Below, piece by piece: positions 1-64,000 of a stretch of 64,000 nt of DNA. The stretch comes from Bacteroidota bacterium (lineage in GTDB: Bacteria > Bacteroidota > Bacteroidia > Bacteroidales > FEN-979), in the NCBI GenBank assembly GCA_026391835.1, contig JAPLDF010000072.1, positions 62,001 to 126,000 of the forward strand, in the 5' to 3' direction. The notes under the pieces are model-generated. The model made no database searches and was not told the origin of the DNA. It was given only the letters and a program-made list of their open reading frames with translations. The number at the start of each line of letters is the position of its first letter. The stretch's first letter is position 1. The position numbers were made by a program, and so were the translations under genes.

Positions 1-2
1 TC

Positions 3-2312
3 AACAATGCGTCGACCCCGAGCAGCGAGACGGACCAGCGCGCATTTTCTTTCGACATACTACCCAGCAACATGATTGCCAACATGGTGATCTATAAAAC
101 GCCCGCACCGGAAATACCGGCTGATTTTGCAGGGGCTTTCATACAGATATCCACAAAAAACATCCCAGAGAAGAACAGTCTGGGTTTTGGTTATACTGTA
201 GGTTACAATGACGGCGCCTCCCTTAAGGAATTTCAAAAATATCAGGGTGGCAAAACCGACTGGCTTGGTTTTGACGATGGAACCCGCAAATTACCCGGCA
301 TCATCCCATCCACAAATGAAGTACTTCAATTGCAGGATTACGGCGGCGGCGGGACACCCGAAGAGAATGCCTACCGCAAGCAGCGCATGCTTGACATTGC
401 CCGTTCATTCAGTTCGATCTCCTCAAGTACCGGCAGAACGGCACCCCTTGACAATAAATTCAACGTTGATTTCAGCCACATCTTCAATGCCGGCAACATG
501 AAAATAGGGAATATTACGGCATTGAGCTATAAATTAAGCCACAGCATTGACGAAATTGAGCGATTAAAGGTGGAATCATACGGAACCACGAATAGCGGTG
601 TTACATATTCAAAATCATACCAGGATCTGGAGAATGATGAAGGTGTTGGTATCGGTGCCATTTCGAACTGGTCGCTGTCAACGGGAAAAAGTGTTTTTGA
701 ATTCAACAATTTGTTTAACCAGACCGGCATCTCCTCCACCATTGTCCGGACCGGTATTGACCATTACCGCGATGACAACCGTGTATATAAAACGATGCTC
801 GGGTACGCAAGCCGGACCATCTATTCCGGGTCGATCGGGGGAAGCCACAACATGAATGAATTTAACTCCCTTAAATGGACACTTGGATACTCCTACGCCA
901 ACCAGAGTGAGCCCGATAACAGGCTGATCAACTATTATGCACCCAAAAAGAACGACAGTACCTATTACCCGTTTCAGCTTGACTATACTGCCACAGCAAA
1001 TGCCGACGGAAATGCCCGGCTTTTTACCGGTGTGAAAGAAAATATTTACAACGGGAACGTTAACTACCAGCATACTTTCAACTTTGGCAAGTTTACGCCG
1101 GAACTTAAAACCGGGATTTTCGGCGAACGGAAAAACCGTGATTTTTATGTTCGTCCGTTTGGCGTGATCTGGGCGAAAACCGGCGTGATCAACCAGGAGA
1201 TCCTTCATCAGCCGATTGACAGTGTCTATAATGAAACCAATTTCAATTTCCAGGACGGTGTAATCTATCGTGAAGTGTACGATCCGGGTTACCAGTATAA
1301 AATTGAAAACACTCTGCTGGCAGGCTATCTGGCACTTAGGATCCCCGTTGGGAAATTCCTGAACATTTATGGAGGCTTGCGGGTAGAAAACAACAAACTG
1401 GTCCTCTGGGGTCCGAATGCAAACCGGGAGATGGCAGTTCAGACAACGCGGGACACCCTGAACCTGTTTCCTTCGGTGAATATCACGTTTAATATCAACG
1501 AAAAAAACCTGATCAGGCTGGCCTATGGCAGAACCATAAACCGGCCTGAGTTCCGGGAAGTAGCCCCTTTTGCTTTTTACAACTTCAAGGAGAACGTAAC
1601 GGTTTACGGTAACCCGGGCATTAAATCATGTTACATCGACAATTATGACCTCCGTTATGAATGGTATCCCAGCCCGGGTGAAATGATCACCGTTGGGGCA
1701 TTCTATAAAAAATTTGACAGTCCCATCGAAGCAACCTGGGTTCCTGCTTCGGGCGGGGAGTGGGACCTCCATTACCTGAATGCACTCAACGGGAACAGCA
1801 TCGGGGCTGAAGTTGACATCAGGATTGGTCTTCAGAACTGGTCGAACAAGCATAATTTCCTGCGCACCTTCAGGAATTTTTCCTTCGTGCTCAATGCAGC
1901 TTACATCAGGTCGCGCGTGGAAACAAACCCGGAATACCTCTTCGTGCTCGATCATAACCGGCCCATGTACGGCCAGTCGCCCTACATTGTAAATGCCGGA
2001 ATATACTATCAGACGTTAAAAAATGACCTTTCTGTCAGCCTGTTGTACAATGTTTTCGGCAAACGGATCGTGGGGATCGGTACACCCGACATTCCAAATT
2101 CGTACGAAATGCCGCGAAATATACTGGACTTCACCATACAGAAAAGAATTGGCAAGAATTTAACACTCAAATTCGGTGTCAAAGACATCCTGAACCAGGA
2201 AGTTCTGATCCAGCAGACCATGAAAACGGAAGGCCTTCCTGATGTCATCATCAAGGTAAAGGCATACGCCCCGGGCCGGATATTTTCTTTTGGGATAAAC
2301 TACACAATTTAA
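3..2312 (+). CDS. TonB-dependent outer-membrane receptor (5' end missing)
   Basis: The frame is open from the window edge, so the N-terminus (signal peptide, any carboxypeptidase-like domain, TonB box, start of the plug) lies outside; 769 residues are visible. Near the start there is plug-domain sequence (FDILPSNMI, then a TPAPEIPADFAGAFIQIS stretch), followed by a long beta-barrel region with alternating aromatic/polar strands, INRPEFREVAPFAFYNF and TINRPE-type blocks, and a final strand ending in FSFGINYTI with a terminal aromatic-rich motif typical of outer-membrane barrels. Such receptors import ligands across the outer membrane using TonB/ExbBD energy. Only 9 bases separate its stop from the cohesin-like gene downstream, so the two are probably co-transcribed. 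The ligand cannot be read from the sequence; it is not clearly a SusC. Confident for family, not for substrate. Confidence 0.9.
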   Translation, partial: NNASTPSSETDQRAFSFDILPSNMIANMVIYKTPAPEIPADFAGAFIQISTKNIPEKNSLGFGYTVGYNDGASLKEFQKYQGGKTDWLGFDDGTRKLPGIIPSTNEVLQLQDYGGGGTPEENAYRKQRMLDIARSFSSISSSTGRTAPLDNKFNVDFSHIFNAGNMKIGNITALSYKLSHSIDEIERLKVESYGTTNSGVTYSKSYQDLENDEGVGIGAISNWSLSTGKSVFEFNNLFNQTGISSTIVRTGIDHYRDDNRVYKTMLGYASRTIYSGSIGGSHNMNEFNSLKWTLGYSYANQSEPDNRLINYYAPKKNDSTYYPFQLDYTATANADGNARLFTGVKENIYNGNVNYQHTFNFGKFTPELKTGIFGERKNRDFYVRPFGVIWAKTGVINQEILHQPIDSVYNETNFNFQDGVIYREVYDPGYQYKIENTLLAGYLALRIPVGKFLNIYGGLRVENNKLVLWGPNANREMAVQTTRDTLNLFPSVNITFNINEKNLIRLAYGRTINRPEFREVAPFAFYNFKENVTVYGNPGIKSCYIDNYDLRYEWYPSPGEMITVGAFYKKFDSPIEATWVPASGGEWDLHYLNALNGNSIGAEVDIRIGLQNWSNKHNFLRTFRNFSFVLNAAYIRSRVETNPEYLFVLDHNRPMYGQSPYIVNAGIYYQTLKNDLSVSLLYNVFGKRIVGIGTPDIPNSYEMPRNILDFTIQKRIGKNLTLKFGVKDILNQEVLIQQTMKTEGLPDVIIKVKAYAPGRIFSFGINYTI

Positions 2313-2321
2313 ATAAACATT

Positions 2322-4064
2322 ATGAAAAGAGATGTATTGATTATTTTTTTCCTGGCGATATTTTTTGGTTCCCAGGCTCAAACCTTAACCGTATCTGTGC
2401 CAACCGTGACAGCCACTGTCGGACAGATCGTGTATATTCCCGTGAAATTGTCCGGAGCCAGCAGCAGCGGGATGCCGATCAGCGGGGCCAACATCCAGAT
2501 CACTTACGACACAGCTGTTTTACACTACGATACGCTCACCAATTTCTATTCTGCAATGCCTCAAAATCAGTGGTTTTTCGGAGGACAGCTCGGACTGGTT
2601 TCAGCGAACTGGCTCGAACCAAGTTTGAATACACTTGCAATTCCTGACAACACTGTTTTGTATGAGATCAAGTTCCACTACAAGGGAGGCAATTCACCGC
2701 TGACCTTTACCACGGTTGAGTTTACAGATGCCCAGTACAACCTGATCCCAACACTGACCGTGAACGGAGCGGTGAATGCCCCTGTCGTATTCCGGCAGGT
2801 CACATTCAAGGTCGACATGTCGAAGGAGAACATCACTTCAAGCGGGGTTCACATCGCAGGAAGCTTCAACAACTGGAATTACGCACAAACGGCCATGTCG
2901 CTTTTACCAAACAGCATTTACCAGGTCACCCTGACACTTCAGGAAAATGTGGCCTACCAGTACAGGTTCGTGAACGGCAATACAATTTCGGGCGTCGAAA
3001 CTGTACCGGCATCCTGCGGGGTAGCGAACGGGACCGGCCAGTATAACCGGCAAATTACCGTGCCCAATCATGATACTACCTACTCTGCAGTGTGTTTCAG
3101 TATGTGCAGCCACTGTCCTGCAAGTGTTTCGGTAACATTCAGGGTGGACATGCAAAATCAGACGGTTTCGCCCAACGGGGTGCATCTGTCGGGAACATTC
3201 AACAACTGGAATTATGCACAAACACTGATGACTTCGAACGGCGGAACGATTTACGAAACCACCATGACCATGGATGAAGGAACCTATATGGAATTCCGGT
3301 ATGCGAATGGCATCACTTCCCAACAGTCCGAAACCGTGCCTGCTGCCTGTTCGCTCAACGGCAACAGGTATTTTACGGTTCCGGCCCATGATACTGTGAT
3401 GACCGCTTACTGCTTTGGCAGTTGTACGGCGTGCGGCACGGTTGCACATTATTCACATGTTACCTTCAGGGTGGATCTCATCACACAGCATATCTCCCCT
3501 GATGGCGTGCATATCTCCGGCACATTCCAGGGCTGGAACCCGGCTGCAACACCGATGATCAATTCAGTGGACAGTGTGTTCTCATACACCGACAGTTTGC
3601 TGACAGGCACCTCGGTTCAGTATAAATTTGTGAACGGGAATTCCACTGCAGGTCATGAAACTGTGCCTCTTGCCTGTGCTTCGAATGGAAACAGAACCCT
3701 GCTCGTGCCAGCCAATGACACCATTCTTAACCTGGTTTGCTTTTCGCAATGCGATAGTTGTGTTCTTACGGGAATAGCTGAAGCAGGGAGAAATGATTTT
3801 GAACTCGGCCAGAACTTCCCGAATCCATGTTCCCTGGTCACAAATATCGGTTATCATATCAACCGGGAGGGTACGCTGAACCTTATGGTATACAGTCCAA
3901 TGGGCAGGGTTGTTGCGGTATTGTTCAACGGACCATGCAAACCTGGTGCCTATACCCTGGCATTTCAAACAAACAGCCTGCCTGCAGGAATATACTTCTA
4001 CAAGATGATCTTCACCGGGGAGGCTGGAACTCAGCTTCAAAGCAAAAAAATGATTATTCAATAA
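2322..4064 (+). CDS. Exported T9SS protein: cohesin-like domain plus three CBM48/AMPK-like modules
   Basis: 580 residues. Residues 1-20 are a signal peptide ending GSQAQ. Residues about 21-152 look like a cohesin fold: a strand VSVPTVTATVGQIVYIPVKL, then ANIQITYDTAVLHYD, and a late strand LYEIKFHYKGG. Three tandem modules follow at about 157-262, 268-366 and 378-476. Each opens with VTF(K/R)VD and contains GVH(I/L)(A/S)G(S/T)F, W and P/YAQT blocks, and each carries paired cysteines near its end (for example CFSQCDSC). These resemble the starch-binding/AMPK-glycogen-binding beta-sandwich class. Residues about 495-580 are a T9SS type A sorting domain (NFPNP at its start, PAGIYFYKM near its end), so the protein should cross the outer membrane and be anchored to the surface. 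It sits 9 bases after the TonB receptor. The cohesin call rests on pattern similarity and needs a profile search. Confidence 0.85.
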   Translation: MKRDVLIIFFLAIFFGSQAQTLTVSVPTVTATVGQIVYIPVKLSGASSSGMPISGANIQITYDTAVLHYDTLTNFYSAMPQNQWFFGGQLGLVSANWLEPSLNTLAIPDNTVLYEIKFHYKGGNSPLTFTTVEFTDAQYNLIPTLTVNGAVNAPVVFRQVTFKVDMSKENITSSGVHIAGSFNNWNYAQTAMSLLPNSIYQVTLTLQENVAYQYRFVNGNTISGVETVPASCGVANGTGQYNRQITVPNHDTTYSAVCFSMCSHCPASVSVTFRVDMQNQTVSPNGVHLSGTFNNWNYAQTLMTSNGGTIYETTMTMDEGTYMEFRYANGITSQQSETVPAACSLNGNRYFTVPAHDTVMTAYCFGSCTACGTVAHYSHVTFRVDLITQHISPDGVHISGTFQGWNPAATPMINSVDSVFSYTDSLLTGTSVQYKFVNGNSTAGHETVPLACASNGNRTLLVPANDTILNLVCFSQCDSCVLTGIAEAGRNDFELGQNFPNPCSLVTNIGYHINREGTLNLMVYSPMGRVVAVLFNGPCKPGAYTLAFQTNSLPAGIYFYKMIFTGEAGTQLQSKKMIIQ

Positions 4065-4102
4065 TTAAAACACATTGTCACTAACCTTAAAACAACATCA
4101 GT

Positions 4103-7100
4103 ATGAAAAGAACATTCTTTACGCTTGCCCTGCTTATCGGGGTGATTGTTACGGGTTTCGCACAGATCACCGACCCGTTTTTTGAAAAGGTAACTTACGT
4201 AGGAGCCTTTGGAAAGACAGACTGGACCCAGGGATGGGCCAACTGGACCCCGCAAACGACCGTTTATCCTGCCACCAATATCACTGTTGGCGACGGTTCA
4301 ACAACTCCTTCTGCAACCACAACGAATGTGATTACCGCCAATACGCGCTGGTCGTCGAGTAATTCACCGGTTGTCGGGGCAGCATCATTTACGAATCCGA
4401 ACCTTTCAGATCCGTTCTTTGAACAGGTCAATTATATAGGCGCTTTCGGAACATTTGACTGGACACAGGGATGGGCAAACTGGGATCCGCAAAACACGGT
4501 TTACCCAGCAACAAACGTAACCGTCAATGCAGGTCATATTACAACAAACACAACCTGGACATCAGGCAACGTTTACCTGCTTAACGGCTGGGTGTATGTT
4601 GATGCCGGTGTAACGCTGACCATCCAGGCGGGTACCGTTATCCGCGGCGACAAAACAAACAAGGCTGCGCTGATCATGGATCGCGGCTCCAAACTGATTG
4701 CCCAGGGCACTGCCTCACAGCCTATCGTTATGACCTCAAACCAGGCCATCGGTTCACGTGACCGCGGCGACTGGGGCGGACTGATCATTTGCGGTTATTC
4801 AACGGTTAACCAGCCCGGCGGAACCGCCGTTATCGAAGGCGGTGTAGGTTCCATTTACGGTGGTGGTGCAACCCCCAACAATGCTGACAATTCAGGCGTG
4901 TTTAAATATCTGCGTGTTGAATTCGCCGGATATCCATTTGCCCCCGACAATGAAATCAACGGGATCACCTTTGGCGGAGTAGGAAACGGCACAACAGTTG
5001 ATTTTGTTCAGGTATCATACAGCAATGACGATTCGTACGAATGGTTTGGCGGAACAGTGAACTGCAGGCACCTCGTCGCTTTCCGCGGAATGGATGACGA
5101 ATTTGACACGGACAATGGATTTGGCGGAAAACTCCAGTTTCTCGTGGCCCTCAGGGATCCGAATGTAGCTGACATTTCAGGTTCAAACGGATTTGAATCC
5201 GATAACGATGCCACCGGAAGCAGCAACCTTCCCATCACCCACCCGATCTTTTGCAACGTAAGTATTTTTGGGCCGCTGGTGACCCTTGCCACACCGTTCA
5301 ACTCGAACTTCAAACGTGCCATGCATATCCGCAGGAATTCCACGCTGTGTGTTTATAATTCAGTTTTTGCCGGGTTCCCCGTTGGTCTTTACATTGACGG
5401 GAACAACACCATGGCAAATGCTAACAACAACACGCTGCAGATTGAAAACTGCATCATGTCGGGCATGACGACCACTTTTGCTGTACCATCCGGACAAACC
5501 TGGAATTCCACCGACGAACAGAACTGGTACCTTGCACCAGCTCGACACAACAGCGTGCTCACCAACAATACCGACCTCAGCCTGGTTGATCCGTTCAACC
5601 TTGCTGGCCCGAATTTTACACCTGCCAAAACTGTTTATAAACTCAACGGCTGGTTGTATGTAAGAAATGGCGCCACCCTGACCATCGACCCGGGGACCAT
5701 CATACGCGGCGACAAAACAAACAAGAGTGCACTGATTATCGAGCAAGGTGCGAAACTGATCGCCAACGGAACGATAACCGAACCTATCGTGTTTACATCG
5801 AATGAAAACGCCGGAAGCCGCAACCGTGGCGACTGGGGTGGTGTGATCCTTTGCGGCCTTGCCACGGTCAACCTGCCCGGTGGTACCGGAGTAATTGAAG
5901 GTGGCGTCGGCTCTGTATTTGGTGGCGGTTTAACCCCAAATGATGCCGACAATTCCGGATCGTTAAAATATGTCCGCATCGAATTCCCCGGTTTCCCCTT
6001 TGCAGCAAATAATGAAATCAATGGTCTGACACATGGTGGTTTAGGTTCAGGAACAGCAGAAGATTTTATCCAGATTTCCTATTCTGCCGACGATTCCTAT
6101 GAATGGTTTGGGGGTACCAGCAATGCAAAACACCTGATTGCCTTTAAAGGCCAGGATGATGATTTTGATACGGATAACGGTTTTGCCGGAAAACTCCAGT
6201 TCTGCGTGAGCTTGCGTGAAAACTTTGCCGACATATCCGGTTCAAACGGGTTTGAATCTGACAACGACGCCACAGGTACATCCAATACCCCGAACACCCA
6301 GGCTACCTTTAGCAACTTCACCGTTGTAGGCCCGATGGTTACCCTTACCACCCCGGGGATCGATGTCAATTTCAAACGCGCGATGCACCTCCGCCGCAAC
6401 ACCCAGCTGAAAGTTCACAACTGCGTTTTCATGGGCTGGCCAACAGGTCTTTATATCGATGGCAACAGTACACAGGCCAATGCCGATGCCAATCTTTTAC
6501 AGGTTGAAAATACATTCATGTCGGGCATGACCACAAACTTTGATGTGCCTTCCGGACAAAACTGGACCCCGGCAACCGAACAAACCTGGTACCAGTCTTC
6601 AACCCGTCACAACAATACCTTCGTAAACAATACGGATATCCAGCTTGTTGATCCGTTCAACCTTGCCGGCCCGAACTTCCTCCCGCTGGCAACTTCACCG
6701 GTGTGGGGAGCTTCACGCTGGTCGAGAACCGTTTCCGGCCTTGTAACCTATGACAATGTTGCAGGCACCCCGATGAACGGCACAGTCCTTACCCTGAAAA
6801 CCCAGGCCGGTGCTGCCGTCGAAACTGCCACAGCTGACGCTGGCGGTAATTTCTCGATTTTTGCAATCGACGGTGTGTATGTTATTGATGCTGCCAGCCC
6901 AAAAACATGGGGCGGACTTGGCATCCAGGATGTCATCAACACACGTAAAAAAATCTCCAACCTGATCACCTTCACCCCGCTTCAGAACAAGGCCGCCGAT
7001 GTTAACCAGACAAACACTGTGAACGTACAGGATCCGATTGTCATGAGGCAGAAACTTTCGGCTCCGAATACAAATTGGCCGAACTGGAAGATCGCAAACT

Positions 7101-7210
7101 TTGTTTTTGAAAAACCGACGGTAACCGTGAATGGTTCGAACGTTGTTCAGAACATCAAAGCAATGGCCGGCGGCGATGTTAACAACAGTTTTGTTCCGGC
7201 TGCCAAGTAA
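4103..7210 (+). CDS. Exported protein with duplicated beta-helix-like modules and C-terminal dockerin-like domain
   Basis: 1035 residues with a signal peptide ending TGFAQ at residue 21. A 41-residue segment starting DPFFE(K/Q)V and containing WTQGWANW occurs at about 24-64 and again at 103-145. It is followed by two full-length modules (about 150-490 and 490-880) that share RGDKTNK(A/S)ALI, NRGDWGG, GGVGS, DDSYEWFGG and DTDNGF blocks, a known Bacteroidota exported family of unknown function. After a prealbumin-like stretch (about 890-935) comes a dockerin-like tail: a degenerate first half (GGLGIQDVINTRKK, about 937-950) and a good second half DVNQTNTVNVQD (about 965-976), fitting the D-x-N-x-x-x-x-I/V-N-x-x-D calcium loop, then GDVNNSF near the end. 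There is no ordinary T9SS type A domain after it. The neighbours on both sides encode cohesin-like domains, which suggests a binding partner. Confidence 0.85.
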   Translation: MKRTFFTLALLIGVIVTGFAQITDPFFEKVTYVGAFGKTDWTQGWANWTPQTTVYPATNITVGDGSTTPSATTTNVITANTRWSSSNSPVVGAASFTNPNLSDPFFEQVNYIGAFGTFDWTQGWANWDPQNTVYPATNVTVNAGHITTNTTWTSGNVYLLNGWVYVDAGVTLTIQAGTVIRGDKTNKAALIMDRGSKLIAQGTASQPIVMTSNQAIGSRDRGDWGGLIICGYSTVNQPGGTAVIEGGVGSIYGGGATPNNADNSGVFKYLRVEFAGYPFAPDNEINGITFGGVGNGTTVDFVQVSYSNDDSYEWFGGTVNCRHLVAFRGMDDEFDTDNGFGGKLQFLVALRDPNVADISGSNGFESDNDATGSSNLPITHPIFCNVSIFGPLVTLATPFNSNFKRAMHIRRNSTLCVYNSVFAGFPVGLYIDGNNTMANANNNTLQIENCIMSGMTTTFAVPSGQTWNSTDEQNWYLAPARHNSVLTNNTDLSLVDPFNLAGPNFTPAKTVYKLNGWLYVRNGATLTIDPGTIIRGDKTNKSALIIEQGAKLIANGTITEPIVFTSNENAGSRNRGDWGGVILCGLATVNLPGGTGVIEGGVGSVFGGGLTPNDADNSGSLKYVRIEFPGFPFAANNEINGLTHGGLGSGTAEDFIQISYSADDSYEWFGGTSNAKHLIAFKGQDDDFDTDNGFAGKLQFCVSLRENFADISGSNGFESDNDATGTSNTPNTQATFSNFTVVGPMVTLTTPGIDVNFKRAMHLRRNTQLKVHNCVFMGWPTGLYIDGNSTQANADANLLQVENTFMSGMTTNFDVPSGQNWTPATEQTWYQSSTRHNNTFVNNTDIQLVDPFNLAGPNFLPLATSPVWGASRWSRTVSGLVTYDNVAGTPMNGTVLTLKTQAGAAVETATADAGGNFSIFAIDGVYVIDAASPKTWGGLGIQDVINTRKKISNLITFTPLQNKAADVNQTNTVNVQDPIVMRQKLSAPNTNWPNWKIANFVFEKPTVTVNGSNVVQNIKAMAGGDVNNSFVPAAK

Positions 7211-7220
7211 TTCAAGTTAT

Positions 7221-7306
7221 TTTTTCACCGCGAAGGCGTAAAAACCCTAAAAAGCATACCCAATGATCATATAATTCTTAGCGTCTTTGCGTCTTTGCGG
7301 TGATTT
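7221..7306. repeat. Intergenic imperfect palindrome (ccgcgaagRcgYaaa family)
   Basis: Left arm tttcaccgcgaaggcgtaaa and right arm gcgtctttgcggtgatttt face each other across about 40 bases. The same arms recur at 22104-22190 and 40860-40986. The element lies between two exported-protein genes and could form a long hairpin that dampens read-through or protects the mRNA end. Confidence 0.8.
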
Positions 7307-7335
7307 TAAAAATTGATCAACCCCACCTAAATTCA

Positions 7336-9348
7336 ATGAAAAAAAACATGAAAAAAGTACTGATTACATTTATTGCCATTATCATTTTTGTTGCAGGACA
7401 GGCGCAGATAACAGTTACGCTGGGAAGCGCACTGCTCCGGAATCCGGGGACAGACGTTCATCTTCCCGTTTCAGTCAAAGGGTTGAACGGCCTTGCGGGT
7501 GGAAAAGGCGTGACCGGCCTTGAATTGCACATTGGGTATATCAATACCAGCCTGGTGTATGATACTACTTTGAATTTCTGCGCCCTGACACCGGTATCAC
7601 AATGGTTTTTCGGTGCGAACGGCACAGAGTACAGTACCAACTGGATTGAACCCGCCGGCAACAAACTGAATATACCTGATAATACAGTACTTTTCGACAT
7701 TGTTTATCATTACCTGGGTGGTGCAACCATACTCACTTTCGACACCGCGCGATGCCTGCTGCTTGATTCAGCCTTTAACATCATTCCCGGGGTGCATTAT
7801 GTCAACGGACAGGTAACCCCTTCACTAGGTGCAGGTGAATCGCGATGGAACGGAACCGGGCCTTGGATCACTGCTGCCAACTGGAGCAATGGCATACCCG
7901 GCGACAGCACCAATGCGATCATCGAAACCGGGGAGGCGACAGTATCCTCCAGCGCCGTTTGCAAAGCCCTTACGATCAGCCAGGGCACAATCATCAATCT
8001 TTCACCTGGTTTTTCACTGACGGCAAACAGGGATTACACAAACAACGGGAACATGAACCTCCGGTCGGATGCAACCGGCAGCGGGTCACTCATTGTTCGT
8101 GGCGCGGTTTCAGGCTCAGGTGTCAACAAATTCGACCGTTACCTTGATTTCAGTTCAGGCATGCCAAACCTGGTTTCGTCACCGGTTACTGGTGCAACAG
8201 CCGGTGTTTTTGGAAGCAACACCGTTGAAAAATATGTTGAAAGCTCTTCATCGTGGGAAACTCAGCCTTCGTCGTCGAACCTGGAAACCGGGTCCGGCTA
8301 CCGCATCAATGGTTCGGCCCCGGCAACATTCAGTTTCCAGGGCATGTTCAATTCCGGCGCGGCAACAGCCGGCGACCTCCCGTACACGGCAGGCAGCCAG
8401 GTCTCTTCAAGGGGACTCAACCTGCTCGGCAACCCTTATCCCTCCGCAATTCAGTGGGAACAGGGAAACTGGGGCAGGACAAACCTCGATTACGCGGTGT
8501 ATGTTTGGGAAGGGTATAAATTTGTGAGTTGGAACGGTTCGGTTGGTGCCCTGAAGGACGGGATCATCCCGGCCATGCAGGGTTTCTTTGTAAAAAGCAA
8601 TGCTGCCGGAGCTTCACTCACAATTCCTGCTGACGCAAGATTGCACAGTACCATGCCATTTTACAAGAATTCAGAGGCAGTATCCAATGTCATTTCAATG
8701 CAACTCGAGAACAACACAGATACGAATCATTATGATGAAGCATTTGTGCATATCCTCGACGGCTCAACGGCAGGATACGATGGCGCCCTTGATGCATGGA
8801 AACTGACAGGGAGCAGCTCTTATCCCCAAATCTATACACAGTCGGCAAACCAGGACAACCTCTCAATCAACACACAGCCAGAATTTGTTTCAGTGCCTGT
8901 TCAATTCACGGTCGGCACAGCCGGTTCGTACAAGATCATCTTTGGCGGTATCAGTTCGTTCAGCCCTTCACAGCCCCTGTTCTTCGAGGATAAGACCACC
9001 CATACGGTGATCAACATCCGGAATTCGTCTGATTTTGGGTTTTCCTCTGACGGGACAACGGAAACAGGTCGTTTTGTGCTCCATTTCCAGGAAGTTGGAA
9101 TGGAAGAACATGACGGAACAGTTTTCACGGTCTGGAGCAACGGGAATACGATACACATCTCGCCAATAACCGGGTCATTTCATGCCGACAGGGTGGATAT
9201 TTACAACCTTTCCGGTCAGCTTGTATCTTCGGCCGCAAACCTTGAACTCCCGGGCATTGTGCAACAAGATAACCTTACCGCGGGATTGTACATCATACAG
9301 ATCATAACCACGAAAGGAACCTACACCCGTAAACTTATGGTCAGGTAG
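7336..9348 (+). CDS. Exported T9SS protein with N-terminal cohesin-like domain
   Basis: 670 residues from the chosen ATG at 7336. The frame is open to 7300, but residues before MKKNMKK are not signal-like; 7348 is an alternative start. The signal peptide ends GQAQ. Residues about 25-162 match the cohesin-like domains of the neighbouring genes: TVTLGSALLRNPG, VHLPVSVKG, LELHIGY, SQWFFGAN, NIPDNTVLFDI. A long region typical of Bacteroidota surface proteins follows (W-N-G-T at about 170, repeated G-N-P-Y-P and GFFVK blocks). The last 70 or so residues have a T9SS type A pattern (VDIYNLSGQLV and a LTAGLYIIQI strand). The cohesin copy is the most divergent of the four in the window, with a G-L-A-G-G-K insertion replacing the ASASGTP loop. 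Enzymatic activity is not apparent; a structural or adhesive role is inferred. Confidence 0.85.
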   Translation: MKKNMKKVLITFIAIIIFVAGQAQITVTLGSALLRNPGTDVHLPVSVKGLNGLAGGKGVTGLELHIGYINTSLVYDTTLNFCALTPVSQWFFGANGTEYSTNWIEPAGNKLNIPDNTVLFDIVYHYLGGATILTFDTARCLLLDSAFNIIPGVHYVNGQVTPSLGAGESRWNGTGPWITAANWSNGIPGDSTNAIIETGEATVSSSAVCKALTISQGTIINLSPGFSLTANRDYTNNGNMNLRSDATGSGSLIVRGAVSGSGVNKFDRYLDFSSGMPNLVSSPVTGATAGVFGSNTVEKYVESSSSWETQPSSSNLETGSGYRINGSAPATFSFQGMFNSGAATAGDLPYTAGSQVSSRGLNLLGNPYPSAIQWEQGNWGRTNLDYAVYVWEGYKFVSWNGSVGALKDGIIPAMQGFFVKSNAAGASLTIPADARLHSTMPFYKNSEAVSNVISMQLENNTDTNHYDEAFVHILDGSTAGYDGALDAWKLTGSSSYPQIYTQSANQDNLSINTQPEFVSVPVQFTVGTAGSYKIIFGGISSFSPSQPLFFEDKTTHTVINIRNSSDFGFSSDGTTETGRFVLHFQEVGMEEHDGTVFTVWSNGNTIHISPITGSFHADRVDIYNLSGQLVSSAANLELPGIVQQDNLTAGLYIIQIITTKGTYTRKLMVR

Positions 9349-9458
9349 GAGTCTGTTCATTGCCTGAAAGAATCATACGATTTTGTGACTATGTCTTAAC
9401 GCAAATGTAAAGTCATCATAGTATTTATCATACTTCATAAAAACAAAAAAATAGCAAT

Positions 9459-12257
9459 ATGAAAAAATTACAGCTTTTATTTATTTTTCTGTTGTTGTCA
9501 TTTATCGGGAGTGCCGCGTTCAGTGCAAAGGCAAACCCGGTACCTGCAACGCCTGATCAAACAGCAACAATTGTTGCCGGGATGAGCGCGACAGACCTGG
9601 ACGGGGATGCCCCTCTTGTTACCCCGACACTTACAGGACCGGCAACGGTTTGCCTGAATGTTACCGGCAATGTATACACGACCGAAGCAGCGCAGACTTC
9701 TTATGCTTGGGTCGTTACCGGCGGCACGATCACAGCCGGCGGAAACAGCACCAGCAATACAGCCACGGTGACATGGACCGCCGTAGGTTCAAAAAGCATC
9801 AGTGTTACTTACAGCGGGGCAACAACAACCTTGCTTCCGGTAACTGTGAACCCGCTGACAAGCATTTCTGTCGCCGCTTCCGCAACGAATGTTGCGCCTG
9901 CAACACTGGTTACTTTTACAGCAACTGCGGTGAACCCGGGGCCGAATATTTCGTTTCAATGGAAAGTCAACGGCGCAGGTGTGGGAACAAACAGCAATAC
10001 TTATGCATATGCCCCCGCAAACGGCGACGCCGTTTACTGCCTGCTTACCTCCGACGGACCTTGTTTCAACAACACGTTCACGTCGAATGTTGTTACAATA
10101 ACTGTGACGATCCCCCCGGTGCTTGTTACGGTATCAACCAGGACAGCCTTCCCCGGCCAGTCTCTCCTTTTCCCTGTTAAACTGAAAGGTGCAGGCGCAT
10201 CAGGCACACCGATCAGTGCGGCTGACATACAAATAGCCTACGATCCTGCTGTCCTGCATTATGATACCATCGTGAACTTTTATGCAGGAACACCTTCAGC
10301 CCAGTGGTTTTTCTCTGGTAATTTCAACGTCGTCGCTGCCAACTGGCAGGAACCATCGCTGCTGACTGTTGCCGTTCCCGACAGCACAACCCTGTTCGAA
10401 ATAAAGTTCACCTACCTTGGCGGGACCACAACACTGCCTTTTACCGTATATGACTTTACCAATGCACAATACAACCTGATACCTGCAAATCACCTTGATG
10501 GAGGGATCAGTCCTGCTCCTGCATCCCTGACCGGCCCGGTTTCTGCATGCCAGGGTAATGGCGGGAATGTTTACACCACAGACGCATCACAAACAAACTA
10601 TTCCTGGTCGCTTACCGGGGGAACCATCACCTCAGGTGGTACTGCCAGCGACTATACTGCCACAGTGACCTGGAATACCGCGGGTACCCAGGGCATAAGT
10701 GTTTCATTCACTGGTTCATCGGTCACAACCCTTCCAGTCACTGTTGATGCGGCGCTTCCAGTTGCTGTCACCATCGCAGCGTCAGCAAATCCTGTTTGCG
10801 CAGGTTCGGCTGTCGCCTTCACAGCAACCCCGGTGAATGGAGGCCTCACACCAGTTTATCAGTGGAAGAAAAATGGCGCGAACGTTGGCACCAACAATCC
10901 GGTCTACAACTATACACCCGCCAATGCCCTGCCGGCTTTTACGGAAACAATTACCTGTACCCTGACCTCAAGTCTTGGTTGCAAAACGGGTTCACCTGCG
11001 TTGTCAAATTCAATTTTTTTACAGGTAAATCCGTATACTGCGAGCATCTCTGTTGCAGCCTCTGCAAACCCGGTAATGGCAGGAACTTCAGTTACCTATA
11101 CAGCTACAGTCGTCAACGGTGGCCCTGCCCCGGTATACCAGTGGAAAATCAATGGTGCCCCTGCAGGTACAAACAGCCCTACGCTGATTTATACCCCGGC
11201 CAATACAGATGTCATTTTCTGTTTGCTTTCTTCAAGCGCCCCGTGTGTTACCGGCGTGTATACTTCCAATGCAGTTTCCATGACCGTGAACTACCCCGTT
11301 GGCTCACTGCTCGTGACACTGCCGAATAAAACCGCCATGCCCGGTGATGTATTATACTACCCGGTAAAACTGAAAGGCGCCAGCGCTTCAGGAACGCCGG
11401 TCAGCGCCGCAAGCATCCAGATCACCTATGATCCTGCCGTATTCCATTACGATACGCTGGTGAACTTCTATGCAGGTACACCGGCCACGCAGTGGTTTTA
11501 TTCAGGGAACCTGAACACCGTTGCCGCAAACTGGCAGGAACCGGGGCTGAATACACTTGCAATTCCCGACAGCACAAAACTGTTCGAAATCAAATTCACC
11601 TATTTGGGTGGAACCGGTACGCTGCCGTTTACGGTTAATGAGTTTACAAATGCCCTGTACGACCTCATCCCTACGAATCATGTCAATGGTGGTGTGACCC
11701 AACTTGTTCCAACAAACAACGCGGTACAGAATGTGAATGTAGCCGCCAGTCATGATACCTGTTTCAGTGCGATCCAGACCATATCTGTAGCCGGTAACGG
11801 TACTATCTTTGCCGTTGCAGACGGAGGGTCAGCAACTTTTGTAGCCGGCCAGATGATCAGCTTTTTACCGGGTACTTCTGTGGTTCCGGGCGGTTACCTG
11901 CACGGATATATTACACTGAACGGACAATATTGCAACCAGCCACTGAATCCGGTTGCAAGTGCCCTGGTGAGTGAAGATAAAACCACTGCTGCTGTTCCTG
12001 AATTCGTCAACAACCAGTCGGTTCGTGTTTACCCGAATCCTACAACCGGAACATTTACCGTTGAAGTGATGGGTGACAACCAGGCGATGATGACCAGGGC
12101 TGAGATCAATAATATGAACGGGGTTAAGGTTCGCATTGAACGTTTTGATAACCTGAAAAAGCACGAATTTTCGATGCCGGAGCTTAAACCAGGCATCTAT
12201 TTTATTCATGTGTTTACCAATGAACGGTCGGAAATACTTAAGATCGTGAAACTATAA
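9459..12257 (+). CDS. Exported T9SS protein with two cohesin-like and several PKD/Ig-like domains
   Basis: 932 residues; signal peptide at 1-27. Domain order: PKD-like (about 55-130, TGPATVCLNVTGNVY), Ig-like (about 133-215), cohesin-like A (about 220-351), PKD-like (about 356-430), Ig-like (432-525), Ig-like (527-611), cohesin-like B (about 616-747), a short beta-rich linker with AGQMISFLPGTSV, and a T9SS type A domain (about 855-932, VYPNPTTGTF near its start, LKPGIYFIHV near its end). Cohesins A and B are close copies (shared IQI.YDPAV.HYDT, FYAGTP..QWF.SGN, V.AANWQEP, FEIKFTYLGG), so the block arose by internal duplication. Two cohesin copies in one large surface protein is the architecture expected of a scaffold. 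It is the last gene before a terminator. Confidence 0.87.
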   Translation: MKKLQLLFIFLLLSFIGSAAFSAKANPVPATPDQTATIVAGMSATDLDGDAPLVTPTLTGPATVCLNVTGNVYTTEAAQTSYAWVVTGGTITAGGNSTSNTATVTWTAVGSKSISVTYSGATTTLLPVTVNPLTSISVAASATNVAPATLVTFTATAVNPGPNISFQWKVNGAGVGTNSNTYAYAPANGDAVYCLLTSDGPCFNNTFTSNVVTITVTIPPVLVTVSTRTAFPGQSLLFPVKLKGAGASGTPISAADIQIAYDPAVLHYDTIVNFYAGTPSAQWFFSGNFNVVAANWQEPSLLTVAVPDSTTLFEIKFTYLGGTTTLPFTVYDFTNAQYNLIPANHLDGGISPAPASLTGPVSACQGNGGNVYTTDASQTNYSWSLTGGTITSGGTASDYTATVTWNTAGTQGISVSFTGSSVTTLPVTVDAALPVAVTIAASANPVCAGSAVAFTATPVNGGLTPVYQWKKNGANVGTNNPVYNYTPANALPAFTETITCTLTSSLGCKTGSPALSNSIFLQVNPYTASISVAASANPVMAGTSVTYTATVVNGGPAPVYQWKINGAPAGTNSPTLIYTPANTDVIFCLLSSSAPCVTGVYTSNAVSMTVNYPVGSLLVTLPNKTAMPGDVLYYPVKLKGASASGTPVSAASIQITYDPAVFHYDTLVNFYAGTPATQWFYSGNLNTVAANWQEPGLNTLAIPDSTKLFEIKFTYLGGTGTLPFTVNEFTNALYDLIPTNHVNGGVTQLVPTNNAVQNVNVAASHDTCFSAIQTISVAGNGTIFAVADGGSATFVAGQMISFLPGTSVVPGGYLHGYITLNGQYCNQPLNPVASALVSEDKTTAAVPEFVNNQSVRVYPNPTTGTFTVEVMGDNQAMMTRAEINNMNGVKVRIERFDNLKKHEFSMPELKPGIYFIHVFTNERSEILKIVKL

Positions 12258-12289
12258 CTTATTTTCTTCCATTAACCAGGTTTGACTTT

Positions 12290-12326
12290 CCCGGGTCGCG
12301 AGTGGTATCGTGGCCCGGGCTTTTTT
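12290..12326 (+). terminator. Rho-independent terminator after the cohesin gene group
   Basis: An 8-bp stem with one G-U pair (cccgggtc against ggcccggg) closes a 14-base loop and is followed at once by cttttttaa. It begins 33 bases after the stop of the last cohesin-like gene and fits transcription ending there. Confidence 0.8.
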
Positions 12327-12563
12327 AATCCAATGCTGACTCCGAAGGGATCATCCCCTTGCAGGGACTGATGACCTGCTGCACTAGTTGTTCCTTCTCC
12401 CACCCGGATTCAACCTGCAGAAATCCAATCATAAAGATGTGCATCGCTATTTCTTGATTTATAAGATGAGATAAAGTGTAGCCTCCAAGGGAAGGGTTGG
12501 GGAGAAGACATTATAATCCAAGAATTTGATAATAAGTTAAACATTCTCTGAATATCATTTTAA

Positions 12564-12677
12564 GCAAATTGGGATGTTGGAATAGTAAATACCTTTGAAC
12601 ACACCGGCATGCCCTGGCACATTGCCGGGACCAGCGAAGATTACCTGGAAGGGATCAAGGCTATTAAAGGGGAATAA
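12564..12677 (+). pseudogene. Possible 3' gene fragment, 37 codons
   Basis: Between an in-frame TAA at 12561 and a TAA at 12675 the + strand reads a protein-like sequence: NWDVGIVNTFEHTG, then MPWHIAGTSEDYLEGIKAI. The composition and the G-T-S-E-D-Y-L-E-G-I segment look like the C-terminus of a cytoplasmic enzyme, but I cannot name the family. There is no start region, so if real it is a relic. Chance cannot be excluded for so short a frame. Confidence 0.3.
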
Positions 12678-12720
12678 AGAATTATGAATGACGAATTACG
12701 AATTACAAATTAAGAAAGAC
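12678..12720. repeat. Heptamer array (attacga type)
   Basis: Overlapping gaattac/gaatgac-like units at 7-base spacing. It belongs to the same loose family as arrays at 25627, 28055, 29008, 33633, 36426 and 37127. Confidence 0.7.
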
Positions 12721-12754
12721 ATGTACCGGGTTTAATCCCAGCTGTATCTATTTG

Positions 12755-13183
12755 TTAAAGAAGCCCGGCGTTTTTCAGAATCTCGGTTAATTTTGGCTGC
12801 GTTTTGGCAAAATCAACCAGCACCGCAACAATCCGTTGGTCCTCTCTTTTCAGCGGTGCAAGTGACAGTTTGCGGTCCCAGAAGGCAAACCCGAAAACGC
12901 TTACCATCATCGCGGTGAAAATGCCGACAATCGCCCACAGGAAATTAAATAACTGGTCGAAACGCCTGTCCATGGACTCAAAATGCTGATCAACAGCGGC
13001 AAATTGTTTATTGGTAGTTTCAAACCGGGCATTCATTTCAGATTTAACCGATTCAACTTTTTGTTCTGTCCTGATGATACAGTCACGATCATCAAGGGTA
13101 TAGGGGATTTCCTTCGTTTCTGCAACACAAAACAATGGCAGGATAAAGATGAGGATCACGATAATTTTCTGAGTTGTTTTCAT
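12755..13183 (-). CDS. Small exported/membrane coiled-coil protein
   Basis: 142 residues. Residues 1-22 form a signal peptide (ending FCVAET). Residues about 38-78 are a heptad-rich coiled coil (EQKVESVKSEMNARFETTN, then FAAVDQHFESMDRRFDQL), followed by one transmembrane helix (about 82-103) and a charged cytosolic tail ending ILKNAGLL. This layout is seen in many Bacteroidota hypothetical proteins; function unknown. It stands alone between two convergent blocks and has a TACCTTTG box 45 bases upstream on its own strand, so it probably has its own promoter. Confidence 0.75.
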   Translation of the reverse strand: MKTTQKIIVILIFILPLFCVAETKEIPYTLDDRDCIIRTEQKVESVKSEMNARFETTNKQFAAVDQHFESMDRRFDQLFNFLWAIVGIFTAMMVSVFGFAFWDRKLSLAPLKREDQRIVAVLVDFAKTQPKLTEILKNAGLL

Positions 13184-13227
13184 TTTCTTAAGAGATTAAG
13201 TTTTAATGCTTAATCAGTTTCGTGGTG

Positions 13228-13235
13228 CAAAGGTA
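13228..13235 (-). promoter_or_regulatory. -7 box TACCTTTG for the coiled-coil protein gene
   Basis: On the - strand this is a perfect TAnnTTTG box, 45 bases from the ATG at 13183. A clear -33 TTG is not seen at the usual 19-21 base distance. Confidence 0.5.
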
Positions 13236-13310
13236 ATACAGAAAACAGGAAAAGTTAATAACTTCGATGCCCCACCCTAAAGAGGCAGTCTCAAATACAA
13301 CCATCTCCCG

Positions 13311-14588
13311 TTACAATTTTTTCAACTCACCAAAGAGCAGCCTGATCTCTGCCCTGGTAAGCATGAAATCGCGAAACCTGAGTTTCGTCATCCGTGAAAA
13401 AACAATGAACTGGTAAAGGGTTACACACGAATAGGAGATGGTGGCGGCAATCCCGGCCCCCATGATTCCGTACCTTGGGATAAGCAGCACTCCCAGCCCG
13501 ATGGTGGCAATCAGCCCGGCGGCTGAACTGAGCATGTTGTGGTATGGCTTGTTGATGCTTGAAAAGAAGCCGCTGAAGATCATCGAAACACTCAGCATGA
13601 CAATGCCCGCCGCAAGGGAGGCCATCACCAGTTTGACATCGCCGAACCTGGCAGAAAAAACCGCTGTAAACACAAAGTTCGGGATGGCAAGCAGGAGCAG
13701 CATGCCTGCGGCGGTAACCACCCATGATATTTTTGCCAGTGTAAGAGTGAGGCGCACGCTGTAATCATAATTCATTTCGTTGGAGAGCCGCGAATACTGG
13801 ACGGTGGCGATGCTGCGGCTGATCAGCCACATCCCTTCGGCGAGTTGCATGCCCAGCGAAAGCACCCCCACGGCCCCCCTGCCGATGTAAAAGTCCACGA
13901 ACTTGAGGCTCAGCCGGTAATTCATCGTCTGGAAAATGTTTGCAAACTGCACGAAGGTCCCGAACCGCAGGATCTCCAGCAGCATCTCCTTCATGTGGGT
14001 GAGCGGGACCCGTTTAAACGACGGGTACAACATGATGAACCCTATGGCCATGGCGAGCGAATAGGAGATGAACACAGCCCGGTAATAGGCCATCACATCC
14101 CGCAGCTGGAATCCGAAGAGCATCGCCAACAGGACCAGGAACAACACGACAACCTGGACAAGGCTGACCAGGTTATAGACTTTAATCCGTTCAAGGCCAA
14201 GGAGCAGCATGTAATTGGCGGAGGTAAACGACATAACCACCGCCAGCAGCAATACCTGCCGGAAATATCCTGCCGGAATTATTTCCAGGATGGAGAATAT
14301 CCTCCCGGCCATTTGCAACATAAACGCTGCAACCACCGTGATGATAAATGACAGCACATAGGCCGGGACAAACAATTTATAGATCCCGGTCCGCGGCGTC
14401 ATATAGATGAGTGCAGCCCCGGAAAAGAAGTTGGTAAAAAGCTGGATGATGGCCACGGAAAAGATCATCAGGCTGATGGTGCCCAGCTGTTCGGGGCCCA
14501 GGTACTGCGCATTCAGCGTCCAGGTGGTAAAGGCCAGTACCGCAGAAATCACGCGGGTCCCGATGGTTCCAATGATCTTTTTAAACAT
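13311..14588 (-). CDS. Wzx-type polysaccharide flippase (MATE/MVF-like)
   Basis: 425 residues with about 12 hydrophobic helices spread evenly, opening MFKKIIGTIGTRVISAVLAF, the arrangement of the polysaccharide transporter family that flips lipid-linked glycan repeat units across the inner membrane. ALNAQYLGPEQLGTISL-like sequence after the first helix (here W-T-L-N-A-Q-Y-L-G-P-E-Q) is typical of Bacteroidota RfbX-like proteins. It overlaps the preceding formyltransferase-like gene by 8 bases and is third in a run with a GT4 glycosyltransferase, which supports a role in surface-glycan assembly. Which glycan cannot be told. Confidence 0.88.
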   Translation of the reverse strand: MFKKIIGTIGTRVISAVLAFTTWTLNAQYLGPEQLGTISLMIFSVAIIQLFTNFFSGAALIYMTPRTGIYKLFVPAYVLSFIITVVAAFMLQMAGRIFSILEIIPAGYFRQVLLLAVVMSFTSANYMLLLGLERIKVYNLVSLVQVVVLFLVLLAMLFGFQLRDVMAYYRAVFISYSLAMAIGFIMLYPSFKRVPLTHMKEMLLEILRFGTFVQFANIFQTMNYRLSLKFVDFYIGRGAVGVLSLGMQLAEGMWLISRSIATVQYSRLSNEMNYDYSVRLTLTLAKISWVVTAAGMLLLLAIPNFVFTAVFSARFGDVKLVMASLAAGIVMLSVSMIFSGFFSSINKPYHNMLSSAAGLIATIGLGVLLIPRYGIMGAGIAATISYSCVTLYQFIVFSRMTKLRFRDFMLTRAEIRLLFGELKKL

Positions 14589-16329
14589 GGCCCGGACCCT
14601 TTCGTTTTATTTTTGACCTGACCTGGCTGAGCAGGTAGCTGTAACTCAGGCGGTATCTTTTCCCGTCGATAAGGGTGAATGCCCCAGCCGATGAGATGGT
14701 ATGAAGTGCCTTGCTGTACCTGCTTCCCCTTACCGGTTCAATGTAATTTACCGGCTCTTCGGCAAAATCATCCGTCGTCAGGCGCACCACCCGGTTGAGG
14801 ACAACCCTGCCCCCGTAGGTCACTGAGCAATCCTGTGCAGGGCGGTAAAGCACGCCTTCGCGGATGAACGGCGTGCCTGCAGGCCGTGCCGAACGGATAT
14901 CAATTTTCACCGGGTTGAGCCGGTGCGGTTTGAACTCCCCGGTGAGCTCCTTCGAATGATAGAGGAAAAGATGGGTGTTGGAGTATTCCCGGTCTGTAAA
15001 AAACAGCCACCACATGCCGTTGTAGAAAATCAGGGTTGGATCAACAGCACGCACACCGGCGAGCAGCACACGGTCATGGACAAACGTTCCGCCGGCAGTG
15101 TCCCTGCGAAAAAGGGTTATCCTCGAGGATTGGTAAGATTCAGGGACGCACCACACGGTACCATCATGTTCAAACACATACGGGTAGGAAAGATGGGGAA
15201 CTCCCTCCGCCATGCCTCCGGGGGGAATAGCCCCGCCGGGATGATGAGCCCTGGCAGTGTTCGAATCCCATGTAAACTCCGTGATGCCTGCTTTCTGCAA
15301 AGCGTAATCATATTCCTCCGCAAGGATGTGCAGCATGTCGCCAACCATAAACCCGGCAGGATCGGCAAGATAACCCGGGCGGGGCACCTCCGGCAGCCAT
15401 GTGACATCGGCCTCCACCAGTTTTTCATTGGTCAGCGCCACGTCACCGATTGGCTTCCTGATCACCCCCACATTCCAGGCTTCGGCTGCAAAAAACTCCA
15501 GGTAATAGAATTTAAGCCTGTTCCGCATCAAGAGGAACAGAAATTTAAGCATCTGCAGGTTGCCGGGCACCCTGTAAAGGGGAGCGGTTGTCCTGCTCGA
15601 CGGCATATCCTGCGGGATCATATCATCAACACCATCAATATTCCTGGAGACCGTATCAGCCTGCCGGGCGGGCCATTCCGACGATACCGACAGGATCTGG
15701 TCAAGGTTTTCGCGATACGAGTGCATGACCGTTTTCAGGTATCCCTTTTGCAGGATGATCCCGCCATCGAGTTTTTCGGTAAGCCGCTGCATGATGGCGC
15801 CATTCACCGGGTCTCCCCTGAAAATCTCCCAGAAACCGGGAGGACCGCCACGATACACCATCTCATCGTCGTGGTGAAATGACCACACCCCGAGACGTGC
15901 AGCGGATAAGATGCCACCCCGGATAATGTTGAACCCGAACCGCAGGATGAAATCAAGGTGGTGGTTCCGGATGGCAGCCAGGTCGGCATCCGTAAAATAT
16001 TCGGAATAGCCCTTCTGTTCCGGCGTGCAGTTCAGCATTGCGATACCCCGCAACTCCTTCCCCAGGTCGGCCGGGCTTTTTGCACCGGGTTTAAAAACCC
16101 GGTTCTCAAGGGAGGTGTAAAGAATGGTGCTCCACTTTTTATTCAGGATCCGCCGGAACCGGGAAGACTTTTCAACAGGACGGTCATCCACAATCAGCAG
16201 AACAAGCTGATGCCCGTGTCGGTTGAGTTCCCGGACTGCATCAGCCTGCCATCGCTGAAAAACCGGTCCGTTGCACAGGACGCCGTAACGAAGGGGTAAT
16301 GAAGGTGCTATCTTGGTTTCCTGCTGCAT
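14581..16329 (-). CDS. Two-domain protein: formyltransferase-like N-terminus and GINT1-like beta-propeller C-terminus
   Basis: 582 residues from the ATG at 16329; the frame stays open to 16443, but that stretch overlaps the upstream gene and is not protein-like. Roughly the first 260 residues resemble the formyl-transferase fold: RYGVLCNGPVFQRW start, FILRFGFNIIRGGIL, then VWSFHHDDEMVYRGGPPGFWEIF and a DGGIILQ segment. The usual Asn of the N-x-H catalytic motif is Ser here (W-S-F-H), so formyl transfer is not assured. From about 300 the sequence resembles the N-terminal domain of glucosamine inositolphosphorylceramide transferase 1 (YLADPAGF, YPYVFEHDGTVWCVPES, DPTLIFYNGMWWLFFT, SARPAGTPFI), a five-bladed, GH43-like fold. 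The neighbours (GT4, flippase) point to a cytoplasmic step in glycan building. Confidence 0.8.
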   Translation of the reverse strand: MQQETKIAPSLPLRYGVLCNGPVFQRWQADAVRELNRHGHQLVLLIVDDRPVEKSSRFRRILNKKWSTILYTSLENRVFKPGAKSPADLGKELRGIAMLNCTPEQKGYSEYFTDADLAAIRNHHLDFILRFGFNIIRGGILSAARLGVWSFHHDDEMVYRGGPPGFWEIFRGDPVNGAIMQRLTEKLDGGIILQKGYLKTVMHSYRENLDQILSVSSEWPARQADTVSRNIDGVDDMIPQDMPSSRTTAPLYRVPGNLQMLKFLFLLMRNRLKFYYLEFFAAEAWNVGVIRKPIGDVALTNEKLVEADVTWLPEVPRPGYLADPAGFMVGDMLHILAEEYDYALQKAGITEFTWDSNTARAHHPGGAIPPGGMAEGVPHLSYPYVFEHDGTVWCVPESYQSSRITLFRRDTAGGTFVHDRVLLAGVRAVDPTLIFYNGMWWLFFTDREYSNTHLFLYHSKELTGEFKPHRLNPVKIDIRSARPAGTPFIREGVLYRPAQDCSVTYGGRVVLNRVVRLTTDDFAEEPVNYIEPVRGSRYSKALHTISSAGAFTLIDGKRYRLSYSYLLSQVRSKIKRKGPGHV

Positions 16330-16344
16330 CCGGTAAAATAATAA

Positions 16345-16421
16345 TGTCGCCCCTGCGGGGTTTGTTGGTTGCGGGTACTGTTCAATGCGCTGATCGTGTC
16401 GCCCCTCCGGGGCTGGTTGCC
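16345..16421. repeat. Two direct copies of a short GC palindrome unit
   Basis: Units tgtcgcccctgcggggtttg and tgtcgcccctccggggctgg lie 51 bases apart. They straddle the end of the GT4 gene, so its last codons (SPGGATRSAH) are made of repeat sequence. Confidence 0.6.
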
Positions 16422-17584
16422 AGCAAATCATGGTACAGTGCAACGATCTGCTTTCCGACCGTTTCTTTGCTGAATTTATCCGAAATGCTTTGCCTGACAG
16501 TCTCTTTATCGTAATCCCTGCAAGTGTCGAGCATCCGGAACAAGGCCTCCGTCATGGCTTTTTCATCTCCCGGCGGTACAAGCAACCCGTTGCCGGCACC
16601 AATCACCTCTTTTGCGATGCCTGTGGCAGTTGCAACAACCGGTACCCCGCAGGCAAGGCTTTCAATCACCACGGTGCCGAAGGTCTCATACCGGCTTGAA
16701 AGTACTGAAAAATCTGAACTGTTCAGCATCATCGGCAACTCACTGCCTGTTTTAACACCCGTAAACTGTACAAACGTGTCAAGGATCCCAAGGAACCCGG
16801 CATATTCCCGCATGTCGTACCAGTCTGGCCCCTCCCCTGCCATCAGGCAGGAAAAATCCTGCCTCAGCAGCGAAAGCTCCTTCACAGAACGTAAAAATCC
16901 TGAAATATTTTTTGACTTGTCCTCAAAACATGAAATATGCACCATGGTTTTCACACCCGTTTTTTTCACAGGGGATGCTGCCGTGAACAGTGTTGTATCC
17001 GCCACGTTCGGGATAACCACAAAGTTGGGGTTGTTCAACCCACACTGCTGCATCGCCGTCTGCAGCGGCCCGGAAACAGCCACCACCGCCGCCGCCCGTT
17101 TTACAACGAAACCGGTGGCCAGCTTCCGCAACCATCCCCGGTAGGTGTTGTTTTCGGCAAAATAGCGGGACCAGTGCTCTGAAATGACCAGGGGTATGCG
17201 GCTCTTATTGCTGATCCTCCAGCCGATCAATCCCATGCGGGTAAGGATATGGGCGTGAACCAGGTCGGGCGAAAATTCGCGGATGCTGTGAAACGCTTTC
17301 CGGTGGGCCCGGTAAAAGCGCCATAAATTGAGTGCCCTCCCAGCAAATGAGCTGGTATTGTCACTTACTTTGTAATAAACACGCAACACCCTTACCTCAT
17401 TCTCTTCGCTGAATTCAACTTCAATCCTGTTCGGGCAATGCGGATCGGGATGCACATAGATCAGGGCCACATCGCACCATGGGGTGATCGCCTCCGCCTG
17501 CCGCTGGATGAACAAACCCGGCATGGGATCATAACGGTTGGGATACCATTTTGGCAGGAAAAGAACTCGGAGCTTTCTGTCCAC
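16382..17584 (-). CDS. Glycosyltransferase, GT4-type
   Basis: 400 residues with the GT-B plan: an N-terminal Rossmann half opening RKLRVLFLPKWYPNRYDPMPGLF-like sequence (a P-K-W-Y-P-N motif typical of Bacteroidota GT4 enzymes), a central VAVSGPLQTAM..., and a C-terminal nucleotide-sugar half with VLSSRYETFGTVVIESLACG, where the E-x7-E motif is ETFGTVVIE, followed by GVPVVATATG and NGLLVPPGD. It should retain its sugar donor's configuration and act on the cytoplasmic face. The last ten or so residues come from a palindromic repeat. It lies 49 bases after the NadR-type gene and 52 bases before the formyltransferase-like gene, in one probable transcript. Confidence 0.9.
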   Translation of the reverse strand: MDRKLRVLFLPKWYPNRYDPMPGLFIQRQAEAITPWCDVALIYVHPDPHCPNRIEVEFSEENEVRVLRVYYKVSDNTSSFAGRALNLWRFYRAHRKAFHSIREFSPDLVHAHILTRMGLIGWRISNKSRIPLVISEHWSRYFAENNTYRGWLRKLATGFVVKRAAAVVAVSGPLQTAMQQCGLNNPNFVVIPNVADTTLFTAASPVKKTGVKTMVHISCFEDKSKNISGFLRSVKELSLLRQDFSCLMAGEGPDWYDMREYAGFLGILDTFVQFTGVKTGSELPMMLNSSDFSVLSSRYETFGTVVIESLACGVPVVATATGIAKEVIGAGNGLLVPPGDEKAMTEALFRMLDTCRDYDKETVRQSISDKFSKETVGKQIVALYHDLLATSPGGATRSAH

Positions 17585-17633
17585 GACGGGCTGGTTTAGG
17601 TTTAATTTTCAAATATCCACAAATGCGCCGAGA

Positions 17634-18149
17634 TTAAAAAGGAAAGTTCTCAATAATTTCAACAGCATTTTTTAACCGGCCGGGCCCGGTACCGTGAACC
17701 ACTGCAAACGGCAATTTTCTGTTTTTCAACTCATTGAAATATAAATCAAACAAGAATTGCCGTTGATCGGGATGTTCGCGCAGCGGATCAAACTGCCAGG
17801 GAAGATCGATGTCGCACAGGAGAAACAGGTCATAGGGGTGTGCGTCAATCATTTCCGTGATCCAGGGATCGCAACGGCCGTATTTCACGTCACTCCATAT
17901 TTTTGTCACCAGCAGTTCAGTGTCGCAGAAAAGAAAATTGCTGGCATGGCCGAGTTTTGACGCTTCAGCCGACAATTGCCCCCGGGCAATCAGCAAAATA
18001 TCCTTTTCCTGATAAGGAGCGCCGAGAAGTTCAAGATACTCCCGTGCATATTCAGGTACCCAGGTCGTGTCATAATGCCCGGCCAGCTGTTCGGCAAGCA
18101 TCGACTTCCCGGTTGATTCGGGCCCGGTAATGGCAATTTTCCTGATCAT
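17634..18149 (-). CDS. NadR-type ATPase/ribosylnicotinamide kinase-like protein
   Basis: 171 residues from the ATG at 18149, which overlaps the pnuC stop by ATGA; the longer open frame upstream lies inside pnuC and is rejected. It opens IRKIAITGPESTGKSML, a Walker A (GPESTGKS) of the NadR C-terminal kinase family, followed by WVPEYAREYLE, also a family hallmark, and FCDTELL and DLFLLCDIDLPW for the Walker B/substrate region. The family phosphorylates nicotinamide riboside to NMN. The stop/start overlap with a nicotinamide-riboside carrier is strong context for import-and-trap NAD salvage. There is no NadR adenylyltransferase or DNA-binding domain, so it is a stand-alone kinase. Confidence 0.88.
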   Translation of the reverse strand: MIRKIAITGPESTGKSMLAEQLAGHYDTTWVPEYAREYLELLGAPYQEKDILLIARGQLSAEASKLGHASNFLFCDTELLVTKIWSDVKYGRCDPWITEMIDAHPYDLFLLCDIDLPWQFDPLREHPDQRQFLFDLYFNELKNRKLPFAVVHGTGPGRLKNAVEIIENFPF

Positions 18150-18742
18150 CGGGCCAGTTTTGTACTCCACTCCCTGAACCCGAAGATGGCGATCAGCGTA
18201 AATACGAGGTATTGGAAACTGCTGAAAAAGAGCCCCTCCCAGGCACAGAGGCCGATCATGACCGTATCGGCTGAAATCCACAGGATCCAGTTCTCGATTT
18301 TTTTCCGGGAGAGGAGCCACTGGGCAACGATGTATACTGCAGTCGTGATGGCATCCCATGAAGGGATCGTACTTGTTGTATAGTGCACCAGCACCAGCCT
18401 GATGATGACAAAAAAGATGAAGACGGCTATTGCGTTCAGCAGCAGTTCCCGCCTGGAACACCTGGTGATCCTGAGGGTGCCGTCGTTGCGGTCCTTCCTG
18501 GTCCAGTTGTACCAGCCATACACACTCATGATGAAGAAAAAACCGTTGATGGCTGCGTTGGCATATAGCCTTGCGGCAAAGAATATGTATACGTAGATCC
18601 CTACATTTACAATGCCCAGCGGGAAAGCCAGGATGCTCTCCTTTTTCATCATCCAGACGCAGACCAGGCCGAAGGCGACGGCGATCAGTTCAATCCAGCT
18701 GGTTTGAAAGGGGCCTATTTGTAAAAGGGCAGTAAGATCCAT
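18146..18742 (-). CDS. pnuC: Nicotinamide riboside transporter PnuC
   Basis: 198 residues with seven or so hydrophobic helices and PnuC features: SWIELIAVAFGLVCVWMM near the N-terminus, SILAFPLGIVNVGIYVYIFF, a GWYNWTRK motif after the third helix, and W-D-A-I-T-T in the second half. PnuC carriers take up nicotinamide riboside by facilitated diffusion, with phosphorylation inside the cell trapping it. The partner kinase overlaps the 3' end by 4 bases. A TACCTTTG box ends only 5 bases before the ATG, so the mRNA may have almost no leader. PnuT (thiamine) paralogs look alike, but the NadR-type partner favours PnuC. Confidence 0.88.
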   Translation of the reverse strand: MDLTALLQIGPFQTSWIELIAVAFGLVCVWMMKKESILAFPLGIVNVGIYVYIFFAARLYANAAINGFFFIMSVYGWYNWTRKDRNDGTLRITRCSRRELLLNAIAVFIFFVIIRLVLVHYTTSTIPSWDAITTAVYIVAQWLLSRKKIENWILWISADTVMIGLCAWEGLFFSSFQYLVFTLIAIFGFREWSTKLAR

Positions 18743-18747
18743 GGGGG

Positions 18748-18755
18748 CAAAGGTA
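18748..18755 (-). promoter_or_regulatory. -7 box TACCTTTG directly before pnuC
   Basis: Perfect TAnnTTTG on the - strand, five bases from the pnuC ATG. With the normal 5-8 base distance to the first transcribed base, transcription would begin at or next to the start codon. No good -33 element is seen. Confidence 0.5.
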
Positions 18756-18795
18756 ATGTTTATAGGTCAACCGGATGCATGCCCTGTTGCAACCT

Positions 18796-18829
18796 TTTTG
18801 TTCTGGTATCGTAAAACAAAGTACCTTTG
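18796..18829 (+). promoter_or_regulatory. Bacteroidetes-type promoter for the CPA2 antiporter
   Basis: -33 element TTTTG at 18796-18800, a 21-base spacer, and -7 element tacctttg at 18822-18829. It lies 28 bases before the ATG at 18858 and back to back with the pnuC box. Confidence 0.7.
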
Positions 18830-18857
18830 TCGCCAGAAACCAGGAATTCAGCTCCGC

Positions 18858-20111
18858 ATGTTCCATCTCGTTCACTATCAACTCCCTTTTATAGTCAACC
18901 TCCTGGTGCTTCTGCTTGCCGCAAAGTTCCTTGGTGAATTGGCCGAGCGGCTCGGGCAGCCTTCGATGATCGGGGAAGTCATTGCAGGGGTGATCCTCGG
19001 GCCTTCGATCCTGAACATCATCTCCGGCCCCGGCGAAATCAAAGTTATTGCCGAACTGGGGGTGTTTATGCTGATTGTCCTCGCCGGCATGGAGATCGAG
19101 GTGGAGGAGATCAGGAATTCCATCCGCGGAAGGAACATCTGGATTGCCCTGCTGGGCTTCATCGTACCCATGGCCAGCGGAATAGCCATCGGGCTGATAT
19201 TTCACTTTTCAAACACTTTTACCATTTTTCTCGGGCTGTGTATCGCCATCACGGCGCTGCCGGTGAGCATCCGCATCCTGATGGACCTTGGAAAGCTTAA
19301 AACATCCGTGGGGCAGCGGATCATCTCCGCCGCGATCTTCAACGACATCGTTGCCCTGCTCATCCTCGGGATCATCCTCGATTTCAACGATGCCACAAAA
19401 AACATCAGGGATCTCACCTTTTCAATCCTTTTTACGACTGGTAAAGTAGCCATTTTCACCCTGGTACTGGTGACGGCCTATCATTTTTTCAAACTGGCGA
19501 AGCGAAAAGTCAATGTCATCAACCCGAGGATGCACAAATTCCTGCTCTACCTGCGCGGCAAGGAGTCTGTTTTTGCGCTGGTCATCCTTTTTGTGCTGAT
19601 CTTTTCAAGCATCGCCGAATTGCTGGGGCTCCATTTTGTTGTCGGTGCGTTTTTCGGCGCCATCCTGATCCCCCGCAGCATGTTCGCCAACCGCGATTTC
19701 GAGAAAGTCCAGCGCAGCATTTCAGGGATCACCATGGGCTTTCTTGCCCCGGTCTTTTTTGCCACGATGGGCATCTCATTTGACTTTTGCGCCCTGAATG
19801 ATGTTCTGTTGCTGGTGGTGGTCCTGTTTGCCTCCTTCTTCAGCAAGATCTTTGGCGGCTACCTGGGAGGAAGGGTGGCGGGGTTCAGCAATGCCAAGTC
19901 GCTGACCATCGGACTGGGCCTCAATGCCCGGGGGATTATGGAACTGGTCATTGCCAACATCGCCCTTGCCAAAGGGTTCATTGATGTCCCGGTATTTTCG
20001 ATCCTGGTGCTCATGGCACTGCTGACAACGATCCTTACCCCGTTTTTACTGAAGGAGGGCTTCAGGTTAATTGACAAAAAGGCCGGCAGCAACCTCAATA
20101 CTTATACATAA
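18858..20111 (+). CDS. Cation:proton antiporter, CPA2 (KefB/NapA-like) membrane domain
   Basis: 417 residues from the ATG at 18858. The frame is open back to 18741, but that part overlaps the pnuC start and a promoter and is not protein-like. About 12 helices; the signature LAERLGQPSMIGEVIAGVILGP near the start is typical of CPA2 exchangers, followed by VLAGMEIEVEEI and a second-half GAFFGAILIPRSMF. Such proteins exchange Na+ or K+ for protons in the inner membrane. There is no C-terminal TrkA-N (nucleotide-binding) domain, so it is the short form. Upstream is a well-formed Bacteroidetes promoter. The transported cation is not certain. Confidence 0.88.
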   Translation: MFHLVHYQLPFIVNLLVLLLAAKFLGELAERLGQPSMIGEVIAGVILGPSILNIISGPGEIKVIAELGVFMLIVLAGMEIEVEEIRNSIRGRNIWIALLGFIVPMASGIAIGLIFHFSNTFTIFLGLCIAITALPVSIRILMDLGKLKTSVGQRIISAAIFNDIVALLILGIILDFNDATKNIRDLTFSILFTTGKVAIFTLVLVTAYHFFKLAKRKVNVINPRMHKFLLYLRGKESVFALVILFVLIFSSIAELLGLHFVVGAFFGAILIPRSMFANRDFEKVQRSISGITMGFLAPVFFATMGISFDFCALNDVLLLVVVLFASFFSKIFGGYLGGRVAGFSNAKSLTIGLGLNARGIMELVIANIALAKGFIDVPVFSILVLMALLTTILTPFLLKEGFRLIDKKAGSNLNTYT

Positions 20112-20204
20112 TTTTTAACAATCAATTGCCAGTCGGGATTTTCTTGCTAATTTTCCGCCTCCGTTTCTACTTGCACGGAACCGGACTTCACTAATGATTT
20201 TAAT

Positions 20205-21620
20205 ATGTTTGGTCTCGACACCTCTTATACCATCCTGCTGCTTGTGTGCCTGCTGGCTGCATGTGCCTTTGAATTCATCAACGGGTTCCATGATACGGCA
20301 AATGCAGTAGCCACTGTAATCTATACTCATTCCCTGAAACCGACAACCGCTGTCGTTTGGTCGGGCCTGTGGAATTTTATCGGAGTCAATGTTGGCGGGA
20401 TTGCAGTGGCAATGGGCATCGTTAACCTGCTGCCAATGGAGATGCTGATAGACCAGAACCTGGTTCACAACATATCCATGATTGGCTCGCTCATCATCAC
20501 AGCAATTATCTGGAACCTGGCAACCTGGTACATCGGGATTCCCTGCAGCAGTTCGCATACCCTGCTGGGATCTATTTTCGGGGTTGGGCTTGCCTTCATG
20601 TTGTTGCCGGGAACCCATGCTGTTGCCCTTAACTGGCAAAAAGTAAGCGATGTCGGGCTGTCTCTGCTCGTTTCCCCGGTATTTGGATTTGGGTTCGCCA
20701 TGCTGCTGATGCTGATTCTCAGGAAAGTAGTCAAGAATAAAGTTATTTTCAAGGAACCACCCGCCAAGAAAGCTCCACCCACCTGGATTCGCGCTATCCT
20801 TATCCTTACCTGTACCAGTGTGAGTTATGCGCATGGATCAAACGACGGCCAAAAGGGCGTCGGACTTATCATGCTGATTCTCATAGCTTTTTCACCCACA
20901 TTTTTTTCAATTGACCGAAGTAAAAAGCCACAGGATCTGCTGACCGAAACAAAAAAAATCGAATGGACGATCAAAAAAGTCGACACCAATTACCTTACCA
21001 CCGCGAACAGACAGAATTACAATAATATCTCCAGTGATTTGAAAATGATAAAAACCGAACTAACGCGAGTCACTTCATTTCACCAGCTGGACAAATCAGT
21101 AAATTTTAAAATCAGGAAAGCTATCCTTTCGGTTTCAAAGAAATCAGAAAGTATTGTCAAAAATCTTGCGGAATCTTCAAAATCCAGGATCAAACCTGCT
21201 GTATTATCGGTACTGACGTCCAATCTTAAAAAATTCAGGGCAAATACAGAGTACTCCCCCCGTTGGGTCATCCTGCTTGTTTCAATTTCACTGGGCCTCG
21301 GAACCATGATCGGATGGAAACGTATTGTTGTCACCATCGGGGAGAAAATTGGCAAGACGCACCTCACGTACGCACAAGGCGCAAGTGCTGAACTGGTTGC
21401 AGCAAGTACCATTACGGTCTCAACCATGTTTGGCCTTCCCGTAAGTACGACCCATGTGCTCTCTTCCGGCATTGCCGGCTCCATGGTTGCCGGAGGTGGC
21501 AGGCAAAACCTGCGGATGGGAACCGTGAAAAACATCATGATTGCCTGGCTGATCACACTTCCGGTAACCGTGATCCTATCCGGGGGGCTATTCTATATCC
21601 TCAGGATGGTATTCAAATAA
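20205..21620 (+). CDS. PiT-family inorganic phosphate transporter
   Basis: 471 residues. The first half has FINGFHDTANAVATVIYTHSL, the PiT signature, and a matching second-half copy GASAELVAASTITVSTMFGLPVSTTHVLSSGI. SYAHGSNDGQKGVG, another PiT hallmark, precedes a long cytoplasmic loop (about residues 230-350) that is lysine-rich and partly coiled coil. The family couples phosphate (often as a metal-phosphate complex) to protons or sodium at the inner membrane. No PhoU-like gene sits next to it. The predicted start is the ATG that opens MFGLDTSYTILLL. Confidence 0.93.
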   Translation: MFGLDTSYTILLLVCLLAACAFEFINGFHDTANAVATVIYTHSLKPTTAVVWSGLWNFIGVNVGGIAVAMGIVNLLPMEMLIDQNLVHNISMIGSLIITAIIWNLATWYIGIPCSSSHTLLGSIFGVGLAFMLLPGTHAVALNWQKVSDVGLSLLVSPVFGFGFAMLLMLILRKVVKNKVIFKEPPAKKAPPTWIRAILILTCTSVSYAHGSNDGQKGVGLIMLILIAFSPTFFSIDRSKKPQDLLTETKKIEWTIKKVDTNYLTTANRQNYNNISSDLKMIKTELTRVTSFHQLDKSVNFKIRKAILSVSKKSESIVKNLAESSKSRIKPAVLSVLTSNLKKFRANTEYSPRWVILLVSISLGLGTMIGWKRIVVTIGEKIGKTHLTYAQGASAELVAASTITVSTMFGLPVSTTHVLSSGIAGSMVAGGGRQNLRMGTVKNIMIAWLITLPVTVILSGGLFYILRMVFK

Positions 21621-21631
21621 CAAATACCCCA

Positions 21632-21982
21632 TCATTTTCCTGAGCCCTTCCAAAGCTTGTCAATGAAACCGGTAGCCCCATCCAGGATGCCTTGCAAACC
21701 ATTCCGGCTGATATATTCGACCAGTTGTATGATCAGCGGAAAAAGGACAATGACCAGTATCGTAGTCGTCAATAAAACCGCGACGCCTGCCGCGATGACA
21801 ACCATCTTCAGCTTTTTACTGGCCTTGATCCTGTCAAGAACCGCCTGCCATTGCATCAGTCCCTCACGTCCATGCTCCCGGTCATGCGAACCATATTCGT
21901 ACCTGCTGTGTTCCTGGTAACCGTGACCGCGGTAATTATCACGATGCCTGCTGTTTCCTTCAAAAAAATCATCAAATCCCAT
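21632..21982 (-). CDS. Small single-pass membrane protein, function unknown
   Basis: 116 residues from the ATG at 21982 (MGFDDFFEGN); the frame is open to 22102, but that extension looks unlike protein. The N-terminal 45 residues are very polar and rich in His, Arg, Tyr and Gly (RHRDNYRGHGYQEHSRYEYG). A basic coiled segment and one long hydrophobic helix (about 70-95) come next, then an amphipathic tail. Its 3' end points at the 3' end of the PiT gene 11 bases away. I do not recognise a family. Confidence 0.65.
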   Translation of the reverse strand: MGFDDFFEGNSRHRDNYRGHGYQEHSRYEYGSHDREHGREGLMQWQAVLDRIKASKKLKMVVIAAGVAVLLTTTILVIVLFPLIIQLVEYISRNGLQGILDGATGFIDKLWKGSGK

Positions 21983-22103
21983 GTTGCTGGTTTTAAAAAA
22001 TAATGAATGACTGGACCTGTTCCTGAAAGCAATCCGATAAAAGATGTCACAAAAAGTTTTTGGAACAGACTGAAAATTTGACGAGGATGTCTCAAACGTC
22101 AAA

Positions 22104-22190
22104 CTTCACCGCTAAGACGCAAAGATGCTAAAAATAACACTGCTGATTTCCAGCATTTTGCGCCTTGGCGTCTTCGCGGTGAAGATAAAT
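22104..22190. repeat. Intergenic palindrome (ttcaccgctaagacgcaaag family)
   Basis: Arms ttcaccgctaagacgcaaag and ttggcgtcttcgcggtgaag are separated by about 40 bases with an inner tgctgatttccagca-like hairpin. A tgtctcaaa lead-in (22089-22097) also appears at the outer end of the element at 40860. Confidence 0.8.
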
Positions 22191-22192
22191 TT

Positions 22193-22495
22193 TCAGGATT
22201 TTTTGGGAGGTTGCCAGAAGAAATGGCAGAACCGGGGGATATTCATTCGGCTTTGCCCTGCCGGCAGGAGGGAGCCGGCATCAATGAATGAAGTGCGTTC
22301 AATTACCTGGTGAATCTGGTCATCGTCATACGAATCGATATCCGCATTAAAACAATTCGCCGGTATATCTGAACATGCTGAAATTTCTATATCCTGCGAC
22401 AGGGCGATGGAAGCCGCAGATACATCCTGGCCGGAACAGCAAAGAACTGCCACGGCAAACAGAATTTTTAACGATATGAGATATAGAATTTTCAT
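22193..22495 (-). CDS. Small exported protein, function unknown
   Basis: 100 residues from the ATG at 22495. MKILYLISLKILFAVAVLCC is a signal sequence; the mature part is short, acidic in the middle (ADIDSYDDDQIHQVIERTS) and ends basic (FWQPPKKS). It could be lipid-anchored at one of the two Cys, but the lipobox is poor. The frame is open to 22540, but a TACCTTTG box at 22502-22509 lies in that extension and supports 22495. No family recognised. Confidence 0.55.
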   Translation of the reverse strand: MKILYLISLKILFAVAVLCCSGQDVSAASIALSQDIEISACSDIPANCFNADIDSYDDDQIHQVIERTSFIDAGSLLPAGQSRMNIPRFCHFFWQPPKKS

Positions 22496-22501
22496 TGACG
22501 G

Positions 22502-22509
22502 CAAAGGTA
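22502..22509 (-). promoter_or_regulatory. -7 box TACCTTTG just before the small exported protein gene
   Basis: Perfect TAnnTTTG on the - strand, six bases from the ATG at 22495, the same very short spacing as at pnuC. Confidence 0.45.
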
Positions 22510-22604
22510 GCTCAATCTCCGGGCGGACAGCAGCATCCAAGTGTTAAATAATTGTTAATAAATTATTTATAAAACAACCTGCTTCTCATTTACTTTTCTT
22601 GACT

Positions 22605-22612
22605 TATATTTG
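22605..22612 (+). promoter_or_regulatory. -7 box TATATTTG upstream of the DedA gene
   Basis: Perfect TAnnTTTG, 55 bases before the ATG at 22668, with AT-rich DNA upstream. A -33 TTG is not clear. Confidence 0.45.
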
Positions 22613-22667
22613 CCGCTTATTTCAAATTGCACCTCCTAAACCGCAATGACAACGAAACCCTTCAGAT

Positions 22668-23315
22668 ATGCTTGAACTTTTAAAGAATTTCCTCGACATC
22701 ATCCTGCACATTGACATCCATCTTCAGATTTGGGTCACCGAATATCAAACCTGGACCTATCTCATCCTCTTCGCGATCATCTTCATGGAAACCGGGCTGG
22801 TGGTAACACCATTCCTGCCGGGTGATTCGCTGTTGTTCGCCGCCGGGATGGTTGCCGCACTCAACGGGCACCCCCTCAGCATCTTCGTCCTGATCCCGCT
22901 GCTCATATTTGCCGCTTTCTCAGGCGACAACACCAACTATGTGATCGGCAAACTGCTCGGCCAGACAGTGTATGAAAAGAATTACCGCCTCATCAGGCGG
23001 GAATACCTGGATAAAACCCATGCCTTTTATGAAAAACATGGCGGGAAAACCCTGATCATTGCGCGCTTCATGCCCATCATCCGCACTTTTGCACCCTTTG
23101 TCGCCGGCGTTGGCACCATGCGCTATTTCAGGTTCATCTCCTTCAGCATTGCAGGCAATGTACTCTGGGTGGTATCCTTCAGCCTGGCGGGCTTTTTTTT
23201 CGGGAATATCCCCATGGTGAAGAATAATTTCACCGCCGTCATCCTCGGCATCATCTTCATCTCATTGCTGCCCATGATCATTACACTGGCAAAGAATATG
23301 CTGTCAAAAAAATAA
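22668..23315 (+). CDS. DedA family membrane protein
   Basis: 215 residues with the DedA/SNARE-associated pattern: IFMETGLVVTPFLPGDSLLFAAG, GDNTNYVIGKLLG, FYEKHGGKTLIIARFMPIIRTFAP and FVAGVGTMRYFRF, including the acidic E and the F-x-R-x3-P-x-[IV]-R-T motif expected of active members. Family members move undecaprenyl phosphate or other phospholipids across the inner membrane and help maintain membrane potential and envelope integrity. It stands between a divergent small gene and kup, each with its own -7 box. Confidence 0.92.
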   Translation: MLELLKNFLDIILHIDIHLQIWVTEYQTWTYLILFAIIFMETGLVVTPFLPGDSLLFAAGMVAALNGHPLSIFVLIPLLIFAAFSGDNTNYVIGKLLGQTVYEKNYRLIRREYLDKTHAFYEKHGGKTLIIARFMPIIRTFAPFVAGVGTMRYFRFISFSIAGNVLWVVSFSLAGFFFGNIPMVKNNFTAVILGIIFISLLPMIITLAKNMLSKK

Positions 23316-23375
23316 CGGGATGCTTTCCGGATGCCAAAAAATCACACGACCACGCCATCCATCCTGAAAAAGAGT

Positions 23376-23383
23376 TACATTTG
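23376..23383 (+). promoter_or_regulatory. -7 box TACATTTG upstream of kup
   Basis: Perfect TAnnTTTG, 34 bases before the kup ATG. No clear -33 partner. Confidence 0.45.
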
Positions 23384-23417
23384 CTCTCTTTTTAACAAAA
23401 GTTAATCCGTTACCATT

Positions 23418-25385
23418 ATGCGGCCCCCGGTTCATAAATCACACACCCAGGCAATTTCAGCAGCCGGGCTGCTCATCACCCTTGGAATTATCTACGGCGA
23501 TATAGGAACATCACCCCTGTACGTCATGAAAGCCATTGTGGGCGGGGCCAGCTCGATCACGGCTCCTTTCATCATGGGAGGGTTGTCGTGCATTTTCTGG
23601 ACCCTGACACTTCAAACGACCGTCAAGTACATCATCATCACCCTCCGCGCCGACAACAACGGTGAAGGGGGCATCTTCTCCCTCTTCGCCCTCATCAGGA
23701 AGCGTGCCAAATGGGCCTATTTTTTCGCCATCATCGGTGGCAGCACACTCCTTGCCGATGGTGTGATCACCCCCTCCATCACCATTGTCTCCGCCGTGGA
23801 AGGCCTGGCGATCGTCAACCCTCGAATCCCGGTGTTACCCATCGTCATTGTGATCATCACCGGGCTGTTTTTTGTTCAGAAGTTCGGGACCAAGGCGGTC
23901 GGGGAGCTGTTCGGCCCCATGATGTTCGTCTGGTTTGCCATGCTTGGGGTGCTTGGCTTTTCACAGATCATCAAAAGTCCCATGATCCTGAAGGCGGTTG
24001 ATCCGCATTACGCTTACGTATTTCTTACCAAGTATCCGCAGGGCTTCCTCCTCATGGGAGCCGTATTCCTCTGCACCACCGGGGCCGAAGCACTGTATTC
24101 CGACCTGGGGCACTGCGGCCTTAAAAACATCCGTATCACCTGGGTGTATGTAAAACTCACCCTGCTGCTCAATTATTTCGGACAGGGCTCCTGGATCATC
24201 ATGAACTCCGACAGCATCTACGAATGGACCAACCCCTTCTTTTCCATCATGCCGCACTGGTTCCTGATCATCGGGATCATCATCTCTACGGCCGCAGCCA
24301 TCATTGCCAGCCAGGCGCTGATCAGCGGGTCCTATACCCTCATCAGCGAAGCCATCTCACTCAATTTCTGGCCAAAGATAAAGATCAACTATCCCACCAA
24401 TATCAAGGGACAGATGTATATCTCCAGCATCAACTGGATGCTCTATTTTTCATGCCTGTTCGTGGTGCTTTTCTTCCAGCGCTCCTCCAACATGGAGGCG
24501 GCATACGGCCTTTCCATCACCATTACCATGCTGATGACCACCTGCTTGCTGAGCATCTACCTGTTTTATAAAAAAATTCCGATATACGTGATCATCGTTT
24601 TTCTCATGGTGTACCTCTCCATCGAAAGCTCGTTCCTGATCGCAAACCTCAACAAGTTCATGCATGGCGGCTGGTTCACGCTGCTGCTGGGAGGTTTCCT
24701 GTTCATGATCATGTATGTGTGGTTTAATGGCCGGCGGATCAAGAACAGCTTCATCGAGTTCCTCCAGATCGACAAATATGTTGACGTGATCACCGACCTG
24801 AGCCATGACCAGACCGTGCCAAAATATGCCACAAACCTGGTGTTTTTAACCAAAGCCAACAAAGGAACCGACGTTGAATCCAAGATCATCTATTCAATCC
24901 TGAACAAACACCCCAAACGTGCCGATCTTTACTGGATGCTGCATGTCGACATCCTCGACGAACCCCATGTGCTTGAATACAAGATCACCCATATCATCCC
25001 CGAGATCCTCATCAAGGTCGACTTCAAGATCGGGTTTAAGGTACAGCCAAGAGTAAACCTGTTTTTCAGGCAGGTGCTTGAGGAGCTGAGCCACAACCAG
25101 GAAATTGACATGCTCAGCAGGTACGAATCGCTCAGGAAACATTATGTAAGTGCCGATTTCCGGTTTGTGGTGATCGACAGGATCCAGAATTACGACTTTG
25201 ACTTTCCGCCGCGCGAGCAGTTTGTCATGGACCTGTATGCGATTTTCAAACGGTTTGGCATCACCGAAGTACGGGCTTTGGGACTGGATACCAGCAATGT
25301 AACCGTAGAGACCGTGCCATTGTATGTCGACAGGGAGATCCCCATCCTGTTGTCGCGGAACGACCATACGAAACGGATGGGTTAG
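23418..25385 (+). CDS. kup: Low-affinity potassium transporter Kup
   Basis: 655 residues, near the family's usual 620-660. The N-terminal LGIIYGDIGTSPLYVMKAI is the Kup hallmark; ADNNGEGGIFSLFALIR and TPSITIVSAVEG follow, then about 12 helices to residue 440 and a soluble C-terminal domain. Kup proteins bring K+ in with protons across the inner membrane. Together with the CPA2, PiT and DedA genes it makes a small ion-transport stretch, but the separate promoters argue against one operon. Confidence 0.95.
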   Translation: MRPPVHKSHTQAISAAGLLITLGIIYGDIGTSPLYVMKAIVGGASSITAPFIMGGLSCIFWTLTLQTTVKYIIITLRADNNGEGGIFSLFALIRKRAKWAYFFAIIGGSTLLADGVITPSITIVSAVEGLAIVNPRIPVLPIVIVIITGLFFVQKFGTKAVGELFGPMMFVWFAMLGVLGFSQIIKSPMILKAVDPHYAYVFLTKYPQGFLLMGAVFLCTTGAEALYSDLGHCGLKNIRITWVYVKLTLLLNYFGQGSWIIMNSDSIYEWTNPFFSIMPHWFLIIGIIISTAAAIIASQALISGSYTLISEAISLNFWPKIKINYPTNIKGQMYISSINWMLYFSCLFVVLFFQRSSNMEAAYGLSITITMLMTTCLLSIYLFYKKIPIYVIIVFLMVYLSIESSFLIANLNKFMHGGWFTLLLGGFLFMIMYVWFNGRRIKNSFIEFLQIDKYVDVITDLSHDQTVPKYATNLVFLTKANKGTDVESKIIYSILNKHPKRADLYWMLHVDILDEPHVLEYKITHIIPEILIKVDFKIGFKVQPRVNLFFRQVLEELSHNQEIDMLSRYESLRKHYVSADFRFVVIDRIQNYDFDFPPREQFVMDLYAIFKRFGITEVRALGLDTSNVTVETVPLYVDREIPILLSRNDHTKRMG

Positions 25386-25728
25386 ACAGTACGAGTACGC
25401 TATTAACAATCGTCCATTAACTCATATTAGCATTAATCCCGTCAGGGATTCAATCCGGGTAGCTGGAGATTGGGGGAGAGGATGTTACGTCCCGTACGGG
25501 ACGTGATCGAACGTGATCCGGACAATGCTACCCATATTAAGTGCCTAAAGGCACAACACGGGCACATCTCATGCACTGAAACACAAAAGGTGCTGCCTGG
25601 TGCGTTTTAGAAAACCTCATTTTATGAGATGTGAAATCTGAAATCTGAAATCTGAAATCTGACATCCGAAATCCGAAATCCGAAATTTCCTTCCCCCCCC
25701 GGAAATTCCTTTTGATTCATTTCATCCA
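25386..25728. repeat. Gene-free stretch of compound palindromes and a heptamer array
   Basis: No gene. 25438-25560 contains short palindromes in series (cccgtcaggga, gtcccgtacgggac, gtgcctaaaggcac), resembling the compound element at 45255 and 57168. 25627-25686 is a heptamer array, at least four aatctga units followed by three or so aatccga units. It lies between convergent genes, so it may act as a bidirectional transcript end. Confidence 0.7.
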
Positions 25729-26691
25729 CTATTGTTTCCGTGCGATGGCTTTCAGGGCAGCCGCCACAATATCCGGAACATCAAGACCGTATTTTTTCAG
25801 CAACTCTTCAGGTTTGCCGCTTTCTCCAAACTTATCATTCACAGCAACCATTTCCAGCGGGGCCGGGTGTTTCAGTGAAAGAAGCTGTGCGATGCTGTCG
25901 CCAAGGCCCCCGTTGCGCATATGCTCCTCGGCGGATACGGCGCATCCTGTCCTGCCCACTGAAGCGAGAACTGCCTCCTCATCGAGCGGCTTGATGGTGT
26001 GGATATCGATCACTTCGGCGGAGATCCCCTGCCCTGCAAGGATCTTACACGCTTCCAGTGCATTCCATACCATGTGCCCGGTGGCAAACACCGACACGTC
26101 GGAACCTTCATTGAGGAGCAAGGCTTTCCCGATGACAAAAGGCTGTCCGACCGGCGTGAAATTGGGCCATTTTGGGCGGCCAAACCTCAGGTAAACCGGT
26201 CCCGGGTGGGCGGCTATCGCGATGGTGGCTGCTTTGGTCTGGTTAAAATCGCAGGGGTTGATGACTGTCATCCCGGGCAGCATCTTCATCATGCCGATGT
26301 CCTCGAGGTTCTGGTGCGTGGCACCGTCTTCGCCCAGTGTAAGGCCGGCATGCGAGGCACATATCTTCACATTTTTGTCGGAATAGGCCACCGACTGCCT
26401 GATCTGGTCATACACCCTGCCGGTTGAAAAGTTGGCGAAGGTTCCGGTAAACGGGATTTTCCCGCCGATGGTCAATCCTGCGGCAATGCAGATCATGTTG
26501 GCTTCGGCAATCCCAACCTGGATAAAACGGTCAGGGAATTCCCGTGCAAATGCATCCATCTTCAGCGAGCCGGTGAGGTCGGCGCACAAGGCAACCACTT
26601 CGGGGTTTTGCCTGCCAAGTTCAAGCAATCCTTCTCCAAATCCCGAACGGGTATCTTTCGAGCCTTGATTGATATATTCAGTCATTTTCAA
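25729..26691 (-). CDS. Transketolase, C-terminal subunit
   Basis: 320 residues covering the pyrimidine-binding and C-terminal transketolase domains: TRSGFGEGLLELGRQNPEVV, ADLTGSLKMDAF, RFIQVGIAEANMICIAAGL (the E-A-N motif holding the catalytic Glu for TPP activation), GEDGATHQNLEDIGMM and VYLRFGR. With the N-terminal subunit (28162-29007) it makes a complete transketolase for the non-oxidative pentose phosphate pathway. Split transketolases are known in several phyla. The start lies 5 bases after the stop of the vWA gene, so the three genes look like one transcript. Confidence 0.93.
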   Translation of the reverse strand: MKMTEYINQGSKDTRSGFGEGLLELGRQNPEVVALCADLTGSLKMDAFAREFPDRFIQVGIAEANMICIAAGLTIGGKIPFTGTFANFSTGRVYDQIRQSVAYSDKNVKICASHAGLTLGEDGATHQNLEDIGMMKMLPGMTVINPCDFNQTKAATIAIAAHPGPVYLRFGRPKWPNFTPVGQPFVIGKALLLNEGSDVSVFATGHMVWNALEACKILAGQGISAEVIDIHTIKPLDEEAVLASVGRTGCAVSAEEHMRNGGLGDSIAQLLSLKHPAPLEMVAVNDKFGESGKPEELLKKYGLDVPDIVAAALKAIARKQ

Positions 26692-26696
26692 TTTGG

Positions 26697-28142
26697 TTAT
26701 AATTTTAAATTGACGGTCTGTCCCGGTTCGACTTTGAAGGTCTTTTCGGTTGTATAGGATGACAGGTTGGAATATTTTGAGCGGAAAACCACCCGGTAAG
26801 TTCCCGGCTGGAGGTAAAGGGTTTCCTGTTGCTGCTGGTTATCCCGCAGGTTGTACAGCCACACCAGGTTGCTCTTATCCTCCTGGTAAAGGCTGCCGTA
26901 CCCGTTGGTCGATTTCTGGATCACCGCGATGCCGGGGAGCGGCATTTCAACCGTGGTGGTATGGTTTTGGGTGACCTCCACATCTTTCACCATGAGCCGC
27001 GGAAGGCAAAGGATCTCAATGTCATACGAACCTATGAGGTATTTCTCAAGCTGGTCAAACTGCTGCACGTTGATGGTTTCGTACCGGCCTTTTTTCCGTA
27101 TGATGCACGGAAGGTACTTTAAGGTGCTGTTGCCGCTTGCCTTGAACATCAGGTATCCCTGCGGCGCTTCAATGCCCACGATGTTGTGTTTACCGGAGGT
27201 CAGTTTTACCGAATCCTTGTGAACCGGCGGGATGGTGTGTACCACGATGTCGTAGGTCATCAAAGGATCGACGTCGAGGGTGTCGGGGAGCCCCTTTGCA
27301 TTGAACGAGTGTATGAAATTATATTTGACCAGTCCTGAGAAGTTGTCATAAAATGTCATGTTCACATTGGTTTCGGTGGGTTTGCCGTATACATCAATGA
27401 GGTTGACCTGCACGGTGGTGGGATTCAGGGTGCGTGAAATGATCACATTGAGGGCGTTGCGGAACTCCTTCTCGTTGGAGGCGTCAAAATAGGTCCCGAC
27501 ACATTCAAACTGTTCCCTGAAATTTTTCCCGATGCCAACGATGAATGGTTTGAGCATGATCCCCTTTTTCTGCAGTTCAAGCGACACGGCGCAGGGATCG
27601 CCGCCGCACTCTTCAAGGCCGTCGGTGATCAGGATCACCACATTGCGGCAGTTGTCGCAGGGCGGAAAATCTTTGGGAGCCTGCGAAAGCGCGTAGGCAA
27701 TGGGCGTGGTGCCCTTGGGGATGGTTGTCTTCAGCGTATGCTTGATGCGGCTGATGTTGTCCTTGCCGAACGGCACCTCCAGCCGGGTATCGTTGCAATC
27801 CTGCGGCGGGAATTGCTTCTGGTTGCCATACATCCGCAATGCCAGTTCCAGGTTGGTCTGGTTCCGGAGACTGTCGAGGATGTTTGAAAACAGTTTTACC
27901 GCCAGGTCGAACTTGGTGTCGCTCTGCCACCGGCCATACATGCTCTGCGAAGCATCAAACACGAATAATATCCGGGTGGTGGGCTTTGGCTTTGGCTGGT
28001 CTTTTGGGACCTGGGAAAAAGAAACTGAGGCGAACAGCAGGAAAAACACGACTAAGTGACGAGTGACAAGTGACAAGTGACAAGTGACCAATGACAAGTG
28101 ACGAGTGACGGACAGCTTACCCCCCCATTCGTCATTCGTCAT
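26697..28142 (-). CDS. Exported von Willebrand factor A domain protein inserted between transketolase halves
   Basis: 481 residues from the ATG at 28142; the start is uncertain. The frame is open to 28184 inside the transketolase gene, and a GTG at 28049 (giving VFFLLFASVSFSQ as a clean signal peptide, 450 residues) is attractive because everything between lies in a heptamer repeat. The vWA domain has a complete MIDAS: LFVFDASQSMYG (D-x-S-x-S), a TTPIAYAL threonine and VVILITDGLEECGGDPC. Residues after about 240 form beta-rich domains with TTVQVNLIDVYGKP and a C-terminal LYLQPGTYRVVF PEGA-like strand pattern. Exported vWA proteins bind metal and partner proteins. Its link with transketolase is positional only. 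Confidence 0.8.
   Translation of the reverse strand: MTNDEWGGKLSVTRHLSLVTCHLSLVTRHLVVFFLLFASVSFSQVPKDQPKPKPTTRILFVFDASQSMYGRWQSDTKFDLAVKLFSNILDSLRNQTNLELALRMYGNQKQFPPQDCNDTRLEVPFGKDNISRIKHTLKTTIPKGTTPIAYALSQAPKDFPPCDNCRNVVILITDGLEECGGDPCAVSLELQKKGIMLKPFIVGIGKNFREQFECVGTYFDASNEKEFRNALNVIISRTLNPTTVQVNLIDVYGKPTETNVNMTFYDNFSGLVKYNFIHSFNAKGLPDTLDVDPLMTYDIVVHTIPPVHKDSVKLTSGKHNIVGIEAPQGYLMFKASGNSTLKYLPCIIRKKGRYETINVQQFDQLEKYLIGSYDIEILCLPRLMVKDVEVTQNHTTTVEMPLPGIAVIQKSTNGYGSLYQEDKSNLVWLYNLRDNQQQQETLYLQPGTYRVVFRSKYSNLSSYTTEKTFKVEPGQTVNLKL
28055..28115. repeat. Heptamer array (gtgacaa/gtgacga) inside the 5' end of the vWA reading frame
   Basis: Around eight gtgacaa or gtgacga units at 7-base spacing. 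Read on the - strand they give (S/R)HLSLVT-like repeats just before the signal peptide. Confidence 0.85.
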
Positions 28143-28161
28143 TCGTACTTTGTAATTCTTT

Positions 28162-29007
28162 TCAGTAGTCTTCAAGGGTTTCATTCAGCTGTTCCAGCGC
28201 CGTTTTTGTTTGTGCATCATTTGGAAAAACTCCGTGCCATTCGTGGTCGTCCGTCATAAAATCGACGCCAAACCCCATGTGGGTGGTCATAAGGATCATC
28301 ACAGGCTGTCCCTGGCCTGTAAACCATTGTGCCTTCTTGAGCGTGTCGACAACCTCCTCCATGTCGTTGCCGTACATGGGAAGTACATTCCAGCCGAACG
28401 CTTCGAATTTTGCCCGGAGGTCACCCATGGGGAGGACTTTTTCATTGGGCCCGTCAATCTGCACCCCGTTGTAATCGACTACGGCGATAAGGTTATCGAC
28501 CTTGTTCCCGGCGGCAAACATCAGTGCCTCCCAGTTCTGGCCTTCCTGCAGTTCACCGTCGCCCATGAGGCAATATACCAGGTGTTCATCATGGTTCAGC
28601 TTTTTAGCCAGTGCCGCACCGATCGAAACAGACAGGCCCTGCCCCAGCGAACCCGAGCTCATCCGGATGCCCGGCAACCCCTCTGCCGTGGCGGGATGCC
28701 CCTGCAACCGCGAACCCATTTTCCGGAAGGAACCCAGTTCATCGGTCCCGAAATACCCATACCTGGACAGGACACTGTACCATCCGGCCGAAAGATGGCC
28801 ATTTGAAAGAAAGAACAGGTCCTCCCCTACGCCATCCATGGTAAATTTCCCCGGATCGGGTTTCATGATCTTAAAATAGAGCGCAACAAGAAAGTCGGTG
28901 CTGCCGAGCGGCCCCCCGGGATGACCCGAAGATGCCCCATGGACCATGCGGATGATATCACGCCTGACCTGGGTGGCGATTTTTTCTAATTCCTGGATTG
29001 AAAGCAT
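28162..29007 (-). CDS. Transketolase, N-terminal (TPP-binding) subunit
   Basis: 281 residues, the usual size for a stand-alone N-terminal transketolase. MVHGASSGHPGGPLGSTDFL holds the conserved His and the S-G-H-P-G-G motif; GSLGQGLSVSIGAAL and the TPP/Mg motif GDGELQEGQNWEALMFA ending VVDYN are present. The catalytic pair is completed by the C-terminal subunit gene 1.5 kb downstream. A TATCTTTG box lies at 29074-29081 on the same strand. First gene of the probable three-gene transcript with the vWA gene and the C-terminal subunit. Confidence 0.94.
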   Translation of the reverse strand: MLSIQELEKIATQVRRDIIRMVHGASSGHPGGPLGSTDFLVALYFKIMKPDPGKFTMDGVGEDLFFLSNGHLSAGWYSVLSRYGYFGTDELGSFRKMGSRLQGHPATAEGLPGIRMSSGSLGQGLSVSIGAALAKKLNHDEHLVYCLMGDGELQEGQNWEALMFAAGNKVDNLIAVVDYNGVQIDGPNEKVLPMGDLRAKFEAFGWNVLPMYGNDMEEVVDTLKKAQWFTGQGQPVMILMTTHMGFGVDFMTDDHEWHGVFPNDAQTKTALEQLNETLEDY

Positions 29008-29038
29008 GAAATGATTGAAAATTAAAAATTAAAAATTA
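29008..29038. repeat. Short A/T heptamer run (attaaaa units)
   Basis: About three units at 7-base spacing right upstream of the transketolase start; weaker than the other arrays. Confidence 0.45.
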
Positions 29039-29073
29039 CGGGCAGTACTTTGCCGTATAAAACGTTAAGAGGG

Positions 29074-29081
29074 CAAAGATA
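29074..29081 (-). promoter_or_regulatory. -7 box TATCTTTG for the split transketolase genes
   Basis: Perfect TAnnTTTG on the - strand, 66 bases from the ATG at 29007. A -33 element is not clear. Confidence 0.45.
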
Positions 29082-29182
29082 TTACAATAAGAGACGGGGG
29101 CGGGGGGCGTGTTGATAAAAAAATAAAAGATTTGACGGTCATTATGTCATTCTGAGTAGGAAAGTAAGGACTTTTGTAAACT

Positions 29183-32113
29183 ATGAAGCACCTGATCCGA
29201 TTCTTTTTCTATTCCCTGGTCCTCCTGTCTGTCTCCCCTGCCATCGCCCAGGACAAGAACGCCAGGTGGGTGGATTCCGTCTACAATTCGCTCAGCCGCG
29301 AACAACGCATCGCCCAGCTCCTTATCGTGCGGGCCTACTCCTGGAAAGACTCCGTTTACAACGACAGCCTTATCCAGCTTGTTAAAAAAAACAACATCGG
29401 CGGGGTATGTTTCTTCAAAGGATCGCCTGCAAGGCAGGCAATCCTCACCAACCGGCTGCAAACGGAAACACAGACGCCCCTGCTCATCACCACCGATGCC
29501 GAATGGGGGCTTGGCATGCGGCTCGACAGCGCGTTTTCATTTCCCCGCCAGATGGCGCTGGGCGCGATCGGCAACGACTCGCTCATCTACCGGATGGGGC
29601 GGATGGTCGGCAGGAACTGCAAACGGCTGGGAATCCAGGTAAACTTTGCGCCGGTGGTCGACATCAACAACAACCCCAAAAATCCGGTCATCAACTTCAG
29701 GTCGTTTGGCGAAAACCGCGACCGTGTGGCGCGCAAAGGCATCCTCTATATGAAAGGCATGCAGGATGAAGGCATCATGGCCGTTGCCAAACATTTTCCC
29801 GGGCATGGCGATACCGATTCCGACTCGCACCTCACCCTGCCGGTCATCAGCCATTCGCGCCAGCGGATGGATTCCGTTGAGTTGTACCCGTTCAGGGCGC
29901 TCATCAAAGCTGGTGTAAAAGGGATCATGGTGGCACACCTCTATGTGCCGTGCCTCGATTCTGCCCTGAATACCCCAACCACCCTTTCAAAAAATGTGAT
30001 CACGGGACTGCTCAAGGAACAACTCGGGTTCAGGGGATATGTCTTTACCGACGCGCTTGACATGCAGGGCGTTACCAAACATGCCAAACCCGGCGACATC
30101 GAAGTGAAGGCCCTTGAGGCAGGCAACGATATCCTGCTGCTGCCAAAACACGTTGATCTCGCCATCCGCGGGGTCCTGGCAGCCATCGACAGCGGGTGGA
30201 TGTCAGATTCATTGCTGGAGGCAAGGTGCAAACGGATGCTGCTCCTGAAACTGCAGATGAAACTCGGGAACAAACCTATGATCAGCCTGGAGAATCTCGT
30301 TGCCGACCTCAATCCGCCCGAAGCGGAAGTGCTGCGCCGGGAGATGGTCAACAGTTCGATAACACTGGTAAAAAATGAGCTGCGGATGATCCCGCTCACC
30401 GGGCTCGACCGGCGCAGAATTGCCGTACTCTCCGTTGGCGATTCGTTGCCCAACCTCTTCCAAACCACCATAAAAGGGTATGCGCCGGTTGAGACCTTCA
30501 ATGTCCCATCCAATTTCTCACGCGCACTTGCCGACAGCATTTTCAAACGGGTAACCGCCTGCGACATCGTCATCGTCGGCATCCATGGCATCAGCAGCAA
30601 TGCACTCGAAAACTTCGGGCTCACACCCGACATGACCCGGCTCATCGATACCGTCACCCGGGTGAACCGGACCATACTTGCCCTCTTCGGAACCCCCTAT
30701 TCACTTGAAAAAATCCCGAACCCGGGCAAACCGGAGGCAATCCTGGTGGCATACCAGGAAAATCCCTCCACGGAACTGGCTACGGCCGAAGCCATTTTTG
30801 GAGGCATCGCAATAAACGGCAGGCTCCCTGTAACCGCCGCTATGTTTCCGTATGACACAGGCTTTGAGACCGAAAAAACCAGGCTGGAATCTGTCTTTCC
30901 CGAAGAGGCCGGCATTCCGTGGCAAGCCCTTGATGTGATCGATTCTATTGCCATCAGGGGGATCAACGCCCGTGCATACCCGGGTTGCCAGGTACTGCTT
31001 GCAAAAGATGGAAAAATATTCTATGAGAAAGCATTCGGGCAGCCACGGTATGAGGACACTGTAAAAGTCAGCACGGATGACATTTACGACCTGGCATCCG
31101 TCACGAAAGTAGCCGCTACCACCCTGGCCGTCATGAAATTATATGACGAAGGCAAACTGAAAACCACCGACAGCCTCGGCAAATACCTGCCATTCCTGAA
31201 AGGAAGCAACAAATCGAACCTCCTCATCCGCGATGTGATGACCCACCAGGCCGGCCTTACCGACTGGATCCCCTTCTTCAGGTCCACGCTTCAGCGTGGA
31301 CACCAGGATGGACGCCCTGATCCCGCAATCTATCAATCCGAACCATCCACGGAGTTCCCGGTCAGGGTTGCGCAAAACCTTTACATCCGCGGGGATTATG
31401 CCGACACCATCTTCAAACGCATCGCCGACGCGCCGTTGCGCACCACCAGGGATTACAAATACAGCGATCTCGGCTTTTACCTGCTGCGCCTGGTCGTGGA
31501 AAAGATCAGCGGCCAGCCCTTTGCCAAATACCTTGACGCCAAGTTTTACAAACCCCTCGGCCTCTCTAACACGGGGTTTCAACCCCGTGACTGGTCAGCT
31601 CCCGCACGAATCATCCCTACCGAATACGACGACGAGTTCAGGAAACAGCTGGTATGGGGCGATGTCCACGATCCGGGCGCCGCCATGCTCGGGGGTGTTT
31701 CGGGCCATGCAGGGTTGTTCAGCAATGCACATGACCTGGCGGTGATCCTCCAGATGCTTTTGCAGGAAGGCACCTACGGCGGCAAAGAATACCTCTCTCC
31801 CGCAACTGTCAGGGAATTCACCAGGGTTCAGTTTCCCGCCACCGGCAACCGCAGGGCCCTGGGGTTCGACAAGCCCGTTCTGAATCCGTTGCTGGACGGG
31901 CCGACCTGCCCGGCCGTCTCCCGGCAGAGTTTCGGGCATTCCGGGTTCACCGGCACCTATATCTGGTGCGACCCGGCCAATGGACTGATCTACATCTTCC
32001 TCTCAAACCGGGTTTACCCCACTGCGGCAAATCAGAAATTGTCGGAGATGAATATCCGCACACATATTCACCAGGTTGTATATGACCTGCTGCAGAGATA
32101 TCAGATCAAATAG
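29183..32113 (+). CDS. GH3 beta-N-acetylhexosaminidase fused to a serine beta-lactamase-type domain
   Basis: 976 residues; signal peptide ends SPAIAQ at 23. The first 340 or so residues are GH3: AEWGLGMRLDS, KHFPGHGDTDSDSH (about 203-216, the NagZ-type loop holding the catalytic His/Asp) and VFTDALDMQGV with the nucleophile Asp near 290. A GH3 C-terminal domain fills about 380-560. From about 580 it is a class-C-like serine hydrolase: S639-x-x-K642 (SVTK), Y760-S-D762 and H919-S-G, all three motifs intact. Such fusions are known in Bacteroidota and are thought to act on muropeptide amino sugars in peptidoglycan recycling, with the second domain as a peptidase/esterase or amidase. Periplasmic or exported; no T9SS domain. 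Two palindromic stretches (31291-31306, 31566-31586) lie inside the gene. Confidence 0.93.
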   Translation: MKHLIRFFFYSLVLLSVSPAIAQDKNARWVDSVYNSLSREQRIAQLLIVRAYSWKDSVYNDSLIQLVKKNNIGGVCFFKGSPARQAILTNRLQTETQTPLLITTDAEWGLGMRLDSAFSFPRQMALGAIGNDSLIYRMGRMVGRNCKRLGIQVNFAPVVDINNNPKNPVINFRSFGENRDRVARKGILYMKGMQDEGIMAVAKHFPGHGDTDSDSHLTLPVISHSRQRMDSVELYPFRALIKAGVKGIMVAHLYVPCLDSALNTPTTLSKNVITGLLKEQLGFRGYVFTDALDMQGVTKHAKPGDIEVKALEAGNDILLLPKHVDLAIRGVLAAIDSGWMSDSLLEARCKRMLLLKLQMKLGNKPMISLENLVADLNPPEAEVLRREMVNSSITLVKNELRMIPLTGLDRRRIAVLSVGDSLPNLFQTTIKGYAPVETFNVPSNFSRALADSIFKRVTACDIVIVGIHGISSNALENFGLTPDMTRLIDTVTRVNRTILALFGTPYSLEKIPNPGKPEAILVAYQENPSTELATAEAIFGGIAINGRLPVTAAMFPYDTGFETEKTRLESVFPEEAGIPWQALDVIDSIAIRGINARAYPGCQVLLAKDGKIFYEKAFGQPRYEDTVKVSTDDIYDLASVTKVAATTLAVMKLYDEGKLKTTDSLGKYLPFLKGSNKSNLLIRDVMTHQAGLTDWIPFFRSTLQRGHQDGRPDPAIYQSEPSTEFPVRVAQNLYIRGDYADTIFKRIADAPLRTTRDYKYSDLGFYLLRLVVEKISGQPFAKYLDAKFYKPLGLSNTGFQPRDWSAPARIIPTEYDDEFRKQLVWGDVHDPGAAMLGGVSGHAGLFSNAHDLAVILQMLLQEGTYGGKEYLSPATVREFTRVQFPATGNRRALGFDKPVLNPLLDGPTCPAVSRQSFGHSGFTGTYIWCDPANGLIYIFLSNRVYPTAANQKLSEMNIRTHIHQVVYDLLQRYQIK

Positions 32114-32116
32114 TTA

Positions 32117-32124
32117 TCTTTGCA
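32117..32124 (+). promoter_or_regulatory. -7 box TATCTTTG upstream of the polytopic membrane protein gene
   Basis: Perfect TAnnTTTG starting 3 bases after the GH3 stop and ending 27 bases before the next ATG; fits a separate promoter. Confidence 0.5.
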
Positions 32125-32151
32125 CCCGATCATTAAAACGAAACTGACAAA

Positions 32152-32982
32152 ATGAAAATTTTCCTCAAAATACTGAAATCGTTTTCAATCTGGATATTCG
32201 CAATTCTCATCACACTGGCAAGTGCGTTCTACCAGAAGATGACCGGCCCGACCTACCCGGTTCGCGGACACGCCGAGATCGGCGGGCAGGAGGTAAAATA
32301 CCGGCTCATCAGGTCATACGACCTTTCTGACGACGCAAAAGTAACCGTGGTGGTGCCCGACACATCGGTGAAGGGCGAGCTCAGGCTCCGCCGTTTCAAA
32401 AGCCTCGACAGCTGGCAGACCCAACCGATGCTGCGCCATGGCGATACCCTCATCGGTGCGCTTCCCCACCAGGCCCCTGCAGGGAAGGTGATGTATGAAG
32501 TTACCCTGTCGAATGGTGACCAGCGGGTGCTGCTCAACGACCACCCTGCCGTATTGCGCTATACCGGTTACGTGCCGAGGTACATCCTCTTCCCGCACAT
32601 CTTCTTCATGTTCATGGCGATGCTGTTCTCGACCCTTACCGGCCTCATGGTCATCTTCAGGGGCCGGAACACATATTTATACGCCTGGATCACTGTGATT
32701 TCTGTTGCCATCGGCGGACTTTTCCTCGGACCGATCGTACAGAAGTTCGCCTTCGGCGCCTACTGGACCGGGTGGCCATTCGGTCATGACCTCACCGACA
32801 ACAAATCGCTGGTCGCCTTTATCTTCTGGGTCATCGCCCTCGTGGTGATGAAAAAGCACCGGGAGAACAAACTCTGGCCGATTTTGGCATCCATCGTGCT
32901 GATGGCCGTATTCATGATCCCCCACAGTGTCCTCGGTTCCGAAATCGACTTTACCAAAGAGGCAAAAACCCAGGCCAAATAA
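32152..32982 (+). CDS. Polytopic membrane protein, function unknown
   Basis: 276 residues. One N-terminal helix (about 11-27) leads into a soluble beta-rich part (about 35-135, with VTVVVPDTSVKGELRLR and a P-A-G-K-V-M-Y-E-V strand), followed by four helices (about 143-165, 174-195, 220-238, 245-262). The soluble part probably faces the periplasm. Present in many Bacteroidota as a hypothetical protein; I cannot name the family. A rhomboid protease gene starts 38 bases after its stop, so the two may share a transcript. Confidence 0.8.
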   Translation: MKIFLKILKSFSIWIFAILITLASAFYQKMTGPTYPVRGHAEIGGQEVKYRLIRSYDLSDDAKVTVVVPDTSVKGELRLRRFKSLDSWQTQPMLRHGDTLIGALPHQAPAGKVMYEVTLSNGDQRVLLNDHPAVLRYTGYVPRYILFPHIFFMFMAMLFSTLTGLMVIFRGRNTYLYAWITVISVAIGGLFLGPIVQKFAFGAYWTGWPFGHDLTDNKSLVAFIFWVIALVVMKKHRENKLWPILASIVLMAVFMIPHSVLGSEIDFTKEAKTQAK

Positions 32983-33020
32983 TTTCGCATACTCCGTTAC
33001 TACGCTATTAACAATCGCCC

Positions 33021-33632
33021 ATGGTCCTCACCTACATCATCATCTTTATCACCGTCGCCGTCTCGGCGTTCGCCATGAACAGCGAAGAGTTGTTTTCAAA
33101 GCTCAGGTTCAACGCATACGACGTGAAACACAGCAACCAGTGGTACAGGTTTTTCACCTACGGCTTTTTGCATGCCGGTTACGTGCACCTGTTCATCAAC
33201 ATGCTGGTGCTCTATTCCTTCGGCGTAATCGTGGAGTCCTACTTTAAAATATACTTCCCCGGGAAGTCGGGGTTATATTTCATCCTGCTATATGTGGGCG
33301 GGCTGATCCTTTCGATCATCCCCTCCTACGGGAAGCATAAAAACGACGTGTTTTACAATGCTGTGGGAGCATCGGGCGCCGTGGCCGCCGTGGTGTTTGC
33401 AAGCATCATCCTCTATCCTACCGGGAAGATCTACCTTTTCCTGATCCCCGTACCGATCCCCGCACCGGTTTTCGGCGTATTTTATGTCGGGTATGAATAC
33501 TATATGGCTAAAAACAGCCGCGACAACATCGGCCACGATGCGCATCTCTGGGGCGCCCTGTTCGGGTTGATCTTTACCATCGCCCTGAAACCGGGACTGG
33601 TGGGGATCTTTTTGCAACAGATAGGAATGTGA
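33021..33632 (+). CDS. Rhomboid family intramembrane serine protease
   Basis: 203 residues, six helices. GFLHAGYVHLFINMLVLYSFG (split by residue 60) gives the H-x-x-x-N first-helix signature, AVGASGAVAA carries the catalytic Ser118 in G-A-S-G, and GHDAHLWGALFG carries the catalytic His175. All residues of the Ser-His dyad are present, so it should be active. Rhomboids cut transmembrane helices of substrate proteins near the membrane surface. The 3' end runs into a heptamer array. Confidence 0.95.
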   Translation: MVLTYIIIFITVAVSAFAMNSEELFSKLRFNAYDVKHSNQWYRFFTYGFLHAGYVHLFINMLVLYSFGVIVESYFKIYFPGKSGLYFILLYVGGLILSIIPSYGKHKNDVFYNAVGASGAVAAVVFASIILYPTGKIYLFLIPVPIPAPVFGVFYVGYEYYMAKNSRDNIGHDAHLWGALFGLIFTIALKPGLVGIFLQQIGM

Positions 33633-33702
33633 ATATTTACGAATTACGATTTACGATTTACGAATGACAAATTACAAGTGACAAGTGACAAATAACACCG
33701 TC
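33633..33702. repeat. Heptamer array (acgattt, gtgacaa units)
   Basis: Mixed units attacga, tttacga and gtgacaa at 7-base spacing between convergent rhomboid and acyl-CoA synthetase genes; it continues into a second short repeat (gtccgcttgtccgcctgtcc) within the last codons of the - strand gene. Confidence 0.85.
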
Positions 33703-33704
33703 AT

Positions 33705-35789
33705 TTATCGTCTGTCCGCTTGTCCGCCTGTCCGCTTGTCCACCCGTATTCTCGCATCCACCGCCACCACCCTCTCAGCCGAGCCCAGCAGCGGGTTGAA
33801 GTCGAGTTCGGTGATTTCAGGGGCTGCCGTGAGCAGTGCCGATAGGCGGAGGATCACATCCGCGAACATCTCCTCATTGACACCTTGCTGACCCCTTACC
33901 CCCTGGATGATCTTGTAGCTTTTCAGGCCGCGGATCATGGCGAGAATCTCATCTTTGGAAAGGGGAGCAAGGCCCTTGGCAACATCTTTCAGTACTTCGA
34001 TGAAGATGCCACCCAGCCCGCAAAGGACCACATGGCCGAACTTCGGCTCGAACTTGGCACCGACGAACAGTTCAATGCCTGAAAGCATTGGCTGGATAAG
34101 AACCGCAGTGGTATCCCTGATCGCCATCATGCGCCCGAATTCACGGGCAACCGCAGCCCCGTCCTTCACGTTCAGCACCACGCCCCCGACATCCGATTTG
34201 TGCACCGGGCCAACCACCTTCATCACCACGGGGTAGCCAATCCGTGTTGCAGCCCTTATGGCTTCTTCGGCAGTGATCACCACCGCTTCGCCTGCCCGGG
34301 GAATCCCGCTGGCGTCCATAAGCCCCTGGATGGCTCCAGGCGAAATATATCCATCGGCCGACCGGTCGATGATGGCCCTGATGGCCGCTGTATCCACGGC
34401 AGGCTGGGCCGGCACGGCCGGGGCCGGTTTCGGTGTATGGAACACCCTTGCCACCGCGTTGCCGAATACCACCTCGTCGGGAAAGAATGTATTGCCTTTT
34501 ACGACAAATTCATGCACCTCTTCTTTGGCGGTGAGTCCCGATGGAAGGATGGGATAAACCGGTTTGCCCGAAGATCTCATTTTCCGGTCGAGCAGGTCGT
34601 AAACATCGAACACAGGCGTCAGCCCGGGTGTGCCGAAGATCACGGCCATCCCGTCGATTTCACCGAATTTCAGGTCGGTATAATCGATGATGGTGCCCAG
34701 CTGCTGCGCCGTGCCGGTGGCGAGGAAGTCGATGGGGTTGGCAACGGAAGAGCCTGGAAACAGTTGGGTTAACAACTCCCCGGCTGCAGGGCTGTCGATA
34801 TGCGGAACCTGCATCCCTGCATTTGACAGGGCATCGGTAAGCATTACGGCAGGGCCGCCTGCGTGGGTGATGATGGCCATCCTGTCGCCCTTAAGTTCAG
34901 GGAACGTAAATACGGATGCCACGCTGATAAGTTCTTCACGGCCGTAACAGCGAACAATACCTGCCTTGCGGAAGAGCGCATCCACCGCCACATCCGGGCT
35001 CGCAAGGGCACCGGTATGCGAAGAGGCCGCACGGCTGCCCGCGTCGGACGAACCCGCCTTGATGGCCGCGATCCTGCATCCCTTGCGGATCAGCGAGGAT
35101 GCGTGTTTCAGCAGCATCTGCGGCTTTGAGATCGTTTCGATGTAAAGCAGCTTGATCCGCGAACTGGTTGCCGGATCGAAGGTTTCGTCGAGGTGTGCCA
35201 GTATCTCTTCAACACCAAGCTGGGCGCTGTTTCCCACGGAGAACACCTGTGAAAATGTCAGCCCGTTGGGGATGCCTGCCTCCATGATAAATACCGCCGT
35301 GGCGCCTGAGCCGGAGATAAAATCGCACCCTTTGGGGTCCAGGGTCGGGATGGGTTTCGTAAATACGCCATGGTACGCCGGGGTAAGCACGCCGATGCAG
35401 TTGGGGCCGATCAGCGATCCCCCTGCCCGGTTGATCGTATCGACCACCTGCTGCTCGAGCAGTTTCCCGGCATGGTTCTCCTCGCTGAAGCCCGCCGAAA
35501 GGATGATAAACCCGCGGGTATTTTTCCGGCCGGCCAGCAGCTCCACTGTTTCAGGGATGAATTTTGCCGCAATGGCAAGGATGGCCAGGTCAACTTCAGG
35601 GAGCTGTGACGGGTCCTGGAAACTCCTGATCCCCTGGACTTCTGTCTCCTTGAGATTGGTTACATACAGGTCACCCCTGAAACCACCTTCGATCAGGTTT
35701 CGGAGTACCGCCCCGCCGGGTTTCTGGACATCGTTGGAACCGCCTACAACAACAATACTTTTAGGGTTCAGTAGCGCCTGGTTGATCAT
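33705..35789 (-). CDS. ADP-forming acetate/acyl-CoA ligase, fused alpha and beta subunits
   Basis: 694 residues. N-terminal CoA-binding domain (SIVVVGGSNDVQKPGG, GPNCIGVLTPAYHGVF), a succinyl-CoA-synthetase-like middle with SHTGALASPDVAVDALF carrying the phospho-His, and an ATP-grasp domain from about 460 (GEAVVITAEEAIRAATRIGYPV, VMKVVGPVHKSDVGGV, ELFVGAKFEPKFGHVV, LDFNPLL). The enzyme turns acyl-CoA plus ADP and phosphate into acid, CoA and ATP, giving substrate-level ATP typical of anaerobic amino-acid or pyruvate fermentation. The last residues (RVDKRTGGQADRR) are encoded by a local repeat. Confident for family; the preferred acyl group is unknown. Confidence 0.94.
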   Translation of the reverse strand: MINQALLNPKSIVVVGGSNDVQKPGGAVLRNLIEGGFRGDLYVTNLKETEVQGIRSFQDPSQLPEVDLAILAIAAKFIPETVELLAGRKNTRGFIILSAGFSEENHAGKLLEQQVVDTINRAGGSLIGPNCIGVLTPAYHGVFTKPIPTLDPKGCDFISGSGATAVFIMEAGIPNGLTFSQVFSVGNSAQLGVEEILAHLDETFDPATSSRIKLLYIETISKPQMLLKHASSLIRKGCRIAAIKAGSSDAGSRAASSHTGALASPDVAVDALFRKAGIVRCYGREELISVASVFTFPELKGDRMAIITHAGGPAVMLTDALSNAGMQVPHIDSPAAGELLTQLFPGSSVANPIDFLATGTAQQLGTIIDYTDLKFGEIDGMAVIFGTPGLTPVFDVYDLLDRKMRSSGKPVYPILPSGLTAKEEVHEFVVKGNTFFPDEVVFGNAVARVFHTPKPAPAVPAQPAVDTAAIRAIIDRSADGYISPGAIQGLMDASGIPRAGEAVVITAEEAIRAATRIGYPVVMKVVGPVHKSDVGGVVLNVKDGAAVAREFGRMMAIRDTTAVLIQPMLSGIELFVGAKFEPKFGHVVLCGLGGIFIEVLKDVAKGLAPLSKDEILAMIRGLKSYKIIQGVRGQQGVNEEMFADVILRLSALLTAAPEITELDFNPLLGSAERVVAVDARIRVDKRTGGQADRR

Positions 35790-35858
35790 GCTTCGATTTT
35801 TTCACAAAAATATTAAATTATCGCCGTAAAACCGCGGCAATCATTCATTGAAAAAATA

Positions 35859-35890
35859 TTTGCATTTCGTTGCCGGTTCAATTATATTTG
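35859..35890 (+). promoter_or_regulatory. Bacteroidetes-type promoter
   Basis: TTTG at 35859-35862, a 20-base spacer, then tatatttg at 35883-35890. It leads into the broken lipoprotein gene at 35949. Confidence 0.6.
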
Positions 35891-35948
35891 TTGGCACGTT
35901 CATGTCATCTGTCCAGGATGTTAGCCTTTACACAATTAAAAAAACGGG

Positions 35949-36242
35949 ATGAAAAGCAGGATATTCGTCGCATGCATCGCAGTTTTCCTGGTAATTTCGC
36001 AGGGCTGTAAAAAGGAAGCACAAAACTCTGTTCCCCAGGTTCCCGGCTATTCAATCATCGGGTTGTGGGAGTCTGCGTACCAGATTAGGATCTGCCACGC
36101 TGGAACTTTACACCATGACCGCCGCACCGCTGCCACGGCAAAAACTGACGCTGCAATATGTCCGCAAATAAACATATCCGGAAACTGCAACCAGTACATC
36201 TCCCCGTCCAATTTCCCTGACCTTCCTCTAACCTTCCTCTAA
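35949..36242 (+). pseudogene. Decayed lipoprotein gene
   Basis: The first 21 codons give a good lipoprotein signal (MKSRIFVACIAVFLVISQGC, lipobox S-Q-G-C), followed by KKEAQNS...YSIIGLWE, after which the frame loses protein character and runs through repeat DNA to a late stop. From 36070 another frame reads a convincing C-terminus (GSATLELYTMTAAPLP then QKLTLQYVRK, stop at 36169). A deletion or frameshift joining two ends is the simplest reading. A full promoter remains upstream. Confidence 0.5.
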
Positions 36243-36480
36243 CCTTTCTCTAACCTTCCTGTAACCGGTCCCTGATCAAGGTTCGGTGTAAGTCTATGGT
36301 CCGTATATGGTAGGTATATGGTAGGTATAAGTGTCCTGTACTGTCCTATACTGAAAAAACTATACAGGTAAGAAGGTTTGTATTAATGTGGCTATACAAA
36401 GGTCGGTTCGGCCCAGGTTCATCGAAGGAATGACATGAATGACGAATATTCGAAATTCATAATTTATAATTCGTAATTCA
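36225..36480. repeat. Tandem short repeats and heptamers downstream of the decayed lipoprotein
   Basis: 36225-36262 has four units of accttcctcta-like sequence; 36295-36330 repeats atatggtaggt; 36340-36365 repeats ctgtcctatact-like units; 36426-36480 is gaatgacgaat/aattcgtaattcat heptamer-like DNA. It ends at the stop of the next - strand gene. No gene seen. Confidence 0.7.
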
Positions 36481-37122
36481 TCTTTCCCTCAGCTGGCTTT
36501 TCTCCCGCCTTTTGCCTGCCCCGCGCCCCGGGTCAGGAGAAAACAGGATCTCATTTCTGCAGTCGAACGGCCATTCCAGTGTCACCGCCGTGACATTGCC
36601 CGGCAAGCCCCTGGCCTGGATCGTGACTGTCAGTCCAGGTGAACACACAACCGACGACTTCATCCTGTAGAGCCAGTCAGTACCAAAATTAATAAGTTGT
36701 GCGGAGCCCTCCTCAAAAATTCCGGTGGCGTGCGCGAAAGAAACGCGGACTTCGGTTAGCTGGAAATCATCGAATGCCATAATACGGACCTCATCCCCGG
36801 GTTTCCCTTTGAAATTCTGGAAATATGCGCTTGAGATCTTCGGTGGATGACAATAGTCGCTGATGGCCAGGTGCCAGGCTCCCAGGCCGTGTTTGCGCCG
36901 TGCCTTTGCGGCATAGAAAGCGTTCAGTTCCGGATCGGAGATCGCCATCCGGGCGTACTCCTTTGCCGATGCGAACCGGTTTTGCTGCACGATCTGCAGG
37001 GGCGACCACACCCGGTTTGACGTATTGGGCTTTGAACGCATGTTCCCGTCGGAAGTAAATAACAAATTTCCCAATTTCCCGGATGTGCCGTAGGTGATGC
37101 AATTGTTTTTTGTGCGTGCCAT
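36478..37122 (-). CDS. Hypothetical protein, distantly DUF6266-like
   Basis: 214 residues, no signal peptide or membrane helix. The N-terminal part (YGTSGKLGNLLFTSDGNMRS, a SPLQIVQQNRFASAKEYA block) has the G-K-L-G-N ... Q-x-x-x-Q-x-R-F-x-x-A arrangement of DUF6266 proteins of Bacteroidota, followed by beta-rich sequence ending in a very basic tail (GAGKRREKSQLRER). Heptamer arrays lie directly on both sides, at 36426 and 37127, as if the gene travelled with them. Function unknown; the DUF link is tentative. Confidence 0.65.
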   Translation of the reverse strand: MARTKNNCITYGTSGKLGNLLFTSDGNMRSKPNTSNRVWSPLQIVQQNRFASAKEYARMAISDPELNAFYAAKARRKHGLGAWHLAISDYCHPPKISSAYFQNFKGKPGDEVRIMAFDDFQLTEVRVSFAHATGIFEEGSAQLINFGTDWLYRMKSSVVCSPGLTVTIQARGLPGNVTAVTLEWPFDCRNEILFSPDPGRGAGKRREKSQLRER

Positions 37123-37126
37123 AGGT

Positions 37127-37165
37127 GAAAGGATTTACGATTTACGATTTACGATTTTAGATTTG
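37127..37165. repeat. Heptamer array (ttacgat units)
   Basis: Three perfect tttacga units then a drifting copy, 5 bases upstream of the 36478-37122 gene start. Confidence 0.8.
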
Positions 37166-37275
37166 GGTAATTTTAAGCCTATTGACAAGAGAAACGGGCA
37201 AAAGGTTGTAAGCCGGTGAAAATATTTTTTAAAAAAGTTTTTTTTATTATTTAATCGGCACCACATTAGCGATTA

Positions 37276-37283
37276 TATCTTTG
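37276..37283 (+). promoter_or_regulatory. Orphan -7 box TATCTTTG
   Basis: Perfect TAnnTTTG with no gene for 600 bases downstream on this strand; may start a non-coding transcript across the 37345-37529 inverted repeat, or be chance. Confidence 0.25.
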
Positions 37284-37558
37284 ATTATAAAGCACATAAT
37301 CCGACAACCCCTGAAGGCTATTTTTTATTCAAATCTTTTTTATTACATAGAGAGCCTCTGAGAAGCCACAGAGCCACTGAGTTTTTCTGCATTTGTTTTT
37401 CGTAAACCGGGAATAATAGTTCACCATGATCTAAAAGCTGATAGATTACTCAACCATCCTGGTAGCCTTCAACATTGTTTATTCTTCTCCGTGTTTCTTC
37501 GTGACTTCTCTGTGGCCCTCTGTGTAACTGTTTTTAAGACAGACATTATTGTGCGTGG

Positions 37559-37747
37559 TCAGTGCGCAATTTCCAACGGGATGCAGCTTTTACAGTCGGC
37601 ACTGGCCAGGGTGAACACATAACGGCCTTCACTGCGCCCAATCGCTGACTGGTTAGCAAATCCGGATAATTGCAGGACAATATCACCCCAAAGCGCTCCG
37701 GTCATGTTACATGGAGGCCGGACGAATTTAATTGTGAATTTCTTCAC
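37559..37747 (-). CDS. Possible small protein, 62 residues, GTG start
   Basis: MKKFTIKFVRPPCNMTGAL start followed by GDIVLQLSGF and DCKSCIPLEIAH. It has protein-like composition and a C-x-x-C near the end, but starts at GTG, has no promoter or ribosome site I can see, and has no recognised family. Listed as a candidate only. Confidence 0.25.
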   Translation of the reverse strand: MKKFTIKFVRPPCNMTGALWGDIVLQLSGFANQSAIGRSEGRYVFTLASADCKSCIPLEIAH

Positions 37748-37775
37748 AAAATTTCTGTAATGTTAATATATTGGT

Positions 37776-37783
37776 TATATTTG
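37776..37783 (+). promoter_or_regulatory. -7 box TATATTTG upstream of the FISUMP gene
   Basis: Perfect TAnnTTTG, 114 bases before the ATG at 37898. Confidence 0.4.
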
Positions 37784-37897
37784 GTAGTTAATTTAAGAAA
37801 AGTGCAGGCAATTCCTTCTTTCTCAGGTTGCTGCCTGGAATCAACCGGTAAGGATAGAAACAAATAGATATGATAACCACATCAAAACAATTGACCT

Positions 37898-39091
37898 ATG
37901 AAAAATTTATCTTTTTTAATAGTAATGTTCCTGCTTTTTAGCAATGCATTGTTTGCCCAGGTAAGCATCAATGCGGATAACAGCACACCTGATGTATCAG
38001 CCGGCCTGGATGTAAAATTTCCAGACAAAGGATTCCTGCCACCACGATTGACAACTATACAGCGTGATGCAATACAAAATCCTGCAGAAGGGTTAACAAT
38101 TTATAATTCAGATTTGCACTGTCTGGAATTTTATGCGGGGGCGACCAATGGATGGCATTGCCCTTGCCTGAGTTTCGGTACAATAAATTGTTCGAGCCAA
38201 ACCGTTAATGGAACATATATGGAAGGTGTACCATTAATTGCTTCCAATACTTTGTCATTAACCATCAATAACACAACAACCGGTGGATATAACATCTCAA
38301 CAAACACCGTGAATGGGTTTCGATTTTCAAAAATTGGAACTTTTACGAGTATTGGTATTCAATCCATTGTTTTAAATGGCATTGGAACACCTACCGCTGC
38401 AGGGACTGTCAATTTTATTGTGACATACGGAAATTCCAACTGCACTTTCCAGGTAACTGCAGTAGTTCCAATTAATATGCCATGTCCGGGAACTCCAACT
38501 GTAACTTATAGTGGTCAGGTATACAATACGGTTCAAATTGGAAACCAGTGCTGGTTTAAAGAAAACCTGAATATAGGTACAAGGATCGCTGGCAGTTCGG
38601 AACAAAACAATCACAACGCCATTGAAAAGTATTGTTATTACAACAGTGACGCATATTGCACAACTTATGGAGGGTTATATCAGTGGGATAACATGATGCA
38701 ATGGTCAACCACGGCAGGTGTCCAGGGAATATGTCCTGCGGGCTGGCATATTCCAACGAATGATGAATTAAACACACTCTCGGCATATCTTGGCGGAGCT
38801 GTTGCCGGGGGAAAAATGAAAACGACAGGAACGATAGAGGCTGGTTCAGGTTTATGGTTTGCTCCAAATGCCGGGGCAACCAATGAAAGTGGTTTTTCGG
38901 CCATTCCGGGTGGTTACCGGAATTACGATGCTACCTTCAACACAATGGGTAGCCAGGGCGTCTGGTGGAGTTCCAATGAGATTAGTACAACCCGTGCATG
39001 GGGTTGGGCTATAAGCAGCGATTTCACCTTCTTTGCGCATGATAACGATAATAAGCCTCATGGGTTTTCCGTGCGTTGTCTAAAAAATTAA
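37898..39091 (+). CDS. Exported FISUMP-domain protein
   Basis: 397 residues; signal peptide ends NALFAQ. VSINADNSTPDVSAGLDVKF is a common N-terminal block of Bacteroidota cell-surface proteins. A beta-rich middle (about 100-195) is followed by the Fibrobacter succinogenes major paralogous (FISUMP) domain (about 200-397): YNTVQIGNQCWFKENLN, GICPAGWHIPTNDELNTL, GGYRNYDATF, GVWWSSNE and a C-terminal GFSVRCLKN. The domain's role is unknown; it resembles C-type-lectin-like formylglycine folds. No T9SS sorting tail. A paralog is at 49534. The following T9SS gene begins 7 bases after the stop. Confidence 0.9.
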   Translation: MKNLSFLIVMFLLFSNALFAQVSINADNSTPDVSAGLDVKFPDKGFLPPRLTTIQRDAIQNPAEGLTIYNSDLHCLEFYAGATNGWHCPCLSFGTINCSSQTVNGTYMEGVPLIASNTLSLTINNTTTGGYNISTNTVNGFRFSKIGTFTSIGIQSIVLNGIGTPTAAGTVNFIVTYGNSNCTFQVTAVVPINMPCPGTPTVTYSGQVYNTVQIGNQCWFKENLNIGTRIAGSSEQNNHNAIEKYCYYNSDAYCTTYGGLYQWDNMMQWSTTAGVQGICPAGWHIPTNDELNTLSAYLGGAVAGGKMKTTGTIEAGSGLWFAPNAGATNESGFSAIPGGYRNYDATFNTMGSQGVWWSSNEISTTRAWGWAISSDFTFFAHDNDNKPHGFSVRCLKN

Positions 39092-39098
39092 TACAGCA

Positions 39099-39809
39099 AT
39101 GAAATCATTTATAATTTCAGTCCTGATCAGTTTCACCTGCACCTGTGCCTTTGCACAGTATCAAACCGGGGGTACCCTCCGCGCTGTTGTTAATGGCGAC
39201 ACGGCCGTCCTCCAGGATGATTCCTGCTGGCGAAACTGTGGAGCACATTACGAGATGATCGTTACATTAAGCGGGAATCATCTTGTGTGGCTGCAGCACG
39301 ATCTAGCAGGCGGGGCATTTTGCGACTGCCCCATTGATCTTGCAGTAACGGTTGCACACCTGGAACCGGGTAATTACATTTCAGATGTCTATTTTACAAC
39401 ATGTTACAGCCAGGATACCATTTACGCTGGCAGCCTCAGTTTCCTGATTCCCGACGTAACTGAACCAGGTACAATTAACATCTACAATCCATACCAAAGC
39501 GTTTGCTTATTTCTTAATACAGAAGACCAGCATGGTACCCCCGAAGTTTTGTCATCGGCTTCCCCGAACCCATTTAAGGAACAGAGTCTTATCCGGTTTG
39601 ATAATCGTGTCAGGGAGCGAAACCAACTATTGATTTTCAATTCATGGGGGATCCTTGTCCGAAAATTCGACCTTCCTGCAAACACGCAGGGAGTCATAAC
39701 CTGGGATGGCAGGAACTCATCCGGGTTACGACTTGCACCAGGAACTTATTTATACAGTACACAAACAGGAAATGTAAATTTACGTAATAAAATCATTTTA
39801 ATTGAATAA
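39099..39809 (+). CDS. Small exported T9SS protein
   Basis: 236 residues; signal peptide ends CAFAQ. A 130-residue beta-rich part with four Cys near 44-78 (SCWRNCG, FCDCP) precedes a T9SS/gliding-type sorting domain (about 155-236: SASPNPFKEQSLIRF, an ITWDGRNSSGLRLAPGTYLY block, NKIILIE end). It is probably co-transcribed with the FISUMP gene (7-base gap). No known fold for the cargo part. Confidence 0.8.
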   Translation: MKSFIISVLISFTCTCAFAQYQTGGTLRAVVNGDTAVLQDDSCWRNCGAHYEMIVTLSGNHLVWLQHDLAGGAFCDCPIDLAVTVAHLEPGNYISDVYFTTCYSQDTIYAGSLSFLIPDVTEPGTINIYNPYQSVCLFLNTEDQHGTPEVLSSASPNPFKEQSLIRFDNRVRERNQLLIFNSWGILVRKFDLPANTQGVITWDGRNSSGLRLAPGTYLYSTQTGNVNLRNKIILIE

Positions 39810-39941
39810 AGTTCTGCCCCCGACACAGCAACCAGGCCGCTGCATACTACCAGGATCACCAACACAATCCGGATACCACCACACAGGTCTCAGCTGCAAC
39901 GAAAGGCGCATAATGCCATTGACTAACAAAACAACCGGACT

Positions 39942-40820
39942 ATGAAAAACTTTTATTTGGTCATTGGGCTGGTTCTCGCACTGGTAATCTGCACATCAGA
40001 AAACACATCTGCCCAATATATATTAGCCGGTAAACATAACCCGGGTAACTATTATATGGATATAACGCCCGATACTGCCTTGACAGGCCCGAACAACCAT
40101 CCTCCTGTCAACCTTCCGCCGGCGGTGTATTCTATTGATATCAACGGGGATAACATCAAGGATTTCTCCCTGTATGCATACGGGTCCTGGGTAAACGGGA
40201 CGGGTGATACGAAGGTCTGCATTAAAAATTCGGATACAACAAAATGGCAGATGGCTTTTGGATATAGTGATACATGCTATGAGCAAACGCCATACTATGC
40301 GCTGTTTAACATGGCAAAATCATTAAAATTAAATGACACCATTGATGGAAGACTTTTATGGCGTAATGATCCGGAATTGCTTCTTACCTATACCGCATGG
40401 TTGGTAATGAACTACAGTTGCGATCACAATGCCTTTGTAAATGACAGCATGGGAAACTACATCGGTGTCAGGCTGTTAAGGCCATCAGATACGATTTATG
40501 GGTGGATAAAGATCACCAATGTGAATTATTTATCTTACACGTTGCAGGAATTTGCCTTTGAAAGAAGTATGACCGGGATGGAGGATTTGAATGACAGCAT
40601 TAAAACCTTTGCAAACCCGTCAAATGGAAGGATCACAATACAAACACTGTTACCTGGTTTTGACCTGACCGTTTATAACATCCTGGGAATTGAAGTCCTG
40701 CCAAAAATGTCTGTTGAAGGTATCTCCTATATCGATTTGAGTGAAAAAGCAAACGGCATCTATTTTTTTAAGTTTCACAGGAACAATTCCACTTTTGTAA
40801 AAAAAATTATAAAACATTAA
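39942..40820 (+). CDS. Small exported T9SS protein
   Basis: 292 residues; signal peptide ends ENTSAQ. The mature part holds VYSIDINGDNIKDFSLYAYG, a calcium-loop-like DINGDNIKD also seen in FG-GAP/dockerin-type loops, then beta-rich sequence, and a T9SS type A tail (about 220-292: FANPSNGRITIQ, LTVYNILGIEV, ANGIYFFKF, FVKKIIKH). Function of the cargo part unknown. A MITE-like repeat follows the stop. Confidence 0.8.
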   Translation: MKNFYLVIGLVLALVICTSENTSAQYILAGKHNPGNYYMDITPDTALTGPNNHPPVNLPPAVYSIDINGDNIKDFSLYAYGSWVNGTGDTKVCIKNSDTTKWQMAFGYSDTCYEQTPYYALFNMAKSLKLNDTIDGRLLWRNDPELLLTYTAWLVMNYSCDHNAFVNDSMGNYIGVRLLRPSDTIYGWIKITNVNYLSYTLQEFAFERSMTGMEDLNDSIKTFANPSNGRITIQTLLPGFDLTVYNILGIEVLPKMSVEGISYIDLSEKANGIYFFKFHRNNSTFVKKIIKH

Positions 40821-40859
40821 AGTACAGCATCTAACAAGCCGGCAGCCTGCAATACGAAG

Positions 40860-40986
40860 AGCCTGTCTCAAAAGCCCGAAAACTTATCTTCCCTGCGAAG
40901 AAGTAAAGGCGCAAAGAATTGATTATCAATAATTTTATTTTTCGCGTCTTTGCGTCTTAGCGGTGAAATTTGACTTTTGAGACAAC
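40860..40986. repeat. MITE-like nested inverted repeat
   Basis: Outer arms tgtctcaaaag and cttttgagaca are perfect. Inner arms ccctgcgaagaagtaaaggcgcaaag and ctttgcgtcttagcggtgaaa are imperfect, around an AT-rich core. No ORF inside. Related inner arms occur at 7221 and 22104. Confidence 0.8.
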
Positions 40987-41082
40987 CCCTTCACAAAACT
41001 TTCAAGCGTGGAGGTTAAGAAACGAAATAACAAAGGGGAAGCCGAAAACCGTTCAGAGTAGGCAAATTAAAAACAACATGCC

Positions 41083-41529
41083 ATGAAACTTTTACCAAAC
41101 GAAGAAAATGTGTTGACTTCAAATGAGGACAAAATCATTTTAACCAATTACCGGGTGCAAATGACGGACAGCCTATGGGGCCAATCTTTCAATATCAGCA
41201 TTTTTCTTGAGGATATAAGTTCGATCGAAGTAAAATACAGAAGCTATCCATTTTTAATATTGCTTGGCGTTCTCTTTGTTCTTTCAGGTTCCTACCTGGG
41301 TGGGCAACATGGTGGCAGCGGTGCGATGACGGGCGGGATTGTTTTGGGACTGCTGTTTTTTGCGGCCTGGTGGTTTACCCGGAAACGTGTAATTTCAATT
41401 TCCTCCGATGGTGGTTCATCTTTAAATTTCATTGTGACTGAAATGAGTGATGACACCGTCGCGGATTTTATTTACAAACTTTCTCTGGCAAAAAACAACA
41501 GGGTAAATCAACTTCAAAGAACATCGTAA
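41083..41529 (+). CDS. Membrane protein with bacterial PH-like domain
   Basis: 148 residues. KLLPNEENVLTSNEDKIILTNYRVQM resembles the opening of bacterial PH-like (bPH2-type) domains (E-x(n)-LTN-x-R), and IFLEDISSIEVKY continues it. Two helices follow (about 64-80 and 84-104, the loop between them Gly/His-rich), then a second half with VISISSDGGSSLNFIV. Inner-membrane protein with the PH part cytosolic; partner unknown. An HEXXH protein gene starts 22 bases after the stop. Confidence 0.75.
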   Translation: MKLLPNEENVLTSNEDKIILTNYRVQMTDSLWGQSFNISIFLEDISSIEVKYRSYPFLILLGVLFVLSGSYLGGQHGGSGAMTGGIVLGLLFFAAWWFTRKRVISISSDGGSSLNFIVTEMSDDTVADFIYKLSLAKNNRVNQLQRTS

Positions 41530-41551
41530 TTAAAGATTGAATTACTCCTCA

Positions 41552-42823
41552 ATGAAAAAACTCATCCTACCGGTTCTGATCCTTTTAGCTTCTGAGATCT
41601 CCCATTGCCAGGAATATATTGACGTATTGACATTGCCTAAACCCGACAGTACGGGAAGCATCTACAACTCTTTTTATGATCATGCCGGTAAGATCATGGT
41701 GCTGTCGGATAAATACGGGAACGACAGTGAATATAAAAGGATGTTTGGGTATTTCCTGCTTGACACGGCGCTGCGGGCGAAAAAAGAGTCAGAACTGACG
41801 GAAGAGGACTATAAAAAACCCCTTTTAATTTTTGGCCCGGTGAATGGATTTAAGCGTTGGGAGAAGTTTGAGGTGGCGGTCAAAAAGACAAATCACGGTT
41901 TTAATTTTTTAAACAAGCAATACCCGGGTAAGAATGATGGTGTTTTTTACTGTTCCCCCGCCCGGATGGTGTATACCGGGAATTCACTTCTGCCGGTATG
42001 GGAGCTACAGTCGCAGTTCCAGCTATACCATTATACCATTGTGAGCAACAATGAGCGGGTTACCCTCGGGGAATACCTGCCTGATAAGGCATACCAGGTA
42101 GACCTGATCTCCATCCGGAATAACAACTACCGGGTGATCAACACCAAATGTTTTAAATTGTACGTTTCAAAAAAGCTCGATCCTGACCTGGTAACCAAAA
42201 ACATCCCGGCAATCGATTCTGTTTCTTCCGACATTTGCAACCGGCTACAAATCAAACCCGTTTCTGATCCGATTGTATGCTATGTGCATTCGGAACCCAA
42301 TGAAGCCACGTTCTTTGCCAATTTCTACAACATGCAGGGTTTTGGTGTGCTGCCCAGGGACAGGACATTTGGCACGGTGTTCATGAAACAGCTTCACTGC
42401 GTCGGGTTCAGTGTTGGTCTTATCAAACATGAAGGTTTCCATGCTATATGGGAGGAATCAGTGGGATTATCCATAAACTCCTTTTTCAGTGAAGGGATCC
42501 AGGAGTATTACCAGTGGGGGCCTGATACCTCCATTGCAAACAACAATCTGAAAATGCTCAAAAAGCATTTGGATTATGACATGACTGATCTTGTGGTGAA
42601 AGGCGATATGCAGACTTTCTGGGGCGGACCTGCCGAAAACAACTGGCCCATTGCGTATCCTTTGTCGGGCCTGTTCGTTAAATATTTGGTCGACACATGG
42701 GGGCTTGAAAAGTTTAAAGAGATGTATGTGATTGAAGATAAAAATATTGCATGTAAGAAAATCTACAACAAATCAGTTGGTGAAATAATAACTGATTTCA
42801 GGAACAACGTGTTAAATAAATAA
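41552..42823 (+). CDS. Exported HEXXH metallopeptidase-like protein
   Basis: 423 residues from the ATG at 41552 (MKKLILPVLILLAS..., signal peptide ending SHCQ); the frame is open 15 bases upstream without a better start. The C-terminal half holds H293-E-G-F-H297, a zinc HEXXH motif, followed by FSEGIQEYYQW with Glu314 or Glu319 as the likely third ligand: a gluzincin (peptidase MA-like) arrangement. AEN-W-P-I-AYPLSG and a FVKYLVDTWGLEKF helix come later, as in that clan. No T9SS tail, so periplasmic or secreted by another route. Substrate unknown. Two more exported HEXXH proteins lie at 57467 and 58496. Confidence 0.82.
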   Translation: MKKLILPVLILLASEISHCQEYIDVLTLPKPDSTGSIYNSFYDHAGKIMVLSDKYGNDSEYKRMFGYFLLDTALRAKKESELTEEDYKKPLLIFGPVNGFKRWEKFEVAVKKTNHGFNFLNKQYPGKNDGVFYCSPARMVYTGNSLLPVWELQSQFQLYHYTIVSNNERVTLGEYLPDKAYQVDLISIRNNNYRVINTKCFKLYVSKKLDPDLVTKNIPAIDSVSSDICNRLQIKPVSDPIVCYVHSEPNEATFFANFYNMQGFGVLPRDRTFGTVFMKQLHCVGFSVGLIKHEGFHAIWEESVGLSINSFFSEGIQEYYQWGPDTSIANNNLKMLKKHLDYDMTDLVVKGDMQTFWGGPAENNWPIAYPLSGLFVKYLVDTWGLEKFKEMYVIEDKNIACKKIYNKSVGEIITDFRNNVLNK

Positions 42824-42888
42824 ACTAATTTGGCTGGCAGTGCGGCAGCAGACAATCTGAAGACCGCCCACCGACAAAGAACCATTCA

Positions 42889-44160
42889 ATGGAGAATATT
42901 AAAGATATCATCGGGCAAAAGGTTTTTGAAACCCCATTCATTGATACGCATGAGCATCTGATTGATGAACCGGAACGCCTGGATTGTTTAGAACCACTCA
43001 TTCCCTGCGATGACTGGGCATTGCTGCTCAACCATTATTTTGGCTTTGACCTGGTCGCAGCCGGCATGTTAAAAGAACAGGCTGATCGTCTATTTTCAAA
43101 CCGGGTCAATCCAATTGATAAATGGGGAATCGTTGAGAAATACTGGCCATATGTAAATAACACAGCTTCAGGAATCGTATTCCGGCATACAATCAAGGCC
43201 CTTTATGGAATCGGTGACATTTCGGGGGATAACATCGCAGAACTGCAAAGCAGGTACGAACAGACCAGGAAAAAAGGTTTTTATCAATCCATTATCCGGG
43301 ATACCGCAAATATCAGGCATTGTCATGTACACTCCCCGATTGTTGCCTGTAAACAAAGTGAGTCTCCGGGCTTATTGCTCCAGGATCTTGCACTAAACGG
43401 ATTAATCCGGGTAGCCATAAATCCATATTCAGTTCCCGAAAACTTCCAGGTCAATTGTTTGTCGGACTGGCACGCACTGATTGACTGGTGGTTTATGGAA
43501 TATGGCAGGATCGCACCAGCCGTGAAAATCGGGAATGCCTATTTCAGAAAACTTGATTTTGAAAGAACGGAAGCCGGCGAAGTTGAAAAGATATTTACAC
43601 AAAAAATTAAATCACAGGCAATTGATCCCGCGGAAGAGAAAAAGCTCCAGGACCATTTGTTCTGGTACTCGGTTGACAAAGCCACGGGATATGGCTTGCC
43701 TGTAAAACTCCACACCGGGCAGTGGGCAATGAACAATGCAATGAACATGCACTGGGTAAAGGATAATCCCGCGGATTGCGCCTCGCTGTGCAGGAAAGCT
43801 CCGGATACAACATTTGTTTTTTTCCATATCGGTTATCCTCATTACGAGGAGATGCTTTCCCTGTCAAAAAGTTACGCGAACGCTTACATGGACATGTGCT
43901 GGTCGTGGTCCATCAATCCCCTGGCAGCAAAGGATTTTCTGAAAAAATTCATCCTTACCGTACCAAACAATAAGATATTCACATTTGGGGGCGACGAAAA
44001 GATCGTCGAGAATATAACCGGGCACGCGTTTGTTGCCCGCAAAGGGATTGCCCTGGCGCTGACCGAACTGGTATCGGAAAACTGGATAACCATAACTGAT
44101 GCATTGGATTTGGTGGATGATTTAATGTATAAAAATGCTGAGAAAATATTTGTAAGATAA
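42889..44160 (+). CDS. Amidohydrolase superfamily enzyme (uronate isomerase-like)
   Basis: 423 residues, no signal peptide. FIDTHEHLIDEPE at about 19-30 carries the H-x-H metal motif (T-H-E-H), GLPVKLHTGQWAM and VFFHIGYPHYEE provide later His ligands, and FTFGGDEKI the Asp, arranged as in amidohydrolase-related TIM barrels of the uronate isomerase type. A cytoplasmic hydrolase or isomerase is expected; the substrate is not readable. It is separated from the HEXXH gene by 65 bases and has no promoter box I can see. Codon use matches its neighbours. Confidence 0.85.
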   Translation: MENIKDIIGQKVFETPFIDTHEHLIDEPERLDCLEPLIPCDDWALLLNHYFGFDLVAAGMLKEQADRLFSNRVNPIDKWGIVEKYWPYVNNTASGIVFRHTIKALYGIGDISGDNIAELQSRYEQTRKKGFYQSIIRDTANIRHCHVHSPIVACKQSESPGLLLQDLALNGLIRVAINPYSVPENFQVNCLSDWHALIDWWFMEYGRIAPAVKIGNAYFRKLDFERTEAGEVEKIFTQKIKSQAIDPAEEKKLQDHLFWYSVDKATGYGLPVKLHTGQWAMNNAMNMHWVKDNPADCASLCRKAPDTTFVFFHIGYPHYEEMLSLSKSYANAYMDMCWSWSINPLAAKDFLKKFILTVPNNKIFTFGGDEKIVENITGHAFVARKGIALALTELVSENWITITDALDLVDDLMYKNAEKIFVR

Positions 44161-44230
44161 AGCATACCGGCAGGCAGGATGTTAGCGGGAGTGATAAATA
44201 AGAAACAGCAACCTGGAAAAATAAAGAATT

Positions 44231-44382
44231 ATGAACAACAGACGATTATTATACCGGTTGTCTTTTTAATGATGATGTCAACTGGCTATGCCAAAGCCTA
44301 TGACTTTAAGACGTTCGGCCTGGAAACTGCCATCTATAAAAATGACAATTCCGTTCAATGGCAGGTTTTGGTGTATATTTGA
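44231..44382 (+). pseudogene. Frameshifted remnant of a small exported protein
   Basis: ATG at 44231 reads MNNRRLLYRLSF then stops at 44267; one base shift at the t-run (44262-44267) restores LMMMSTGYAKA, a complete signal peptide, followed by YDFKTFGLETAIYKNDNS and VQWQVLVYI to a stop at 44380. It fits a gene broken by a single-base slip and truncated. A TATATTTG box for the next gene overlaps its end. Confidence 0.35.
44374..44381 (+). promoter_or_regulatory. -7 box TATATTTG upstream of the two-repeat propeller relic
   Basis: Perfect TAnnTTTG, 52 bases before the ATG at 44434; -33 not clear. Confidence 0.4.
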
Positions 44383-44433
44383 AGTTTAGCTACGGCGTTA
44401 GGCATATCATCAGGAACCTTAAATACCCGTGAT

Positions 44434-45078
44434 ATGAAAAAAATTATATATTGTTTCGTTTTCCTGATGCCCGTCTTTGTTCATGCACAAGTGGTAATGC
44501 CAACCTCATCACATAATGATTATAAGTGGATGAACGTTGGAACTGCGGGCTTTTCTGGCGGCCCAGCCATTTATACAACCATTAAATTCAGCCCGGGCGG
44601 GCAGGCCTATGTGGCATTTGCCGATTGGGGGTATGGTAAAAACATATCGGTGATGAAATACAATGGCACGGATTGGGTAAGTGTCGGAGATGCCGGGTTT
44701 TCAGAAAACCAGGCGATCTATACCAACCTTGCCTTCAGCCCGGCAGGAGTGCCCTTTGTGGTTTACAGCGATGTTGCAAATTTGGATAAGACAACGGTGA
44801 AGAAATATGATGAAACGGGTGTCGGGATGAACGAGCCGTTGAAACCAGGCCTGTTTGTTTATCCGAACCCGGCAACCAATAAAGTTACAATTGAAAGAAC
44901 AGGGACTGGGATCCAAAGCCATATATCGATTGCAGACATGATTGGTAATGTGATTATTGCGCGAAATATAACTGAAAACCCAACATTGCTTGACGTTGGC
45001 AACCTGCCGGCAGGCGTTTATATTTTGCAGTTACGTTCAGGAAATGCCATTCTTACCACCAGACTTTGTAAAAACTGA
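44434..45078 (+). CDS. Exported T9SS protein with only two propeller repeats (shortened paralog)
   Basis: 214 residues; signal peptide ends VHAQ. Two repeats of about 49 residues (about 30-127), each with W-x-x-VG-x-AGFS, IYT-x-(I/L)-x-FSP-G/A-G, Y/FV-x-(F/Y)-x-D and K-Y sequence, then a T9SS type A tail (about 137-214: FVYPNPATNKVTIE, NLPAGVYILQL, TTRLCKN). The same repeat occurs seven times in each of the genes at 52233, 54361 and 55749, and their tails also end in (F/L)CK or FIKN. Loss of five repeats would leave it unable to close a seven-bladed propeller, so it may be a relic or may pair with another protein. The frame itself is intact. Confidence 0.82.
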   Translation: MKKIIYCFVFLMPVFVHAQVVMPTSSHNDYKWMNVGTAGFSGGPAIYTTIKFSPGGQAYVAFADWGYGKNISVMKYNGTDWVSVGDAGFSENQAIYTNLAFSPAGVPFVVYSDVANLDKTTVKKYDETGVGMNEPLKPGLFVYPNPATNKVTIERTGTGIQSHISIADMIGNVIIARNITENPTLLDVGNLPAGVYILQLRSGNAILTTRLCKN

Positions 45079-45429
45079 ATTGCAAATAAAACGCATGTGC
45101 GTTAATACAATAAGGAACAAATAATCACTAAAATAAACTTATTACAGAACTGTCTGTTGATTACATACCTGTAATACCGGTGTTCTCAGTGTTTTCAACT
45201 TTGGCGAAGGTTCTGACGATACCTGGTTCTGCAGGCAAAACGGAACATCCTCCGGCCATCAGCCCCGTCAGGGGTTGAACATGATCGGGATTCAGCCCTT
45301 TCAGGGCTGGTGGCTTGCTGCTGGCTGCATTCCACGGGTTTCACCCGTGGTTATTGAGATTAAGCCGCTTCGCGGCTGACATATACACGGTAGTCATTGG
45401 TACAATGGTGAACAATCAAAAAAAAACAT
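45079..45429. other. Gene-free stretch ending in a compound palindromic element
   Basis: 45079-45254 shows no gene or clear motif. 45255-45385 is the compound palindromic element described separately. The remainder is the leader of the 45430 gene. Confidence 0.6.
45255..45385 (+). repeat. Compound palindromic element, copy 1
   Basis: A series of short hairpins: agccccgtcaggggttgaac, ttcagccctttcagggctgg, ccacgggtttcacccgtgg, then aagccgcttcgcggct. The whole series occurs in reverse complement at 57168-57300. No ORF inside. Confidence 0.85.
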
Positions 45430-46332
45430 ATGGACCTGAATAATTTCATGAAAAACAGTACCGGGCTGACGCGAAATCCATTGGGAATCATCGCATTGTT
45501 TATTTCACTCATATATGGATTTTCATGCCTGGTTTTGGGAACGGCCGGACTAAGTTTTCCTTCCAACGAAAGGATCCTGTTAATCCTGTTTATCATCATT
45601 TTCCCGGCGCTGATATTATTGGCATTTCTTTACCTGGTTATTATGCATCATAAAAAGTTGTATGCACCGGGTGATTACAAAGATGAACGTAATTTCCTGG
45701 AAGCAGCCAGGAACACAAGTTATTTTGCCAAAATAAAAAAGGAGTATATGGAGAATGCCGACCTCTCAGATACACAGCATGTCGCTAACCCCGGAAATGA
45801 ATTACCGGGAACCGGGTTGCGGGCATCCGGAAAGGCGAATTCTACCCTTCAAAATGACTATTCAACGTTTTTAAATTCTTACTTATTGGTTCAGAACCTT
45901 GCTATCAATTATATTGAGCACAATTATAAGAGTACCGTCCAAAGGAATATACGATTCAAAGATATTCCAGACTATTTATTTGATGGCGTTATATTGGAGA
46001 ATAACAGGGTAATTGGAATAGAAATTAAATATTTCACAGAGAATACCATTTCACAAAGTACAATTGACTCCCTGATTGGTGCAACCAGTAAATTTTCGTT
46101 CCAGGCAAGAGTTGATGAATCAAACAGAAAGTACCAGCTGATCCTGTTTTTCATTCACGAACTTGAAAATGTTGATGAGTTATTAAATCAAATAAAGCAA
46201 CTTAATAAAAATCTGAGAGATAATTTTAGCAATATTGATATAGAAATAAAACATGTAAATTTAAAAACCCTTTATGAATATGCCGGGCTAATGAATTTAA
46301 CAGCAACAAGCGAAACGGCAGCATTTACTTAA
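45430..46332 (+). CDS. Membrane-anchored protein with PD-(D/E)XK nuclease-like core
   Basis: 300 residues. Two helices (about 17-38 and 52-75) precede a polar linker (about 80-150). From about 155 a restriction-fold-like core reads NIRFKDIPDYLFDGVILENN followed by RVIGIEIKYF: the D-x(n)-E-x-K pattern of PD-(D/E)XK nucleases (Asp near 182, E-I-K near 195-197), then an alpha helix and a hydrophobic strand QLILFFI. The fold call rests on the motif and predicted strand order. It lies just inside one inverted palindromic element and beside a DUF6064 gene 14 bases downstream. Substrate could be DNA or the domain may be inactive and structural. Confidence 0.6.
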   Translation: MDLNNFMKNSTGLTRNPLGIIALFISLIYGFSCLVLGTAGLSFPSNERILLILFIIIFPALILLAFLYLVIMHHKKLYAPGDYKDERNFLEAARNTSYFAKIKKEYMENADLSDTQHVANPGNELPGTGLRASGKANSTLQNDYSTFLNSYLLVQNLAINYIEHNYKSTVQRNIRFKDIPDYLFDGVILENNRVIGIEIKYFTENTISQSTIDSLIGATSKFSFQARVDESNRKYQLILFFIHELENVDELLNQIKQLNKNLRDNFSNIDIEIKHVNLKTLYEYAGLMNLTATSETAAFT

Positions 46333-46346
46333 ATCAAATTCAACTT

Positions 46347-47003
46347 ATGAAAATACCATTTACAACCGAACAGTTTTTTACTGTAATTGAAAAGTACAAT
46401 GTGACGCTGTTTCCGTTCCAGATAATAATCTTGTTATTGGGGATCGCCTGTTTGTTTTTACTTCATGCGAAATCATCGGCAAAAGACCAAATCATCGGGC
46501 TCTGCCTGGGAATGTTGTGGATATGGACAGGGATCGCTTATCACCTGTTTTTTTTTACCGTCATAAACAAAGCTGCTTTCATGTTTGGCGGAATCTTTAT
46601 CCTCCAGGGATTGATGATCTTATTCAGTACGCTCATAAAGAACAGGCTTGTTTTCACATTCAGCCTCCACCCAAAGGACTATGCAGGCTACTTTTTTATC
46701 CTGTACGGGCTAATTTTTTACCCGGTGATCAGTTATTTTGCGGAAGGTTCATTTGAAAGAACAATCGTTTTGGGGCTGCCTTGTCCTTCAACAATAGTTA
46801 CTTTTGGGTTTTTCATCCTTACCGGCACTAAATTCCCCAAATATTTACTGGTCATTCCTTCATTATGGGCAGTTGTCGGATTGAGCGCGGCAATTAATAT
46901 TGGGGTATACCAGGATGTAATGATCCTGATCGCTGCAATAACCGCAGATATAATATGGAGCCTGCATCGAAACGTAATAAAAAAAATGCCACTAAGCCAC
47001 TAA
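46347..47003 (+). CDS. DUF6064 family membrane protein
   Basis: 218 residues with about seven helices. The start KIPFTTEQFFTVIEKYNVTLFP, the GMLWIWTGIAYHLFFFT block and FGFFILTGTKFPKYLLVIPSLW match the DUF6064 family, small polytopic inner-membrane proteins of unknown role. It follows the PD-(D/E)XK-like gene by 14 bases and may share its transcript. Confidence 0.85.
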   Translation: MKIPFTTEQFFTVIEKYNVTLFPFQIIILLLGIACLFLLHAKSSAKDQIIGLCLGMLWIWTGIAYHLFFFTVINKAAFMFGGIFILQGLMILFSTLIKNRLVFTFSLHPKDYAGYFFILYGLIFYPVISYFAEGSFERTIVLGLPCPSTIVTFGFFILTGTKFPKYLLVIPSLWAVVGLSAAINIGVYQDVMILIAAITADIIWSLHRNVIKKMPLSH

Positions 47004-47345
47004 GACAACAAGAAACACAAAGTTTAAATATCTGCAGCATATACTTGGTGAACCTTTGTGACGTTGTGACCTTGTGGCAAATAATTACTGTTCGGTGGAT
47101 CATGAGCAAGTGACAAATATCTGTATTTCCAAAGCGACATATCAACCAACGAAAACAAACAGAAAAACAAATAATGAAAAGCAGTATTTTCTTCATCAGG
47201 AAAAAATTAATAAATGATATGCCATATGACAAAAACATTGACAATCAACGGTTAACCTCCCCCTCCCCTCCAAGGGGCCAGGGAGAGGTCATAAAATAGT
47301 TGCAATCGAATAATTTTAAACAGTCTCTTAAGGCTTAAAAAGAAA
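47004..47345. other. Gene-free stretch with inverted repeats
   Basis: 46985-47085 has arms ccactaagacaacaagaaacacaaag and ctttgtgacgttgtgaccttgtggc, and 47256-47295 holds a cctccccctcccctccaagg/gggccagggagagg palindrome. Nothing else recognised. Confidence 0.6.
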
Positions 47346-47903
47346 ATGGATATAAAAAATACAATGTTGGTAATCTCCCTTGCTTTGACAACGTGTTCAA
47401 TCCAGGTGACAGGCAGGTCAGTTGAAAACAGCAGGGTTTCCGTCTGTTCAACTGATGCGGTGCAAAGTAAGCACGCCCCGGTGAATGACAGTATTGCCGG
47501 ACGGGAAGCAGAACTGGCAAAAATATACACCATGGCCATTGCCGAATACATCAGGGCTGTTTATAAAAACGACAAAACAATTTATGACACGTTGTTTTTT
47601 GGTAAACACGTTTATGGACAACCCGATGATTTTCCGGATATAAAATTGCCGGGAAAGATAGAAAATACAATGATCAGGCTTGTAACTCCCGAAGTTGGCC
47701 TGAAAATGCAGAAAGAACGCAAATCGTTGGTTTATATAAACATGATGGGATGGGTCGACAAAAAAAAGGCTGAATTTATCCTGGTAACTTTTTCGAACGG
47801 CTGCGAACATAAATTTGACTGCTTTATCGATTATAAATACAATACGGCACGAAGAGAATTCAACCTGGAGAACGTACGGTTTGAATACTTTAACAAAAGG
47901 TGA
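47346..47903 (+). CDS. Exported hypothetical protein
   Basis: 185 residues; signal peptide about 1-24 (MDIKNTMLVISLALTTCSIQ). The mature part has a helix AELAKIYTMAIAEYIRAVY, TLFFGKHVYGQPDDFPDIKLP, then MGWVDKKKAEFILVTFSN and a C-terminal EFNLENVRFEYFNK. This resembles small Bacteroidota proteins of unknown role with an NTF2-like-sized domain, but I cannot assign it. The DUF1801 gene starts 29 bases later. Confidence 0.75.
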   Translation: MDIKNTMLVISLALTTCSIQVTGRSVENSRVSVCSTDAVQSKHAPVNDSIAGREAELAKIYTMAIAEYIRAVYKNDKTIYDTLFFGKHVYGQPDDFPDIKLPGKIENTMIRLVTPEVGLKMQKERKSLVYINMMGWVDKKKAEFILVTFSNGCEHKFDCFIDYKYNTARREFNLENVRFEYFNKR

Positions 47904-47932
47904 AACAAATCTCAAACAAATGATCGTAATAT

Positions 47933-48355
47933 ATGACTGAAAAAAAGGGAAAACTGGTTGAAATAAAAACAAAACCAACCTCTTTAAGCGTGGAGGACTT
48001 TATCAACAATGTTCCCGATGAGCAAAAGCGCAGGGACAGTTTTGTTCTCCTGGAAATGATGAAAAAAGCAACCGGCGAAGAGCCAGTATTGTGGAGCAGC
48101 TCAATCATCGGGTTTGGCAACAAAAGATATAAAAGCCCCGCCACTGGCAGGGAGGTTGACTGGCTGCTGATCGGCTTCTCTCCCCGTAAGGCGAACCTGT
48201 CGGTGTACCTTATGAACATGGAGGGGCATGCAGAAGCGCTCAAAAAGCTCGGCAGGCACAAGGCTGGTGTCGGTTGCCTCTATATCAGCAAGCTGGATGA
48301 GATCGACCTGGAAGTACTGAAGGAGATCATAGATGCATCCTTAAAGCGGAAGTAG
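47933..48355 (+). CDS. DUF1801 (YdhG-like) domain protein
   Basis: 140 residues. SLSVEDFINNVPDEQKRRDSF, MKKATGEEPVLWSSSIIGFG, WLLIGFSPRKANLSVY and CLYISKLDEIDLEVLKEII give the full DUF1801 pattern. Family members are small cytoplasmic proteins of unknown function related to YdhG/YdeI-like folds. Starts 29 bases after the preceding gene; probably the same transcript. Confidence 0.92.
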   Translation: MTEKKGKLVEIKTKPTSLSVEDFINNVPDEQKRRDSFVLLEMMKKATGEEPVLWSSSIIGFGNKRYKSPATGREVDWLLIGFSPRKANLSVYLMNMEGHAEALKKLGRHKAGVGCLYISKLDEIDLEVLKEIIDASLKRK

Positions 48356-48425
48356 CATTCATTGACAAATGTCCCGGGATTTGCAGGAACGGCAAGAAGC
48401 CGGGTGATGATAAAAAAAAATCGAA

Positions 48426-48941
48426 ATGAAAACATCAGCTTATTTTTTTCTGGGGATAGCGCTGTTTGCGGTTTTGGTTATTGGCTGCCATAAAGATAAA
48501 AAGGAGGAGGAGAAAAACAAGGTGCCGCTTACGGGAAAACTTATTTCAGTTTCCGCCTGTAAGGGTAAATCGTATTCAATGATTGCTGATACGGTTACAA
48601 CCCTTTCATGCGTAAAATACACGTTCGAACCGGGAAACGGCACCGTGATGATGAAGCACATAAACGCCGGCTTTAACTGCTGCCCGGAAATAGCATGTAG
48701 TATTGCTGTAAAAGGGGATACAATCATTGTCCAGGAAATCGAAAAACAGGGAATTTGCGGTTGCCTGTGCCTGTATGATTTGGATATCGAACTAAATGAT
48801 GCTTCGCAAAAATGCTACCAGGTAAAGTTTATTGAGCCCTATTGCGGTGCCCAGGAACCGATCGTCTTCGCAATGGATTTGACAGCAAACACGTTGGGAA
48901 CCTGTTGTGTTCACAGGGTGGATTACCCCTGGGGAAATTAA
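48426..48941 (+). CDS. Cysteine-rich lipoprotein
   Basis: 171 residues. The lipobox V-I-G-C puts the lipid on Cys21, followed by a charged spacer HKDKKEEEKNK. The mature domain carries twelve further Cys, in pairs or clusters (NCC, GICGCLC, GTCCVH), which suggests a disulfide-rich or metal-binding fold; beta-rich otherwise. Each half ends with a similar C-rich turn. No family recognised. The stop at 48939 is followed, in the same reading frame, by a remnant of a different gene. Confidence 0.75.
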   Translation: MKTSAYFFLGIALFAVLVIGCHKDKKEEEKNKVPLTGKLISVSACKGKSYSMIADTVTTLSCVKYTFEPGNGTVMMKHINAGFNCCPEIACSIAVKGDTIIVQEIEKQGICGCLCLYDLDIELNDASQKCYQVKFIEPYCGAQEPIVFAMDLTANTLGTCCVHRVDYPWGN

Positions 48942-49298
48942 GACAAAACGGTTCAGCAGGCCGGATCCACCTGGAATTCCCAACCACCGGTTCACGGGCC
49001 CCCGATGTATTCGGTTTTTTTCAGGGATGCAGCTGTTGGGTATGCGGTTGGACGGGGTGATTCCATGAAAGGACAGGCTGCCGATGTTGTATTGCGTCCG
49101 GTTTAATGATGCACACACCGGCAGCACTGGCAACAATGGGACAATATATCAATGAAAAGATGGAGGAAGCAACTGGAATGTTCAGAATTCAAATGTCCAT
49201 ACCGGGTTGACGTCACGTTTTTTTCAACTGGAAATACAGGATATATTGCAGGGCAACAAAATCAGGCTATCCGATCAGGAAACCATCCTGGCGGGTAA
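48942..49298 (+). pseudogene. Broken Ycf48/HCF136-like (BNR-type) repeat protein gene
   Basis: Three in-frame pieces in alternating frames: 48942-49106 reads AGSTWNSQ and YSVFFRDAAVGYAVG, 49099-49155 reads FNDAHTGSTGNNGTIYQ, and 49161-49298 reads YRVDVTFFSTGNTGYIAG. These are hallmarks of the Ycf48-like beta-propeller repeat family common among exported Bacteroidota proteins (FxDAxxGYAVG). Stops and shifts interrupt the frame. The first piece is in frame with the lipoprotein gene just upstream. Confidence 0.65.
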
Positions 49299-49452
49299 AT
49301 ACACCAGGATGTAACAAATAAAATATAAACTGATAAGCCCCGCTGCATGCGGCCGGGATCGTCAGGCGGTTCCTGACCCTCCACATGGGTATTGGCTGCA
49401 GCGTTGGTAGTGATTTTTGGGGTTCATGTGTTTTTCCGGGCGAAAATTTTAC
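49299..49452. other. Short gene-free stretch
   Basis: Nothing recognised between the broken gene and the promoter of the next FISUMP gene. Confidence 0.5.
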
Positions 49453-49482
49453 TTGACTTTTATTATAAAATAACTAACTTTA
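49453..49482 (+). promoter_or_regulatory. Promoter-like pair upstream of the FISUMP/propeller row
   Basis: TTG at 49453-49455, a 19-base spacer, then taacttta at 49475-49482 (one mismatch to TAnnTTTG), 51 bases before the ATG at 49534. The same near-match taacttta appears at 58442. Confidence 0.5.
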
Positions 49483-49533
49483 TCCTGCATTCCGGCAATA
49501 CCTGAGAATATCCTTTTCTAACCCATATACTCC

Positions 49534-50577
49534 ATGAAAAAGCTAATCTTGTTAATCACATTGCTGTTTTTCAGCAATGGTTTTTTGTGTTCGCAGGTAG
49601 GCATCAATGCCAGCAACAGCGCTCCCGATCCTTCAGCCGGGCTGGATGTGAATTTTACCAACAAAGGATTGCTTATGCCGCGTGTTGCGCTCACCGCGAT
49701 CAATTCTGCCCTGCCTGTAACGGCTCCTGCTGTCGGCCTGCTCGTATACAATACTGCTGTTGCAGGCACCCAGCCAGATAATGTGATGCCGGGGTACTAT
49801 TGCTGGAATGGAACAAGATGGATCCCGGTTTTACCTCCCCAGGGTGCGAATGTCGGTGATATGCTCTACTGGAATGGCATGCAATGGGTGAGCGTGCCTG
49901 TCGGCACGAACGGGCAGTTTCTTACATTGAAAAACGGGGTGCCTGCCTGGGGGGCCTTAACCGCGCTGTGCGGCATGCCGTTGACCATTGGCCATATTGC
50001 CGGAACCGTGGCCCCGGTGAATAAAACAGTGACATACGGCACGGTCGCCAATATCCCGGGAGAACCTTCAAAATGCTGGATCACCTGCAACCTTGGTGCC
50101 GGTCAGCAGCCGGTTTCCATGGATGATGCCGGCGAAGCTCCTGCAGGCTGGTACTGGCAGTTTAACCGCATGCAGGGTTACATGCATGATGGCAGCAACA
50201 GGACACCGGATACGGAATGGATATCAGGCATCGTTGAAAACGCCGACTGGCAGCCTTCCAACGATCCTTGCACGCTTGAGTTGGGCGCGGGATGGCGTAT
50301 CCCAACTTCGGCAGAGTGGACCAATGTGGATGCAGCCGGAGACTGGTCCGACTGGAACGGCCCGTGGAATTCTGCCTTAAAAATCCATGCTGCCGGCTAC
50401 CTGCACGGCAGCAATGGTTCGCTGACCGGGCGGGGTTCAAACGGCACATACTGGAGCAGTACACAGGACGGTGCCGCGAACAGCTTATACCTGGACTTCT
50501 ATTATGGCGGCTGCATCATGTACAGCAACAGCAAGGCGTTCGGCTTCCCTGTCCGCTGCCTCAGAAACGCTGATTAA
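49534..50577 (+). CDS. Exported FISUMP-domain protein
   Basis: 347 residues; signal peptide ends FLCSQ. VGINASNSAPDPSAGLDVNF matches the first block of the paralog at 37898. The middle (about 75-140) has two WNG-type turns (YYCWNGTRWIPV, YWNGMQWVSV). The FISUMP-like part (about 190-347) has KCWITCNLGAGQ, LGAGWRIPTSAEWTNV, GTYWSSTQDG and a GFPVRCLRN end. No T9SS tail. First gene of a tight row: the SBBP gene starts 3 bases after its stop. Confidence 0.88.
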   Translation: MKKLILLITLLFFSNGFLCSQVGINASNSAPDPSAGLDVNFTNKGLLMPRVALTAINSALPVTAPAVGLLVYNTAVAGTQPDNVMPGYYCWNGTRWIPVLPPQGANVGDMLYWNGMQWVSVPVGTNGQFLTLKNGVPAWGALTALCGMPLTIGHIAGTVAPVNKTVTYGTVANIPGEPSKCWITCNLGAGQQPVSMDDAGEAPAGWYWQFNRMQGYMHDGSNRTPDTEWISGIVENADWQPSNDPCTLELGAGWRIPTSAEWTNVDAAGDWSDWNGPWNSALKIHAAGYLHGSNGSLTGRGSNGTYWSSTQDGAANSLYLDFYYGGCIMYSNSKAFGFPVRCLRNAD

Positions 50578-50580
50578 GTT

Positions 50581-52236
50581 ATGATGAAAACACTGATTCG
50601 CTTTTTGGCAATAACCGGTTTATCATTCTTTTTGACTATTGCATCCAATGCCCAGTCCCCCGGTTGGCTCTGGGCAAAAAGTGCCGGCGGAACAAGTTGG
50701 GATTGGCCGGGTTGTGTTGCCACGGATGCTTCGGGGAATGCCTATGTGACAGGTTATTTTTCCAGTCCGGCCATCACCTTTGGCTCCATTACACTGACAA
50801 ATATAACCAACAGTGATTTTTTCCTGGTGAAATATGGGGCTGATGGAAATGTGCTGTGGGCAAAAAATGCCGGGGACACAGGTTTCCAGGTAGGATATTC
50901 TGTTGTTGCGGATGCCGCAGGAAACGTATATGTGGCAGGCATGTTTGACGGCCCCACGCTCACTTTTGGCTCCGATACCCTGACGAACGCCGGCAATACG
51001 GATATGTTCCTGGTGAAATACGATGAATATGGAAATGTACTCTGGGCCAGAAGTGCCGGGGGCCCGGAAATTGAATGTGGTTATTCCGTTGCAAAGGATG
51101 CTTTGGGACATATATATGTGACGGGCTACTTTGCCAGTCCGTCCGTCATCTTTGGCCCGGATACATTGACGAATGTAGCTTGTACTGATATTTTTCTCGT
51201 GAAATATGACAGCAATGGAAATGTTATATGGGCAAAAAGCGCCGGGGATGCAGGCAATGACAATGGGTGTGCACTTGCAGTGGATGCCCCTGGAAATGCT
51301 TATGTGACCGGTAATTTTAACAGTCCCACTCTTACTTTTGGCTCCTGGACCCTGGCGACTGCCGGTGAGGGTGATTTTTTTCTTGTGAAATATGATGCCA
51401 ATGGAAACGTGCAATGGGCAAAAAGTGCCGGGGGTACAGATAATGATGAGGGAATTTCGTTGGCAGTTGATGTTTCAGGTAATCCTTATGCTTCAGGTCA
51501 GTATTTTAGTCCTGAGATCACATTTGGTTCTTATGCGCTTACGAATGCGGGTATTGCCAATTTGTTCCTGGTCAAATACGATGGGAGCGGGAATGTGTTG
51601 TGGGCAAAAAGTGCCGGGGGGACATTTGATGACAGGGGTAATTCTGTATCGGTGGATACATTGGGGAATTCTTATATTGCAGGTTATTTTGGAAGCCCGA
51701 ATATCGTCTTTGGCCCGGATACCCTGACGAATGCTGGCAGTGTAAATATTTTTCTTGCAAGTTACGATCCCGGTGGAACGGAGTTATGGGCAAAAAGTGC
51801 AGGGGGAACGGGTGGCGACGTTGGCAATTCCGTTGCAGTAGATGCTTCAGGAAATGCTTTTGTGACAGGTGTCTTTGAAAGTCCCGTCACCATATTTGGG
51901 TCCGACACATTGACATTGGCCGGCGCCTACGATATATACCTGGCAAAATCGGGGAGTGTCGGCGTGGGGACCAATAGGTTGTTTCATCCCGGTGACATTT
52001 CGCTTTATCCAAATCCTTCCACGGGAGAAATAACAATCGCAGCATCCGGAGAAAAATCTGCGGGCTTTATTGCTATTGTGAACCTGGAGGGACAGGAATT
52101 TCTGAAACATGAAATAAAAGGATTACCCGCCACCATTGACGTCAGCAGTTTACCGGGCGGGGTGTATTTCCTGAAATTAACGGGTGAAAGGAGTATTCGT
52201 GTAAAGAAGTTTGTAAAAATCAAGGCAGAACAATGA
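50581..52236 (+). CDS. Exported SBBP-repeat protein with seven repeats and T9SS tail
   Basis: 551 residues; signal peptide ends NAQ at about 25. Seven repeats of about 61 residues (about 30-460), each with WAKSAGG, a D-x-x-GN-x-Y-V-T/A-G block, a TFG..TLTN segment and D-x-F-L-V-K-Y, the SBBP (beta-propeller) pattern; the last repeat is shortened. Seven repeats fit one closed seven-bladed propeller. The T9SS type A tail spans about 470-551 (SLYPNPSTGEITIA, LPGGVYFLKL). Its last bases overlap the next gene's ATG by ATGA, so translation is coupled. Probably surface-exposed; ligand unknown. Confidence 0.9.
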   Translation: MMKTLIRFLAITGLSFFLTIASNAQSPGWLWAKSAGGTSWDWPGCVATDASGNAYVTGYFSSPAITFGSITLTNITNSDFFLVKYGADGNVLWAKNAGDTGFQVGYSVVADAAGNVYVAGMFDGPTLTFGSDTLTNAGNTDMFLVKYDEYGNVLWARSAGGPEIECGYSVAKDALGHIYVTGYFASPSVIFGPDTLTNVACTDIFLVKYDSNGNVIWAKSAGDAGNDNGCALAVDAPGNAYVTGNFNSPTLTFGSWTLATAGEGDFFLVKYDANGNVQWAKSAGGTDNDEGISLAVDVSGNPYASGQYFSPEITFGSYALTNAGIANLFLVKYDGSGNVLWAKSAGGTFDDRGNSVSVDTLGNSYIAGYFGSPNIVFGPDTLTNAGSVNIFLASYDPGGTELWAKSAGGTGGDVGNSVAVDASGNAFVTGVFESPVTIFGSDTLTLAGAYDIYLAKSGSVGVGTNRLFHPGDISLYPNPSTGEITIAASGEKSAGFIAIVNLEGQEFLKHEIKGLPATIDVSSLPGGVYFLKLTGERSIRVKKFVKIKAEQ

Positions 52237-53606
52237 AAACATGTTTTTTTATTTTAGCGCTCTTGCTTTCATTTGAAAGTATTGCCCAGAAACAAAGTAA
52301 CAGCGCTTTGCCTTTGGCCTGGCAATGGACGGTGATCGGGTCCCCTGGTTTCTCTGCCGGGCAGAGTGACTTTGTCAGTCTCGCGTTCAGCCCTGCCGGG
52401 GAGCCTTATGTTGCTTTTGTGGATTGGGAAAATTTTGAACGGGTCACCGTGATGAAATTTGACGGCAATGCTTGGGTCAACGTTGGAACTGCAGGGTTCT
52501 CCCCCGGCATCGCCTTCTTCACGAGCCTGGCCTTCAGCCCGGGAGGCCAGCCCTACGTTGCATTCTGCGATTCGGCCAATTTTCAAAAAACAACCGTCAT
52601 GAGATTCGACGGGAACATCTGGGTGATGGTCGGGAACCCCGGATTTTCTGATGGGGTAGCCGGTTATCAAAGCCTGGCCTTCGGTCCGGCCGGCCAGCCC
52701 TATGTCTCTTACAGTGATTTCTCCCATTTGCACAAAGCAAGTGTGATGAAGTTTGACGGGACAAACTGGGTAACAGTGGGCACACAAGGCTTCTCAAATG
52801 TGGGAGTCTGGTACACCTCTCTCGTTTTCAGTCCATCCGGCGACCCGTATATCGCCTACGGGAATGTTGATAAAGCAACGGTCATGAAATTTGACGGCAC
52901 GAACTGGACCTACGTCGGCCCCCCGGGCTTTTCACCGGGAGGAGCTCCCTATCCAGGCCTTGCATTTGGCCCCACGGGCCAGCCCTGGGTTGCCTATATG
53001 GATGAAGCGAATTCGGACAAAGTCAGCGTGATGAATTTTGACGGGAACAATTGGTCAAACGTGGGAAATGCAGGATTTTCGCCGGGAAAGGCTTTCTGGG
53101 AAAATATCGCATTCAGCCCTGCAGGCGAGCCCTTTGTGGCATTTGCCGATTCTTTAAATGGTTTCAAAGCCACCGTCATGAAATTTGACGGGACAACCTG
53201 GGTTAATTTCGGGGATGCCTGTTTCTCTGAAGGTACGGCAGATTTTCTCAGTTTCGCTTTCAGCCCGTCCGGGCAGCCTTACCTGGCCTTCACGGATGGC
53301 GCGCACGGGTACCAGGTAACTGTCATGAAATATGATTCGGTCATCACCGGGATCAATAACCTGCAGCAAAAAACTGTGTCAATCTATCCCAATCCGGCAA
53401 CAACCAGGCTATTGATCGATTTCAACGATGCCCTTGGAACCATGAACTATATTGAAATTTCCGATGCACGGGGAATAAAGGTATACGAGACAAGCGGCCC
53501 GGAGCAAAAGTTCATCATTGACATTGAAAAATATCCTGCCGGGATCTATTTTATTAAATCCAAAACAAAAAATTTAAATTTGACAATGAAATTTTGCAAA
53601 GACTGA
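52233..53606 (+). CDS. Exported seven-repeat propeller protein with T9SS tail (copy A)
   Basis: 457 residues; signal peptide ends IAQK. Seven repeats of about 49 residues (about 30-375) with the shared pattern W-x-x-VG-x-x-GFS-x-G, x-SLAFSP-x-G-x-PYVA, D, and K-x-TVMKFDG-N. The T9SS type A tail starts about 380 (SIYPNPATTRLLID, PAGIYFIKS, LTMKFCKD). Repeat length and number fit a seven-bladed beta-propeller, but I know no named family for it. ATGA overlap with the SBBP gene before it; the oxidoreductase start lies 8 bases after its stop. Confidence 0.88.
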   Translation: MKTCFFILALLLSFESIAQKQSNSALPLAWQWTVIGSPGFSAGQSDFVSLAFSPAGEPYVAFVDWENFERVTVMKFDGNAWVNVGTAGFSPGIAFFTSLAFSPGGQPYVAFCDSANFQKTTVMRFDGNIWVMVGNPGFSDGVAGYQSLAFGPAGQPYVSYSDFSHLHKASVMKFDGTNWVTVGTQGFSNVGVWYTSLVFSPSGDPYIAYGNVDKATVMKFDGTNWTYVGPPGFSPGGAPYPGLAFGPTGQPWVAYMDEANSDKVSVMNFDGNNWSNVGNAGFSPGKAFWENIAFSPAGEPFVAFADSLNGFKATVMKFDGTTWVNFGDACFSEGTADFLSFAFSPSGQPYLAFTDGAHGYQVTVMKYDSVITGINNLQQKTVSIYPNPATTRLLIDFNDALGTMNYIEISDARGIKVYETSGPEQKFIIDIEKYPAGIYFIKSKTKNLNLTMKFCKD

Positions 53607-53614
53607 GAGGAGCC

Positions 53615-54364
53615 ATGAAAGTATTAATCATTTTCGCGCATCCCAATCCATTGTCCTTTACAAAAGCAGTACTCGATAATTTTGTCAGGGGCCTCAGGGA
53701 GGCGGGACATCAGTATGAGATTGTGGATCTGTACAAAACAAAGTTCAATCCCATATTCCAGGATATGGATTTTGCATTTTTCGTGGATAAGGAGATCCCC
53801 AGGGACATTTTCCAGCAAATGGACATGCGATCGATGATCATCCAGCTTGCAGGCGGACCGGTGAGGCGGTTTGTTGCCAGATGGTACATAAAAAACAAGA
53901 CCGATGATGATCTCATAAGACTGATCAATGCTCAAAAACCAAAAGATGTTTTAGTGCAGCAGCAGAAAGTAGCTGAATCGGATGTGTTGGTTTTTATAAC
54001 CCAGGTTTTCTGGATGCACTTCCCTGCCCTGGTCAAAGGCTGGATGGAACGGGTATTGACATACGGATTCGCTTACAAACTGGATGAAAACGGCTGGAAA
54101 GGCGACCCGGAGGGCCGGATCCCTTTGCTGAAAATAAAGAAAGCCGTTATCATGCATCCTACCTTTTTTAATGAACAGGTATACCGGGAAAAAGGATTTA
54201 AAGCCGCCATGGAAAAGACCATTGATGATTGGGGCCTGAAGTATCCCGGCATTGAAAAAGTTGATCACATTTATTTTCATTCAATCCTGAGTGTAAGCCC
54301 GGAGACAAGGAAAAAATATCTTGAAATCGCCTACCTGAAAGGAAAGGAATTGAAATACGGATGA
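53615..54364 (+). CDS. NAD(P)H-dependent flavodoxin-fold oxidoreductase (KefF/NQO1-like)
   Basis: 249 residues from the ATG at 53615, which has a good ribosome site (gagagg, 5 bases upstream); the frame is open to 53594. MKVLIIFAHPNPLSFTKAVL and the HPxPxSF motif bind FMN/FAD phosphate; FWMHFPALVKGWMERVLTYGFAY is the family's second signature (written here in two parts: FWMHFPALVKGW, MERVLTYGFAY). Reduces quinones or other acceptors in the cytoplasm. It is the one cytoplasmic enzyme in a row of exported propeller genes and overlaps the next gene's start by ATGA. The coupling looks real, but no functional link is known. Confidence 0.92.
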   Translation: MKVLIIFAHPNPLSFTKAVLDNFVRGLREAGHQYEIVDLYKTKFNPIFQDMDFAFFVDKEIPRDIFQQMDMRSMIIQLAGGPVRRFVARWYIKNKTDDDLIRLINAQKPKDVLVQQQKVAESDVLVFITQVFWMHFPALVKGWMERVLTYGFAYKLDENGWKGDPEGRIPLLKIKKAVIMHPTFFNEQVYREKGFKAAMEKTIDDWGLKYPGIEKVDHIYFHSILSVSPETRKKYLEIAYLKGKELKYG

Positions 54365-55746
54365 ATAGGTTCATTTTGCCGTGCATCTTCTTCATAGCCA
54401 CAATGGCTTTTAGCCAGCCAGGCAAGGGGCCATTGAACCCGGCTGATTACACCTGGAAATATGTAGGAAATCCCGGGTTTACAGCCGGGAAGGCCTATTA
54501 CACCAGCCTTGGCCTTGGTCCGGGCGGCCAGCCCTATGTGGCCTTTGAGGATGTTGCATCCGGATCAAGGGTATCGGTCATGAAACTTGAAGGGAACAGT
54601 TGGGTAACCGTTGGGAATGCAGGTTTTTCTCCCGGGACTGTCCGGTATACCGACCTTGACTTCAGCTTATCCGGTGAACCATATGTGGGTTACAAGGACT
54701 TTGGAAACGGGGGAAAGGCCACCGTCATGAAATTTGACGGAACAAACTGGGTCAATGTCGGAGAGGCAGGTTTTTCACCCGGGGAAGTGGAAAATATAAG
54801 TTTCGCATTTAATCCCGCCGACAGCATGCCTTACCTGGCCTATGTCGACAAGCTTAATGGGTTTAAAGCCTCGGTGATGAAATTCGACGGGAGCCAGTGG
54901 GTGTATGTCGGCAATGCATGTTTCTCTGCAGGAACCACTGCGTTTATCACCATGGCCATCAGTGCTGCCGGCCAGCCCTATGTTGGTTTTTCGGAGGATG
55001 CCTATGATATGAGAGCGACCGTGATGAAATATGACGGCACCGGCTGGGCGTATGTCGGTACGCAGGGTTTCACGGGAGGAAGTGCAATGTATCTTACACT
55101 TGCGGTCAGTCAATCCGGACAGCCCTATCTTGGATATGGTGACCAGGCTTACGGTTACAGGGCTGCGGTAATGACTTTTAACGGAACCTCCTGGGTCAAT
55201 GTCGGGGAACCGGGGTTCTCAGCAGGGACGACGGATTACCTGAGCCTTGCTATAAGTCCTGTCGACGCGATGCCCTGCCTGGCGTATATGGATCTTGGTT
55301 ATGTGGGCGCCACGGTGATGAGGTTTGACGGAAGCAACTGGGCGCCTGTTGGAAATGAAGGGTTCTCCTTACGCAGTGCATGGCATACATCCCTTGTTTT
55401 TAATCCGTCCGGGCAACCCTGCCTTGCTTTTACCGACTGGATGCATGACGGGAAAGCGTCAGTGATGATATACGATTCACTGTACACAGGTATTGGAGAA
55501 CAACCCGGATCAGAACTATCCAACTATCCCAATCCTGTTTCAACCTCCTTGCAGATCGAACTAAAAACGATACCAGGAACATCCGGAGATATTGACATCA
55601 CCAGCATGACGGGTGTGAAAATATTTGAGGCCGAAATTTGCAGGGATAAAATCAATATCGATGTTTCGAATTATCCACCAGGAATTTACTTTATCAGAGC
55701 GATTGTTAACAAATCCGTTTATATGCGGAAATTTATAAAAAACTGA
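54361..55746 (+). CDS. Exported seven-repeat propeller protein with T9SS tail (copy B)
   Basis: 461 residues; signal peptide ends AFSQ at 19. Seven repeats of about 49 residues (about 30-375). The third and sixth have P-A-D-S-M-P-Y or P-V-D-A-M-P-C in place of the P-x-G-x-PY turn, a feature not seen in the other copies. The T9SS tail (about 385-461) has SNYPNPVSTSLQIE, PPGIYFIRAI and FIKN. ATGA overlap with the oxidoreductase before it; copy C starts 2 bases after its stop. Confidence 0.88.
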   Translation: MNRFILPCIFFIATMAFSQPGKGPLNPADYTWKYVGNPGFTAGKAYYTSLGLGPGGQPYVAFEDVASGSRVSVMKLEGNSWVTVGNAGFSPGTVRYTDLDFSLSGEPYVGYKDFGNGGKATVMKFDGTNWVNVGEAGFSPGEVENISFAFNPADSMPYLAYVDKLNGFKASVMKFDGSQWVYVGNACFSAGTTAFITMAISAAGQPYVGFSEDAYDMRATVMKYDGTGWAYVGTQGFTGGSAMYLTLAVSQSGQPYLGYGDQAYGYRAAVMTFNGTSWVNVGEPGFSAGTTDYLSLAISPVDAMPCLAYMDLGYVGATVMRFDGSNWAPVGNEGFSLRSAWHTSLVFNPSGQPCLAFTDWMHDGKASVMIYDSLYTGIGEQPGSELSNYPNPVSTSLQIELKTIPGTSGDIDITSMTGVKIFEAEICRDKINIDVSNYPPGIYFIRAIVNKSVYMRKFIKN

Positions 55747-55748
55747 CA

Positions 55749-57149
55749 ATGGCAAATTCAACAATGATGATACGAATTCTTTCCTTTTTACTGTTCATTA
55801 CTCCAATTATTGGGGAGGCCCAGTCACAATGGTTCAGCACTTCGCCTCAGGAATATATGTGGACGAATGTTGGGAAGCAAGGATTTTCAGCTGGTTCTGT
55901 ATTTATTCCAATCCTGGCATTCAGCCCTGCGGGTGAACCTTATGTGGCCTATATCGATGCTGCGGATTCAATGAAAGTGACCGTGATGAAGTACGATGGG
56001 ATCAACTGGGTCAATGTAGGAAATACGGGGTTCTCGGCAAATGAGGCGACTTACCTGGGCTTTGCCTTCAGTCCGTCGGGAGAACCCTGTGTGGCCTATG
56101 TAAACAACAGGTTCCCGTTCAGGGTGACGGTGATGAAATTTGACGGATCCACCTGGACGAGTGTCGGCGTTGAAACTTCACTGGCAGAGGAGGCTGCCTA
56201 TTTAAGCCTTGCTTTCAGCCCGTCCGGGGAGCCGTACCTGGCATTCATGCATTATGAGTACCAGAAAATCATGGTGTTAAAATTTGACGGGACAAACTGG
56301 CGGATGGTAGGGAATGGAGGTTTACCCACAGATGTTGCCATTTTTACCAGCCTGGCATTTAACCCGTCAGGAGAGCCTTATGTAGCTTACAATGCTTATG
56401 CCGGTGATTCGGGGAAATTGTCGATGATGAAGTTTAATGGAACCAGCTGGCTGAATGTTGGAAATACAGGGTTCTCTGCCGGAACAGCTGAGGATATAAG
56501 CCTGGCATTCAGTCCATCCGGGGAACCGCATGTGGCATTCAAGGACGGGGCAACTGGCAATAAAGCGACAGTAATGAAATTTTCAGGCATGGACTGGGTT
56601 TATGTCGGGAATGCAGGTTTTTCGGAAGCGGAAGCAGCCTATACCGACATTACCTTCAGCCCGACGGGTGAACCTTATGTTGCGTACATGTCAGTAGCCG
56701 ACAGCGGCAAGGCGAATGTAAAGCGGTTTAACGGGGCAACCTGGGAAAATTTGGGAAATAACGGATTCTCAGCCGGGAGAGCTGCCTATACAAACGGGGC
56801 ATTCAGCCCATCCGGCAAATTTCATGTTGCATACGCTGACCTGGGTATCAGATCAAAAGCTATCGTTATGAAATACGATTCCGTTTACTATGGTGTTGAG
56901 GAACAGGAGCAAACAAGTATACACATGTTCCCAAACCCTGCATCGGAGAATATAACAATAGATGGTTCAAACAATATTTACAAAACCGGTGAAATAGAGA
57001 TTACCGACGCCAGGGGAATTATCGTGAAGCAATTTCATGCAACAAACAATAAAAACACATTAAACGTCAAAGACTTTCCTCCTGGAATTTACTTTGTAAA
57101 AATGACCTGTCCTGGTTCTACCTATTTTGGAAGGTTTTGTAAAATTTAA
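55749..57149 (+). CDS. Exported seven-repeat propeller protein with T9SS tail (copy C)
   Basis: 466 residues; signal peptide ends GEAQSQ. Seven repeats (about 35-380), each of about 49 residues; the third and fourth diverge at the G-F-S turn (ETSLAEE, GGLPTDV). FSPSGEPYVAY and KVTVMKYDG are well kept. The T9SS tail (about 390-466) has HMFPNPASENITID, PPGIYFVKM and RFCKI. Last gene of the row, followed by the second palindromic element. Copies A-C differ enough to be old duplicates under selection to keep seven repeats. Confidence 0.88.
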   Translation: MANSTMMIRILSFLLFITPIIGEAQSQWFSTSPQEYMWTNVGKQGFSAGSVFIPILAFSPAGEPYVAYIDAADSMKVTVMKYDGINWVNVGNTGFSANEATYLGFAFSPSGEPCVAYVNNRFPFRVTVMKFDGSTWTSVGVETSLAEEAAYLSLAFSPSGEPYLAFMHYEYQKIMVLKFDGTNWRMVGNGGLPTDVAIFTSLAFNPSGEPYVAYNAYAGDSGKLSMMKFNGTSWLNVGNTGFSAGTAEDISLAFSPSGEPHVAFKDGATGNKATVMKFSGMDWVYVGNAGFSEAEAAYTDITFSPTGEPYVAYMSVADSGKANVKRFNGATWENLGNNGFSAGRAAYTNGAFSPSGKFHVAYADLGIRSKAIVMKYDSVYYGVEEQEQTSIHMFPNPASENITIDGSNNIYKTGEIEITDARGIIVKQFHATNNKNTLNVKDFPPGIYFVKMTCPGSTYFGRFCKI

Positions 57150-57466
57150 TAATAAATGTATACCGGGTTATCTATAGCCGCGAAGCGGCTTAATCTCAAT
57201 AACCATGGGTGAAACCCATGGAGTGAAGGCTATAGCGGCTTTCAGCCCTGAAAGGGTTGAACCCCAATCTTGTTCAACCCCTGCCGGGGCTGATAACCGG
57301 TGGATGTTCCGTAACCGTGGGCTACACCCACGGTTATTAAAACCGGGCCCTTTCAGGGCCCTGCCCAAGGCACTTAGGACATTCAAAATTAGCGCGAATT
57401 TGCAAAGTTGCCAGGTGAATCACCGTATTTATTAAGTGGGTAGAACGTAATCCAAAATTATAAAAA
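57150..57466. repeat. Compound palindromic element, copy 2 (reverse orientation), plus extra hairpins
   Basis: 57168-57300 is the reverse complement of 45255-45385: agccgcgaagcggcttaatc, ccatgggtgaaacccatgg, ttcagccctgaaagggttga, caacccctgccggggctgat. 57320-57365 adds accgtgggctacacccacggt and gggccctttcagggccc. No gene. Confidence 0.85.
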
Positions 57467-58444
57467 ATGAGGAAGACAATTATTTCAGCACTGGTTTGCT
57501 GTTCAATATTGGCGCTCTCACAAACAAATAAAAGTATGTTAAAGGAGATCCACCCTGTCGTTCTTACACAGGATATCGATCATTTCTGGGATGCGTATGA
57601 TCATCTAAAAAATTGCAAAGACTTCCGGGACAGCGCAAATTGTTTAAAGACCCGCTATTTTGAGCAAGGTACCGGCGGCCTGCATGAGTTTCTCGGCAAA
57701 TACAGCTACACACCGCAGGATTATATCGAATCAATAAGCAGGCACCCGCGGTTTTATAACAGCATCCGGAATAACACGCTTGAAGCTAAAAGCGTTGAAG
57801 GGCGGATCACCCTGTTTTACTCAAAATTGAGAACATACTTTCCTGGATATAAACCGTTGACCATCTGTTTTGTAATAAGCCCGCTGCAGTCGGGCGGAAC
57901 AACAACCGGGCATTACCTGCTGATCGGCACGGAGATCATGGCATCAACAAAAGAAGCCGACTTGTCGGAATTTGGAACGGGTGCCTGGTCGAAGATCCTG
58001 GCTTTTAATACAAATGTCCCAGACAACCTCTTATTCGTCGTTGCCCATGAAACCATACACGAATTGCAGGTAAATGCCGATTTTAACAACTATGAATTGT
58101 TAAATAAAAGTCTGAACGAAGGCTCGGCAGATTTCCTGGCGGCTTTATTCACAGGGGTGACCGCAAACCAGTATCTTTATGACTACGGGAATACCCATGA
58201 ACAGGACCTGTGGAAGAAGTTCAAAGCAGCACTCGGAAATCATGAGAGTGCCGACAACTGGATGAACAACATGGACCGGGTTGGTGAGGGCGTGCCGGCT
58301 GACCTGGGCTACTATATCGGATCGCGGATTGTTGCGTGCTACTATGAAAACAGTGCCGATAAAAAACAAGCCATCCTTGATATTGTCCGGATGAAAAGTC
58401 CGGAAGATTTTCTTAAAAAAAGCGGGTACGGAGAAAAATATTAA
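57467..58444 (+). CDS. Exported DUF2268-like zinc peptidase
   Basis: 325 residues; signal peptide ends LALSQ. FVVAHETIHELQV holds HEXXH (H194-E-T-I-H198), and LNEGSADFLAALFTG supplies the third ligand Glu218 in the E-G-x-A-D pattern, as in the DUF2268 predicted Zn-dependent proteases. LDIVRMKSPEDFLKKSGY closes the protein in family style. Probably periplasmic; substrate unknown. Sits right after the palindromic element and before another HEXXH gene. Confidence 0.88.
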   Translation: MRKTIISALVCCSILALSQTNKSMLKEIHPVVLTQDIDHFWDAYDHLKNCKDFRDSANCLKTRYFEQGTGGLHEFLGKYSYTPQDYIESISRHPRFYNSIRNNTLEAKSVEGRITLFYSKLRTYFPGYKPLTICFVISPLQSGGTTTGHYLLIGTEIMASTKEADLSEFGTGAWSKILAFNTNVPDNLLFVVAHETIHELQVNADFNNYELLNKSLNEGSADFLAALFTGVTANQYLYDYGNTHEQDLWKKFKAALGNHESADNWMNNMDRVGEGVPADLGYYIGSRIVACYYENSADKKQAILDIVRMKSPEDFLKKSGYGEKY

Positions 58445-58495
58445 CTTTATCGCAACATCCGTCTGCGGGATGGCAGGTTCAATAATTTTCAAGCT

Positions 58496-59812
58496 ATGAG
58501 GCTTATCGTCATTTTGGGGATTCTCTTTTCAGGCCATTTGATTTTTGCGCAAGGCCAGGATTTGAAAATCACAGGTTACCAGATTGATGCCAGGCTTGAT
58601 GTATCAAAAAAGCAGTTGTTTATTGAAGCTGAATTAACAATTCAAAAACCACGGTTTTCCGGCGGGTTGTCGCTCCTGTTGAGTCATCATGCCATCATCG
58701 ACAGCGTTTGGCTGGCCGGCCATACAAAAATCCCCTTTCAACAATCCGCAAAGGATTCCCTGGTCATACATCTGCCCGGCACACTGGAAAACAGCAAAAA
58801 GATAGTATTGACATTCTCCTATGCACTGCCTGTCGACTCGTTCATGGTGCACAGGGGAATGGTGGTAATGAAACGTTTTGAACGATGGTACCCGCTTCAG
58901 AACTTCGAACTGTGCAATGCAACCATCACGATCACGGTTCCCGGGAACCTCATGACGCTAAGCAGCGGGACATCCGTTAAAAAGATGCGATCGGACAATA
59001 CAGCAACTTATGAATGGAAATCCGGGAACATCTGCAGTCTGCCCCTGTTTATTTTCAACCCCGATTCGATGGAGTACAGGTCGGAAATTGTTGAAGGCAC
59101 CCGGATCAACGGCTATTTTGTGCCGGGAAATAAAGATGCAACGAACATCATGTCGCAGGTCAGGAATTCACTGATGTTCTATTCCGGCTATCTTGGGAAA
59201 TACCAGTATGCAAATTTTTCGGTCATTGAGATTCCGTCGGATGATTTTCTCGGCCAGGCCCAGCAGTCTTTATTGCTTTTCACATCAAAGCTTATGGAGT
59301 ATATACCTGACCCGGGTTCATGGGTGCCGCATGAAGTTGGACATCAGTGGTTTGGGCATACCGTAATCCCGGATGAACATGCGCAGGGCAGGTGGTTTGT
59401 TGAAGAATCCATCAATGAGTACCTGAGGGCCAGGTATGTTGAACGGGTTTATGGCGCCGATTCGTTGAGGCGGATACTCAGGGAGGTTTACCTGGCGAAT
59501 TACAATGCATTGGTTGAAAGCGGGAAGGACGTGCCTGTGCTGAATGTCGTTTCAGTGAACAATTCGACAGAGGAGGCACAGAGCATCTATGCCAAAGGGC
59601 CATTGATCCTGCATCAGCTGCGCAGTTGCATGGGCGATAAAAACTGGGACGCCTTCATCCGGAAGATTTACCGCGATTTCGGGTACAGGATGTTTACCCT
59701 TGACGACTTTAAAACCGGTCTTTCAACATATGATCCTGGCGGCAGTTGCCTCAACTTGTTGAATACTTTATTGGTTTCCCGGGGAATTCCTGAAGGATTG
59801 TGTTATGACTGA
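58496..59812 (+). CDS. Exported M1-like gluzincin peptidase
   Basis: 438 residues; signal peptide ends LIFAQ. The N-terminal half is beta-rich as in M1 peptidases. The active site is H279-E-V-G-H283-QWFGH, and the third ligand lies in WFVEESINEYL (Glu303/304), two residues further than in classic M1 enzymes. The exopeptidase G-A-M-E-N motif before HEXXH is absent; its place is taken by SDDFLGQAQQ. Only about half the length of a full M1 enzyme, lacking the C-terminal helical domain. Endopeptidase or specialised peptidase is possible. A taacttta near-match to the -7 box lies at 58442. Confidence 0.85.
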   Translation: MRLIVILGILFSGHLIFAQGQDLKITGYQIDARLDVSKKQLFIEAELTIQKPRFSGGLSLLLSHHAIIDSVWLAGHTKIPFQQSAKDSLVIHLPGTLENSKKIVLTFSYALPVDSFMVHRGMVVMKRFERWYPLQNFELCNATITITVPGNLMTLSSGTSVKKMRSDNTATYEWKSGNICSLPLFIFNPDSMEYRSEIVEGTRINGYFVPGNKDATNIMSQVRNSLMFYSGYLGKYQYANFSVIEIPSDDFLGQAQQSLLLFTSKLMEYIPDPGSWVPHEVGHQWFGHTVIPDEHAQGRWFVEESINEYLRARYVERVYGADSLRRILREVYLANYNALVESGKDVPVLNVVSVNNSTEEAQSIYAKGPLILHQLRSCMGDKNWDAFIRKIYRDFGYRMFTLDDFKTGLSTYDPGGSCLNLLNTLLVSRGIPEGLCYD

Positions 59813-59857
59813 CAGCTGATTTCTATATTTCTAACCTATGATAAAACTGATGAACCT

Positions 59858-60952
59858 ATGAACCGGTCCGGATTTCTGCTCACCCCCATACTTTTAGGCC
59901 TGTTTTTGACAGGCTGCAATGAAAGCACATACAAGACAGCTGCTGCAGGGACACAATCAAAACAGGCTGTCATGGAGGATTCATTGCAGAAACTCGACTC
60001 CCTGGTATTCCAATACAGGGCAAAAAACACAGGTGAATCAATGAAATATGCCAGGCAGGCCGACAAGATTGCCCGTGCCATCAACACGCCTGAAGCGCGG
60101 GAAAAAGCATACAATATCCTTGGCAATGCCTCTTCTGCAATAAGTATCGATTCGGGTTTCTATTATTATCAAAAGGCTGTCATGGTGATTGACAGCTTTA
60201 ACCTGGCTGATAAAAAAGGAAAGGTGTTGTATAACCTGGGAATGTTGAACCGTTCGGCCGGCAATTTCAGGAATTACCTCGTACTCATGGATTCAGCGCT
60301 CAGGTGCGCCATCAAGGTGAATGACTATGCCACCCAATCCAATTCCCTCAATTCGCTCGGAACTTTTTATTCCAACATCGGGGAGAAGGCGACTGCGCGA
60401 AAACTGTTCGATTCGGCGTTTGCTGTTGCAAACAGCAAATTGTTGTATCTCCAGATGGGTTCTGCTTTGGGAAACCTGGCAAGATTCGAGGCTGATGGGA
60501 AAAAATCGCTTGCACTGTCGCGGCGCGCCATTTCATACCTGGAAAAATGCAGCGGTTCCGGGGAGCCGATCGCACTTATTCTTCTTAACATCGGTTATCG
60601 TTTCCCGGATCCTGATTCATCCCTGCACTATAATAACCTGGCAATAAACCTGGTGAGCGCCGAATTCGCCCCGGAAGTCGTCATGGGGGCATACAACAAT
60701 ATGGCCTACTGTTATCTCTGGAAAGGCGACCTGGCCAATGCTGAAAAATGCATGACGGAACACGCGCTGCCGATTGCAATAAAAACGCATAACATCGACT
60801 GGCAATCCACGGTTTACGATACCTACGCAGATGTTTTAACCCGGAAGGGGAATTCAGCCGAAGCCCTGGCTTATAAAACAAAGGCCATCGAAGCAAAAAA
60901 AACCTTCAGGGCGACAATCCTGGCGAGCCTCGACGGCCTGCCAAAAAAGTGA
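59858..60952 (+). CDS. TPR-repeat lipoprotein
   Basis: 364 residues. The signal peptide with lipobox L-T-G-C anchors Cys21. About eight helical pairs follow from residue 50 on, with TPR-like spacing (AYNILGNASSAISIDSGFYY, SLGTFYSNIGEKATARKLF, AYNNMAYCYLWKGDLANAEK, YDTYADVLTRKGNSAEALAY). TPR lipoproteins act as protein docking platforms on the inner or outer membrane. The next gene overlaps it by a GTG or starts 15 bases after it, so the two are probably coupled. Confidence 0.88.
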   Translation: MNRSGFLLTPILLGLFLTGCNESTYKTAAAGTQSKQAVMEDSLQKLDSLVFQYRAKNTGESMKYARQADKIARAINTPEAREKAYNILGNASSAISIDSGFYYYQKAVMVIDSFNLADKKGKVLYNLGMLNRSAGNFRNYLVLMDSALRCAIKVNDYATQSNSLNSLGTFYSNIGEKATARKLFDSAFAVANSKLLYLQMGSALGNLARFEADGKKSLALSRRAISYLEKCSGSGEPIALILLNIGYRFPDPDSSLHYNNLAINLVSAEFAPEVVMGAYNNMAYCYLWKGDLANAEKCMTEHALPIAIKTHNIDWQSTVYDTYADVLTRKGNSAEALAYKTKAIEAKKTFRATILASLDGLPKK

Positions 60953-60966
60953 AGCCGGAAAAGGCC

Positions 60967-62181
60967 ATGTCAACAGCAACCGATCGAAAAATGATTTTTG
61001 AACCCTCAGAAACAAGAACGATAAAACTCAGGAACAGGATCATCCGTTCGGCTACACATGAAGGACTTGCCGATGAACACGGTTATCCTACTGATAAATT
61101 GCTTAAAACATATGAAGTCCTCGCCAGGAACGAGGTCGGGTGCATCATTACCGGATTTGCGGGGATCATGCAGAATGGCAGGAGCAACAGCCACAACATG
61201 CTGATGATCGACAATGACTCCTTTATTGACTCATACAGAAGGATCACAGAAAAGATGCATGAACTTCATACCCCGGTTATATTGCAAATTGCCCATTGCG
61301 GAAGACAAACACGATCGAAGATCACGGGATTGCCAACTGTTGCTCCCTCCGCACTCAGGGATACGTCGTACAACGAAGATATCCCCAAAGAGTTGTCAGA
61401 ACAGGAGATCTCTGAAATAACAGACGGGTTTGCAAACGCAACCCTGAGGGCGAAAAAAGCAGGATTTGACGGCGTGCAGCTGCATCTTGCCCACGGATAT
61501 TTACTTGCCCAGTTTTTATCTTCATATACCAACCGGCGAACAGACCAGTGGGGTGGCTCAACCGGGAACAAGTTCAGGATCATCGCCGAAATTTTTCGTA
61601 AAGCTAAGCACCTTGCCGGTGATTTTCCGATATGGGTTAAGATGAATGCCCATGACGGCCGAAAAGGGGGCATGACGTTAACCGAGGCCGTTGAGATTGC
61701 CAAGATGCTTGAGCATGCCGGTTGTGCCGCGATTGAAGTATCGTGCGGCGTTTTTGAAGACGGGCTGTATACCGTGAGGGGCGAAAAAATACCAGTCGAT
61801 GCTGCCTTTAAATACAATTTCAGGTATAAATCATTGCCAGGCATTGTGCATGGAATTGCAAAACTGACGGTCCCGCTGTTTTCAAAAAAAATCAAGCCGT
61901 ACGATGATTACAATGTTGATCATGCTGCTGAGATCAGGAAAAACGTCAAGATTCCGGTAATTGTTGTCGGTGGTATCAGGTCGGTGGATTCAATAAAGGC
62001 GATCATAGCCGAGGGCAAGGCCGATTATGTTTCGATGTGCCGGCCCTTTATTATAGAACCCAACATTGCCAGGAAATTTAAAGAGGGCTCCCAGGCTGAA
62101 TCAAAATGCATTCGCTGCAATTACTGTGCGATTGGTTCAGAAGAAAATGCGCTGCGATGTTATAACGGTAAACTCAAATAA
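60967..62181 (+). CDS. Old Yellow Enzyme-type NADH:flavin oxidoreductase
   Basis: 404 residues from the ATG at 60967, which has an aaaagg ribosome site; a GTG at 60949 overlapping the TPR stop is the other choice. MIFEPSETRTIKLRNRIIRSATHEG opens in OYE style (split: MIFEPSETRT, IKLRNRIIRSATHEG), with QIAHCGRQTRSK (substrate His-Gly-Gly region), FDGVQLHLAHGYLLAQFLS, YTNRRTDQWGGS and IPVIVVGGIRSVD. The C-terminus has CIRCNYCAIG, a Cys cluster seen in larger OYE relatives that hold an iron-sulfur cluster, though the flavin/NAD-binding C-terminal domains are missing. FMN enzyme reducing alkenes or nitro groups; natural substrate unknown. Confidence 0.9.
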   Translation: MSTATDRKMIFEPSETRTIKLRNRIIRSATHEGLADEHGYPTDKLLKTYEVLARNEVGCIITGFAGIMQNGRSNSHNMLMIDNDSFIDSYRRITEKMHELHTPVILQIAHCGRQTRSKITGLPTVAPSALRDTSYNEDIPKELSEQEISEITDGFANATLRAKKAGFDGVQLHLAHGYLLAQFLSSYTNRRTDQWGGSTGNKFRIIAEIFRKAKHLAGDFPIWVKMNAHDGRKGGMTLTEAVEIAKMLEHAGCAAIEVSCGVFEDGLYTVRGEKIPVDAAFKYNFRYKSLPGIVHGIAKLTVPLFSKKIKPYDDYNVDHAAEIRKNVKIPVIVVGGIRSVDSIKAIIAEGKADYVSMCRPFIIEPNIARKFKEGSQAESKCIRCNYCAIGSEENALRCYNGKLK

Positions 62182-62256
62182 ATGCAACCTTCTCGCCTGC
62201 AGGCAACTCACCAGGCAGGAAAAGTACATGTAACAGCAAAGATGATGGCAAAAAAA

Positions 62257-63108
62257 ATGAAAAACCTGTTTTTAATGTTGATCCTGGCTTTCATTGCCGG
62301 ATCATGTTCCGTTACAAAAACATCCAAACGTTGCATATACCAGGTCACTGTATCCGACAAGAACACCAGCCGGCCTGTCGACAGTGCCCGGGTCATTTTA
62401 ACCGAACTGGTTGATTCAAGGGATGTTTATGAATATGCCAGCTATACGGACATCCGGGGGCGATGTACTTTTTCACATGATTGCAATTCTTTGGCCCAAT
62501 ACCAGGTGAGGGCGATGAAAAAAGGGTTCACCGGGTACCTTGATGCAACCTATCCCGACCTTGACAGGGCGGTATCATTCATCAACGGAAAAACAGGCAG
62601 CAACATTGACCTCTGGCTGACTTCCGACACGCTGAATCACAGGAATTTCTGGTTGTTGCATGCGGCCAAATTCGACATTGATACGTTGATCAATCTTTTA
62701 GAATCCAACCGTTATACCCTGCGTTCTGAAATCCCGTTGCTGGCATGGGAAGATATCCCGAAACTTTTGGCCATCGGCAACAATAAATCCCTGATAAACA
62801 AATACCCTATAAGCCCGGTTTCCTCCGGCTATGCAAAGGATTGCTTCACAGGCATCGTGGCGTTATGGTTCATTGAGTCGGCAAGAATAACCGGGGAGAA
62901 GAGATCCCCGGCACCATCTGACCGGTTTCCCTCATTAACACCCACGCTATGGCATAAGAGTGATCCTGAAATGGAATCCAACACCATTGAGATAATGGAG
63001 CAGGCTTACCAGGCGTACTTTAATTGGTGGAATAAGGTAAAAAAATTGGATAAGGACAGTGGCAGTAAAACAGATCCATTTGCAGGTACTGATCTGGAAT
63101 GGAGGTAA
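62257..63108 (+). CDS. Lipoprotein, function unknown
   Basis: 283 residues from the ATG at 62257 (MKNLFLMLILAF, lipobox A-G-S-C at residue 17); the frame is open to 62182 directly after the OYE stop, without signal-like sequence there. The mature N-terminal part (about 25-115) is a carboxypeptidase-regulatory-like beta sandwich with VDSARVILTELVDS and YTDIRGRCTF. The second half is helical, including FTGIVALWFIESARITG and AYQAYFNWWNKVKKLD. No named family. Confidence 0.75.
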   Translation: MKNLFLMLILAFIAGSCSVTKTSKRCIYQVTVSDKNTSRPVDSARVILTELVDSRDVYEYASYTDIRGRCTFSHDCNSLAQYQVRAMKKGFTGYLDATYPDLDRAVSFINGKTGSNIDLWLTSDTLNHRNFWLLHAAKFDIDTLINLLESNRYTLRSEIPLLAWEDIPKLLAIGNNKSLINKYPISPVSSGYAKDCFTGIVALWFIESARITGEKRSPAPSDRFPSLTPTLWHKSDPEMESNTIEIMEQAYQAYFNWWNKVKKLDKDSGSKTDPFAGTDLEWR

Positions 63109-63216
63109 GTTAATTACGTCGATCATTCAGTAAGAGCAAATTTCGAAAAAAACAACAGGCGAGGCCAGTCACAACATAATAAAAACACCGGAATAAGGAC
63201 GAGACAACGACGTAAA

Positions 63217-64000
63217 ATGAAAATTTACAAATTATTCTTTTTGCTGGTTTTCGTTCCCGGGATCCTGTTCCCACAGTCCGGCGTATTACGGGGGACGCTG
63301 CTCGATCAGAATACAAGGCTTCCGGTATCCAACGCACACCTGAAGGTAAGAAATTCAACACAGGGCACTGTAACCGGGCCCGGCGGAACATTTTCCCTGG
63401 CGATCGGCGCGCTTCCTGCGACCGTTGATTTTTCGTGCATCGGGTACGAAAGCATCACCCTTGAGATTACCTCCATCGACGTCAGGCCCCGGACCTTTTA
63501 CCTGAAACCCAGGACCTACCAGCTTGAACCGGTTACCATTTCAGGCCAGCCGGCCGTGGTTATCTACAAGGATGAAGATTATTCTGTTCTTGACTTTGAT
63601 TTCCTGGACGACAACCTCCTGCTTGTCGTGTTCCGTTACCAGTTGAAGCGTGCAGAAATCATCCTGATGACGACGGCCGGAGATACACTGGCTGTAACGC
63701 ATGTGCCTGCTGTACCAGCCCGCTGCCTGTACAGGGATGTGTTATCCAACATTCATTACATAACCACGCGGGATGAGGCTTTCCAGGCAGTTTATGACCC
63801 CGTCTTCAACCAGCTGGACTTCCCTTTCAGGACCTCTTACGACACCATCATAAAATTTCTCGGCGGATACCGGTTTTTACTGGGGAGCCGGCTTTGGTTC
63901 CAGGAGGATTCACCCGATGGCTTTATGACCGCCATCGGTTATTATTCGCGCAGTGAAGGGAGGCGGAATATCCACAGGAGTGCGGACTTAAAGGCCATGA
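63217..64000 (+). CDS. Exported protein with carboxypeptidase-regulatory-like domain (3' end outside window)
   Basis: 261 codons visible from the ATG at 63217; the frame runs off the window. MKIYKLFFLLVFVPGILFPQ is a signal peptide. About 23-105 is a CarboxypepD_reg-like domain (VLRGTLLDQNTRLPVSNAHL, GTVTGPGGTFSLAI, VDFSCIGYESITLEI), followed from about 115 by repeat-bearing beta-rich sequence (VLDFDFLDDNLLLVVF, DVLSNIHYITTRDEAFQAVY) like that of Bacteroidota six-bladed proteins. Not a TonB receptor in the visible part. The final fold depends on sequence outside the window. Confidence 0.8.
   Translation, partial: MKIYKLFFLLVFVPGILFPQSGVLRGTLLDQNTRLPVSNAHLKVRNSTQGTVTGPGGTFSLAIGALPATVDFSCIGYESITLEITSIDVRPRTFYLKPRTYQLEPVTISGQPAVVIYKDEDYSVLDFDFLDDNLLLVVFRYQLKRAEIILMTTAGDTLAVTHVPAVPARCLYRDVLSNIHYITTRDEAFQAVYDPVFNQLDFPFRTSYDTIIKFLGGYRFLLGSRLWFQEDSPDGFMTAIGYYSRSEGRRNIHRSADLKAM

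Follow-up and report, generated by a model that had tools for sequence, protein, structure and literature searches.

The window, a stretch of 64,000 nucleotides from a lake Bacteroidales bacterium, contains a gene cluster in the order TonB receptor, P0001, P0002, P0003, P0004 and a strong terminator (Table 1). The open reading frames of the four proteins were confirmed, all 3' of the receptor gene. Both the TonB receptor gene directly 5' of the cluster and the terminator had been reported in an initial annotation, and both were recovered.

Table 1. Features of the cluster, with positions in the window.
Feature	Position	Strand	Description
TonB-dependent receptor, C-terminal 769 residues	3..2312	+	whole gene L017:6430-9312, 960 aa
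P0001	2322..4064	+	signal peptide, one cohesin, three CBM48/AMPK1_CBM-like stretches, T9SS type A sorting domain
P0001 cohesin, residues 23-152	2388..2777	+	PF00963, E 2.3e-10
P0001 T9SS sorting domain	3816..4058	+	TIGR04183 26.8 bits, cut-off 23
P0002	4103..7210	+	signal peptide, two beta-helix units, C-terminal X-dockerin
P0002 beta-helix unit 1, residues 135-507	4505..5623	+	68% identical to unit 2
P0002 beta-helix unit 2	5630..6685	+	E 1.9e-162 to unit 1
P0002 X-dockerin, residues 876-1035	6728..7207	+	CnaB-like domain and dockerin
Proposed second half of loop 1, W-G-G-x-x-x-x-D	6908..6931	+	final D 35/35, second G 30/35
Complete calcium loop 2, DVNQTNTVNVQD	6998..7033	+	first D 34/35 rows, last D 35/35
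Proposed first half of loop 1, C-terminus, DVNNSF	7175..7192	+	D 34/35, N 30/35, S 31/35
P0003	7300..9348	+	signal peptide, divergent cohesin, T9SS sorting domain
P0003 cohesin (modelled stretch)	7399..7827	+	structure model, Foldseek, BLAST to P0001
P0004	9459..12257	+	PKD/Ig-like domains, two cohesins, T9SS sorting domain
P0004 cohesin 1	10122..10514	+	PF00963 second stretch; 26.6 bits at C72:72125-72427
P0004 cohesin 2	11304..11699	+	PF00963 best stretch, residues 619-719
P0004 T9SS sorting domain	12027..12245	+	TIGR04183 40 bits, cut-off 23
Intrinsic terminator at cluster end	12290..12319	+	12-pair stem, 9 G-C, then CTTTTTT

The receptor gene starts about 570 bases upstream of the window. 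The whole receptor matches Plug (E 4e-8) and CarbopepD_reg_2 (E 2e-17); TIGR01782 gave E 2e-55, under the cut-off of that model. Orthologues are present in all six related loci that extend to this gene. The SusC/RagA model TIGR04056 gave 42.8 bits at a cut-off of 368, with the match confined to the N-terminal extension, and SusD models had no match among the four proteins neighbouring the receptor. By sequence, the cluster appears to lack the pairing of SusC-family receptor and SusD partner of a SusCD system or PUL. Gene order alone suggests a tie between the receptor and the cluster proteins, which counts against the explanation favoured below. Two uptake functions were considered and are no more than leads. 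For phosphate, a PhoB-like regulator encoded upstream of the receptor gene reached 212 bits where the PhoB model requires 296; choice-of-anchor I domains in three P0004 orthologues were considered here, and a literature search gave nothing relevant. For alpha-glucans, the lead consisted of the CBM48-like domains together with a GH13 gene that lies further upstream, beyond unrelated genes. A viral fold library made no contribution to the cluster question.

Four cohesin-like domains had been described in P0001, P0003 and P0004. P0001 (41.3 bits) and P0004 (46.9 bits, E 4.2e-12, two stretches) pass the gathering cut-off of Pfam Cohesin (PF00963; 24.1 bits). P0003, for which orthologues suggest a true start probably at 7348 or 7336, has no match to this model at E 1. 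It shares 38% identity with the P0001 cohesin region (BLAST, E 4.9e-24). Its structure model (pLDDT 79, pTM 0.75) has the cohesin 6kgc_A as top Foldseek match in the PDB (E 1.7e-9, TM 0.80), and the 41 top-ranked PDB matches are all cohesins or cohesin-containing chains. Homology and predicted fold identify P0003 as a cohesin homologue despite the Pfam failure. In a cohesin tree, the four window cohesins and their orthologues form one clade. Grouping is largely by locus; exceptions are a mixing of cohesins from contigs C15 and C73 and two single cohesins that fall outside the groups of their own loci, and these count against the explanation favoured below.

P0001, P0003 and P0004 have the signature of T9SS cargo, a signal peptide (judged by eye) together with a predicted type A sorting domain. 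All three exceed the TIGR04183 cut-off; the Pfam sorting-domain model is exceeded in P0004 alone. The host genome encodes the T9SS pore and sortase (SprA 2597 bits, PorU 1325 bits). P0004 had been seen as a scaffold with PKD spacers. Its PKD-like domains were found. With two cohesins and a T9SS domain, it may be a scaffoldin presenting several cohesins at the surface, a location that is predicted. With only one dockerin protein encoded in the cluster, a gathering of several partners by P0004 finds no support.

P0002 has no lipobox and no match to Por_Secre_tail or TIGR04183 at E 1, and the missing T9SS domain, which could have accounted for outer membrane crossing, counts against the favoured explanation. 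Members of its beta-helix family were found in 130 of the 198 Bacteroidota genomes covered. The C-terminal module had been called dockerin-like. It fails the Dockerin_1 cut-off (PF00404): whole P0002 has no match, and the isolated dockerin core reaches 13.5 bits, below 22.9, in a scoring with the natural order at the same length as sole control. By homology to accepted dockerins the module nevertheless qualifies as a dockerin. It matches a module on contig C73 (E 2.2e-16) that itself scores 33 bits with Dockerin_1, and the 35-sequence X-dockerin profile A3 matches the PDB dockerins 4dh2_B (E 1.1e-8) and 2b59_B (positions 33-110, E 1.5e-6). The X-dockerin structure model, from a four-sequence alignment, has a pLDDT of 39 and was of no use, a point against the favoured explanation.

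The calcium loop described for the second half of the module is present. It is loop 2, the complete one of the two F-hand loops; loop 1 would be complete only with a half-loop from the C-terminus. The proposed second half of loop 1 comprises positions 7-12, counted from the second G of the W-G-G-x-x-x-x-D stretch. Its first half appears to lie at the C-terminus of the module, so that the loop would be split. In the 35-sequence X-dockerin alignment that also gave the conservation counts of Table 1, the C-terminal hexamer is the best loop-2 match among 138-162 hexamers in 32 of 35 rows. Position 9 of loop 1 is G, not N, T or D; this residue and the score under the Pfam cut-off count against the favoured explanation.

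Homologues of the beta-helix protein differ in their anchors. Outside the clade flanked by cohesins, 34 were counted: a T9SS domain occurs in 17 and a lipobox in 12 (10 recognised by pattern and 2 by eye), and the remaining 5 are truncated where the locus ends; L098, without a beta-helix ORF, is uncounted, L037-L039 are near-identical copies, and L112 and L117 have missing starts. Every complete homologue (29/29) carries a T9SS signal or a lipobox. None of the 34 has an X-dockerin, and none has a cohesin within its flanks, mostly 1.5 kb. The cohesin-flanked clade has the X-dockerin in place of its own T9SS domain or lipobox. From this comparison of sequences, it looks like the X-dockerin replaced the protein's own anchor.

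The host genome has 28 cohesin matches, six of them under the cut-off, and six X-dockerins found with profile A3. All six are at most 3.4 kb from a cohesin match, and the surroundings of cohesin matches out to 5 kb make up 2.1% of the genome; the linkage probability was calculated for uniform placement with the full set of 28 matches, the six sub-cut-off ones included. The dockerin C86:368246, one of five over the Pfam cut-off in this genome, has no A3 match, and its closest cohesin match on the contig is roughly 100 kb away. This distance counts against the favoured explanation. According to Pfam scans, the X-dockerin proteins and the Dockerin_1 proteins on C19 and at C86:368246 have beta-helix, Kelch, SprB, PKD/HYR, BNR_assoc_N and cohesin domains and no catalytic glycoside hydrolase domain, and a plant-fibre cellulosome was rejected for the host genome on this ground.

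Cohesin and dockerin folds could also be ordinary rigid modules of large surface proteins such as adhesins. They would have no specific partners, and their proximity would come from clusters of surface-protein genes. This is unlikely. It fits the wide occurrence of Pfam Cohesin matches, in 110 of 395 genomes of the phylum, 63 of these 110 without an X-dockerin match. It does not explain why calcium ligands are conserved, why all six X-dockerins are linked to cohesins that cluster largely by locus, or why the cohesin-flanked clade is the only one among the homologues examined without an own anchor.

Gene order is fully conserved in L032, L033, L034 and L084, and up to the contig end in L035, L042, L083 and L085. 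In relatives, C25 and papain-like peptidases end in X-dockerin-cohesin-T9SS tails. The X-dockerin ORFs comprise 59 genes without repeats, of which 3 open-ended ones were excluded and 56 counted, from loci rich in the genus of the window. The module is C-terminal in 19 ORFs, all without a T9SS domain (19/19), and internal in 37, of which 36 have a T9SS domain, with a cohesin in between in 32 of the 36. The cohesin mostly follows an internal X-dockerin directly, with a median of 20 residues between them (46 cases, repeats included). Such an arrangement would suit pairing of dockerin and cohesin within one chain or a lock on the T9SS tail, with no chaining and with the window cluster as a degenerate remnant. 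We consider this highly improbable: P0002 has no cohesin in cis, and ten of the 56 ORFs, lacking a T9SS domain and combining one to four cohesins with a terminal X-dockerin, resemble adaptors.

As no counted ORF has both a C-terminal X-dockerin and a T9SS domain, the X-dockerin might share the job of the T9SS domain. As a sorting or secretion tail, a C-terminal copy would substitute for the T9SS sorting domain and direct export by the T9SS or another route, independently of cohesins. This would account for the export of P0002 and for genomes with X-dockerin matches and no cohesin. Of 98 genomes with any A3 match, 51 have no Pfam cohesin at 1e-4; that cohesin strictly accompanies every X-dockerin-like match across the phylum was therefore rejected. 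Among 61 relatives, two have an X-dockerin without a cohesin at this threshold. In family f43, 20 genomes have X-dockerin-like matches, mostly partial, and none has a Pfam cohesin; three tried with profile A2 were all negative. These observations also count against the favoured explanation.

Nearly full-length X-dockerins, hand-picked among the matches listed (from profile position 1-2 to at least 138), accompany cohesins: 12 of 13 genomes have a Pfam cohesin and the thirteenth, G347, has one by profile A2. G096 (3-150, no Pfam cohesin) is just outside this definition and would make it 12/14 by Pfam. Of 12 genomes tried with profile A2, 7 gave cohesins; the profile overlooked G409 and G212, which have one Pfam cohesin each. 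Among 14 control genomes, 9 had a Dockerin_1 match at E 10 (2 over cut-off) and 2 had a Cohesin match (1 over cut-off). Fisher tests of the co-occurrence ignore shared ancestry. The company of cohesins, and the internal position of the module in 36 proteins bearing their own T9SS domain, speak against a sorting tail, which we judge improbable.

The explanation we favour, and hold to be rather probable, is that the beta-helix partner of the receptor is held non-covalently on T9SS-anchored cohesins via the P0002 dockerin. The cluster would code for a TonB-dependent importer together with P0002 as its partner at the surface. The T9SS would attach P0001, P0003 and P0004 to the cell surface, and the P0002 dockerin may dock into their cohesins with calcium. 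Docking would hold the beta-helix protein next to the receptor for ligand capture, and four sockets on three proteins could form a multivalent site. The sockets are accompanied by CBM48-like and PKD-like domains, and in orthologues by choice-of-anchor I domains. We infer binding of P0002 to the cohesins from sequence data; it is made likelier by the genomic linkage and the anchor swap. In relatives, the X-dockerin-cohesin-T9SS tails may link other proteins, including peptidases, into chains. A broader proposal is possible but doubtful: a split-loop dockerin that closes on itself would plug cargo without a T9SS domain into T9SS-anchored cohesins in several Bacteroidota families. Docking would perhaps already be periplasmic, and the cargo would exit via the T9SS together with the cohesin that holds it. 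In related species, X-dockerin-cohesin tails would join C25 and papain-like peptidases into head-to-tail chains.

If the favoured explanation is true, a plug-and-socket joint resembling the one in cellulosomes stands in for the usual covalent or lipid surface anchor, and surface uptake complexes can assemble in this way. Cohesin and dockerin modules, listed for rumen Bacteroidetes without a defined role in the available parts of earlier reports (PMC7480376, PMC6071333), would gain a concrete job. It would also offer a new dockerin architecture and raise the question of the surface route for a protein without a T9SS signal. Due to the anchor swap, the joint is directly testable with small recombinant domains.

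The cohesin and dockerin identities, the T9SS signals and the link to a TonB receptor in the initial annotation are supported. It did not mention the tandem beta-helix nature of P0002, the three CBM48/AMPK-like stretches of P0001 or the recurrence of cohesins and X-dockerins across the genome. It proposed a new kind of surface assembly, which is only partly supported: a scaffoldin of Ca. Stygibacter (PMC8542988) and Bacteroidetes cohesins and dockerins (PMC6071333, PMC7480376) predate it, as far as the accessible text of these papers goes, and cohesin matches are common in the phylum. Because Bacteroidetes cohesins and dockerins and a surface-attached scaffoldin of Cloacimonadota were reported earlier, the cluster is a variant of a known arrangement. 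New are the genome-wide linkage of X-dockerin and cohesin, the apparent anchor swap, the proposed split loop and the peptidase tails in relatives.

For Ca. Stygibacter of the Cloacimonadota, the sections available propose a cellulosome-like complex in which a cohesin scaffoldin combines with dockerin enzymes, and the scaffoldin has a C-terminal surface-attachment domain, for which a T9SS review is cited (PMC8542988). Both systems have a cohesin protein with a C-terminal domain predicted to attach it to the surface, and a further parallel is that Stygibacter dockerins belong to secreted enzymes, among them a gingipain-like C25 peptidase. The single Stygibacter scaffoldin of 3,755 residues carries CBM2/CBM3 (PMC8542988), whereas several smaller cohesin proteins are encoded here beside a TonB receptor. 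The beta-helix dockerin partner sets our cluster apart, and the C-terminal half-loop of its dockerin may do so too. For rumen Bacteroidetes, dockerins occur in bins, some in PULs, with a role 'not defined yet', and certain Bacteroidetes have cohesins. Those dockerins are joined to glycoside hydrolases, DUFs and CBMs, and the available parts of the reports describe no T9SS signals, TonB/beta-helix cluster or unusual dockerin (PMC6071333, PMC7480376). For other Bacteroidetes cellulose degraders, the accessible text reports no cohesins or dockerins (PMC5831590, PMC6247017).

Clostridial type II X-dockerin-cohesin pairs (PDB 2b59, 3kcp) share with our cluster the cohesin fold and an extra beta module immediately before the dockerin. 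Unlike in these pairs, the N-terminal F-hand here is without its first half-loop, which appears at the C-terminus, and anchors are T9SS signals instead of SLH or sortase anchors. Archaeoglobus fulgidus is an archaeon with cohesin and dockerin outside plant-cell-wall degradation, as here; we know of no T9SS or TonB context for its cohesin. This non-cellulosomal cohesin (PDB 2xdh) has the common cohesin fold and ranked fourth in Foldseek with the P0003 model (E 4.5e-9). SusC/SusD pairs resemble the cluster in that a TonB-dependent receptor adjoins a surface partner, which has a lipobox in some relatives here; the partner is SusD in those pairs and a beta-helix protein in our cluster.

The window (C72:62001-126000) lies in a genome of 5.35 Mb in 86 contigs. 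A TonB-dependent receptor gene of 960 amino acids starts about 570 bases before it and ends at 2312. P0001 starts nine bases further on, followed by P0002, P0003 and P0004 on the same strand. P0001 encodes a cohesin (E 2.3e-10), three AMPK1_CBM/CBM48-like stretches and a T9SS sorting domain. P0004 has two cohesins (E 4.2e-12), PKD/Ig-like domains and a T9SS sorting domain. P0003 had no cohesin match in Pfam; its N-terminus matches P0001 at 38% identity (E 4.9e-24), and the best 41 PDB matches of its AlphaFold2 model (pLDDT 79, pTM 0.75) were cohesins. The initial annotation of a cohesin- and dockerin-like T9SS gene group behind a TonB receptor was confirmed as an observation. The five-gene order is complete in the loci L032, L033, L034 and L084 of other genomes and kept up to the contig limit in L035, L042, L083 and L085. 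P0002 relatives of at least 73% identity were found in five named loci, four labelled uncultured Bacteroidales and one Draconibacterium orientale, all from MAGs. Upstream of the receptor gene, the extended window locus L017 encodes a PhoB-like response regulator (L017:5043-5729) and, about 3.5 kb 5' of the receptor gene, a GH13 alpha-amylase-like protein with a SusG C-terminal domain match (L017:1329-2945). Judged by eye from the gene ends, a counterpart resembling the PhoB-like gene precedes the receptor in L032, L033, L035 and L084 as well.

P0002 consists of two beta-helix units, 68% identical to each other, and a 160-residue C-terminal module. A T9SS domain was searched for in P0002 and not found. 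The dockerin-like reading of the module fails the direct profile check, because P0002 is not among the matches of Pfam Dockerin_1. The module matches one encoded elsewhere in this genome, on contig C73 (E 2.2e-16), which scores 33 bits with Dockerin_1, over the cut-off. On sequence profiles, the dockerin identity of P0002 is supported via its relatives and not by a Pfam match of its own. For the profile A3, built from 35 diverse modules of this kind, the best PDB matches were to CnaB/SdrD-like domains and ran through the N-terminal part (NOMO2, E 4.4e-18; SdrD, E 7e-13). A3 also matched solved dockerins (4dh2_B, E 1.1e-8; 1ohz_B, E 2.8e-7) and, at positions 33-110, a scaffoldin X-dockerin from a cellulosome (2b59_B, E 1.5e-6). 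The module thus joins a CnaB-like domain to a dockerin, which is the plan of X-dockerins.

The first calcium loop appears to be split. Loop 2 of the F-hands is complete in the A3 alignment (D in 34, N in 29 and the last D in all 35 of 35 rows). F-hand 1 has only the second loop half (second G 30/35, last D 35/35), and a Trp occupies the place expected for the first half in 31/35 rows. The half that is missing there, D-x-N-G-S, is found at the extreme C-terminus (D 34/35, N 30/35, S 31/35). Hexamers were scored against loop 2 with the scored row itself excluded. Among the 138-162 hexamers outside loop 2 per module, the C-terminal one ranked first in 32/35 modules; in the remaining three it came third or fourth. 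Moving it before the first half-module raised the Dockerin_1 score in all five modules tried (5 of 35), from 13.5 to 16.9, 31.9 to 40.0, 30.2 to 41.3, 34.3 to 42.9 and 26.8 to 36.8 bits. The match then started at profile position 1-2; before the move it had started at 8, or at 24 in P0002. The gain was smallest for P0002, which has a G at position 9 of loop 1. We infer that the chain may close on itself, its C-terminus completing loop 1 like a circular permutation.

Cohesins and X-dockerins are also encoded elsewhere in the genome. Pfam Cohesin had 28 matches at E <=10, spread over seven contigs; 22 exceeded the cut-off. All six A3 matches are within 3.4 kb of a cohesin match; only 2.1% of the genome is within 5 kb of one. 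Dockerin_1 had five matches that passed its cut-off, four of which adjoin cohesins. The fifth (C86:368246-368392), about 100 kb from the nearest cohesin and not an A3 match, is an ordinary dockerin at the C-terminus of a 2193-residue protein with a BNR_assoc_N match (L025:8210-14791). In a tree, most cohesins cluster with others of their locus, the four of the window and their orthologues forming one clade; C15 and C73 cohesins mix, and one C73 and one C5 cohesin fall elsewhere. T9SS components include SprA (2597 bits) and two adjacent full-length PorU-like sortases (C41:78927-85680; 1325 and 1244 bits). Other large proteins were a 2850-residue SprB-repeat protein with X-dockerin and T9SS domain beside small cohesin proteins (C5:37121-45673; L018:121-8673) and one of 2201 residues that combines cohesins with RHS repeats and a match to an SLH domain (L019:3802-10407).

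Among 61 related genomes, this one included, the module occurs in 25 (18/19 of the genus) and cohesins in 31: both in 23, module only in 2, cohesin only in 8 and neither in 28. In a phylum sample of 395 genomes, 110 had cohesins and 98 A3 matches, 47 of the latter with a Pfam cohesin. Thirteen genomes had a near-whole-profile A3 match among the matches listed; Pfam detected cohesins in 12, and the thirteenth (G347) has a cohesin beside each of two modules by the cohesin profile A2. Nearly full-length modules thus appear to accompany cohesins; partial modules need not. Family f43 contributes 20 genomes with A3 matches and no Pfam cohesin and may have either divergent cohesins or another partner. 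Its genomes (e.g., G269, G273, G344) carry several X-dockerin-like matches each, mostly lacking the N-terminal domain, and no detectable cohesin. Three X-dockerin matches contain one in-frame stop codon each (G013:C34:4008-4478, G001:C216:7044-7514, G021:C100:2232-2711).

The tails follow a grammar. The loci analysed hold 56 distinct and complete ORFs with an X-dockerin. Of these, 19 end in the module, all without a T9SS domain; ten of the 19 have one to four cohesins before the module and nine have none. P0002 belongs to this class. The module is internal in 37, with a T9SS domain in 36 and a cohesin between the two in 32 of the 36, usually about 20 residues past the X-dockerin. With repeats included (60 ORFs, 19 C-terminal), the numbers are 40/41 and 36/40. 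X-dockerin-cohesin-T9SS tails on gingipain-like C25 and papain-like peptidases of related genomes suggest that these peptidases form head-to-tail chains.

Features of the gene group and of related loci
Feature	Coordinates	Remark
Terminator	12290-12319	after P0004; 12-pair stem
Single-chain proteins combining a C25 gingipain-like or papain-like peptidase with X-dockerin, cohesin and T9SS domain	L072:3819-8144, L072:12509-16882, L073:1279-5718, L074:5174-8419	several side by side
P0004 orthologues with choice-of-anchor I domain inserted between cohesins	L034:15285-19952, L084:15276-20000, L085:733-7794	L085 also with sub-threshold CehA/McbA metallohydrolase match

The strongest argument for function is an apparent anchor swap. 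The beta-helix family occurs in 130/198 genomes of the phylum. Anchors were surveyed in 34 homologues outside the clade, from the best beta-helix search loci and six from loci of P0002 relatives. A T9SS domain was present in 17 and a lipobox in 12 (10 by pattern, 2 by eye); five were cut off. None of the 34 had an X-dockerin, and no cohesin was found nearby, mostly within about 1.5 kb on each side and up to 10 kb for some. The TonB receptor is directly upstream in L036 and L038-L041, as in the window; the L037 contig holds the receptor's 3' part. We infer that the receptor and an anchored beta-helix protein probably are an old unit. The window clade likely exchanged this anchor for the dockerin, while its gene group gained cohesin genes whose products have T9SS domains.

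The T9SS would export and fix the cohesin proteins. P0002, which may leave the cell together with a cohesin partner, would dock into them, and the beta-helix protein would thereby stay beside the TonB receptor. The payloads of the cohesin proteins vary, as CBM48-like domains, choice-of-anchor I domains and a sub-threshold CehA/McbA-type match show.

The initial interpretation holds in part: a linked cohesin-dockerin system is well supported, and binding is a prediction. The literature searched, mostly titles and abstract openings with few subscription papers, named neither a split or permuted dockerin nor a TonB-linked cohesin-dockerin cluster, which does not prove absence. Judged from the parts of the sources available, T9SS signals, short and long, are described with no cohesin (PMC11969387), no cohesin or dockerin parts are reported for other Bacteroidetes cellulose degraders (PMC5831590, PMC6247017) and a few Bacteroidota single-cell genomes have dockerin matches (PMC10266427). 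For rumen Bacteroidetes, cohesins in certain members and dockerin-rich bins are reported (PMC6071333), as are dockerins that lie in PULs and on glycoside hydrolases and whose role is 'not defined yet' (PMC7480376). The nearest precedent in this material is Ca. Stygibacter, in which a cohesin scaffoldin bears a C-terminal surface-attachment domain and secreted enzymes, a C25 peptidase among them, carry dockerins (PMC8542988). Compared with these systems, the window likely encodes a new variant of cohesin-dockerin assembly.
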